From assembly GCA_000993535.1 (NCBI GenBank), contig LBWG01000009.1:45800-82654 (forward strand): a stretch of DNA of 36,855 nucleotides. Reading direction: 5' to 3'. Shown piece by piece: positions 1 through 36,855 of this stretch. Position numbers and translations under genes: made by a program. How positions within the stretch are numbered: position 1 is the stretch's first letter; each line of letters opens with the position of its first letter. The notes under the pieces are model-generated. The model ran no database searches. It was not told where the DNA came from and saw only the letters and a program-made list of their open reading frames with translations. The DNA comes from Candidatus Uhrbacteria bacterium GW2011_GWF2_39_13. GTDB lineage: Bacteria; Patescibacteriota; Patescibacteriia; UBA9934; GWF2-40-263.

Positions 1-1
1 T

Positions 2-3000
2 ACTGTTGATTTTGATTCTTTGATTGATGCCTCAGCAGGAGTCGTCCAAGGAGCCAGTCCTCTGGTGTTTGAAGGTTTAACCGCAAATGATTTTGAAACA
101 ACTTTTGCAATAACTGATCCCACCGCAGATAACATCATTACCTTTCAAAATGGAACAGGAACGGTGGCATTTTTAACGGACGTTGTTGGGGGAAGCAGTC
201 TTTTCACCGATGGCGGAACCGTTTCCTACCTCACATCCACCACAGATGATCTTGCCGTTGGTGGAACAGCTCTTGCTTCTCCTTTTTCTGTGGATGTAGA
301 CATCAACACTTTGCGAATTGGCGATGGAGCGAATGATGTAAACAATCCAACTGTCACGTTTTATGCATCTGATGCAACGGACAGCGGATCTCTTTCTTAT
401 CTTGACACGGATGGGTGGTTTTTTAGCGGGGGTGATGTTTATGTTGGAAATGACAGCGAGTCCATAAGTTCAACGGAATTTTCTTTGAGTGGAAATGATG
501 TGTATTTAGAAGATTCTCTTGGAGTTAATGGAACCATTTATGGCGATGATGGTTTGAAGATTCTTGGAGAATTCAACCAGAATATCGATATTTTAAACGC
601 GGGTAGCACTATTACCACCGGTATTACCGGAATGTTTAAATCCACTTTTACAGGTGCGCTCTCCGCTGCCAGACAGGATACGGGTCTTTATACAACGGCT
701 CAATCAGACGTTAGTGTCACAACGCAGGATTATACATTCGTCGGAGATTACGTCCGAGCAAAATGGGATCCTGGTGCCCCAGGAATTACGCCGACTGGAA
801 GCGTAAATATCTATGGACGTCTGACGGATTTTACTACGGGAAATATTACTAATTTAGATAATCTCATTGGTCACCGATTCTCCATTGGAGAAGGAAATTC
901 CATCAATGATACAACTATTTCAAATGCGGGATTTATTGATGGAAGATTTATACCAGGGTCTGGAACAGCGATTACAAATTTTAAAGGCATTTATCTTTCC
1001 GCAGATGATAATTCTGGAGCTGGAACCATCAATGATGCCAGGGGTCTTGATGTGAGTTTTACAGATGCCGGAGCCGCGAGTTTTACTTCCGCTTATGGAA
1101 TTTACGTGAGTGAAGTGCAGGCCACGAATGCCTACGGGGTTTATGTTGCGAGTGTTACAGGAAGTTCAAATGATTATTCGGTTTATACAGCAGATAATGC
1201 TGGGAATGCGGCCTTTTTAGATAATGTTTTTGTTGGTGCCACCTCTGAAGATATTACGGATGGCGTTTTTACCGTAGGCGGTGATGACTTTTTTGTCAGT
1301 GGTCAACTTGGAGTATCAGATCTCATGCGCCTTGAGGCAAGTTTTGCTGGTTTTTCTGGCGGATTTTTTAATGATGGAGGACTGGATGATCGACAAGGGG
1401 TTTATATACAAGGCTGTTTGGATACCAGTCCAACCACTGCTTGTAATTTTCTTGAATTACGAGATGGAGATGGAACGGTGATCGGAGCTATTGAAGGAAA
1501 TGGAGCCGGTGGAGTCACGAACTCCTCTGCGGGTTCTGACTACGCCGAGTTATTTCCAGGAGTACTCGCGCATTTTTCACAAGGAGACATTCTCGCACTG
1601 GACGAAGAAGGAAATGTGACCCTTGCCACACAAACAAATGATTTGATTGGAGCTTATTCTGTGTCTCCAAACGTGTTGGGAAACTGGGTTGAAGGATGGG
1701 AAACCATTGGAAACGCAGTTCCGGTGGCATTGCTCGGACAAGTCCCTGTTCAGGTAAATGATGAAGGAGGTTCCATTACGATAGGAGATTATTTGACCCT
1801 TTCCTCTGTACCAGGAGTAGCGAAAAAAGCGACAGGGGTTGGATTTATGTTGGGCCGCGCTTTGGCCTCACACTCCAGCGGAAACGGAACCATTTTAGTT
1901 TTTATTGAACCAACCTGGCAGGCGTTGGATCTTGTCATGGATTCAAATGGAACAACAGAATTACGAGATGATGTGCGAGTTGTTTCTCCACAAGAGGCAA
2001 CCCAGCAAGTACCTATTGTGAATTCTCCATCTATTTCTTTGAGAGGTTCTGTCTGGAATGAGTCCGTCGCTCAAGCGCTTGAAATGAAAATGAAAACGGT
2101 TGTGCAAGATCCTCAAACCTATCGACTTTCTGTTAGTAATACTGCTGAGAGTGAAGTAGCTTATGTGACCAACGAAGGTCTGATGCGTATCGCCGGAGAT
2201 ATGATTATTGGTGGAAGAATTTATCCATCTGATCGCGGAGTACCTCAGACAGAGAAATATATTTATTACGATGGATCCGAGGGTTCAGGCGGAGATTTCA
2301 TGCGCACCAATGCCAAAGGTTGGTCAACCGGGTCTTATGATTTCGCTGAGATGTTTTTTTCCAATGAGACGTTGAAAGCCGGTGAAGTGGTGGTTTTTGA
2401 TAAAGCAGGCGTTGGTGGACAGGTTCATCGCTCCACTGGTCTGGAGGGTGAACAACTCGCTGGTATCGTTTCTACACGTCCTGGATTTTTGGCTGGCGAA
2501 AATAATAAAGACAACTATCCAATCGCTCTTGCAGGACGCGTACCTACGCGGGTAAATCTCCAAGGAGGGGCTATTGCGGTAGGAGATCCTTTGGCTGCTT
2601 CAACCGAGATTGGTGTAGCGACAAAAGCGACAAAGCCAGGTTCTATTATTGGGTATGCTTTGGAAGCCTATGACGGAAGAGGCGATGGTCTTATGTTAAC
2701 GTTTGTGAATATGAGTTATTGGGGGGGCGCAGCAATACCACAGACACAAAATACGGCTTCTCAAGTCTCTACCCAAAGAACCGAGTTTACGAATTTGAAT
2801 GTGACAGGAGATATTTCAATGAATGGTTATGCGATGCTCAATGTAGGACGATTGGTAGGATTTGCTGACACCTGGTCGATTGAATCTGACGGAACGATTC
2901 AAACTCAGGGGCTTATCAAAAATACCATTGCTTCACATCAAGGAGAGATGGTTGAAACCATTGCCGTTGTCTCACCTGAGGCAATTATTACTCTTTCCGG

Positions 3001-3484
3001 AACAGCAGAATTGGTTCAAGGAGAAATCGAGGTGAGGTTTGAGGATGTGGCGCCTGAATATAACGATGTTATTAGTGCCACAGCTGCAATTCGCGTGGTG
3101 GTAACTCCAGATGGTCCTGTTTCTTTGTATGTTTCTGAAAAAGATCAAAATCATTTCGTTGTGAAGAGGTTTGCCGGAGAAGAGGATAGTTCCTTTGATT
3201 GGATTGTGACCGCTTATCGACGAGGATATGAACCGGTAGAGGAAGAACAACCAGAGGAAACGATCGAGGTTCAGACAACTCAATCCGAACCGTCTCAAGA
3301 GAATCAGTCAGGGGATGAAATATCAGAATCAGAAGAATCAGTACAAATCGTAGAGGAACAAGTTACAGAAGAATCACAGACACAAGAAGTCTCTCAGGAA
3401 GAGGAAGAGATGACACAGAAGACAGAAGATCCTTCAACACCAGAGACATCAGTGATCCAAGAGGAAGTCGTGATCACTCCTTAA
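2..3484 (+). CDS. Large cell-surface protein, 5' end missing (partial)
   Basis: The reading frame is already open at the window edge, so the N-terminus lies outside; at least 1160 residues are visible. The first ~500 residues are Gly/Asp/Thr/Ser-rich with many short repeats (FTVGGDDFFVSGQLGV-like), as in beta-structured bacterial surface or tail-fibre-like proteins. Two related modules follow, at about residues 500-633 and 768-902. Each begins with a YAE/FAE motif, continues with a GD/GE-V-hydrophobic stretch and a PVAL-GQVPV or PIALAGRVPT motif, and ends with a GD-L...G-A-KAT...G-ALA segment. This resembles the region seen in phage appendage and S74/G2-type autoproteolytic proteins, but that is only a resemblance. 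The last ~80 residues are a Glu/Gln/Ser/Thr-rich acidic tail. No membrane anchor is visible in this portion. Likely exported and surface exposed (inference). A hairpin terminator follows. Confidence 0.75.
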   Translation, partial: TVDFDSLIDASAGVVQGASPLVFEGLTANDFETTFAITDPTADNIITFQNGTGTVAFLTDVVGGSSLFTDGGTVSYLTSTTDDLAVGGTALASPFSVDVDINTLRIGDGANDVNNPTVTFYASDATDSGSLSYLDTDGWFFSGGDVYVGNDSESISSTEFSLSGNDVYLEDSLGVNGTIYGDDGLKILGEFNQNIDILNAGSTITTGITGMFKSTFTGALSAARQDTGLYTTAQSDVSVTTQDYTFVGDYVRAKWDPGAPGITPTGSVNIYGRLTDFTTGNITNLDNLIGHRFSIGEGNSINDTTISNAGFIDGRFIPGSGTAITNFKGIYLSADDNSGAGTINDARGLDVSFTDAGAASFTSAYGIYVSEVQATNAYGVYVASVTGSSNDYSVYTADNAGNAAFLDNVFVGATSEDITDGVFTVGGDDFFVSGQLGVSDLMRLEASFAGFSGGFFNDGGLDDRQGVYIQGCLDTSPTTACNFLELRDGDGTVIGAIEGNGAGGVTNSSAGSDYAELFPGVLAHFSQGDILALDEEGNVTLATQTNDLIGAYSVSPNVLGNWVEGWETIGNAVPVALLGQVPVQVNDEGGSITIGDYLTLSSVPGVAKKATGVGFMLGRALASHSSGNGTILVFIEPTWQALDLVMDSNGTTELRDDVRVVSPQEATQQVPIVNSPSISLRGSVWNESVAQALEMKMKTVVQDPQTYRLSVSNTAESEVAYVTNEGLMRIAGDMIIGGRIYPSDRGVPQTEKYIYYDGSEGSGGDFMRTNAKGWSTGSYDFAEMFFSNETLKAGEVVVFDKAGVGGQVHRSTGLEGEQLAGIVSTRPGFLAGENNKDNYPIALAGRVPTRVNLQGGAIAVGDPLAASTEIGVATKATKPGSIIGYALEAYDGRGDGLMLTFVNMSYWGGAAIPQTQNTASQVSTQRTEFTNLNVTGDISMNGYAMLNVGRLVGFADTWSIESDGTIQTQGLIKNTIASHQGEMVETIAVVSPEAIITLSGTAELVQGEIEVRFEDVAPEYNDVISATAAIRVVVTPDGPVSLYVSEKDQNHFVVKRFAGEEDSSFDWIVTAYRRGYEPVEEEQPEETIEVQTTQSEPSQENQSGDEISESEESVQIVEEQVTEESQTQEVSQEEEEMTQKTEDPSTPETSVIQEEVVITP

Positions 3485-3561
3485 CATCTTATCGAGCCAT
3501 TCCTCCTTTCTTCTTGAAAGGAAGGAGGTGCTGGCCTGTTCATAAGGCTTACAATCAAAGA

Positions 3562-3598
3562 GTAAAAAGCGTACGCACCCCACACGTACGCTTTTTAC
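3562..3598 (+). terminator. Hairpin terminator after the surface protein
   Basis: A perfect 14-bp stem (3562-3575 with 3585-3598) encloses a 9-nt C/A-rich loop. The right arm carries a run of five T. It sits 78 bp after the stop codon and just before the next gene. The T run is inside the stem rather than after it, so efficiency is uncertain. Confidence 0.6.
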
Positions 3599-3600
3599 GT

Positions 3601-3606
3601 TATAAT
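3601..3606 (+). promoter_or_regulatory. Candidate -10 box (TATAAT), possibly leaderless transcript
   Basis: A perfect TATAAT lies only 8 bases before the ATG at 3615, so a transcript starting at the usual distance would begin within a few bases of the start codon and be essentially leaderless. No good -35 box is visible at 16-18 bp upstream, where the terminator loop lies. Moderate to low confidence. Confidence 0.4.
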
Positions 3607-3614
3607 AAAGGTGT

Positions 3615-5996
3615 ATGACTTTTGTTTCTTCCAAACAGCTTCAATCTTTGACACGCACGTTGGTGTATTTGCTCATTTTTTTTCTGCCGTTATTTTTTCT
3701 ACCCTTTACTCTTGACCCTTTAGAATTTAATAAGCAGACTCTTTTGTTGGTTTTGACGTTTGTTGCTGCTTTAAGCTGGTTTGGATCCATGCTGCTTGAT
3801 CGTCGCATTGAACTCAAGCGGGGTCTCATCAATGTTCTTCCATTTTTTTTGATCTCAGCGGTTTTCTTTCCTGCTTTGTATTCTGTTGCCCCTTACGTTT
3901 CCTGGGTTGGATCGCATCGACAAGAATATACAAGCGTTTTAACTGTTGTGGCGTGTGCTCTGTTGTTTTACATCATGGCTAATGTATTTACACAGCGCAG
4001 TGCTCATCGCGTAGCCCATGCGGTTTGGTCACTTTCCACGTTTCTTACGGGTATTATTGGTGTATGTTCACTTTTTGGAGTGTTTCTTTTTCCTTTTGAT
4101 TTTGCACACATAAAAGGATTTAACACCGTTGGTACTCTTTCAAGTCTTACTATTTATTTGACAGTTACCACGATTTTTTTGTGTGCCGTCTGGATGTCGC
4201 ATCGCAAAGGAGACTCGATCATGCACGATGGGGCTTTAGGTTTTTTTGAGCGTTTCTTGATGGGAGGAGTTTTTTTTCTTACATTTTTTTTCCAGTTGGT
4301 GATTGATGATTCACGTCTTTGGGTGGTCTTCATTGCCGGCTTGGTTATTCTTTTGACTCTAAGTTGTTTTCGAATCCAAGATTTTTCAAACAGAATACGA
4401 TTATGGTGGCCTGTTTTTTTTCTTGCGGTCAGTTTCATTTTTTGGTTAGGGTTCCCCAAACTTCTTCCTGTTGAGATCCCTCTGGAAGTGTTGCCAAGCC
4501 ATGCATCTTCAAGTGTAATTATTCAACGTACGTTTGAGATGTATTCCTCTTCTTATGGTTCAGGTCCGGGAACGTATTTGTTTGATCACAATCAATTTCG
4601 AGGATTAGATTTGAATAAAACATTTTGGAATGTCCATTTTGATCGCGCTTCTTCGCACATCATGACGCTTATTCCCACAGTGGGTATATTGGGAATGTTT
4701 TTTTTAGCAATCTTTGTTTTGTTTTTATTCGTTCGTTCCTTTCATCAGGTGGTTTATCCAAAAACACGAGCACAATGGTTGGAGAGTTTTATCCATAGCT
4801 GTCCTTGGTTCACTCTTCTTGTCAGTGCTGCTTTGGCTCCTTGGGATATGACCCTTACGGTAAGCTTTTTTCTTTTTTCTGGATTTCTTGCTTCGCAAGT
4901 TATTCAAGAGACAAAGGTATCTACGTCGCGTTCTACTCCTGTTTTGTCCTTTATGATTTCCTTCCTTTTTTTTCTTTGCGTCGTCTTTTTTTTCAGTGGT
5001 CTTTTTTTTACCGTTCAGCGCTATGCGGCTGATGTGGCTTTCACCAAAGCCATTCGACTGGATCGAGAAAAGGGAACATTAGAAGATATCGTGATATCAC
5101 TGGAACGTGCGGCAACACTCAATCGATTTCATGATGCATATTATCGAAGTCTTGCAGAGGCACTTTTGTTGCGTGTGAATGAACAAATAGGAACGGTTGA
5201 TTCTGTAAATTCCCTCAACAGTGAATCGAGTCAATATATACAGTCACTGATTGTGGCTTGTGTGAATGCGACCGTTCGCGCAACAGAGCTCTCACCTTCG
5301 CAAGTATTGAATTGGGTGAGTCGAGGATCAATCTATCGAGAGCTCATTCCTTTGATGAGTGACGCAACAGATTTTGCTTTGAGTGCGTATCAAAAAGCTG
5401 TGCAGCTTGAACCCCAAAATCCCGAGTATTGGACTCAACTTGGAATGACCTATCTTGTCGCGGCTTCACATGTACAACCATTGCTTGGTTCGCAAGACCA
5501 ATCTCTGGCGGCTCAATCACAACAGACGTATCAGCAGTTTGTTCTTGGAGCAGAATCTTCGTTTATTGAAGCGATTAAACGAAAAGTAGATTATGCTCCT
5601 GCTCATTTTCAATTGGCTCTTACCTATCAACGGCAGAATCGTCTTGATGACGCTATTGGCAAAATGGAAAGTGTGACCACGTATAACCCATTGGATGTAG
5701 GTGTTCATTTTCAACTGGCTTTGCTCTATCTCAATCGCGCAGGAGAAGGAGATCTTGAGCGAGCACAAAAATCGTTGGAATATACGATTCAATTAGCACC
5801 AAGTTACAGCAATGCTCATTGGTATCTGGCTTCTATCTACGAACACCAAGATAAAATGGCTCAAGCTGTAAAGGAAATAGAAGTGGTTTTATCTTTGAAT
5901 CCAGATAATCCTGTGGTGCAGGTTCGTCTGGAAAATCTATCGATGGGACGAGTTGGTGAGCAATGGTCTGAAACACTTGAGCCTTTAGATCTTTGA
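3615..5996 (+). CDS. O-antigen ligase-like polytopic membrane protein with C-terminal TPRs
   Basis: 793 residues. The N-terminal ~480 residues contain about ten hydrophobic segments (for example LLIFFLPLFFLPFTL near the start). Between two of them lies an extracytoplasmic loop with GSGPGTYLFDHNQF followed by SSHIMTLIPTVGILGM, matching the G-GPG-F...H-N...G--G pattern typical of Wzy/WaaL O-antigen polymerase/ligase proteins. The C-terminal ~300 residues carry tetratricopeptide repeats (AYQKAVQLEPQNPEYWTQLG; AHFQLALTYQRQNRLDDAI; AHWYLASIYEHQDKMAQAV). Known family role: transfer or polymerisation of undecaprenyl-linked glycans at the outer face of the cytoplasmic membrane. The TPR region probably recruits a partner. 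The preceding surface protein makes an envelope-glycan or glycosylation role plausible. The actual substrate cannot be read from sequence. No Shine-Dalgarno is visible. Confidence 0.8.
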   Translation: MTFVSSKQLQSLTRTLVYLLIFFLPLFFLPFTLDPLEFNKQTLLLVLTFVAALSWFGSMLLDRRIELKRGLINVLPFFLISAVFFPALYSVAPYVSWVGSHRQEYTSVLTVVACALLFYIMANVFTQRSAHRVAHAVWSLSTFLTGIIGVCSLFGVFLFPFDFAHIKGFNTVGTLSSLTIYLTVTTIFLCAVWMSHRKGDSIMHDGALGFFERFLMGGVFFLTFFFQLVIDDSRLWVVFIAGLVILLTLSCFRIQDFSNRIRLWWPVFFLAVSFIFWLGFPKLLPVEIPLEVLPSHASSSVIIQRTFEMYSSSYGSGPGTYLFDHNQFRGLDLNKTFWNVHFDRASSHIMTLIPTVGILGMFFLAIFVLFLFVRSFHQVVYPKTRAQWLESFIHSCPWFTLLVSAALAPWDMTLTVSFFLFSGFLASQVIQETKVSTSRSTPVLSFMISFLFFLCVVFFFSGLFFTVQRYAADVAFTKAIRLDREKGTLEDIVISLERAATLNRFHDAYYRSLAEALLLRVNEQIGTVDSVNSLNSESSQYIQSLIVACVNATVRATELSPSQVLNWVSRGSIYRELIPLMSDATDFALSAYQKAVQLEPQNPEYWTQLGMTYLVAASHVQPLLGSQDQSLAAQSQQTYQQFVLGAESSFIEAIKRKVDYAPAHFQLALTYQRQNRLDDAIGKMESVTTYNPLDVGVHFQLALLYLNRAGEGDLERAQKSLEYTIQLAPSYSNAHWYLASIYEHQDKMAQAVKEIEVVLSLNPDNPVVQVRLENLSMGRVGEQWSETLEPLDL

Positions 5997-6058
5997 ATGA
6001 CAAAAGAATGTTCATTAACAATAAGTTTGGATTGGTCATTCTCAACATAGAGGGACTC

Positions 6059-6086
6059 TTGTCAAAAATATTTTTTTCTTTATAAT
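6059..6086 (+). promoter_or_regulatory. Promoter for the lipoprotein gene
   Basis: TTGTCA (6059-6064), a 16-bp spacer, then a perfect TATAAT (6081-6086). The predicted start is near 6093, giving a leader of about 60 nt before the ATG at 6153. Confidence 0.7.
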
Positions 6087-6152
6087 GACGAGTCGCTCAT
6101 TTGCGATTGAAAGTTTCCAAGATAAGCTAAACACAATGAAATGAGGTGAAAC

Positions 6153-7199
6153 ATGAGAGTCAGGATTCAAGGAATTTTTTTGTTTTTGTTTGTTGTCTCT
6201 TGTAAGGGAGATACACAGACGAGAGACTTTCCAACACCACAATCTGTAGATGATACACCTACAGCAGTCGAATCTTCTCCAACTCCTGTTTATGAGCCAA
6301 CAGTCACACCTCTCACTCCTACTCCCACTTCCACACCCACACCCACACCTTCACCTACGCTCACTCCCACTCCAACACCGACACCAACTCCCATACCTTT
6401 TCAAACACCCGAAGAGCCAGAAGAATGGAGATGGTCCGAATGTCCCCCTCATTGGTTCCTTATTGATGCAATGACCATCGATGTAGGGGCTCCTCCAGAA
6501 GTGTACGAGCAACTCAATGAACAGGGTTATATGGTCAGTCGAGTTCCTCTTTATGAGACAACGGTAGAAGCATTCTGTATCTCACCTTTTCCATATCCAG
6601 GGTTTTCAGGGAGTCAATGGAATCCGGGTTTGAACCTGGCTCAAGCCGGGGAGCTCGATGTCGAACTTTGGGAGTATAATCTGCGTCTTGCCACAGGGTC
6701 TGAATACCTGGTGGCAGTGGCCACTTCTGAGAATCATCGTTGGCCTCAGAATGTGGGGTCTTGGCAGGAAGCTCACTGTGACGATGATCCATATAATCCA
6801 GAACCTATGGGAAGCCATCCGGATTGCATGAGTGTCTGGGGACCTGGAGCCCTCCTTACTTACGCATTTTGGGTGAGGACTGATGAAACCCTAGAAAAAA
6901 CTTTACTCAATACCACGACGGGGGCATGGCAAACAGTAAAGGACTACATTGTCATGGGTGGTATGCCAACGTCTTGGAACGCTTATTATGGTGATGATCA
7001 CTGGGGAGCTCATGGTCATGGGGATGAAGAAGCCTATATGGATGATAAAGCTGGTTTCCTTGTATCCCAGCCGTGGGGAATAACACCGGAATATTGGGAG
7101 GCTTTTGAGAAGACTGTATCCCAATCAACTCAACGGTATTCTACGGTTCAGAAAAGAAAAATTCACGAGCGACCCTCGTGGATGCGTGCTCAACGCTGA
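6153..7199 (+). CDS. Lipoprotein with Thr/Pro stalk and divergent FGE/SUMF1-like domain
   Basis: 348 residues. The N-terminus is a short signal peptide ending in a lipobox, VVSC, so Cys17 would be the lipidated residue. Residues about 25-87 are a low-complexity Thr/Pro stalk (alternating TP). The remaining ~255 residues show, in order, motifs parallel to the formylglycine-generating-enzyme-like fold: VEAFCISPFPYPG, then RLATGSEYLVAV with HRWPQN (compare RLPTEAEWEYAA...YPWG), then C-DDDPYNPEPMGSHPDC, then YIVMGGMPTSW and finally AGFLVSQP (compare GFRCVRP). The reactive cysteines expected after the GG-W motif are absent, so it is probably a non-catalytic binding domain. The start is supported by a GAGGTG Shine-Dalgarno at 6143-6148. 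It has its own promoter and terminator, so it is monocistronic. The fold assignment is by pattern only. Confidence 0.75.
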   Translation: MRVRIQGIFLFLFVVSCKGDTQTRDFPTPQSVDDTPTAVESSPTPVYEPTVTPLTPTPTSTPTPTPSPTLTPTPTPTPTPIPFQTPEEPEEWRWSECPPHWFLIDAMTIDVGAPPEVYEQLNEQGYMVSRVPLYETTVEAFCISPFPYPGFSGSQWNPGLNLAQAGELDVELWEYNLRLATGSEYLVAVATSENHRWPQNVGSWQEAHCDDDPYNPEPMGSHPDCMSVWGPGALLTYAFWVRTDETLEKTLLNTTTGAWQTVKDYIVMGGMPTSWNAYYGDDHWGAHGHGDEEAYMDDKAGFLVSQPWGITPEYWEAFEKTVSQSTQRYSTVQKRKIHERPSWMRAQR

Positions 7200-7219
7200 T
7201 TGTCTATCAGCGTTTTTTT
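7192..7219 (+). terminator. Intrinsic terminator of the lipoprotein gene
   Basis: Stem AACGCTGAT (7192-7200) pairs with ATCAGCGTT (7206-7214) around a 5-nt loop, followed by a T run to 7219. The gene's TGA stop codon is inside the left arm. Confidence 0.85.
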
Positions 7220-7244
7220 ATTGGTTCATTCTTCAGTAGGTTTG

Positions 7245-7273
7245 TTGCTTTCACGGAAGAAATCTTGTATCCT
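7245..7273 (+). promoter_or_regulatory. Promoter for tRNA-Ala
   Basis: TTGCTT (7245-7250), 17-bp spacer, TATCCT (7268-7273). The predicted start near 7280 is about 6 nt upstream of the mature tRNA 5' end at 7286. Confidence 0.6.
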
Positions 7274-7285
7274 TTTGAGCACTAC

Positions 7286-7361
7286 GGGCCGTTAGCGCAG
7301 TTGGTAGCGCGTTTCCATGGCATGGAAAAGGTCATCGGTTCGAATCCGATACGGTCCACCA
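7286..7361 (+). tRNA. tRNA-Ala (anticodon GGC), CCA encoded
   Basis: A full cloverleaf can be drawn. The 7-bp acceptor stem pairs GGGCCGT (7286-7292) with ACGGTCC (7351-7357). The D stem is GCGC/GCGC. The anticodon stem TTTCC/GGAAA encloses the loop ATGGCAT, with anticodon GGC at 7319-7321. The variable loop is 5 nt, the T arm is ATCGG-TTCGAAT-CCGAT, the discriminator is A and CCA is encoded (7359-7361). The third acceptor pair is G3:U70, the known identity element for alanyl-tRNA synthetase, which independently supports alanine. The tRNA stands immediately upstream of the repeat-bracketed restriction island. Its transcript probably ends at the terminator in the first repeat copy. Confidence 0.96.
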
Positions 7362-7452
7362 TCCCACTTCGCCCTTTGGGCTACGTTGGGGATAGATCCC
7401 GTTTTTATAGAAATCAACACTTCAGGATAAAAAACGTTTATGGCGAAGGGGG

Positions 7453-7529
7453 ATGCCCCTAACGAAGCTGGAACGAAGTGGAAGCGAAGTGGGGCGCACA
7501 CGCAAGTGTGTTTTTTTGTTACCATTCCT
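7453..7529. repeat. 77-bp direct repeat, copy 1 (left boundary of island)
   Basis: Matches 11965-12041 at 75 of 77 positions. It contains three tandem imperfect units built around CGAAG-TGGA, bounded by GCCCC and GGGGC. These are followed by a small hairpin (CACAC-GCAA-GTGTG, 7497-7510) and seven T, which has the form of an intrinsic terminator. Flanking sequence outside the 77 bp differs between the copies. The ATG of the GIY-YIG gene begins 5 bases after this copy. Confidence 0.95.
7497..7517 (+). terminator. Repeat-borne terminator, copy 1
   Basis: A 5-bp stem CACAC/GTGTG closes a GCAA (GNRA-type) tetraloop, followed by seven T (7511-7517). It lies downstream of tRNA-Ala and would end that transcript. 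Confidence 0.65.
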
Positions 7530-7534
7530 TGTGT

Positions 7535-7777
7535 ATGACTACCGTTTATATTCTTCAAAGCGAAGTTGATCATCGGTATTATTATGGAATGACGGATCAG
7601 TTGATGGAAGATCGACTTAAAGAGCATAATCAAGGAAAATCTTTTCACACGAAAAAATTTTGTCCTTGGATCATTATTTGGTTTGCAACGTTTTCTTCTA
7701 AAGAAAAAGCCTTGGCATTTGAAAGATATTTAAAAACGCCTTCAGGACACGCTTTTTCTCGCAAACGCCTCATCTAA
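7535..7777 (+). CDS. Small GIY-YIG nuclease-domain protein (UPF0213/YhbQ type)
   Basis: 80 residues from the ATG at 7535. The single GIY-YIG domain is readable: VYI (residues 4-6) and YYG (16-18) correspond to the GIY and YIG strands, Arg27 to the catalytic arginine in the first helix (EDRLKEHN), and Glu63 (AFERYLK) to the metal-binding glutamate. Length is typical of the stand-alone YhbQ-like family, whose cellular role is poorly defined (DNA nicking or repair suggested). It lies just inside the left 77-bp repeat and has its own terminator, so it is transcriptionally separate from the restriction operon. No Shine-Dalgarno is seen. The frame is open upstream through the repeat, but the conserved domain begins at this ATG. 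Confidence 0.85.
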   Translation: MTTVYILQSEVDHRYYYGMTDQLMEDRLKEHNQGKSFHTKKFCPWIIIWFATFSSKEKALAFERYLKTPSGHAFSRKRLI

Positions 7778-7781
7778 AAAA

Positions 7782-7807
7782 ACTCGAGCTTGCCCCTCGA
7801 GTTTTTT
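7782..7807 (+). terminator. Terminator after the GIY-YIG gene
   Basis: Stem ACTCGAG (7782-7788) pairs with CTCGAGT (7796-7802) around a 7-nt loop. An A tract precedes and a T tract follows (7802-7807), so it could work in both directions. Confidence 0.85.
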
Positions 7808-7828
7808 GTTTCCCCAGTTCTTTCTAGG

Positions 7829-7857
7829 TTGTCTTGAGAGAGGGGAATGCATACAAT
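7829..7857 (+). promoter_or_regulatory. Promoter of the restriction-modification operon
   Basis: TTGTCT (7829-7834), 17-bp spacer, TACAAT (7852-7857). The predicted start near 7864 lies downstream of an in-frame ATG at 7834, which is therefore not the real start of the regulator gene. Confidence 0.7.
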
Positions 7858-7881
7858 ACAATCAAGTTTTACCAGTCTATT

Positions 7882-8088
7882 ATGACCATGCAAAAAACAA
7901 TCGGAGCCAAAATTAAAGCGTGGAGAGCTATAAAGGATTTGACCCAAGATGAATTGGCCAAGAAGGCTGATTTGCCCTATCCAACGCTTGTTAAAATAGA
8001 ATCGGATGCCGTTCAAAATCCGTCGATTGATACGGTTACGAAGATTGCGGCAGGATTTGGAATTACAGTTGATGACTTAATAAAATGA
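7882..8088 (+). CDS. XRE-family helix-turn-helix regulator (putative R-M controller)
   Basis: 68 residues from the ATG at 7882 (another ATG at 7888 is equally possible). Nearly the whole protein is one Cro/C1-type helix-turn-helix: KIKAWRAIKDLTQDELAKKADLPYPTLVKIESDAVQNPSIDTV, with the LTQDELA turn and IE recognition pattern, ending in GFGITVDDLIK. Size and position immediately before a restriction endonuclease gene match controller (C) proteins of type II systems, which delay endonuclease expression until the methyltransferase has acted. That role is inferred from context. The gene is first in the operon, 12 bases before the endonuclease start. The upstream ATG at 7834 falls inside the promoter and is rejected as the start. 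Confidence 0.85.
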   Translation: MTMQKTIGAKIKAWRAIKDLTQDELAKKADLPYPTLVKIESDAVQNPSIDTVTKIAAGFGITVDDLIK

Positions 8089-8100
8089 TATTTCATAAAT

Positions 8101-9129
8101 ATGCTAAAAACTACTTTCAACAAAACCATTCAAGAACTAGAGGCAAACGCCATATTTTGGTGGCCAGATTTTTTAGCTGAACTTGAAGGAAATGCAAGTA
8201 TAATTCCATTGCTAATCAAAACGCAGGACAAATTTTTGTCACTTCTCGATCTTTCAGACAAAAATCCATATAAGATTTTTGAACTGATCAAAAGCTCGGA
8301 TTTCCCAGCCAATCTGTTCTTAAAACATTTGGTAGTTTTGACAGACTTTGGTGGTGAGCAAATCCAACGCCTAAACAAACAACTTCCCTCAGTCTTTGAA
8401 AAAAAGAAAGGTAAATTCTTTTTCACATTTACCTGGAAAGAACAAAATTACGATTATTATTTCAAAAAACTGCCAATAGCAGGAAACCTAGATAACAAAA
8501 AACTTGGTATAGACGGAAAAAGTATTACTAAAGAACAAGCTTTAGATCAATTAAAGGAGGATTTAATCTCAATCCTTTTGTTTGGTGCAAATTCGATCAA
8601 TGAAACAACTGCAAGCAATCTTGCAAAATGCGAGATTGGCAATTTGCTAGGACAAAAGGAAGTTTTAGAAAAATACGTGAAGGAAAAGTACATCTGGGTC
8701 AGTAGAATTACTGGAGGTGCACAAGCTAATACACTCGGTCAGGTCGCTCAAACATATATTGTTGATTATTTGAAATCAAGACTAGACAAAAGCTTTTCGG
8801 TAAACCGTAACGGTTCAGTCAAAGTAGCAGGGAGTAAGAAAAATATCCCTTTCGATATTGTTGTTAAAAAAGGTAATAAAACTGTTGGTGTTGAGGTGAC
8901 TTTCCAAGTCACAACCAATAGTACTATCGAACGAAAATCAGGACAGGCAAAAGCACGACGTGATTTGATGCACAAAGCTGGAAATTTTGTTGCGTACATT
9001 ATTGACGGTGCAGGAAATTTTCAAAGAAAAAGTGCCATTTCGACAATATGCAACTACAGTGATTGTACAGTGGCTTATTCACAAAAAGAATTTGATGCTT
9101 TGGTGAAATTTATTAAAGAAAAGCTATGA
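8101..9129 (+). CDS. Putative type II restriction endonuclease
   Basis: 342 residues. Identified mainly by context: it lies between a controller-like regulator and a cytosine-5 methyltransferase and overlaps the latter by 4 bases (ATGA). A possible catalytic core is PFDIVV...GVEVTFQVTTNS, with Asp252 and Glu265, and glutamine (Gln269) or threonine where a PD-(D/E)XK enzyme would usually have lysine. Variants of this kind are known in several type II enzymes. The following TIERKSGQAKARRDL segment is rich in basic residues and could contact DNA. Predicted role: cleavage of unmethylated DNA at the site protected by the neighbouring methyltransferase. The recognition sequence cannot be read from sequence. 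The coding region is visibly more A/T-rich than ychF or efp, consistent with horizontal acquisition. No Shine-Dalgarno is seen. Confidence 0.75.
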   Translation: MLKTTFNKTIQELEANAIFWWPDFLAELEGNASIIPLLIKTQDKFLSLLDLSDKNPYKIFELIKSSDFPANLFLKHLVVLTDFGGEQIQRLNKQLPSVFEKKKGKFFFTFTWKEQNYDYYFKKLPIAGNLDNKKLGIDGKSITKEQALDQLKEDLISILLFGANSINETTASNLAKCEIGNLLGQKEVLEKYVKEKYIWVSRITGGAQANTLGQVAQTYIVDYLKSRLDKSFSVNRNGSVKVAGSKKNIPFDIVVKKGNKTVGVEVTFQVTTNSTIERKSGQAKARRDLMHKAGNFVAYIIDGAGNFQRKSAISTICNYSDCTVAYSQKEFDALVKFIKEKL

Positions 9130-10472
9130 AATTAACATTTATTGACCTTTTCGCTGGTACTGGTGGAATAAGAATTGGATTTGAGGAAGCATGCCGCAAA
9201 TTCGGTATTGAAACCGAGTGTATTTTAAGTTCTGAAATTGACAAAAAGGCATGTGAAACTTACGAAATTAACTTTGGAGAAAAACCGCAGGGCGACATAC
9301 GAGACATTAAAAAAATAAAACAATTTGACGTACTGCTTGGTGGCTTTCCCTGTCAGCCATTTTCATATGCAGGTAAACAAAAAGGATTTGGCGATACGAG
9401 AGGCACGCTTTTTTTTGAAATTGAAAGAATATTGAAGGATCATAAGCCAAAGTTTTTTCTACTAGAAAATGTTCGGGGGCTAACAACTCATGATAATGGA
9501 CGAACATTTGCAACAATCATTCAAGCTTTGGAAAAATTAAGATATGGGGTTAATTATTTATTACTCAATAGTTCAAATTTTGGTGTGCCTCAAAATAGAG
9601 TAAGAGTCTACATTGTTGGCCAGCTCAATGAAAAACCAATTTTAACCATAAATTCAGACCGTGGAGCAACAGATAGCCACAAATTTAAAAATTTATTCTC
9701 ACAAAAATCACTTTTTGGCCACAATGAATTTAAAGTTGTTGGAGATATTTTAGACCAAAAAGTTGATAGCAAATATTTATGCTCCAAAGATTTTGTAAGT
9801 AGGTTGAAAAAAGTAGTTGGCAATAATTTTTCAAAGCTTAATGGTACTAGGCTCATTGACTACAGGAATGGAGATTCTATTCATTCATGGGAATTGGGAA
9901 TTAAAGGTGAATGTAGCAAGGATGAAATAGAGTTTATGAATCAGCTTGTTAAGAATAGAAGGAAAAAAATATTTGGAACACATCAAGACGGGAAACGCCT
10001 CAATTTAGAACAAATTAAAACATTTGTTAAAATCCCAAAAATCGAAGCAGTTATAAAATCTTTAGAAGAAAAGGGCTACATTAAGCAAGTGGACGGCAAA
10101 TACAATCCTGTAGCCGGGAACATGTCATTTGAGGTTTTTAAATTTCTGGATCCAAATAGTATTTCCGTCACACTTGTTTCAAGTGACGCACATAAATTAG
10201 GTGTGGTGGTCAATAATCAACCAAGAAGAATTTCACCAAGAGAAGCGGCAAGAATTCAGGGTTTCCCTGAAAGTTTTAAAATCCATCCAGATGATTCTGC
10301 TGCATACCATCAGTTTGGAAATGCAGTAGCGGTTCCAGTTATTGAAGCTGTTATTGAAAATTACCTAACAAATAATTTCTTAAACAATACACCAAGATCA
10401 CAGGTATCAATTAGCTCGAATAAATTAAAACCAGTTAAGTCCAAAGAATTATTAACGGTATTAAATAATTAA
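9126..10472 (+). CDS. DNA (cytosine-5-)-methyltransferase of the R-M system
   Basis: 448 residues with the complete ordered motif set of 5mC methyltransferases: motif [14 protein letters not shown] (SAM binding), motif [10 protein letters not shown] with catalytic Cys76, motif VI ENVRGL (Glu114), motif [14 protein letters not shown], motif [20 protein letters not shown] (about residues 366-383) and motif [11 protein letters not shown]. Between motifs VIII and IX lies a long (~190 residue) target-recognition region with a SWELGIKG segment and [11 protein letters not shown] near its end. It would methylate cytosine in the endonuclease site. The start overlaps the endonuclease stop by 4 bases, indicating translational coupling. 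DUF2130 follows after a single base. Hand-counted GC for bases 9721-9780 is 14/60, against 25/60 for 12541-12600 in ychF, supporting foreign origin. Confidence 0.95.
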
Positions 10473-10473
10473 T

Positions 10474-11718
10474 ATGAATGAAATTATATGCCCACATTGT
10501 AAAAAAACTTTCAAAGTTGATGAGACAGGCTTTGCAGATATACTTAAACAAGTTCGTGACCATCAGTTTGAGAAAGAATTGCACGAGCGTTTAGATATGG
10601 CTGAAAAAGACAAAGCGAACGCCGTTAAACTCGCTGAGGTAAATACTAAAAATGTGCTTCAAGAAGATTTGGCAAGAAAGGATAAGGAATTTGCTGAACT
10701 TTTGGCCAAGAAGGAGCTGAAAATTGCCGAAATGGAATCAAAAATCAGTAACTCGGAGCTTCAGAAGAAACTTGCCGTCACTGAGGCCGTCAATAAAATT
10801 GAGAAAGAGCGTGAAGAACTAACAAGTGAACTGAAAAGAAAAGAGACTGAAAAGCAATTACTTGAGAAGTCATTAAACGAGAGGTTTTCTACTGAACTCA
10901 AGTCCAAGGATGACATCATCAAGATGAAAGACGAAGAGATTGTTTTTCGTAAAGACATGAAATTAAAACTCAGCACCAAGATGGTCGGAGAAACCCTAGA
11001 GCAGCATTGTGAATTTGAATTTAATAAACTTAGGGCTACAGCGTTCCCAACTGCTTACTTTGAAAAAGATAATGATTCCAAGTCTGGTAGCAAGGGCGAT
11101 TATATTTATCGCGAAACCGACGAAGCTGGTATTGAAATCATTTCAATTATGTTTGAAATGAAAAATGAAGGGGATGAAACAGCAACAAAGAAAAAAAATG
11201 AGGACTTTTTACGCGAACTTGATAAAGATCGCATTGAAAAGAAATGTGAATATGCTGTTCTTGTTACGCTCTTGGAAGCTGAAAATGAATTATTCAATAC
11301 TGGCATTGTTGATTTTTCTCATAAGCATTCCAAGATGTATGTGATTCGTCCTCAATTTTTTATTCCAATAATCACGCTTCTTCGTAATGCAGCCATGAAC
11401 TCTCTCAAGTATAAAGCGGAACTGGCATTGGTTAAGAGTCAAAATATCGATATTACAAACTTTGAAGATAACATCAACCAATTCAAGGAAGGATTTGCAA
11501 AAAATTATGAATTGGCAAGCCGTAAATTTAAAACCGCTATTGAAGAAATAGACAAAACTATAGATCACCTACAAAAAACCAAAGACGCCTTATTGTCATC
11601 GGAGAATAATCTACGTCTAGCCAATAATAAGGCAGAAGATTTGACTATCAAAAGACTTACGTGTGGGAATCCGACAATGACGACTAAATTTGATGAACTT
11701 ACTGACGAAGAGGCATAG
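10474..11718 (+). CDS. DUF2130 protein: zinc-ribbon half, long coiled coil, PD-(D/E)XK core
   Basis: 414 residues. The N-terminus has CPHC (Cys6, Cys9), a half zinc-ribbon. Residues about 35-165 are a highly charged Lys/Glu heptad region typical of a long coiled coil. A conserved domain follows ([18 protein letters not shown]...). Within it GDYIYRE and FEMKNE place Asp209, Glu228 and Lys230 in the D-x(18)-E-x-K arrangement of the PD-(D/E)XK nuclease fold. The C-terminal third is again helical and charged. This combination matches the DUF2130 family, whose function is not established. It is the last gene of the restriction operon, one base after the methyltransferase stop, so it is co-expressed with the R-M genes; an accessory nuclease or defence role is inferred. 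The end overlaps a small minus-strand reading frame. Confidence 0.85.
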
Positions 11719-11920
11719 ACTTATTTACCTCTTCCACAAACTCTTCCACCATAGCCGCATTATCCTTCAACCAAATGTACCAAAACAAGAATAATTCCTC
11801 GGAAAGCCGCCAATACACCCTAAGCCATACCTCCATTTCCGAGTCCAAAATGTTTGAATTTCGCTTTGAATCAGCCTTTTCCTCTTTCGGTTTATGTTCC
11901 AAATATTCCTCAACAGTCAT
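11699..11920 (-). CDS. Small hypothetical protein, possibly a gene remnant
   Basis: 73 residues from the ATG at 11920 on the minus strand. The protein is charged at the N-terminus ([19 protein letters not shown]) with an aromatic amphipathic helix afterwards ([20 protein letters not shown]) and an acidic helix ([14 protein letters not shown]). It looks more protein-like than a random shadow frame and is mostly not opposite another gene, overlapping only the last 20 bases of the DUF2130 gene. The frame stays open upstream through the second 77-bp repeat to 12211, so the original N-terminus may have been replaced when the repeat arrived. No Shine-Dalgarno or promoter is evident. No function is recognised. 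It could be a non-coding frame. Confidence 0.4.
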
Positions 11921-11964
11921 CTTTTTCTTTACCAACCTTTTGGTTTCCGGTTCCAATCGTGTCA

Positions 11965-12041
11965 ATGCCCCTAACGAAGCTGAAACGAAGTGGAAGCGAA
12001 GTGGGGCGCACACGTAAGTGTGTTTTTTTGTTACCATTCCT
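11965..12041. repeat. 77-bp direct repeat, copy 2 (right boundary of island)
   Basis: The second copy of the element at 7453-7529, with two substitutions. One of them lies in the tetraloop of the terminator hairpin (GCAA to GTAA), which keeps the GNRA pattern. The sequence just outside (12042-12139) shows no gene. It has a short inverted repeat TGGCTG/CAGCCA near 12085-12100 and then the ychF promoter. Confidence 0.95.
12009..12029 (+). terminator. Repeat-borne terminator, copy 2
   Basis: CACAC/GTGTG stem closing a GTAA tetraloop (12014-12017), followed by seven T (12023-12029). It would end the restriction-modification/DUF2130 transcript before the ychF promoter. Confidence 0.65.
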
Positions 12042-12139
12042 AGCTTTAGCAAAGAGGGGCGAATGTAGATTCCTGTGGAGCTATGGCTGGCACAGCCAAC
12101 AATATGTATTTTGTCAGGGACATCTCTCCAAAACGCATA

Positions 12140-12168
12140 TCGACATAGACGTTTACTCACGCTATACT
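12140..12168 (+). promoter_or_regulatory. Promoter of ychF
   Basis: TCGACA (12140-12145), 17-bp spacer, TATACT (12163-12168). The predicted start is near 12175, leaving a ~28-nt leader without a Shine-Dalgarno. Confidence 0.7.
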
Positions 12169-12202
12169 CGCTTGGATTTAAGATTTCTTTTCTTATTATT
12201 TT

Positions 12203-13279
12203 ATGCTTCAAGTTGGTATTGTTGGACTTCCAAATGTGGGTAAATCCACCCTTTTTAAAACACTCACCAAAAAACAGGTGGATTGTGCTAATTTTCCTTT
12301 TTGTACGATTGAGCCAAACGTGGGTGTTGTGGAGGTTCCAGATATCCGCATTAAAAAACTAGCGGAGATTTCTCAATCTCAAAAATTGATTCCAACAGCT
12401 ATTGAGTTTGTAGACATTGCAGGGTTAGTAAAAGGGGCTCATAAAGGAGAAGGTCTTGGAAATAAATTTCTTGCTAATATTCGGGAGGTCGACATGATCG
12501 TTCATGTGGTACGCGCGTTTGAAGATGAGAACGTCCATCATGTGGAAGGGAATATCGATCCCTCTCGTGATGTAGAAACGATCGAAATAGAATTAGCCAT
12601 GGCTGATATTGGAACCGTGGAAAGACGATTAGAATCCGTGCGAGGCAAAATGAAATCAGGAAAGAATAAGGATCTTGAACTGGAGGAATCCGCTTTGGTC
12701 AAATGGTTTGTTTTGCTCGAGCAAGGGAAAATGGCTCATTGGGCGCAGCTTACAGAAGATGAGACAAAGATCGTAAAAGATGTCGCGTTGCTTACGAACA
12801 AACCGATTTTGTATGTCGTGAACGTAGATGAACAAACGGCTGCCGATTCCAATTGGAAAAGTCCATTAGGACCTGGTCGTCTTGCCATTCCTGTGAGCAT
12901 CAAAGTGGAATCAGAGATCGTTGAAATGCCTGTCGAGGATCAGCAACTCTTTTTGGAAGAGTTGGGGCTTAAGCAATCAGGATTAGATCGACTTATTGCC
13001 AAGTGTTATGAGTTATTAAATCTCATTACCTATTTTACTACTGGAGAAAAAGAAACACGTGCGTGGACGATTGAACAAGGGACCAAAGCTCCACAAGCAG
13101 CAGGGGTGATCCACACAGATTTTGAAAAAGGATTTATTCGTGCGGAGGTGATTTCTTACGAAGATTTTATTGCTGGTGGCGGGGAAGCTGGGGCACGCGA
13201 ATCTGGCAAATTGCGCGTGGAAGGAAAAGAATATGTGATGCAGGATGCAGATGTGTGTCACTTTCGTGTGAGTTCATAA
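12203..13279 (+). CDS. ychF: Ribosome-binding ATPase YchF (OLA1 family)
   Basis: 358 residues, the usual length for the family. G1 P-loop GLPNVGKST (residues 8-16), G3 DIAGLV followed by KGAHKGEGLGNKFL, and G4 NVDE in place of the GTP-specific NKxD, which is the hallmark that makes YchF prefer ATP. A coiled-coil insertion (AMADIGTVERRLESVRGKMKSGKNKDL) lies between. The C-terminal TGS domain contains LITYFTTGEKETRAW and AGVIHTDFEKGFIRAEVI. It binds ribosomes and participates in translation and stress control in the cytoplasm. It is monocistronic here, with its own promoter, and is convergent with the ABC-F gene across a shared terminator. The ATG is the only start that keeps the P-loop strand. 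Confidence 0.97.
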   Translation: MLQVGIVGLPNVGKSTLFKTLTKKQVDCANFPFCTIEPNVGVVEVPDIRIKKLAEISQSQKLIPTAIEFVDIAGLVKGAHKGEGLGNKFLANIREVDMIVHVVRAFEDENVHHVEGNIDPSRDVETIEIELAMADIGTVERRLESVRGKMKSGKNKDLELEESALVKWFVLLEQGKMAHWAQLTEDETKIVKDVALLTNKPILYVVNVDEQTAADSNWKSPLGPGRLAIPVSIKVESEIVEMPVEDQQLFLEELGLKQSGLDRLIAKCYELLNLITYFTTGEKETRAWTIEQGTKAPQAAGVIHTDFEKGFIRAEVISYEDFIAGGGEAGARESGKLRVEGKEYVMQDADVCHFRVSS

Positions 13280-13316
13280 AAAAACGAGCCAATTTTTTTC
13301 TGGCTCGTTTTTTTTT
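13279..13316 (+). terminator. Bidirectional terminator between ychF and the ABC-F gene
   Basis: ACGAGCCA (13284-13291) pairs with TGGCTCGT (13301-13308), with an A tract on the left and a T tract on the right extending the pairing. It serves both convergent genes. The ABC-F stop codon (13315-13317) lies at the end of the T tract. Confidence 0.85.
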
Positions 13317-15033
13317 ATACTTTTACTCGTTTTGCTTTTTTGCTGGATTGTTCAATGGTTTTCTTGGCGTCTTCTAACGGAGATGTTTGTTGCGGATTGA
13401 TTTCAATGCGACCATCCTTTGTCCGTTCTAGCTTGATGTTTCTAACCCCGACTCCTTGGCGAGTGCGACCGGGATTTTTTTCAAGAGCTTCCATGAGCCG
13501 AAGATCGTGCGTGGAAAGGATCACGGCTCCTGGAAAGTTTCGGATAGCTTCCACGACTTTTAACATAGTGTTTTCATCCATATGATTGGAAGGTTCATCC
13601 AAAACAAGAGTGTCTGTTCCTTCGATAATGCTTGCAGCAGCAAACCACAAAAGCCGTTGTTCTCCTCCACTAAATTCTGAAAAGGGTTTCTGAAGGATAT
13701 TTCTGCTGATGCGTGCGAATCCTAGACGTTGAAGTTCTTTTTGAAAACGGTTTGAATCCACGTCAGTGTGTGGGTTGCAGTGCTGTTTCACCCAATGAAA
13801 GAAATCTGTGACATCTCCCGTGATCACTTCTTTTGGCCACAGTTGTGGCATGTAGGCTGTTTGAACACGTTCGCTTCTATGTACGATTTTGCTGTGCGGG
13901 TTAGCAAATTGTTCCATGAGGCGTGTTTTTCCTGTTCCATTTTGTCCAGATAAAACCGTAATATCTCTTGCTGAAATAGAAGGAAGCGTTGCTTTTTTAA
14001 TAGGAGAATTTGGAATCGTAGTGTTTTCTTCTCCTTCAAAAATCGAACCTGTTAGAGGTTTTGTTGGTGTCTTTTCCCAGGTAATAGGTTCTTTCATGAC
14101 TTCTTTTGATGCTTCTCTTTTTTTGTATGCTTTATAAGCTGATGTGGATTGAATAACACTTCTTTCTCCATTTTTTACATTTATTTCTAATGTATTTTCT
14201 CCAACCATTTCTAAGAACCACTCCACATGGCTCACGTTCACGATAGCGACTCCAGCGCGCTTATAGGAATCAAAGAGTCCTGTGAGTTTGGCGATACTTT
14301 CCAGATCCAGATGGTTTGTTGGCTCATCGAGTAATAAAACATCTGGTTCGCTCGCCAAGACCATCAACAGAGAGAGTTTTGTACGTTCTCCTCCAGAGAG
14401 TTCACGTACTTTACGGTCAAGAAAAAGATCAACGTCAAATAGTTTAACAACCTGGCTCAGGAGTGTTTCGATACGTGTTTTTGCTGCTTCATTTTTTTCA
14501 TTCGTATCTGGATTCGTGTTTTCCCAATCTTCCCAATCAACCGGGAACTGACTGATGAAAAAATCTTTGACGTGCTCCAAGACTTCTTTTGTCGAAACAT
14601 CTTTTACTTCCTGGAGGAGTTCTTCCTGATCCAGACGTGACACACGCAGCGTTTCTTTTCCGTGGACTCCTTCACTATAGCCGTGGGATCCTGAATCAAA
14701 ATCCGCATTTCTGCGTCTCATAATCGCGTCCAACAATGTGCTTTTTCCTGCTCCGTTTGGACCCACCAGCACCATCATCTTTCCTTTTTCAATGGTTAGT
14801 TTTGGTATATGCAGCGGAGGATCACAACGGTGGATAGAGGATTCAACAGCTGCGACAGGATTTGCGCCTACACTGGCTCGATGTTTTTCGTCACCAGACC
14901 AGAGTGGCTTGATATCGACTACATGGCTTTCAAGACATCGTTGGATTTTTTCTTTGGTTGTTTCTTTTTCACGACCCTCTTGTTTTGCAAAAGATAATCC
15001 TGGAAATTCAGGAAAATGAGGTTGGATGTTCAT
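13315..15033 (-). CDS. ABC-F family ATPase (ribosome-associated, duplicated ABC domains)
   Basis: 572 residues from the ATG at 15033. There are two ABC domains in one chain and no membrane segments. Domain 1: Walker A GPNGAGKST (residues 91-99), signature LSGGERTK, Walker B VLLLDEPTNHLD, and H-loop VSHVEW. Domain 2: Walker A GQNGTGKT, signature FSGGEQRLL, Walker B TLVLDEPSNHMD, and H-loop STHD. The DEPTNHLD/DEPSNHMD form is characteristic of ABC-F proteins, which act on the ribosome (translation factors such as EttA/Uup, or antibiotic-protection proteins). Subfamily is not evident. The ~90 residues before the first P-loop and the Lys-rich C-terminus are unusual. The frame can extend to a TTG at 15060, but that would overlap the upstream gene, and the ATG lies 7 bases past its stop. 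It is co-transcribed with the methyltransferase gene. Confidence 0.9.
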   Translation of the reverse strand: MNIQPHFPEFPGLSFAKQEGREKETTKEKIQRCLESHVVDIKPLWSGDEKHRASVGANPVAAVESSIHRCDPPLHIPKLTIEKGKMMVLVGPNGAGKSTLLDAIMRRRNADFDSGSHGYSEGVHGKETLRVSRLDQEELLQEVKDVSTKEVLEHVKDFFISQFPVDWEDWENTNPDTNEKNEAAKTRIETLLSQVVKLFDVDLFLDRKVRELSGGERTKLSLLMVLASEPDVLLLDEPTNHLDLESIAKLTGLFDSYKRAGVAIVNVSHVEWFLEMVGENTLEINVKNGERSVIQSTSAYKAYKKREASKEVMKEPITWEKTPTKPLTGSIFEGEENTTIPNSPIKKATLPSISARDITVLSGQNGTGKTRLMEQFANPHSKIVHRSERVQTAYMPQLWPKEVITGDVTDFFHWVKQHCNPHTDVDSNRFQKELQRLGFARISRNILQKPFSEFSGGEQRLLWFAAASIIEGTDTLVLDEPSNHMDENTMLKVVEAIRNFPGAVILSTHDLRLMEALEKNPGRTRQGVGVRNIKLERTKDGRIEINPQQTSPLEDAKKTIEQSSKKAKRVKV

Positions 15034-15040
15034 AATATGA

Positions 15041-16213
15041 TTAGTGAGATAATAAAACAATATCTCGTGCTACAAATTGATTTGGACGAAAATAGAGGTG
15101 TTGTTCCAGAATAGTATAACCCAAAGAAGTTAGAAGATCATTGATGGGAAGTCTGTACCATGTGATGTCTTGTTGTCTGAAAGCAGGGAAGGCGATAACG
15201 GCTTTGCCTGATGGTTTGAGAATCCCCTTGAGGGCAGAAAAGGAAGCATGAAAAAGAGGGAGAAGTTCTTGTTCTAAACGCTGTCCTTCCTGGCTATTTA
15301 TGGTTTTGGTCCTCGGGTTGCCTAGAAACACTTCTGTCACAATGGCATCTACAGGATTTGGATACAGTTTAGCAAGATCAGCCGCGGAAGTTGTATAGAG
15401 ACTCAGATTTGGTTTTGGTAGTTGGAACTCCTCGATCAGCCAATCCATATTTATTTGCGTGTCGTCTATAGCTTTTTGCCAGATATCACTTCCAATGACT
15501 TTTTTAAACCCCATAAGGATCGCTTCCATTAAAACTGTTCCTGAACCGCAAAAAGGATCAAGGATGGTTGATTCTTTTGGATCAACACCTGACAGGTTGA
15601 TCATCATACGAGCCAGTTTTGGCGGAAGCATGCCGTTTTTGGCGTTTCTTCGTGGGCGTCCAAAATCACGTTTAGACCAGGTTTTAAATGGTTGAATGGA
15701 AGAGGTCTGACCGATAAAGATTCCGCGTTTGGACACAAAAAGCGTAAATTCGCCTCCTGAGGTCAAAAGACCGTTTGTTTCAACAATCGCAGAAGACAGT
15801 CTAGGTTCTTTTCCTTTGACATAGCGGATAGGACGTCCTGTGAGCTTGAGCTGTTTTTTAATAGTCAAACCCAAGACGTCTAGTTGTTTTTCTAACTCTT
15901 TTGTTTTTTGAGGATTATCAAGATGATAAAGACTCAATCCAAAACTGATCTTATTTTTTCCTTCAATATTTACAATAAGATTAGTAATAAGGTCTGTGAT
16001 TTTTTGAACATCCCATGTCTCAACACTTCCCACGATGCGACCAATCTTTATTACCCCTGCTAAGCGCTCTTGTAGAACATGTGGATCTTGGTTGATAGGT
16101 TTGTTTAATAAAAGAGTGGAAGATTGAAAGACAGGCTGGAAACTTGTCCCTAAAACGGCTTTGAGTTCACTGACAGACAGATTTGGATGAGATCCAAGGA
16201 TAAAATACATCAT
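15041..16213 (-). CDS. THUMP-type RNA N2-guanine methyltransferase-like protein (Trm11/TrmG10 family)
   Basis: 390 residues from the ATG at 16213; a second ATG follows immediately at 16210, and a TTG extension to 16249 looks unlikely. The N-terminal half (YFILGSHPNLSVSELKAVLG...) fits the NFLD/THUMP-like RNA-binding part of this family. The C-terminal half is a Rossmann methyltransferase: FGRPRRNAKNGMLPPKLARMMINLSGV, then motif I ILDPFCGSGTVLMEA (SAM binding). Motif IV, normally DPPYG, reads IVTEVFLGNP, so the catalytic loop is altered. Known relatives methylate tRNA guanosine at position 10 or 26. Specificity here is unknown. It is followed after 7 bases by the ABC-F gene, suggesting a translation-related operon. 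No Shine-Dalgarno is seen. Confidence 0.8.
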   Translation of the reverse strand: MMYFILGSHPNLSVSELKAVLGTSFQPVFQSSTLLLNKPINQDPHVLQERLAGVIKIGRIVGSVETWDVQKITDLITNLIVNIEGKNKISFGLSLYHLDNPQKTKELEKQLDVLGLTIKKQLKLTGRPIRYVKGKEPRLSSAIVETNGLLTSGGEFTLFVSKRGIFIGQTSSIQPFKTWSKRDFGRPRRNAKNGMLPPKLARMMINLSGVDPKESTILDPFCGSGTVLMEAILMGFKKVIGSDIWQKAIDDTQINMDWLIEEFQLPKPNLSLYTTSAADLAKLYPNPVDAIVTEVFLGNPRTKTINSQEGQRLEQELLPLFHASFSALKGILKPSGKAVIAFPAFRQQDITWYRLPINDLLTSLGYTILEQHLYFRPNQFVARDIVLLSH

Positions 16214-16252
16214 AGGTTTAAGATATCGTTCTAAACAATATCGTCCCAAACA

Positions 16253-16281
16253 TTGACGTTTTTGGCAAAGATGGCTAGGAT
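16253..16281 (+). promoter_or_regulatory. Promoter of the rpsF-ssb-rpsR operon
   Basis: TTGACG (16253-16258), 17-bp spacer, TAGGAT (16276-16281). The predicted start is near 16288, giving a ~67-nt leader. Confidence 0.6.
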
Positions 16282-16307
16282 GCGAAAGCTAATTATTAAC
16301 TGTCCAT

Positions 16308-16344
16308 GACCTCTTACAAAGAGGTTGTCCAGCTTAAACTGGAC
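16308..16344 (+). promoter_or_regulatory. Two tandem hairpins in the rpsF leader
   Basis: Hairpin 1 pairs ACCTCTT (16309-16315) with AAGAGGT (16319-16325). Hairpin 2 pairs GTCCAG (16327-16332) with CTGGAC (16339-16344) and ends 10 bases before the rpsF ATG. Ribosomal S6:S18 operons are often autoregulated by leader structures. The known CCG-containing S6:S18 motif is not obvious here, so the regulatory role is inference. Confidence 0.4.
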
Positions 16345-16354
16345 CAGTAATCCT

Positions 16355-16870
16355 ATGAAAGGGTATGAACTCCTTTACATTGTAGGAACGCAGTACACTG
16401 ACGAAGAAGTCGGTGGTATCCAAGAGACGATTGCAAAATTCTTGGGAGATTTGAAAGCAAAGGTTCTTCGCAATGAGAATCTTGGTAAAATTCGTCTTGC
16501 GTATCCTATTAAAAAAATCTCTCACGGGTCCTATATTCTTGTGCATTTTGACGCAAATTCTTCCATTGTTCAAGATTTCAATCGACGTCTTGGCTTGATG
16601 GATGAAGTGCTTCGACATACGCTTTTGACACGAGTTTCCGGGGCGCTTGAGAAGACGTTTGAAATCAGTTCTTACGTCCCTCCACTTTCTGAGGAATCTA
16701 AGCAGGAAAAAGAAACAAAACGTCCTTCTTTAAAAACATCTAAGAAATCAGTTCAAGCAGAACTGCCTTCACCACGTCCCGTTTCAATGGAAGAAAGTAG
16801 TATGAGTATGGAAGAACTTGATCAAAAACTTGATCAAATTTTGGAAGGCGATATTGCTAAAAATATTTAA
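16355..16870 (+). CDS. rpsF: Small ribosomal subunit protein bS6 with long C-terminal extension
   Basis: 171 residues from the ATG at 16355 (KGYELLYIVGTQYTDEEV is the standard S6 N-terminus). The S6 ferredoxin-like domain covers about residues 1-100 (LGKIRLAYPIKKISHGSYILVHFDA; RRLGLMDEVLRHTLLTRV). The remaining ~70 residues are a Lys/Ser/Glu-rich tail ending in a helical MEELDQKLDQILEGDIAKNI. Typical S6 is ~95-130 residues, so the tail is long. S6 pairs with S18 in the 30S platform, and rpsR is two genes downstream, as in the usual rpsF-ssb-rpsR operon. There is no Shine-Dalgarno; two leader hairpins precede. The upstream in-frame codon at 16325 lies in the leader and is rejected. Confidence 0.96.
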   Translation: MKGYELLYIVGTQYTDEEVGGIQETIAKFLGDLKAKVLRNENLGKIRLAYPIKKISHGSYILVHFDANSSIVQDFNRRLGLMDEVLRHTLLTRVSGALEKTFEISSYVPPLSEESKQEKETKRPSLKTSKKSVQAELPSPRPVSMEESSMSMEELDQKLDQILEGDIAKNI

Positions 16871-16881
16871 TACGACGCGAT

Positions 16882-17334
16882 ATGTATTCTCTCAATCGTG
16901 CGACCATTATCGGTAATCTGACACGAGAACCAGAAGTTCGACAGATTCCTTCGGGTCAGAGCGTGTGCTCTTTTGCCGTGGCGACCAATCGTTCTTGGGC
17001 ATCTGCTGATGGTCAAAAGCAGGAAGCAAGTGAGTTTCACAACATCGTGGCTTGGGGTAAGCTTGCCGAGATTTGTGCACAATATCTTAATAAAGGTCGT
17101 AAGGTGTATATCGAAGGTCGATTGCAAACACGAGATTGGGAAGGGCAAGATGGAGTACGACGCTATCGTACAGAGATCGTTGCTGAGAACATGATCATTT
17201 TAGATCGTGCTCCAGGCGCAACTCCTTCTATAGGTGGTGGTTCAAAAGTTTTTACCCCACCCACTCCTCCTATGAAAGATGATCCAGCACCAAATCCTGA
17301 CGATGAAATCAAGATTGAAGACATTCCATTTTAA
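16882..17334 (+). CDS. ssb: Single-stranded DNA-binding protein
   Basis: 150 residues. OB-fold domain, residues 1 to ~108: SLNRATIIGNLTREPEVRQIPSGQSVCSFAVATNR, then EFHNIVAWGKLAEICAQYLNKGRKVYIEGRLQTRDW and RYRTEIVAENMIIL, all standard SSB motifs. A flexible Gly/Pro-rich linker leads to the acidic tip DDEIKIEDIPF, which in SSBs recruits replication and repair partners. The protein coats single-stranded DNA in replication, recombination (recA and ruvC are in this window) and repair. It is the middle gene of the rpsF-ssb-rpsR operon, 11 bases after rpsF and 5 bases before rpsR. No Shine-Dalgarno precedes the ATG (GCGATATG context). Confidence 0.97.
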   Translation: MYSLNRATIIGNLTREPEVRQIPSGQSVCSFAVATNRSWASADGQKQEASEFHNIVAWGKLAEICAQYLNKGRKVYIEGRLQTRDWEGQDGVRRYRTEIVAENMIILDRAPGATPSIGGGSKVFTPPTPPMKDDPAPNPDDEIKIEDIPF

Positions 17335-17339
17335 CCTCT

Positions 17340-17570
17340 ATGGCAAACCAAACACCTATTATTCAACGAAAAAAGCAATGTTATTATTGTTTTAATAACA
17401 TTCAGGACATTGACTACAAAGATGTGACGATCTTGCGTCGATTTCTTTCTTCATTCGCAAAAATTGTGGCACGCAAACGTTCAAAAGTGTGTATGACGCA
17501 TCAACGTCAACTCACCAGCGCTATTAAGCGTGCTCGTATTATGGCTTTGTTGCCATTTGTTCAAAAATAG
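17340..17570 (+). CDS. rpsR: Small ribosomal subunit protein bS18
   Basis: 76 residues. Standard S18 layout: an N-terminal CYYC pair, then DIDYKDVTILRRFLSSFAKIVARKRSKVCMTHQRQLTSAIKRARIMALLPFV, which is the conserved core contacting S6 and 16S rRNA in the 30S platform. The start lies 5 bases after the ssb stop and has no Shine-Dalgarno, so translation is probably coupled. It is the last gene of the operon and is followed 4 bases later by a strong terminator. Confidence 0.97.
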   Translation: MANQTPIIQRKKQCYYCFNNIQDIDYKDVTILRRFLSSFAKIVARKRSKVCMTHQRQLTSAIKRARIMALLPFVQK

Positions 17571-17574
17571 TTAG

Positions 17575-17598
17575 AAAGCGGGCATTAGCCCGCTTTTT
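17575..17598 (+). terminator. Terminator after rpsR
   Basis: AAAGCGGGC (17575-17583) pairs with GCCCGCTTT (17588-17596) around the loop ATTA, ending in five T. It stops only 3 bases before the ATG of the next gene. Confidence 0.9.
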
Positions 17599-17601
17599 GA
17601 T

Positions 17602-18552
17602 ATGAACCATCGTCTAAAACGTATTGCTCAAGAGCGCCAAGAAATGAACGAAAGAATTCGTTTGTTTTTTCGTGAACGCGGATATCTTGAGGTGGAAACA
17701 CCTATTCTTGTTGCAAGTCCTGGAATGGAACCAAACCTTACTCCCTTTGAAACGGTTATTTTGGAACCAAACAGAAAGAAGCATCAGGCAGCCTTGATTA
17801 CGAGCCCCGAGTATTCCATGAAAAAATTGTTAGGGAATGGATTTGAAAAAATATTTACGATCACAAAGGTGTTTCGCAATGAAGAATCATTAGGAGGAAT
17901 GCATAACCCTGAGTTCACTATGTTGGAATGGTACCAGCAGGGAGCGGACTATCATGCCTGTATGGATGAAACGCAGGAGCTTTTACAAGTATTGGGATTT
18001 CAACATCCTATTGAACGCGTACGATTACGTGATTTATTTTTGGAGCGGGTTCAGATTGATTTAGATCATATAGACGAGAAAGGTCTTCAGGAGGTGTGTC
18101 AGACTCACGGGATTATTTGGGATCATTCTGATACCCTTTCTGATCTTTTTTATCGTTTATTTTTAGAAAAAATTGAGCCGACTTTTAAAGGGCGTAATCT
18201 GTTTGTCTATGATTATCCTTATTATCAAGCAGCTCTTGCCGCTTTGACACCTGATGCTCGCTATGGACAGCGATTCGAACTCTATCTCAATGGTTTAGAA
18301 TTATGTAATGGATTTACGGAATTAAATGATGCTGTACAGCAGAGAGAACGTTTTAATGAGGAGGCATTGGAACGTCAGAAATTGGAAAAGCCTGTGTTCC
18401 CAATTGACGAGGAGCTTTTGAGGCTGCTACCATCCATGCATACACCGACTTTTGGCAATGCTTTGGGAATCGATCGGCTTCACATGGCGCTGAAAGGGTA
18501 TACACGTATTCAAGAAACGTTGTTGTTTCCCGGAGACTATTTATTTTATTGA
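17602..18552 (+). CDS. epmA: EpmA-type EF-P lysine ligase (lysyl-tRNA synthetase paralogue)
   Basis: 316 residues, a class II aminoacyl-tRNA-synthetase catalytic core of the LysRS type without the N-terminal OB anticodon-binding domain; E. coli EpmA is ~325 residues. Motif 1 is VETPILVASPGMEPNLTPF, motif 2 is FRNEESLGGMHNPEFTMLEWY (residues 91-111) and motif 3 is GNALGIDRL (about 285-293). TSPEYSMKKLL and LELCNGFTELNDA are LysRS/EpmA signatures. Known role of the family: ATP-dependent attachment of a lysine-type residue to a conserved lysine of elongation factor P. The efp gene follows after 9 bases, strongly supporting this. No EpmB is in the window, so lysine versus beta-lysine is undecided. 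The ATG sits 3 bases past the rpsR terminator, with no Shine-Dalgarno. Confidence 0.88.
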   Translation: MNHRLKRIAQERQEMNERIRLFFRERGYLEVETPILVASPGMEPNLTPFETVILEPNRKKHQAALITSPEYSMKKLLGNGFEKIFTITKVFRNEESLGGMHNPEFTMLEWYQQGADYHACMDETQELLQVLGFQHPIERVRLRDLFLERVQIDLDHIDEKGLQEVCQTHGIIWDHSDTLSDLFYRLFLEKIEPTFKGRNLFVYDYPYYQAALAALTPDARYGQRFELYLNGLELCNGFTELNDAVQQRERFNEEALERQKLEKPVFPIDEELLRLLPSMHTPTFGNALGIDRLHMALKGYTRIQETLLFPGDYLFY

Positions 18553-18561
18553 TTATTTGTT

Positions 18562-19128
18562 ATGGCATCACCAAACGATATTAAAAAAGGAACCGTTATC
18601 AACCGAGGTGGAGAACTCTGGCTCGTTATTAATTTTCAACGTGTGAGTCCTGGAAAAGGAAGTTCTTTTGTCCGTACACGTGTCAAACATCTTACAACTG
18701 GTAAGGTGAAGGAAGAAAACATTAAATCTTCCGAAACACTGACATTTGAAGATGTTCAATACAAAAAGATGCAATATCTTTATAACGATGGAAATTTATA
18801 TACATTCATGGATAACCAGACATACGAACAGATTTCCATTACCAAAACAGAGATTGAAGAGACCATTCCTTATTTAAAAGAAGGTCTTGAAGTAAAAGTT
18901 GTGACCCATAATGACAATGCGTTGACAATTGAACCTCCACAGAAAGTTCAGTATACGGTTGTGTACACGGAACCAGCGATAAAAGGAGATACAGCTTCAG
19001 GAAATGTTTTGAAAGAGGCAGAAATGGATAATGGATTGAAGGTAAAAGTTCCTGCGTTTATCAATCAGGGCGATGAAGTTCTTATCAATACAGAGTCTGG
19101 AGATTACGTAGAGCGTGTGAGTAAATAA
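18562..19128 (+). CDS. efp: Translation elongation factor P
   Basis: 188 residues, the normal three-domain length. Domain I (KOW-like) carries the modification loop PGKG with Lys32 at the tip (RVSPGKGSSFVRTRVKHLTTGKVKEENIKSSE). Domain II contains MQYLYNDGNLYTFMDNQTYEQ, and domain III ends GLKVKVPAFINQGDEVLINTESGDYVERV. EF-P enters the ribosomal E site and relieves stalling at consecutive prolines; a Pro-rich lipoprotein stalk is encoded in this window. Lys32 would be the target of the neighbouring EpmA-like ligase. The gene starts 9 bases after epmA, in an apparent two-gene operon, and has no Shine-Dalgarno. Confidence 0.97.
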   Translation: MASPNDIKKGTVINRGGELWLVINFQRVSPGKGSSFVRTRVKHLTTGKVKEENIKSSETLTFEDVQYKKMQYLYNDGNLYTFMDNQTYEQISITKTEIEETIPYLKEGLEVKVVTHNDNALTIEPPQKVQYTVVYTEPAIKGDTASGNVLKEAEMDNGLKVKVPAFINQGDEVLINTESGDYVERVSK

Positions 19129-19132
19129 AATA

Positions 19133-19162
19133 AAAAAGGCCTTCCATACAGGAGGGCTTTTT
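19133..19162 (+). terminator. Terminator after efp
   Basis: An imperfect stem pairs AAAAAGGCCTTCC (left arm to 19145) with GGAGGGCTTTTT (19151-19162), with one bulge and a G:U pair, ending in T5. It may also terminate the convergent minus-strand gene that ends at 19166. Confidence 0.7.
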
Positions 19163-19165
19163 ACG

Positions 19166-19813
19166 TTAGCAGAATTTTCGTTGGATAAATGAAGATCGTC
19201 TATGAGTTCCAATTCGGGTCCAGAAACGATAGAAATAAGAGTGATGGAAATTTCTCAATTGACTGTTTGGATTCTTCGTCCACCGGTTTTGGGAATGAAG
19301 AATGGGTTTAGGCTCAGTCATTTTTTCTGTGTGACTGTTTGAATGTTCCTTATGCCAAGCGCGAACTAGCTCAATAAGTCGTTTACCACATATGGCAACC
19401 AGATCAAATTTTTCAATCTTCGTACCTGAGGGGTGGACACGCACACCAAGCAGGTTATAGGGACCAAAGTTCCTAAATCGATTTAAGATGAACACAATGG
19501 CCCGAGCAGCAGTTGCACCTGTTATTTTGAGGCTCTGTTTATTACGGACTACTTCCATGTAGAGCCGAATTCCACGCACAGGTGTTGTGAGTGCTTTCAG
19601 AGCAAAAGAAAAGAGCTTGGGTATATTTTTCAACCGGAGAGTCAGTTGAATCTCTAACGGGGCACGCCCATTGTCTGGATAGACGATAAGATCAATTTGG
19701 TCACACGTATCTTCCAAACCGTTATGTTCAGTACGACGGTGACGCACTCCTAGCTTGGTGAGAGCTTTCGATACTATTTCCTCAAGAAGCAAACCTGCTT
19801 GATGGTAGACCAC
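19166..19813 (-). CDS. Hypothetical protein with PD-(D/E)XK-like motif
   Basis: 215 residues with a GTG start at 19813, supported by an AGGAG Shine-Dalgarno (19820-19824 on the plus strand) 6 bases away, one of the few strong ones here. DQIDLIVYPDNGRAPLEIQLT gives Asp41-x(12)-Glu54-x-Gln56, the spacing of a PD-(D/E)XK nuclease core with Gln for Lys. An N-terminal helix (LLLEEIVSKALTKLGVRHRRTE) precedes it, as in Holliday-resolvase-like or Vsr-like folds. The last ~55 residues are Asn/His/Arg-rich and low complexity. It lies downstream of recA on the same strand but has its own promoter and is separated by the recA terminator. Not recognised as a named family; the nuclease reading is an inference. 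Confidence 0.65.
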   Translation of the reverse strand: MVYHQAGLLLEEIVSKALTKLGVRHRRTEHNGLEDTCDQIDLIVYPDNGRAPLEIQLTLRLKNIPKLFSFALKALTTPVRGIRLYMEVVRNKQSLKITGATAARAIVFILNRFRNFGPYNLLGVRVHPSGTKIEKFDLVAICGKRLIELVRAWHKEHSNSHTEKMTEPKPILHSQNRWTKNPNSQLRNFHHSYFYRFWTRIGTHRRSSFIQRKFC

Positions 19814-19857
19814 GTCTTTCTCCTGTTTGATGGTGAAAAATAAAGGAACCGAAAACT

Positions 19858-19886
19858 AGCATAGCGTTCTCTTTATTCCTTCGCAA
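19858..19886 (-). promoter_or_regulatory. Promoter for the minus-strand hypothetical gene
   Basis: Read on the minus strand: TTGCGA (19886-19881), 17-bp spacer, TATGCT (19863-19858). The leader of about 40 nt contains the AGGAG ribosome-binding site. Confidence 0.55.
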
Positions 19887-19921
19887 GTATACGGGTAAAC
19901 AAAAATCTTTTAGATAAATAA

Positions 19922-19946
19922 AAAAACAGGATTAAATCCTGTTTTT
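19922..19946 (-). terminator. Terminator of recA
   Basis: A perfect 11-bp stem (19922-19932 with 19936-19946) with loop TAA, followed on the minus strand by a T tract. The recA stop codon TAA overlaps its edge. Confidence 0.85.
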
Positions 19947-21015
19947 ATGATTCCGATGTTTCTGTATCCATGGTTTCTTCCTCAATGACCTTTTGTTCTT
20001 TTGGAGTGAGAATGGATTTTTCGATTTCTGAACGGATCTCTTTCATTAAGTTCGGATTTGCTTTGAGGGTTGCTTTGGCATTTTCTCTTCCTAATCCAAG
20101 TTTTTCGCCTTTAAAATAATAGTTGCTTCCACTTTTTTTAATCACTTCCTGGGGAACACCGATATCCAAAAGATCTCCAGAGATGGAAATTCCTTCATTG
20201 TACATAATATCGAATTCACAGGTTCGAAATGGAGGAGCGACTTTATTTTTTACAATTTTAGCTTTTGTTCTATTTCCAATAATTTGTTCTCCTTGTTTGA
20301 TTTGGGCTGCGCGTCGCACTTCGATACGGATAGACGCATAAAATTTTAGAGCATTTCCCCCTGTAGTTGTTTCTGGATTTCCGAATATGACACCAATTTT
20401 CATTCGGATTTGATTTATAAAAATGACGGTTGTTTTGGATTTATTGATAATTCCTGCAAGTTTACGCAAAGCTTGGCTCATCAAACGTGCTTGAAGTCCC
20501 ATGTGACTGTCTCCCATTTCTCCTTCTATTTCTGCTTTTGGCGTAAGGGCTGCCACGGAATCAATGACAATGACATCTACCGCATTTGAACGAACAAGGG
20601 TTTCTACAATTTCAAGCGCCTGTTCGCCATTATCAGGTTGTGAAATAAAGAGCTCATTGATATTCACTCCAATTTTTTGTGCATATTCAGGGTCAAGAGC
20701 ATGTTCGGCATCAACATAGGCAGCTAATCCTCCTGTTTTTTGCACTTCAGCCACAATATGTTGAGCCAGAGTGGTTTTACCTGAAGATTCTGGACCGTAT
20801 ATTTCAATAATACGTCCTCTGGGAACACCCATAACCCCCAAAGCCAGATCAAGAGACAGACAACCCGTTGAAACAGCTTCTACCTGCATAGTTTTGGCTT
20901 CACCTAAACGCATGATAGAGCCTTCGCCGAAACGTTGTTTAATTTGAGAAATGGCATCCAGTGCCGCACGTGAACGAGCATCTGTTTCAAGTTCTTTTGT
21001 TATTTGTTTTGCCAT
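19945..21015 (-). CDS. recA: Recombinase RecA
   Basis: 356 residues, standard length. Walker A GPESSGKT (residues 74-81), Walker [10 protein letters not shown] (147-154), the L1/L2 region [21 protein letters not shown] and [30 protein letters not shown], and the C-terminal domain ending in an acidic [12 protein letters not shown] tail. It forms ATP-dependent filaments on single-stranded DNA for strand exchange and the SOS response. The ATG at 21015 has no clear Shine-Dalgarno; a TATTAT -10 (plus-strand 21049-21054) may serve it. No LexA-type operator was recognised upstream. The upstream same-strand gene is a small antitoxin-like protein 110 bases away. Confidence 0.98.
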
Positions 21016-21125
21016 AAATAGAGTGTAGAGACCCCTGTTTTAAGTAAAATAATAGAACCTTTTTGTCGTATCAGCCAGAGTTTAACAAAGCTCCAAGATC
21101 TCTGCAAAAGGGAGATTTGCACATT

Positions 21126-21317
21126 TTAAAATTTTTTTAACATTGACCAGTCCGTTTCCTCATCAGAGAGTGTTTCTTTTTTGACTATTTTCCAAGGAGT
21201 AAACATACCGATGGGTTTGCCGTGTTTCATAATGAGATATTTTTTTTTGCCATTGGGGTTTACGACGCCTGCAAAATTTCTTAAAAAGTCACGAACAGAG
21301 ATAGGTTCAATAGACAT
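21126..21317 (-). CDS. Orphan Phd/YefM-like antitoxin
   Basis: 63 residues. MSIEPISVRDFLRNFAGVVN followed by KKKYLIMKHGKPIGMFTPW matches the pattern of Phd/YefM antitoxins (an N-terminal swapped DNA-binding sheet with a G-P-V/I-hydrophobic strand), then a short acidic C-terminus (SDEETDWSMLKKF) where toxin binding would occur. No toxin gene is adjacent: recA lies downstream and the RodZ-like gene upstream. It may be a solitary transcriptional regulator or a residual addiction module. A palindromic ATTGTC site lies ~50 bp upstream and could be its operator. No Shine-Dalgarno is seen. Short length limits certainty. Confidence 0.65.
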   Translation of the reverse strand: MSIEPISVRDFLRNFAGVVNPNGKKKYLIMKHGKPIGMFTPWKIVKKETLSDEETDWSMLKKF

Positions 21318-21365
21318 AGGAAGGGTGATTACGTCTTACGATCAACGATGCCATAGTGTCTGATT

Positions 21366-21389
21366 ATTGTCAAATAATTGTCTGACAAT
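21366..21389. promoter_or_regulatory. Candidate operator: ATTGTC repeats with palindrome
   Basis: ATTGTC occurs at 21366-21371 and again at 21377-21382, the second copy forming the palindrome ATTGTC-T-GACAAT (21377-21389). It lies 49 bp upstream of the antitoxin-like gene, a usual place for autorepressor binding. Confidence 0.4.
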
Positions 21390-21417
21390 CTAAAAGAAAA
21401 ATAACAGATGGACATTT

Positions 21418-21446
21418 TTAAAAGAAAACAACCCATGCGGGTTGTT
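21418..21446 (-). terminator. Terminator of the RodZ-like gene
   Basis: AACAACCC (21427-21434) pairs with GGGTTGTT (21439-21446) around ATGC. Read on the minus strand it is followed by a T-rich tract. Confidence 0.75.
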
Positions 21447-21462
21447 AAAAAGGAAAGAAAAT

Positions 21463-22152
21463 CTAAGGGGCTAAACTAAAAAGGTGATCTTGTTGGAGGA
21501 CGACTCTGCGATACTCTATCGCGGGTTGAGAATAACGTTTCGCGGATTCAATAGAGATCACATTAAGTCCTCGTTCAAGAGCAATATCTGTTTCAAACGT
21601 CCCATTTTGTGAAAGAAGAATATCAACTCCGTTTACTTTTACCCGCGCCCCTTCTTGTGCTTGTCCTGTTACGGTAATTAAAGCTTCTTGAGTGAGAATT
21701 CCATCTGGTGGTTCATAGACAACCAGATCTGGTGGTGAAACGATTGAACGAATTTGAGATCCTAGATAGGTGGTCATTGCAAGAGCAAGTAACACAATGG
21801 CAAACATTTTTATAAAACGACTTGGCACGAGAAATTGAAAAGAGTGTGTTCTTTCTCGTGGAAAGTTGTTATTTTTTTTAAAGTCGCACGTTCCACATTC
21901 AGATTCAAATTGTTTTAAAAAATAATCCGTATTTCCTCCTAAGGATTGAACGTAGATTTTTAAAAAATTACGGGCATACACAGGATCAGGTAAACGAATG
22001 TAATCTCCATTTTCAAACGATTTGAGGATATTTTTATTGATTTTCGTTGTTTGTGCCATTTCAGAAAGAGTTTTGTTTGTACAGTGTCGTATCGCCTTAA
22101 GTTTCTCTCCAAGAGATTGTGTGTAATCAAATTTTCGGATGACAAATGTCAT
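21463..22152 (-). CDS. RodZ-like helix-turn-helix membrane protein
   Basis: 229 residues. Residues ~12-85 form a helix-turn-helix of the RodZ/HTH_25 kind (LGEKLKAIRHCTNKTLSEMAQTTKINKNILKSFENGDYIRLPDPVYARNFLKIYVQSLG). One transmembrane helix follows at ~114-131 (KMFAIVLLALAMTTYLG). The outer domain of ~90 residues is Ig-like (VVYEPPDGILTQEALITVTGQAQEGARVKVNGVDI...FETDIALERGLNVISIESA), as in many CPR and Firmicute homologues instead of the E. coli RodZ tail. Role by family: cytoskeleton-membrane link in cell-shape control. It lies 20 bases downstream of ftsK on the same strand, so cell division and shape genes are probably co-transcribed. Cys87 and Cys89 sit just before the membrane segment. 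No strong Shine-Dalgarno. Confidence 0.8.
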   Translation of the reverse strand: MTFVIRKFDYTQSLGEKLKAIRHCTNKTLSEMAQTTKINKNILKSFENGDYIRLPDPVYARNFLKIYVQSLGGNTDYFLKQFESECGTCDFKKNNNFPRERTHSFQFLVPSRFIKMFAIVLLALAMTTYLGSQIRSIVSPPDLVVYEPPDGILTQEALITVTGQAQEGARVKVNGVDILLSQNGTFETDIALERGLNVISIESAKRYSQPAIEYRRVVLQQDHLFSLAP

Positions 22153-22172
22153 AGTTTAAACATCTTACGTCT

Positions 22173-24578
22173 TTATCGTTTTTCATCAAGTTCATTCTCA
22201 CTTTTTTTCTCAATCCACCGATCATCTATTTGATTTTCCCAATTCGTTTCTTCCTCCCATTCTCTTTCATGAGATTCTTCTTGTTCTTCGTTGTATTCGT
22301 TTTCCATTTTTTCCTCATGATTTATCTGTGTATCATTGGTTTTGAATCGATCTTCTTCTTGATAGGCTTCATCGTAATCATTTTGAGCGGTTGGAACTTG
22401 TTGAGAAAGGTCGCCCCCTGGTGGCCAAGACTCAACAAGAATTTCTCTTGGTTTTGCTCCAGAACCTGGACCTACAACCCCTGCCTCTTCCATCATATCG
22501 ATCATTCGTGCGGCTCGGGCATATCCAAGTCGAAGTTTCCGTTGCAGGAAAGAAGTGGAAGCTTTTCCAGATTCAAGAACCACTTGAATCGCTTCATCCA
22601 GCATTTCATCTTGGTCACCCAGCTCATCAAAAACGGTTCCTGATTTCGTGATTTCTGTAATAGCCATGTTGTAGTTTGGACTTTCTTTTCGTCGCAGATA
22701 ACTGACAACCGCCTCGACTTCTTCTGTTGAAACAAAAGCCCCTTGAAGACGTTTAGGTTTGGATACTTCTGCAGAGGTGAAAAGCATGTCCCCTCGACCC
22801 AAAAGTTTTTCAGCTCCAGATTGATCCAAAATTGTTCGAGAATCGGTTTGAGAAGCAACGGCAAAAGCAATTCGACCTGGAATATTGGCTTTAATTAAGC
22901 CAGTAATAACGTCCACGCTAGGTCTTTGAGTTGCCAATACAAGATAAATTCCTATTGCTCGAGCCATTTGGGCAATGCGAACAATCGTTGTTTCTACTTC
23001 TCGACCGCTGATGGTCATCAAATCTGCCAGCTCATCGATGACGATTACAATTTTTGGCATGTGTTCTTCAGATTTGGCGTTATAACCATCAATATTGCGC
23101 ACACCGAATTTTGAAAGTAGATCTAATCGTCGTTCCATTTCTCGAACAGCCCACTTAAGAGCATTGACCGTATCATCAACGCTTGTGATAGGAGGGACAA
23201 GTAAATGAGGAATACCATTATAACTAGTGAGTTCAACGCGTTTTGGATCAATGAGAATCAGTTTTAAATCATCCGGTCCATTTCGGTAGAGCCAGGAGAT
23301 GATCATGGTGTTCAGACACACAGATTTTCCAGATCCTGTGGCTCCTGCCACAAGCAGGTGAGGCATTTTATCCAAAGCGATCGTGTAGGTACCTCCAGAT
23401 ACATCTTTTCCAAGAGGAATAGCCAGTGGAGATGGATGACTTCGGAATTCCTTACTTTCCATAACATCGCGCAATGTTACGATTGCCACTTTGTTATTAG
23501 GAACTTCAATTCCCACCAGAGATTGACCAGGAATGGGAGCTTCCATGCGCAATGGATGGGCTGCCAAGGCAAGGGCAAGATCATTTTGCAAGCTTACAAT
23601 ACGCGAAAGTTTGACCCCCTGGCTTGGTCGAAGAGTATATTGTGTTACTGTCGGACCAATGGACGTTTTCCCCATTTCTACATCAATGGCAAATTCTTGA
23701 AATGTTTTTTCAATAATTTCTTTATTTTTTTCAATATCTCCTGATTGAGCTTTTGAATTGGAACGTTGAAGGAGTTTAAAAGGGATGGTAATTTCTCTGT
23801 GTTCGTGTGAAACGAGTGCCGTCTCTTTTTGTTGGAGTGTCTGAACGGGTTTTGTCGTAAAGTTTTGTGGAATTTGTTCCACGGTGTCTATTTTTTTATT
23901 CTTTTTTATTTCTTCTTCTTCTTCTTCTTCGATTGTCTCCTCCAATTCAAGATTTTCTGATTCATCTTCCATTATGTAGTCCTCTTCTGTCTTTTCTTCT
24001 ATTTGTGTTTTTCGTTTTTGAAAAAGAGAACCGACTCGTCCTGTTAAATGGGTATGAATTCCTAATAGAGATTGTAATGAGGTATTAAAAATAAGAAGAA
24101 CAGAGACAAAGAGTAAGGAAGCAGCGCTTACAACAGATCCCCAATATCCTAGAAAGATATTGAATGAGGAAGCAAGGAATTGACCCAAGTATCCGCCTGC
24201 AAGACTAATATCTTGAGTAAAAGGTTGTGGTTTATTGACAAGAAAAAGATTTAAGAGAGCATTAAACGAGAGAAAGAAAAAAAAGAGTCCAAGGTAATTC
24301 CATATCGAAAGTTTACCGCGCTCTGGATAGGCAAGCGTGGCCCCAATAGTGATGAGTATAAAAGGAACAAGATATCGATCCAGACCAAAAAAAGCGGTCA
24401 GTCCTTTATTAATCCAAATACCAACACTTCCAGCAATATGGAAAAAAGAAAGAAAAATAAGAGCTGAAGCGGCAAAGATACAAATGACGTAGATCCCTTT
24501 TTTGGTTTCAGGATTTAACTTCATTTTTGGCAAAGGGATCCTTTCTTTTTTAGGGGACAGTTTCTTTTTTTGTGCCAT
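22173..24578 (-). CDS. ftsK: DNA translocase FtsK/SpoIIIE
   Basis: 801 residues. About four hydrophobic segments in the first ~170 residues anchor the protein (IYVICIFAASALIFLSFFHIAG and following). An acidic Glu-rich linker comes next (ETIEEEEEEEIKK, about 215-230). The motor carries Walker A VAGATGSGKSVCLN, Walker B IVIVIDELADLM and the conserved LATQRPSVDVITGLIKANIPGRIAF. A gamma winged helix (ASTSFLQRKLRLGYARAARMIDMMEEAGVVG) would read polar DNA motifs. It pumps DNA through the septum. Unusually, ~85 extra residues, mostly acidic (EEDRFKTNDTQ...NEYNEEQEESHEREWEEE), follow the gamma domain. The ATG at 24578 begins the Lys-rich cytoplasmic start. It is the first gene of a transcript that continues into the RodZ-like gene. 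Confidence 0.96.
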   Translation of the reverse strand: MAQKKKLSPKKERIPLPKMKLNPETKKGIYVICIFAASALIFLSFFHIAGSVGIWINKGLTAFFGLDRYLVPFILITIGATLAYPERGKLSIWNYLGLFFFFLSFNALLNLFLVNKPQPFTQDISLAGGYLGQFLASSFNIFLGYWGSVVSAASLLFVSVLLIFNTSLQSLLGIHTHLTGRVGSLFQKRKTQIEEKTEEDYIMEDESENLELEETIEEEEEEEIKKNKKIDTVEQIPQNFTTKPVQTLQQKETALVSHEHREITIPFKLLQRSNSKAQSGDIEKNKEIIEKTFQEFAIDVEMGKTSIGPTVTQYTLRPSQGVKLSRIVSLQNDLALALAAHPLRMEAPIPGQSLVGIEVPNNKVAIVTLRDVMESKEFRSHPSPLAIPLGKDVSGGTYTIALDKMPHLLVAGATGSGKSVCLNTMIISWLYRNGPDDLKLILIDPKRVELTSYNGIPHLLVPPITSVDDTVNALKWAVREMERRLDLLSKFGVRNIDGYNAKSEEHMPKIVIVIDELADLMTISGREVETTIVRIAQMARAIGIYLVLATQRPSVDVITGLIKANIPGRIAFAVASQTDSRTILDQSGAEKLLGRGDMLFTSAEVSKPKRLQGAFVSTEEVEAVVSYLRRKESPNYNMAITEITKSGTVFDELGDQDEMLDEAIQVVLESGKASTSFLQRKLRLGYARAARMIDMMEEAGVVGPGSGAKPREILVESWPPGGDLSQQVPTAQNDYDEAYQEEDRFKTNDTQINHEEKMENEYNEEQEESHEREWEEETNWENQIDDRWIEKKSENELDEKR

Positions 24579-24601
24579 AATAAATTTTATTTTAGCACAA
24601 T

Positions 24602-24629
24602 TTGATTTTTTCTTAATTATTGCTAAACT
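24602..24629 (+). promoter_or_regulatory. Weak candidate promoter into the ftsK-rpoB intergenic region
   Basis: TTGATT (24602-24607), 16-bp spacer, TAAACT (24624-24629), each 4/6 to consensus. It would start a rightward transcript near 24636, just ahead of the nested inverted repeat at 24649-24796. Confidence 0.3.
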
Positions 24630-24648
24630 TTAATAAGTCCTCTGTCTG

Positions 24649-24796
24649 AGGCTGCGGAGTTTGGTACGATGCAATCTGGTCTAAATCGCGAGCATAGGTC
24701 ACTCAATCGAGTTCGCTCGATTGAGTGACCAAAATCTCTCTCCTCATGCTCAAACGTTCTGATTAGGATTGGTTTCGTGACCTTTCTTCGCAGCCT
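24649..24796. repeat. Nested imperfect inverted repeat with perfect 15-bp core hairpin
   Basis: The core is a perfect 15-bp stem (24697-24711 with 24716-24730) closed by TTCG. Further arms nest around it: GAGCAT (24690-24695) with ATGCTC downstream, CAATC/CTAAATC with GATTAGGATTG, and AGGCTGCG (24649-24656) with CGCAGCCT (24789-24796). No T run follows on either strand, so it is not a simple terminator. It could be a structured RNA or a MITE-like insertion. No coding frame of note is present. Confidence 0.6.
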
Positions 24797-24808
24797 TAGC
24801 TAGAGAAC

Positions 24809-24836
24809 TTGACGATAATTTTTTGCGTGATATAAT
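24809..24836 (+). promoter_or_regulatory. Strong promoter upstream of rpoB
   Basis: TTGACG (24809-24814), 16-bp spacer, perfect TATAAT (24831-24836) with an extended -10 TGA just before it. The predicted start is near 24843, about 390 nt before the rpoB ATG. Confidence 0.8.
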
Positions 24837-24854
24837 CCTTCTGCAATTTTCAAA

Positions 24855-24880
24855 AAACTTATCTAAATTTAGATAAGTTT
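24855..24880. promoter_or_regulatory. Perfect 26-bp palindrome just downstream of the rpoB promoter
   Basis: The 13-base half AAACTTATCTAAA (24855-24867) is followed directly by its exact reverse complement (24868-24880). It begins about +13 from the predicted start. It could be a repressor operator on DNA or a 5' hairpin in the RNA. Confidence 0.6.
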
Positions 24881-25037
24881 AAAACCCCCCGCACCTCGTT
24901 TGTGGCAGAACGGTCAACCAGGTCAAGGGGCACATAAAGAGAAACTCCTGGTTCGTAGGCTGTGGGGCCTCGATACTGGGGTAATTCACCTATTCTCTGA
25001 TGGTGCGTACTTACCCATTATTATTCAGTAATAAATA

Positions 25038-25070
25038 GCTTTCCCCTCACCAGGGAAGCGTTTTTTGTTT
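25038..25070 (+). terminator. Intrinsic terminator/attenuator inside the rpoB leader
   Basis: GCTTTCCC (25038-25045) pairs with GGGAAGC (25053-25059) with one bulged T, then TTTTTTGTTTT. It lies 162 bp upstream of the rpoB start and downstream of the only strong promoter seen. Confidence 0.7.
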
Positions 25071-25077
25071 TCTAAAT

Positions 25078-25207
25078 AGGTATTCTTTAAAACTCGCGAT
25101 CTTTCGTTTCACGGGCGCCCGCTGACCCCACTCTCCCTATTGTGAATAGGGTTCGCGGGGCTCAGCAGCCCGTTCAACGAAATCTCATCGAGTTTTAAAG
25201 AATACCT
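25078..25207. repeat. 130-nt long nested hairpin immediately before rpoB
   Basis: A perfect 19-bp outer stem (25078-25096 with 25189-25207) is followed inward by TTTCGTT/AACGAAA, CGGGC/GCCCG, GCTGA-CCCC/GGGG-C-TCAGC and a terminal CCCTATT-GTG-AATAGGG. The whole element folds into one rod. It ends 24 bases before the rpoB ATG. It may be an RNase processing site, a regulatory structure or a MITE. No target-site duplication is evident. Confidence 0.8.
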
Positions 25208-25231
25208 TCAGAAAAATTTTCAATCCATTTT

Positions 25232-28200
25232 ATGCCTATCTACCGCCGCACACCGGTAAAGACACGAGAACGTAAAACGTTCGACAACGCTGTTCATGAT
25301 GCCATGGATGTTCCTGATCTCATCGAAGTTCAACGCAGATCCTATCGTTGGTTTTATGATGAAGGGATTAAAGAACTTTTTGATGAAGTGACCCCTATCA
25401 CCGATTTTATCGGTCGTGATTTGCAGTTGTATTTTGACGATTATTATCTTGATGAACCAAAATTTGATGAGAAAACATCCCGTGAAAAAAACGTGACTTT
25501 TGAAGCTCCTCTTCGAGTAAAAACGCGTTTGGTAAATATTCGAACAAAAGATGTAAAAGAACAGGAAATTTATTTGGGCGATTTACCAATCATGACTCCT
25601 CGAGGAACTTTTTTGATCAATGGTGTTGAACGAGTGGTTGTGTCCCAACTTGTTCGTTCCGCTGGAGCTTTTTTTACGGCAGATGTTTATCGTGGACGTC
25701 GTTATTATGGAGCCAAAATTATTCCAAATCGTGGAGCTTGGCTTGAATTTGAGACCGATCCTAAGAACGTGTTATGGGTTAAAATTGATCGTAAACGAAA
25801 AGTCGCTGTAACCGCTCTTCTTCGTGCCTTTGGTGTAACAGATGACGAATCAATTATTGAATTGTTTAAAGATATCGATATTCATCCTACCAATCATTAC
25901 ATTGAAGCGACATTGAATAAGGATATTTCCAAAACAGAAGATGAAGGATTGATTGAAGTCTATAAACGTATTCGCCCAGGAGATCGCGCTACAGCCGACA
26001 ATGCAAAGAGTCTTATCCACTCTATGTTTTTTAATTTTGACCGTTATGATCTGGGAAAAGTTGGACGTTATAAATTCAACCTGCGTTTTAATCAGGAAAT
26101 TACTGATGAACTTGTTGCAAAAGAAGAGAATCGTATTATCAGCAAAGAAGATCTTGTCATGATTATCCGCGAAATTATTCGTTTGAATATTGAACAAGGT
26201 GAACCAGATGACGTTGATCATTTAGGAAACCGACGCGTTCGAGCTGTAGGAGAGCTTATTCAAGGTCGTTTTCGTGTCGGACTCGCTCGTATGGAACGTA
26301 TTGTTCGCGATCGTATGTCTACTCGCGATATTGATACATTGACTCCAGGACGTCTTATTAACGCTCGTCCTGTGATCGGAGCCATTCGTGAGTTTTTCAT
26401 GTCCTCACAACTTTCACAGTTCATGGATCAAACCAATCCGTTGGCAGAGCTCGAACACAAACGTCGTCTTTCTGCGATGGGTCCTGGAGGTCTTTCTCGT
26501 GAACGTGCAGGTTTTGAAGTGCGTGACGTTCATCCAACTCACTATGGTCGTATTTGTCCTATTGCCACTCCTGAAGGACCAAACATTGGATTGATCGGTC
26601 ACTTAGCTTCTTATGCCATCATCAATGATTACGGATTTATTGAAACACCTTATCGCAAAGTCATAAAAGAAAAGAAAAAAGGAAAGATTCTCTCACGTGT
26701 GACCAATGAGATTGAATTTATCAATGCTTTTAAAGAAGAGCGTTCTGTGACGGTTCCGGCAACCATTCCTTTGGATAAAGACGGTTATTTCGTTGAGGAA
26801 TTTGTGGGCGGACGCAAATATGGAGAACCAAAAGTCGTTGGTCAAGAAGAAGTTGATTTCATGGACGTTTCTTCCAAACAAATCGTTTCTATTGGAACAG
26901 CCCTTATTCCATTTTTGGAACATGATGATGCCACCCGTGCGCTCATGGGTACTAACATGCAACGTCAAGCCGTTCCAACGATTAAACCTGATGCTCCTAT
27001 TTGTGGAACCGGTTCTGAAAGACGAGCAGCTCGTGATTCCGGACACGTGGTTGTAGCAGAACAAACAGGAGAAATTACCGCTGTGGAAGGTCATCACGTT
27101 GAGATTACGGATAAGGATGGAAATAAAACAGATTACGAATTGAAGAAATTTTTACGTTCCAATAATTCCACTTGTATCAATCAACGACCAGTAGTTCAGA
27201 AAAATCAAAAGGTGATTAAAGGTGATGTGATTGCCGATTCCTCGGCCGTTGATCAAGGAGAATTAGCACTGGGACAAAATTGCCTTGTCGCCTTTATGGC
27301 ATGGGATGGATATAACTACGAAGACGCGGTTATTATTTCTGAGCGAATGGTTCAAGACGATCGTTTTACGAGCGTGCATATTGAGCACTACACCATTGAC
27401 GTACGTGATACCAAATTAGGACCTGAAGTCGTTACTTCAGATATTCCAAATGTCTCTGAAGACAAATTGAAAAATTTAGATGCTGAAGGCATTATCCGTG
27501 TCGGAGCTGAAGTGAAATCTGGAGACATTTTGGTTGGAAAAATTACACCAAAAGGCGAAACAGAACTTTCAGCAGAAGAAAAACTTCTCCGAGCCATTTT
27601 CGGTGAAAAAGCGCGTGATGTGCGTGATTCTTCTTTATATCTTGAACACGGAGAACACGGAAAAGTGGTTGCTGTTACTATTTTTTCTCGAGAAGAAGGC
27701 GATAAGCTTTCTCCGGGAGTGATTAAATCTATCCAAGTCACGATTGCTGATTTGCGTAAAGTTCAGGTAGGAGACAAGGTGGCCGGAAGACACGGAAACA
27801 AGGGTGTTATTTCTCGTGTGGTGCCAGTGGCTGATATGCCTTTCATGTCCGATGGAACTCCAGTGGACGTGATTTTGACTCCACTTGGAGTTGTTTCTCG
27901 TATGAACTTGGGACAGATTTTGGAAGTTCACCTTGGACTCGCTGCTAATGCTCTTGGGTATAACGTGAATACTCCGGTACTCAACGGAGTTCCTGAAAAA
28001 TCGATCCACGATGAACTTGAACGGGCAGGATTCCCTCGCAGCGGACAGCTTACTTTGTTTGATGGTCGCTCTGGTGACGCGTTTGAAAACCCTGTGACTG
28101 TTGGATATATGTACATCTTGAAACTTTCTCACATGGTTGAAGACAAGATGCATCAACGCTCTATCGGTCCATACTCTCTTATTACGCAGCAGCCGCTTGG

Positions 28201-28501
28201 AGGAAAAGCTCAGTTTGGTGGTCAGCGATTTGGAGAAATGGAAGTGTGGGCATTGGAAGCCTATGGAGCAGCCCACATGCTTCAAGAAATTTTAACCATC
28301 AAATCAGACGATGTCCCAGGTCGTTCAAAGGCTTACGAGGCTATTATCAAAGGTGAGCCCATTAAAAAAGTAAACATTCCAGAATCCTTTAACGTGTTGG
28401 TCAGAGAGTTGAAAGGATTGTGTATGGATGTAGAACTTCTTAAAGACGGGGAGAAGGTCGACCTTCCTGGAGAGAAAAAAACAGTGAGTAGCAAAGCCTA
28501 A
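25232..28501 (+). CDS. rpoB: DNA-directed RNA polymerase subunit beta
   Basis: 1089 residues, shorter than E. coli (1342) because lineage-specific insertions are absent. Recognised by the Rif-region [54 protein letters not shown], by [10 protein letters not shown], by [15 protein letters not shown], by the [19 protein letters not shown] active-site region, and by the C-terminal [32 protein letters not shown]. The main rifampicin contacts (Q513, D516, H526, R529, S531 in E. coli numbering) are all present. The near-universal CPIETPEGPN reads [10 protein letters not shown] here (Ala445). It forms the catalytic core with rpoC, which starts 11 bases downstream. No Shine-Dalgarno precedes the ATG; the leader holds a long hairpin and an attenuator-like terminator. 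Confidence 0.98.
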
Positions 28502-28512
28502 CGTTATCAATT

Positions 28513-31500
28513 ATGTTTAAACAACAAGAATCTCTTAGATCCACTGATTTCGATTCCATTCGTCTTCGTCTTGCCAGTCCAGAGACCATCCGTTCTTGGT
28601 CCCATGGGGAGATCACCAAACCAGAAACCATCAATTACCGTACACAAAAACCAGAAAAACAAGGTTTGTTTGCGGAAGAAATTTTTGGACCCTCAAAAGA
28701 TTGGGAGTGTTATTGTGGAAAGTATAAAAAGATTCGTTATAAAGGGATTGTTTGTGACAAGTGTGGTGTTGAGGTAACCCATTCCGTTGTTCGACGTGAA
28801 CGCATGGGGCATATTGAACTTGCCGCTCCTATTACACACATTTGGTTTTTGCGCGGTGTTCCTTCAAAAATTGGAACGATTCTCGATGTTTCTATTCAGA
28901 ACTTAGAAAAAATTATTTATTTTGCTAGCTTTTTAGTCACAGATGTTAATGAAGCAGCAAAAGAGGTAACTACTGAACAGGTAAAAACAGAACGAAAGAG
29001 CAAAGAGAAAATGATTGAGGGAGAATTTAAACGTGATGTCGGACGTCTGGAACAGAAGTTTGGAACAGATGCCGCTTCCATCAAAAAAGAAACAAAACGT
29101 CTTGAGGAAATCCGAGACACAAAATTGGAAGAACTTGAAGAGGATTTTGAAACCGTGATGCAAGACCTTAAGGATATGAAGGTCATGTCTATTATTTCAG
29201 AACAGACTTACCATGAATGGTCCTTGAAATACGGACATGTTTTTGAGGCAAACATTGGAGCCGAAGCGGTTAAGGATATGCTTGGGCGTATCAATGTTGG
29301 AGAGACCATGAACCTTTTGGAAGAGGAACTGAAAACAGCTACAAAAACCAAACGTAATAGACTGCTGCGTCGAATCAAGTTATTAAAGTCGTTTTATATC
29401 AATAAACTCAAACCTGAGTGGATGGTATTAAACGTGTTGCCAGTTATTCCTCCAGATCTTCGTCCGATGGTTCCGTTGGATGGAGGACGTTTTGCGACGT
29501 CAGATCTCAATGATCTCTATAGACGAGTTATTAATCGCAATAATCGTTTGAGGCGTCTGTACGATCTTCATGCTCCTGAGGTCATTTCTCGAAACGAGAA
29601 ACGCATGTTGCAAGAGGCGGTTGACGCTCTTATTGATAACTCGGCTCGACATAGCAAAACCGTGATTGCTGCCACAGGAAAGAAACGTCAATTGAAATCA
29701 TTGGCTGACCAGTTGAAAGGAAAGCAGGGACGATTCCGTCAGAATTTGTTGGGTAAGCGTATCGATTATTCAGGACGATCTGTCATTGTGGTTGGACCAA
29801 ATCTACGACTTGACCAATGTGGTATTCCAAAAAAAATGGCTTTGGAACTGTTCAAACCGTTCGTTATTTCTAAACTTATTGAACGCGAATACGTTCACAA
29901 CATTCGTTCTGCCAATCGTTTTATTGAAAGCGATCGACCAGAAACATGGGATATTTTAGAGGAAGTCACCAGTGATGCGTTTGTTCTTTTGAATCGTGCT
30001 CCAACACTTCATCGATTGGGTATTCAAGCATTCCGACCTATCTTGATTGAAGGAAAAGCGATCAAGATTCATCCACTTGTGTGTGACGCCTATAATGCTG
30101 ATTTTGATGGAGACCAGATGGCCGTACACGTTCCTCTTACAGAAGAAGCTCGCGCAGAGGCACGCGAAATCATGCTTTCAACCAAAAACCTTTTGAAGCC
30201 GGCATTTGGTGGTCCAGTGGCTACACCTGGAAAAGATATTGCTTGGGGTATCTTCTTTTTGACTATGGAAGTTACAGACATGCCAGAATCCAAAGAAGGA
30301 CTCCCTATCTTTTCCAATGAAACAGATGCTTTGTATGCGTCTCAAATTGGAAAGATCGCTTTGCGTGATTGGATCGTTGTGCGGCTCTCAACACAAGAAA
30401 TTATCATCACGACTCCTGGGCGTATCTTGGTTAATCAACAATTTCCACAGGAGATTCCGTTTAAAAATCAGGTGATGGGAAAGAAGGAACTGGCAACGAT
30501 TGTGAAATATTATCTTGAGCTTCATGGCTCTGAGATGACCGCTTCCTTTCTTGATCGATTAAAAGAGATCGGATTTAAATACTCCACGCGAGCAGGATAT
30601 TCTTGGGGTATGTCAAACCTTCCAGATATAAAAGAAAAAGAAGCGTTGATTACCGAAGGAGATACGCGCGTACGAGAAATTGAAGATTACTTTTCTCAAG
30701 GACTGTTAACGGCTTCTGAACGTCATTCATCCATCGTAAAGACATGGAACGAAATCAAAGACCGTATTGCTGTTGAGGCAAAGAAAGCTCTCCCAAAGAA
30801 TAACCCTGCATACACCATGATTGAATCTGGGGCCCGCGGATCTTGGGGACAGATGACTCAGATGGTAGGTATGAAAGGACTTGTAGCAAACCCTTCCGGA
30901 GACATTATTGAGTTGCCGGTGAAATCTTCTTTTAAAGAAGGATATGACGTGTTGGAGTTCTTTATTTCTTCTCACGGTGTGCGCAAAGGATTGACCGATA
31001 CCGCTTTGCGTACGGCAAACGCCGGATATCTGACCAGACGTCTGGTGGACGTAGCACAAGACGTGATTGTCCGTCAGGAAGATTGTGGTGACGATACAGG
31101 AGTCGTATTGACTCATGAAGAATCAGAAGAAATTGGAGAACCATTAATCATTCGTATTCTTGGACGTGTAGCCCTTTCAGAGATCAAAAAACCAGGAGGA
31201 CGCAAAGCGATTGTGGAGCCAGGTCAACTGATTACTGAATCTCATGTGCGTGAAATTGAAGCAACAGGAAAAGAATTATCTGAGGCTCATGTGCGTTCCG
31301 TGATGACCTGCAAGCTTCGTCGTGGTGTGTGTCAGAAATGTTATGGATATGATCTTGCCTACAACAAACTCGTGAAAATGGGAACGAGTGTGGGAATTAT
31401 GGCTGCTCAATCTATCGGAGAACCTGGTACCCAGCTCACTATGCGTACCTTCCATACAGGAGGTGTGGCTGGAAAAGATATCACGCAAGGGCTTCCTCGT

Positions 31501-32535
31501 GTGGAAGAATTGTTTGAGGCTCGAAATCCAAAACAGAAAGCCATCATGTCAGAAGTTTCAGGAAAAGCTTCCCTTGAATCTGCTCAGCGCGAGATTGTTC
31601 AGGCAGGAACAGGCAAGCAGATTCTGGATATGCGTCCAGGACAAAAGACCGTTAAAATTACGTATCAGGGAATTGAGGAAGATACACAGCTGTACGGAAA
31701 ATCAGGTGAACTACTTGTCAAAGAAGGAGATAAGGTTAAAGAAGGACAAGTTATCGCTCGCAAATCTACCGGTAAAGAAATTTTGGCTCCTGGAACGGGA
31801 ATTATTGCTATAAAAAAAGAATCAACTGTTACGGTGTTGTATGAGGCGACCAAAGTTCGTGAGTACATCATTCCACCTGGATTTACCCTTTATGTGAAGG
31901 AAGGCGATGAAGTCCAAGCGGGCGACGCTCTTACAGATGGACACCTTGATTTGCAAGTCCTTTTTAAGTACAAGGGGCAGGATGCCGTTCAAAAGTATCT
32001 CTCAAAAGAAATCCAGTTTATTTATTCCAGCCAAGGACAGAAACTCAACAACAAACACATCGAGATTATCATCCGTCAGATGTTCTCTCGTATCCGCGTG
32101 GTGGATCCAGGAGACACAGACCTCTTGCCTGGTGAGATTATTGAGAAAGCCACGTTTGAGGATGCAAATGATTTTGTTGAAAAAACACAAAAATCAGCTA
32201 CCTCTAAATCCTTGTTCTTGGGAATTACAAAAATTTCTCTTTCAACAGATTCCTGGCTTTCAAGTGCGTCCTTCCAAGAAACAGCTCGAGTTCTTATTAA
32301 CGCAGCTGTGACAGGAAAAGTGGATCGTCTTGAAGGACTTAAAGAGAATGTCATTATTGGGCGTCTTATTCCAGCGGGAACCGGTTTTGAGGATATGCAG
32401 TACGAACTCATTGGAGATGTGACTCAACACCATTTGCAACATGCAACAACCAAGAAGATTGCTCAGGAAATTGACGAAACATTTGCGAATAACACAACAG
32501 TTATTGAAGGATCAGAATCTGAGCGTGAACTTTAA
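28513..32535 (+). CDS. rpoC: DNA-directed RNA polymerase subunit beta'
   Basis: 1340 residues. N-terminal zinc-binding [21 protein letters not shown] charged coiled-coil insertion (~150-230) is rich in Lys/Glu. [37 protein letters not shown] and the catalytic [12 protein letters not shown] follow, with the magnesium-binding aspartates at D530, D532 and D534. The trigger-loop/bridge-helix region includes [34 protein letters not shown] second zinc site comprises EDCGDD and [31 protein letters not shown] leads into the C-terminal region. It completes the RNA polymerase active site with rpoB, and follows it by 11 bases without a Shine-Dalgarno. A shared bidirectional terminator lies 20 bases downstream. 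Confidence 0.98.
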
Positions 32536-32555
32536 ACACAAATAAATCGTAAAAG

Positions 32556-32591
32556 AAAAACCACCCAGAGTTTATCCAAGGGTGGTTTTTT
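32556..32591 (+). terminator. Bidirectional terminator between rpoC and the TrmB-like gene
   Basis: AAAAACCACCC (32556-32566) pairs with GGGTGGTTTTT (32580-32590) around a 13-nt loop. The stop codon of the convergent minus-strand gene (32572-32574) lies inside the loop. Confidence 0.88.
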
Positions 32592-33342
32592 GTTCTAGTG
32601 GTTTGGAAAGTTTCCAAGCCATTTGAAATAATGAGGTTATAGATTCTTTCATATGTCCGTGATTGATTCTTACAGCAAAAGTATGTGTTCCTGAGAATAA
32701 AACAAGAGAATTTTTAAACATCCAAAAAGAGGATTCAATAAGAACTCCCAATGGGAGAACTCGCACTTCTATGTTGTGCTCAATGAATTTTGGACGGATA
32801 AATAATTCTTGACCTGTAGGAATAAGCGATTTGGTATGAATTCCTTTACGGGCTTTTTGTTTTGAGAGAGCATGAAAGAGTTCTTCTGTAAGAATAGCTT
32901 GATAATGTTGAGAGCTAGGAGATTCAAATGTAAATAAATCATCTCCTTTTTTTAATTCTTCGACTACTTTTGCCATTAAATGCTCAAGAGTTTCTGGTGT
33001 ATCGTAGATTTCCGCAGTGGGTTTTTTATCTGCTTGATGATATTCATTATGGAGTCGTCCTGCAAGTTGTTCTATGACTTCTAGTTGAGCTTTATGGTGT
33101 TCGACAAGAATGTGAGGATCCTCAATCCAAAAGATTTTTTTACCTTTGCTCAAGTGAGAAGTTAAAAGTCCTTTGGCTTTTAGACGATCTAAAATACTGG
33201 CAACCGTTGTGCGTGAAGTTTTAGTTTTATGAGCTATTTCAGCCACAATGGTTTCTCCCAAATGGAGACAAGCAAGGTAGACATGCACTTCTATTTCAGA
33301 AAGACCCATTTGTTTTAAGAGAGTTTTTACAGGAGTTGACAT
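32572..33342 (-). CDS. TrmB-family transcriptional regulator
   Basis: 256 residues. The N-terminal ~75 residues form a winged helix-turn-helix of TrmB type: LLKQMGLSEIEVHVYLACLHLGETIVAEIAHKTKTSRTTVASILDRLKAKGLL followed by the wing. A short helical linker leads to a C-terminal domain of about 150 residues (EIYDTPETLEHLMAKVVEELKKGDDLFTFESPSS...FRPKFIEHNIEVRVLPLGVLIESSFWMFKNSLVLFSG), the sugar or effector-sensing or dimerisation part in TrmB relatives. Such proteins often control sugar metabolism in archaea; targets here are unknown. It is divergent from the HD-domain gene, with ~200 bp of A/T-rich DNA between them that may hold both promoters. The ATG start is in a plausible place, but no Shine-Dalgarno is seen. 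Confidence 0.82.
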   Translation of the reverse strand: MSTPVKTLLKQMGLSEIEVHVYLACLHLGETIVAEIAHKTKTSRTTVASILDRLKAKGLLTSHLSKGKKIFWIEDPHILVEHHKAQLEVIEQLAGRLHNEYHQADKKPTAEIYDTPETLEHLMAKVVEELKKGDDLFTFESPSSQHYQAILTEELFHALSKQKARKGIHTKSLIPTGQELFIRPKFIEHNIEVRVLPLGVLIESSFWMFKNSLVLFSGTHTFAVRINHGHMKESITSLFQMAWKLSKPLEQKTTLG

Positions 33343-33466
33343 AGATTTTGATAGATAACGATGAAAGTTTTCGTCAGGATTATTTGTTTAGAAAAAAGAA
33401 TTTTTATCTTATTTTAGCAGAAAAAATGTTTTTATTCATGTATAGCTGTAGAACGTTTTTATTTTT

Positions 33467-33496
33467 TTCACAAACAATTTTTTTCCCGTGTATTAT
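33467..33496 (+). promoter_or_regulatory. Candidate promoter for the HD-coaDE operon
   Basis: TTCACA (33467-33472), 18-bp spacer, TATTAT (33491-33496). The rest of the 33343-33544 gap is A/T-rich with homopolymer runs and no other clear element. Confidence 0.45.
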
Positions 33497-33544
33497 AAAG
33501 TTCAGTTCTTTCATAAATCAACCTGTTTTTTTGGAGGATATCCT

Positions 33545-34156
33545 ATGGATCTTTTTACGATATGGAAACAAACCATGGAGTGTTTGAATTGTCTTGAACA
33601 AAAAGATATGTTTGATGATCTGCTTTTATGTTATCAAGAAGCTTCACGTCAGTATCATACTACTCAACATCTCGTGAGTTGTTTTATTCACTATGAGATA
33701 TGTCAGTCGAAAATGAAAGATCCTTTGGTCGTGGCGTTAGCTCTTTTTTATCACGATGTGGTTTATGATGTACGTCGATTAGACAACGAACAGATGAGCG
33801 CACAAGCATGGCAACGTGATGGAAGCAGACTTGGTTTATCAAATGAGACTATTGAGAATGTGACTGGAATGATTCTTGCGACCAAAAATCATAAGACGGA
33901 AGATGCAGATACTCAGATATTTTTAGATATTGATTTATCAATTTTGGGAGAACAAGACGAAGTGTTTGATCAGTTCGAACGTGATATTCGTGCTGAGTAT
34001 GTCTGGGTTCCAGAAGAAATTTTTCGAAATCGACGTGAACAGATTCTTCGAAAATTTCTTGAACGTGATCAGATTTTTTACACATCTTCTTTTTGCTCAT
34101 TTGAACAAAAAGCACGTAAGAATCTATGGCGTCGCATTGTTGAGTTAGGGAAATAA
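33545..34156 (+). CDS. HD-domain phosphohydrolase-like protein (COG4339 type)
   Basis: 203 residues from the ATG at 33545, fixed by a strong GGAGG at 33533-33537. The metal-binding HD pattern is present: His38 and His42 (YHTTQHL), then His70-Asp71 (ALALFYHDVVYD), followed by NEQMSA and, further on, DIDLSILG with a distal aspartate. This layout fits the small predicted metal-dependent HD hydrolases of COG4339, whose substrate is not established. The C-terminal part (FRNRREQILRKFLERDQIFYTSSF...KARKNLWRRI) is typical of that group. The coaDE fusion follows 33 bases later on the same strand, probably in the same transcript. The reading frame extends upstream of this ATG but lacks similarity there. 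Confidence 0.82.
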   Translation: MDLFTIWKQTMECLNCLEQKDMFDDLLLCYQEASRQYHTTQHLVSCFIHYEICQSKMKDPLVVALALFYHDVVYDVRRLDNEQMSAQAWQRDGSRLGLSNETIENVTGMILATKNHKTEDADTQIFLDIDLSILGEQDEVFDQFERDIRAEYVWVPEEIFRNRREQILRKFLERDQIFYTSSFCSFEQKARKNLWRRIVELGK

Positions 34157-34189
34157 ACCAAAAATGCGATAAATTAAGGGAGAATTCTT

Positions 34190-35383
34190 ATGTTTATAAA
34201 ATGGATTCTTTGGCTGGTGTCTCTATTGAGAAAGGCCAAAAAACCTCTGTTTTATCGAGGACTTGTACCCATCTCGGGAGATCCGATTACCAACGGTCAC
34301 ATTGACCTGATTCGTCGGGCTGCACAGAACTGTCTGACGCTTATTGTGCTTATTGCCAATAATGAAGAAAAGGTTGGTAAATATACTTTCTTACTTGAAG
34401 AACGTTTATCGATGGCAAAACGTGCGCTTGTTTCATTGAAAAATGTAGAAGTTCTTTCAAGCGATGGACTTCTTGTTGACGTATTCATGCGTGAAGGATG
34501 TGATGTGGTTTTTCGAGGAATTCGCAATGAGCAGGATCGCGAATACGAACTTCAGCAAATGAGATACAATAACCTCCTGTTCCCTGGTTTTAGCGAACAT
34601 GTGAATTTCCTTCCTGCCAGACAGGAACTTTCTGAGATCTCAAGTTCACTTGTGAAAGCTCTCGTTCTTCAGGGTGTGGACGTGTCTGCGTATGTTCCGC
34701 TTTTTATCAAGGCGGCTCTTGAGAAGAGACTCCGTGAACAGATTTTTGTGGGAATTACTGGAGAAATTGCTAGCGGAAAAACGTGGGTTGCTACACAGCT
34801 GACCCAGCGACTTGGAGGAGTCTACATTAATTTTGATGAGATCATCCGTGAGTTCTATGATCAACAGACTCCTGGGGCTCAGTTAGTACGCAATGAGCTC
34901 ACGAGACTGTTTGGACCAGAGGTTCTTGTCCAGGAAGGAACTCGAGTTGACCGACAAATTCTTAAAACACGAATTTTTAGTCACCCATCTTCTGGTGAAA
35001 TGATAAAGATGGTGGAATCTCTTACTGCACCACACGTGATGCGACTTTATCGACAAAAATTGACCAGGGCAAAAGGGCTTGTGATCGTCGAATGGGCGCA
35101 GATGGCCAAGATGGGCATGAGTCCTTTGGTTAACAATAATGTCATTGTGGTAGAGTCTGCTGATCTAGAGGTATTCCTTGAAAAACGAGAGATTGATTCT
35201 GGAACGTTTAATCGTGTTTTGTCTCATCAATGGAGCGCGCAACATCAGAGAGATCTGCTTAAAATCGTGGCCGATCGTGATGAATATGGAGATATAATGC
35301 TTTATCAGAATTATCTCGACCCCGAACGCTCAAACACAAGTTTGACTGAACTTGAGGAGTTTGTGAGAGGATTGAATTCTTGA
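34190..35383 (+). CDS. CoaD-CoaE fusion: phosphopantetheine adenylyltransferase / dephospho-CoA kinase
   Basis: 397 residues carrying both last enzymes of CoA synthesis. Domain 1 (about 20-175) is CoaD: ISGDPITNGHIDLIRRAA (TNGH at 34-37, the ATP-binding signature), LLVDVFMREGCDVVFRGIRNEQDREYELQQM and ISSSLVKAL. It adenylates 4'-phosphopantetheine. Domain 2 (about 184-397) is CoaE: VGITGEIASGKT (P-loop at 191-198), a YINFDEIIREF segment with the conserved Asp, the FGPEVL...GTRVDRQILKTRIFS core and a lid with NRVLSHQWSAQHQRDLL. It phosphorylates dephospho-CoA. There is no stop or frameshift between domains. The start is supported by AGGGAG (34177-34182). An order of PPAT then kinase is the arrangement of eukaryotic CoA synthase; in bacteria the genes are normally separate. 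The DAD motif in CoaE is degenerate (NFD). Confidence 0.88.
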   Translation: MFIKWILWLVSLLRKAKKPLFYRGLVPISGDPITNGHIDLIRRAAQNCLTLIVLIANNEEKVGKYTFLLEERLSMAKRALVSLKNVEVLSSDGLLVDVFMREGCDVVFRGIRNEQDREYELQQMRYNNLLFPGFSEHVNFLPARQELSEISSSLVKALVLQGVDVSAYVPLFIKAALEKRLREQIFVGITGEIASGKTWVATQLTQRLGGVYINFDEIIREFYDQQTPGAQLVRNELTRLFGPEVLVQEGTRVDRQILKTRIFSHPSSGEMIKMVESLTAPHVMRLYRQKLTRAKGLVIVEWAQMAKMGMSPLVNNNVIVVESADLEVFLEKREIDSGTFNRVLSHQWSAQHQRDLLKIVADRDEYGDIMLYQNYLDPERSNTSLTELEEFVRGLNS

Positions 35384-35390
35384 GTTTTTA

Positions 35391-35421
35391 ATCTCCGATG
35401 AAACGCATCGGGGATTTTTTT
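35391..35421 (+). terminator. Terminator after the coaDE fusion
   Basis: ATCTCCGATG (35391-35400) pairs with CATCGGGGAT (35406-35415) around AAACG, followed by a T tract. Confidence 0.85.
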
Positions 35422-35422
35422 G

Positions 35423-35455
35423 AAAAAACCGCCGATTTAAGTCGGCGGTTTTTTT
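35423..35455 (-). terminator. Second, bidirectional terminator facing the coiled-coil gene
   Basis: A 13-bp stem (35423-35435 with 35442-35454) flanked by A and T tracts. The minus-strand gene's stop codon (35454-35456) overlaps the right arm. Confidence 0.85.
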
Positions 35456-36134
35456 ATCCTGTTTTTTGTAATTTTTGTTCCCCTTCTTTTTTCTGTTCAT
35501 CTATCCGGCGTTTCATCTCAAGGAGTTGTACATGGTCATTAAGAGTATTTTTTAACTTCCTTATTTTCGCCTTGAGTGACCAGATTTTCCAGAAAAATGC
35601 TTTTTCTTTTTCGGCTTGAGTTAATGCCTCTTTTACCTGTTCGAGTTCTTGTTTTTCTCGTTCAATTTGTTGTTCATAAATATCCGCAGCTCTTTCTGAT
35701 AATGCGGACATTTCTGTTTGACGTCGAGGATCCTGTACCTTTAACGTACTGGGTGTCCATCTTTTCTCATATTGTGTACTTACTAAACGCAGGGTTGTAG
35801 CGCGTTTTTCATTTTCATCTTGTATTTGTCGTGCTCGTTCCAGTTTTGCTTGTGCAAGTTTAAATTTTGTTATATTTATTTTAGGTTCTTTCTTAAGATC
35901 CTCTATTTCTTTTTCTATTTTTTGGATCAATATTTTAATATTAGGATTTGTCTCTAACTGGGTTCGCACACTCTCTGCGGCACTTAGTTTAATTCTAGAA
36001 TCTCTGGGTTTAATGTCATAGCTCTTCGCTTGAATAGGGTAAATTTGTTCTTTTCCTCTTCTTCCTTGTCTATATTCTGTTTGAGAGCTCTCTATCTCTT
36101 TAGGATAAAGAACTGTTTCAGCACGTAAGTTCAT
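35454..36134 (-). CDS. Hypothetical coiled-coil protein
   Basis: 226 residues from the ATG at 36134 (an earlier in-frame ATG at 36176 would add a short hydrophobic stretch, TYTIIILKYLIVC; a TATACT that could be a -10 box lies between, favouring the shorter form). The sequence is highly charged, and the second half is strongly helical: IQKIEKEIEDLKKEPK, LAQAKLERARQIQDENEKRA, and YEQQIEREKQELEQVKEALTQAEKEKAFFWKIWSLKAKIRKLKNTL. This suggests one or two long coiled coils with a single aromatic patch (FFWKIW). No enzymatic motif, nucleotide-binding motif or clear membrane anchor is seen. It lies alone between the coaDE operon and divergent ruvC. Function unknown. Confidence 0.65.
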   Translation of the reverse strand: MNLRAETVLYPKEIESSQTEYRQGRRGKEQIYPIQAKSYDIKPRDSRIKLSAAESVRTQLETNPNIKILIQKIEKEIEDLKKEPKINITKFKLAQAKLERARQIQDENEKRATTLRLVSTQYEKRWTPSTLKVQDPRRQTEMSALSERAADIYEQQIEREKQELEQVKEALTQAEKEKAFFWKIWSLKAKIRKLKNTLNDHVQLLEMKRRIDEQKKEGEQKLQKTG

Positions 36135-36248
36135 ACATACGATTAGATATTTTAAGATGATAATAGTATAAGTCATTTTTTTGATATTAAAAACTTTTTT
36201 GGTTGATGAAAGAGTTTTGTTTTGTTACCCTTTCTTTAAGTAAAAAAT

Positions 36249-36734
36249 ATGAATATGGAAGGACATCTTATTTTAGGTCTTGATCCTGGGTATGGACGTT
36301 TGGGTTTTGGAGTCATTCATGTCGAAGAGTCAAACATTCAATTAGTTGATTATGGAGTGGCGATCACCACTTCTGGTGATTGTTTTGAACAACGTCTTTT
36401 AAGTTTAGGAAATGATTTGCAGGATTTATTTACTCACCATCAACCTCATATAGTTGCTATTGAAAAACTTTTTTTTGGGAAAAGCTCTACCACGGCTATG
36501 AATGTCGCGCATGCGCGCGGCGTGGCATTACTCATGGCTGCTCAAGCAGGAGTCCCTGTGCTTGAATTCACTCCTGCACAAGTGAAAAAAGCCGTGACGG
36601 GAGATGGAAAGGCTGGGAAAGCGGCTATGCAACAGATGGTAAAAATTCTTTTAAACTTACCTATGATTCCTAAACCAGATGACGCTGCAGACGCTTTAGC
36701 GGTTGCTATCACGGCTAGTACGAAAAAGTGGTGA
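36249..36734 (+). CDS. ruvC: Crossover junction endodeoxyribonuclease RuvC
   Basis: 161 residues, normal length. The RNase H-like fold carries the four acidic catalytic positions in family context: GLDPGYGRLGFGV (first Asp), AIEKLFFGKSSTTAMNVAHARGVALLMAA (Glu), and KPDDAADALAVAI with the final pair of Asp residues. EFTPAQVKKAVTGDGKAGKAAMQQMV is the characteristic DNA-binding loop region. It cleaves Holliday junctions as a dimer and works with RuvAB (not in this window) after RecA strand exchange. ATGs at 36249 and 36255 are both possible. No Shine-Dalgarno. It is divergent from the coiled-coil gene. Confidence 0.96.
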   Translation: MNMEGHLILGLDPGYGRLGFGVIHVEESNIQLVDYGVAITTSGDCFEQRLLSLGNDLQDLFTHHQPHIVAIEKLFFGKSSTTAMNVAHARGVALLMAAQAGVPVLEFTPAQVKKAVTGDGKAGKAAMQQMVKILLNLPMIPKPDDAADALAVAITASTKKW

Positions 36735-36765
36735 GAGAATTCTTTTGATTAAGGCTCCGTGTCAA

Positions 36766-36831
36766 CCGATTTAATAATCTAACCCTCACTGTTCTTTTAG
36801 CTATCATTGTCCGATGTAATAATCTAACCCT
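36766..36831. repeat. Two copies of a 21-bp direct repeat at the right edge
   Basis: Copies at 36766-36786 and 36811-36831 are identical at 20 of 21 positions and share the core TAATAATCTAACCCT, with a 24-bp spacer between them (45-bp period). No gene is seen between the ruvC stop and the window edge. Confidence 0.75.
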
Positions 36832-36855
36832 ATAGAGTAGATTTCTTCCGTGAGG

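Follow-up and report, generated by a model that had tools for sequence, protein, structure and literature searches.

Organization of the region upstream of rpoB

The window, a stretch of 36,855 nucleotides from Candidatus Uhrbacteria bacterium GW2011_GWF2_39_13, comes from a 1.16-Mb draft genome that is 68.6% complete, and carries the gene for the RNA polymerase beta subunit, rpoB, followed by rpoC, with ftsK running divergently upstream. The intergenic region between ftsK and rpoB (24579-25231) contains three structured elements, A (24635-24810), B (about 24842-25072, the rpoB leader) and C (25078-25207). These elements are distinct things: C is a dispersed repeat, A has a distribution of its own, and B is tied to rpoB. 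The features considered here are as follows:

Leftward from 24578: ftsK, divergent, upstream of the leader
24809-24836, + strand: promoter with -35 TTGACG, 16-nt spacer and extended -10 TG(A)TATAAT (TG at -15/-14), the best site in 10 kb
24842-25070, + strand: leader RNA, from the inferred transcription start to the inferred termination point, as placed by the promoter and terminator positions
24855-24880, + strand: P1 hairpin, a perfect 26-nt palindrome in the window species (inverted repeat I3)
24887-24930, + strand: P2 hairpin, helix of 24887-24895 with 24921-24930 closing the conserved loop, assigned by covariation
24896-24920, + strand: conserved 25-nt P2 loop UCGUUUGUGGCAGAACGGUCAACCA, with invariant columns in alignments A1 and A5
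24933-25002, + strand: P3 stem, 24938-24943 with 24993-24998 plus CAU 24933-24935 with the leader AUG 25000-25002, assigned by covariation (helices 3 and 4)
25000-25038, + strand: leader ORF of 12 codons, ATG GTG CGT ACT TAC CCA TTA TTA TTC AGT AAT AAA TAG (MVRTYPLLFSNK)
25038-25072, + strand: intrinsic terminator T, stem GCTTTCC / GGGAAGC at 25038-25059 and tail GTTTTTTGTTTT; the stem covaries (helix 5)
25232-28501, + strand: rpoB, RNA polymerase beta subunit (Pfam RNA_pol_Rpb2 domains), the proposed regulated gene
28513-32535, + strand: rpoC, next after rpoB

A reading of this DNA made earlier from its letters alone (the sequence-only reading) had described a strong TTGACG-16-TATAAT promoter with an extended -10 before rpoB, a terminator with a T-rich tail 162 nt before the gene, and a structured leader between the two, and all three descriptions held. 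Of the 19 sigma-70-like sites scored in the 10 kb around it, the leader promoter has 11 of 12 matches and the others have 9 each, while the interval from the terminator to rpoB (25071-25231) contains none of the sites scored. The end of the -10 element lies 395 nt from the rpoB ATG (25232). The 228-nt stretch has a predicted minimum free energy (MFE) of -66.8 kcal/mol, compared with -53.2 +/- 4.2 kcal/mol for shuffled sequences (z -3.3), and its stems covary in relatives, as detailed below.

A promoter of the same type, TTGAC[G]-17-TGnTAnnnT, precedes P2 by 4-80 nt in 41 of 43 relatives (the spacer being 16 nt in the window), and in some genera transcription must begin at or beside P2, which makes P1 dispensable. 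The terminator tail, TTTTTTGTT, is nearly invariant across the aligned relatives. In at least 12 of the 43, no more than about 12 nt separate its end from the rpoB start, leaving no space in these species for a promoter after the terminator.

Element C, situated between the terminator and rpoB, is a 130-nt hairpin with 19-bp perfect ends, AGGTATTCTTTAAAACTCG / CGAGTTTTAAAGAATACCT. The source genome has at least five other copies, many genomes of the family also carry it more than once, and C is classed by its sequence as a REP- or MITE-like dispersed repeat. Since the 162-nt gap before rpoB consists mostly of this repeat copy (25078-25207), and since the terminator tail lies close to rpoB in the relatives mentioned above, the gap is judged from these sequences not to be ancestral.

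Distribution of the leader and its linkage to rpoB

Relatives of the leader were gathered by DNA search and a conserved-core pattern, which yielded 24 distinct copies, every one of them located before rpoB. When the pattern was searched in a collection of 84,980 species, 27 matches were obtained; the named relatives among them are mostly Candidatus Uhrbacteria, and four matches, in unrelated organisms and with no rpoB match alongside, appear to be due to chance. The 24 copies were then used to build a covariance model, R1, of which rpoB was no part. R1 found the element in 41 of the 43 genomes of family f1 (G000-G042) and in both genomes of the sister family f2, spanning 21 genera, and the two genomes that gave no match are incomplete (56% and 79%). 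All 19 new matches, with E-values per genome from 1.3e-9 (best) to 0.018 (weakest), are immediately upstream of rpoB and share its strand, and because the model contains no rpoB sequence, their position is an independent confirmation of the linkage. The 43 aligned copies, including these 19 that were absent from model building, all adjoin rpoB on its upstream side.

Beyond f1 and f2, the sole R1 match in 381 genomes of the class was in G334 (E 6.8e-4), on a contig different from that of the G334 rpoB, and was taken as chance. The rpoB loci of 58 other genomes gave one weak match, L152 of family f3, positioned exactly upstream of rpoB (E 0.013 with R1 and 0.09 with R2). The element marks rpoB in two families of uncultured bacteria.

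Comparison with known RNAs and with element A

The sequence-only reading had raised the possibility of a new structured RNA, and in agreement with this Rfam returned nothing credible, either at the gathering threshold in the window or at E-values of up to 10 in 24560-25240; the best sub-threshold match was symR, with 22.9 bits against a cut-off of 61. RNase P RNA and tmRNA were found in 12 of 12 f1 genomes examined, and in G000 they are located on contigs C16 and C1, respectively, outside the window, so that neither identity applies to B. With these two RNAs elsewhere and B tied to rpoB, a hidden housekeeping RNA was rejected as well. By contrast, the Rfam models for SRP RNA (RF00169 small, RF01854 large) and 6S RNA (RF00013) detected nothing in 39-43 genomes of f1 (all 43 in the case of 6S RNA, which also gave no match in the region), and in this family these RNAs are either very divergent or absent.

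Element A is a 176-nt rod-like hairpin RNA (MFE -83.7 kcal/mol) with an unpaired CU-rich bulge, AAAAUCUCUCUCCUC. Within f1 it may adjoin the B promoter or stand as far as 1.4 kb upstream of B. A 15-mer of A is present as a single copy in 39 of the 381 class genomes, distributed over many families, with no occurrence of the reversed control, and in some genomes (e.g. L195) it lies within a long terminator-like hairpin. Both sides have changed in 16 of 51 predicted pairs, and no Rfam family matches. Element A has the appearance of a new stand-alone small RNA found across the class, and it might be one of the SRP and 6S RNAs.

For B itself, the sequence-only reading had offered as an alternative an independent small RNA, with rpoB being read by readthrough. 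Such an RNA, 6S-like or some other regulator, would end at the terminator and rpoB would be transcribed by leakage. A promoter and terminator of its own would give such an RNA defined 5' and 3' ends, and the failure of Rfam to find 6S or SRP RNA in the family means that some RNA genes lack a locus. However, B is never found away from rpoB, it has a leader ORF inside it, and its terminator tail abuts the rpoB start in many species; element A, whose distance to B varies and which also occurs in families lacking B, makes a much stronger stand-alone candidate. The alternative therefore fits poorly with the rpoB linkage, and we give leakage past an independent RNA very little credence. While a stand-alone small RNA is unlikely, the terminated leader may well be abundant.

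Conserved secondary structure of the leader

In relatives, P1 usually has the form UUUnGCU(n6)AGCnAAA followed by CUUGACA, is missing where the promoter abuts P2, and may act as DNA instead of RNA. P2 presents the conserved loop, for which the consensus is UCGUnUnnnGCnGnAnnGUCnACC. P3 encloses an optional helix, P4, and has an alternative pairing of GCAC (24930-24933) with GUGC (25003-25006); the leader start codon is paired or stands at the helix junction.

Other repeated blocks occur nearby. Between element A and the B promoter (loci L031-L045), many relatives have a DnaA-box-like TGTGGATAA, repeated TTTAGCTAAATTTAGCAAAA and (C)TTGACA blocks, and the palindrome with TTGACA is found in two places in relatives, ahead of the promoter and shortly after the start site. 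These palindrome and TTGACA blocks are a possible operator or second promoter.

Covariation of the helices in a model-fitted alignment of 43 sequences was 0.357, compared with 0.163 for shuffled alignments (0/500) and at most 0.142 when the pairing was slid; with 36 sequences the value was 0.375, against 0.173 shuffled. Because model-fitted alignments lean towards the structure, P2 was retested in a gapless alignment, A5, of 13 held-out sequences that had played no role in proposing it, giving 0.429 versus 0.180 shuffled (0/500) and at most 0.162 slid. The plain MAFFT alignment of the first 24 sequences, A1, showed weaker covariation, a one-column slide scoring equally high, and the helix claims consequently rest on the structure-fitted alignments A3 and A4 together with the held-out A5, which was not structure-fitted. 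P2, P3 and T covary, in keeping with a conserved aptamer-like fold. The sequence-only reading had made its proposal depend on what relatives would show upstream of rpoB, and both covariation and conservation are present there. The comparison indicates that B is a real and new structured leader RNA, conserved among relatives and absent from Rfam.

A short reading frame ends at the terminator

The sequence-only reading saw no evident gene in the leader, having missed the 12-codon ORF at 25000-25038, which runs up to the terminator so closely that its stop codon touches the stem. All 43 sequences contain a frame, of 8-15 codons in most and 26-29 in four, whose end lies -2 to +7 nt from the 5' arm of the terminator; its distance to the T tract is 19-34 nt. 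An ATG-only test involving no choice by eye identified such frames, six codons or longer, in 18 of 21 genera, where dinucleotide shuffles predicted 2.2 (P about 1e-16). The five sequences (of 43) without an ATG-started ORF that passes the test, which make up all or part of several genera, have ATC, CTG or GTG instead.

The leader peptides are poorly conserved overall, those of the related pair L115 and L120 being visibly homologous (MLAKINITAITIHLLDVMELSCLTNKKN / MLAKRILATITLQILEVMAPTCLINKKNN). Substitutions at the three codon positions numbered 10/8/15 in eight pairs, and with so weak an excess at the third position a conserved coding peptide was rejected: what is conserved is the position of the ORF, not its peptide. 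For this reason, we take the ORF to serve as a track that brings ribosomes to a fixed end point, rather than to encode a functional peptide. An amino-acid attenuator of the trp/his type was also rejected, as the peptides of relatives have no common run of codons for one amino acid (overall composition Asn 12%, Ser 10%, Leu 10%).

Pairing of the P2 loop with the end of the reading frame

The P2 loop of many genera shows complementarity to the last codons of the leader ORF, in a segment whose end lies about 8-14 nt ahead of the terminator stem. This pseudoknot was seen in roughly 14 of the 21 genera, with pairings such as GUUUGUGGCAG with CUGCCACAAAC, UCGUUUGCGG with UCGCAAACGA, GUUUGC(U)GCUG with CAGCGCAAAC, and UGGACGG with CCGUCCA. 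A pseudoknot common to all species was rejected, as the loop-ORF pairing is absent from the genus of the window and from several others, and the overall test of own against swapped partners reached only P 0.01.

We also looked for an upstream partner that would compete for the terminator 5' arm. Pairing scored 11.7 for a leader's own partner and 11.9 for partners swapped between genera, so that no conserved partner, and no mutually exclusive terminator and antiterminator pairings of the riboswitch kind, were found. A base-paired antiterminator was rejected on this basis, which suggests that the terminator would be relieved by something else. Of the earlier proposal, the new structured attenuator RNA was supported, given the lack of an Rfam match, the covariation and the strict link to rpoB, whereas riboswitch-like antitermination was not, at least in its usual base-pair-switching form.

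These results bear on a ligand- or protein-binding leader, that is, a riboswitch or an autoregulatory leader bound, for example, by RNA polymerase or a ribosomal protein, in which the P2 loop and pseudoknot would be a sensor controlling the terminator directly and the ORF would be secondary. An invariant 25-nt loop and a covarying pseudoknot at a fixed place before a terminator are aptamer-like, and such a position is typical of riboswitches. On the other hand, the terminator stem has no conserved alternative partner, the 3' strand of the pseudoknot does not overlap that stem, the genus of the window lacks the loop-ORF pairing altogether, and an ORF ending at the terminator in every genus would be left unexplained. 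We consider direct control by a bound ligand or protein unlikely, though with a real chance of being right.

A probable ribosome-mediated attenuator of rpoB-rpoC

We propose that the rpoB-rpoC transcript begins with this stretch as its structured 5' leader, which probably acts as a ribosome-mediated transcription attenuator, an interpretation held with some confidence and well short of certainty. The anatomy of an attenuator is well supported, and attenuation as the mechanism is likely. The sequence features comprise a promoter, a leader ORF and an intrinsic terminator before rpoB, and in the comparison of relatives the promoter, the fold, the end point of the ORF, the terminator and the rpoB target are all conserved. 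The mechanism is inferred from the spacing, the lack of a conserved antiterminator pairing, and published measurements in E. coli. In that organism, a terminator of about 90% efficiency dropped below 10% when it stood 5 bp downstream of the stop codon in a translated gene; the repression was lost when translation was uncoupled, and also when the spacing exceeded about 27 nt (PMC4824070). With the threshold from that study, the leader stop codon lies within about 27 nt of the first base of the hairpin, close enough for occlusion by a ribosome, in 43 of 43 sequences. The pyrBI operon is a natural case of leader translation relieving a terminator (PMC5021804).

By default, the leader would fold with its start codon held in P3, the terminator would form, and transcription would end before rpoB. 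A ribosome that reached the leader stop codon while the polymerase was near the U tract would cover the terminator 5' arm; with the arm covered, no hairpin would form, the polymerase would continue into rpoB-rpoC, and RNA polymerase output would track translation capacity. Because P3 contains the start codon and, in most genera, the P2 loop pairs with the ORF end, folding and leader translation would be mutually exclusive, and this exclusion is a point where a signal could act. The conserved loop, paired with the ORF end in most genera, would gate leader translation or slow the polymerase for the ribosome to catch up. Terminators in the first 100 bp of coding sequence in E. coli usually escape ribosomes unless the polymerase pauses (PMC4824070), and the mechanism needs such a pause in the structured leader, which we assume.

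Several features of the sequences appear to weigh against a ribosome attenuator, namely the weakly conserved peptide, the five of 43 sequences without an ATG-started ORF, the location of the start codon in a stem and the patchy pseudoknot. The put RNAs of phage HK022 and the EAR element are RNAs that act on the polymerase transcribing them. If B acted in this way, its own polymerase would ignore the terminator, amounting to autogenous control of RNA polymerase; the regulated gene is indeed RNA polymerase itself, and the conserved loop stands near the 5' end of the RNA. The region, however, matches no described antiterminator RNA in Rfam, the leader ORF would have no explanation, and we regard this mode of action as quite improbable. 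A fixed, unregulated attenuator would produce a constant ratio of short to long transcripts, with the ORF only maintaining that ratio. It would suit a leader with no ligand and with no regulatory codons in its peptides, and regulation of the E. coli rpoBC attenuator is itself only partly understood (PMC4670729), but the conserved loop, the pseudoknot and the start-codon stem exceed the needs of a fixed terminator, and the chance of this being the whole account seems very small.

rpoB leaders in other families of the class

In family f4, which belongs to the same order, the rpoB leader carries a different motif, roughly AGGUGAnnCCCCCAACACC, that comes after a GCUAA...UUAGC block and is then followed by a terminator close to rpoB (loci L136, L139, L140, L143 and L145). 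Across other families of the class, 26 of 58 loci have a terminator within 60 nt of a candidate rpoB start, and in some of them short ORFs end near the terminator, including MPTPGRTVTNQKKS (L138), MLNALSAFVAKRIFSVAAPILGK (L148) and MHVERALSASTHN (L135). A strict test for such leader ORFs across the class counted 7 versus 4.8 expected (P 0.20), and a looser version gave P 0.013-0.05. As the enrichment is weak, with P ranging from 0.01 to 0.20 by the definition used, these sequences give only a hint of a class-wide leader-ORF mechanism.

Relation to known attenuators and rpoB leaders

The pyrL frame of the pyrBI leader runs through its terminator, and UTP-sensitive pausing sets the response, whereas in Uhrbacteria the frame stops at the terminator, RNA polymerase is the target, and a structured loop is conserved in the leader. 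In E. coli, a ribosome on this short leader ORF blocks folding of the pyrBI intrinsic terminator (PMC5021804, PMC4824070), and prevention of terminator folding by a ribosome on a short leader ORF is what we propose here as well. The vmlR (PMC9226507) and topAI (PMC12121999) leaders are antibiotic- or stress-sensing attenuators with upstream ORFs that respond to stalled ribosomes. They resemble B as proposed here in that a short upstream ORF reports the state of the ribosome to the downstream gene, and differ in that no conserved stalling peptide was seen in the Uhrbacteria leader ORFs.

Among elements associated with rpoB, the E. coli rplL-rpoBC attenuator is a terminator before rpoB that lowers rpoBC transcription relative to that upstream (PMC4670729; Barry et al. 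1980, as cited in PMC1242208). A terminator ahead of rpoB, and probably its function, are shared with B; the E. coli terminator, however, lies within an operon after rplL, downstream of the ribosomal protein genes rplKAJL, while the Uhrbacteria leader has its own promoter, a structured leader with a short ORF, and a divergent ftsK upstream. In marine cyanobacteria, a conserved element before rpoBC (cluster 245), similar to B in that position, was equated with the E. coli attenuator and left uncharacterised (PMC1242208). The Lacto-rpoB motif (RF01709) of Lactobacillales, a candidate structured RNA that takes its name from rpoB and is catalogued as cis-regulatory (Weinberg et al. 2010, PMC2864571), is likewise associated with rpoB but belongs to an unrelated bacterial group, and neither its sequence nor its structure was matched at the gathering threshold in the window or up to E = 10 in 24560-25240. 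In the open literature, with subscription papers outside the search, we found no description of an rpoB leader RNA or of any structured RNA in Uhrbacteria. Attenuation before rpoB was thus already known, and the Uhrbacteria leader RNA itself is undescribed in that literature.

Implications for the control of RNA polymerase synthesis

Dosage control of core RNA polymerase in bacteria is poorly understood, even in E. coli with its rpoBC attenuator known since 1980. The element described here supplies an RNA family outside Rfam, together with a structured loop, and it represents a specific conserved design in which transcription of rpoB-rpoC would hang on a ribosome completing an ORF of 8-29 codons. 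A bolder suggestion, which we make tentatively and rate below even chances, is that B may stand for a new class of regulatory leader, in which a pseudoknotted and possibly ligand- or protein-binding loop decides whether the leader ORF is translated, with RNA polymerase synthesis set by translation capacity in an ultrasmall CPR lineage and possibly more widely. If the proposed design is right, the supply of RNA polymerase in these bacteria would be tied to the activity of their ribosomes.
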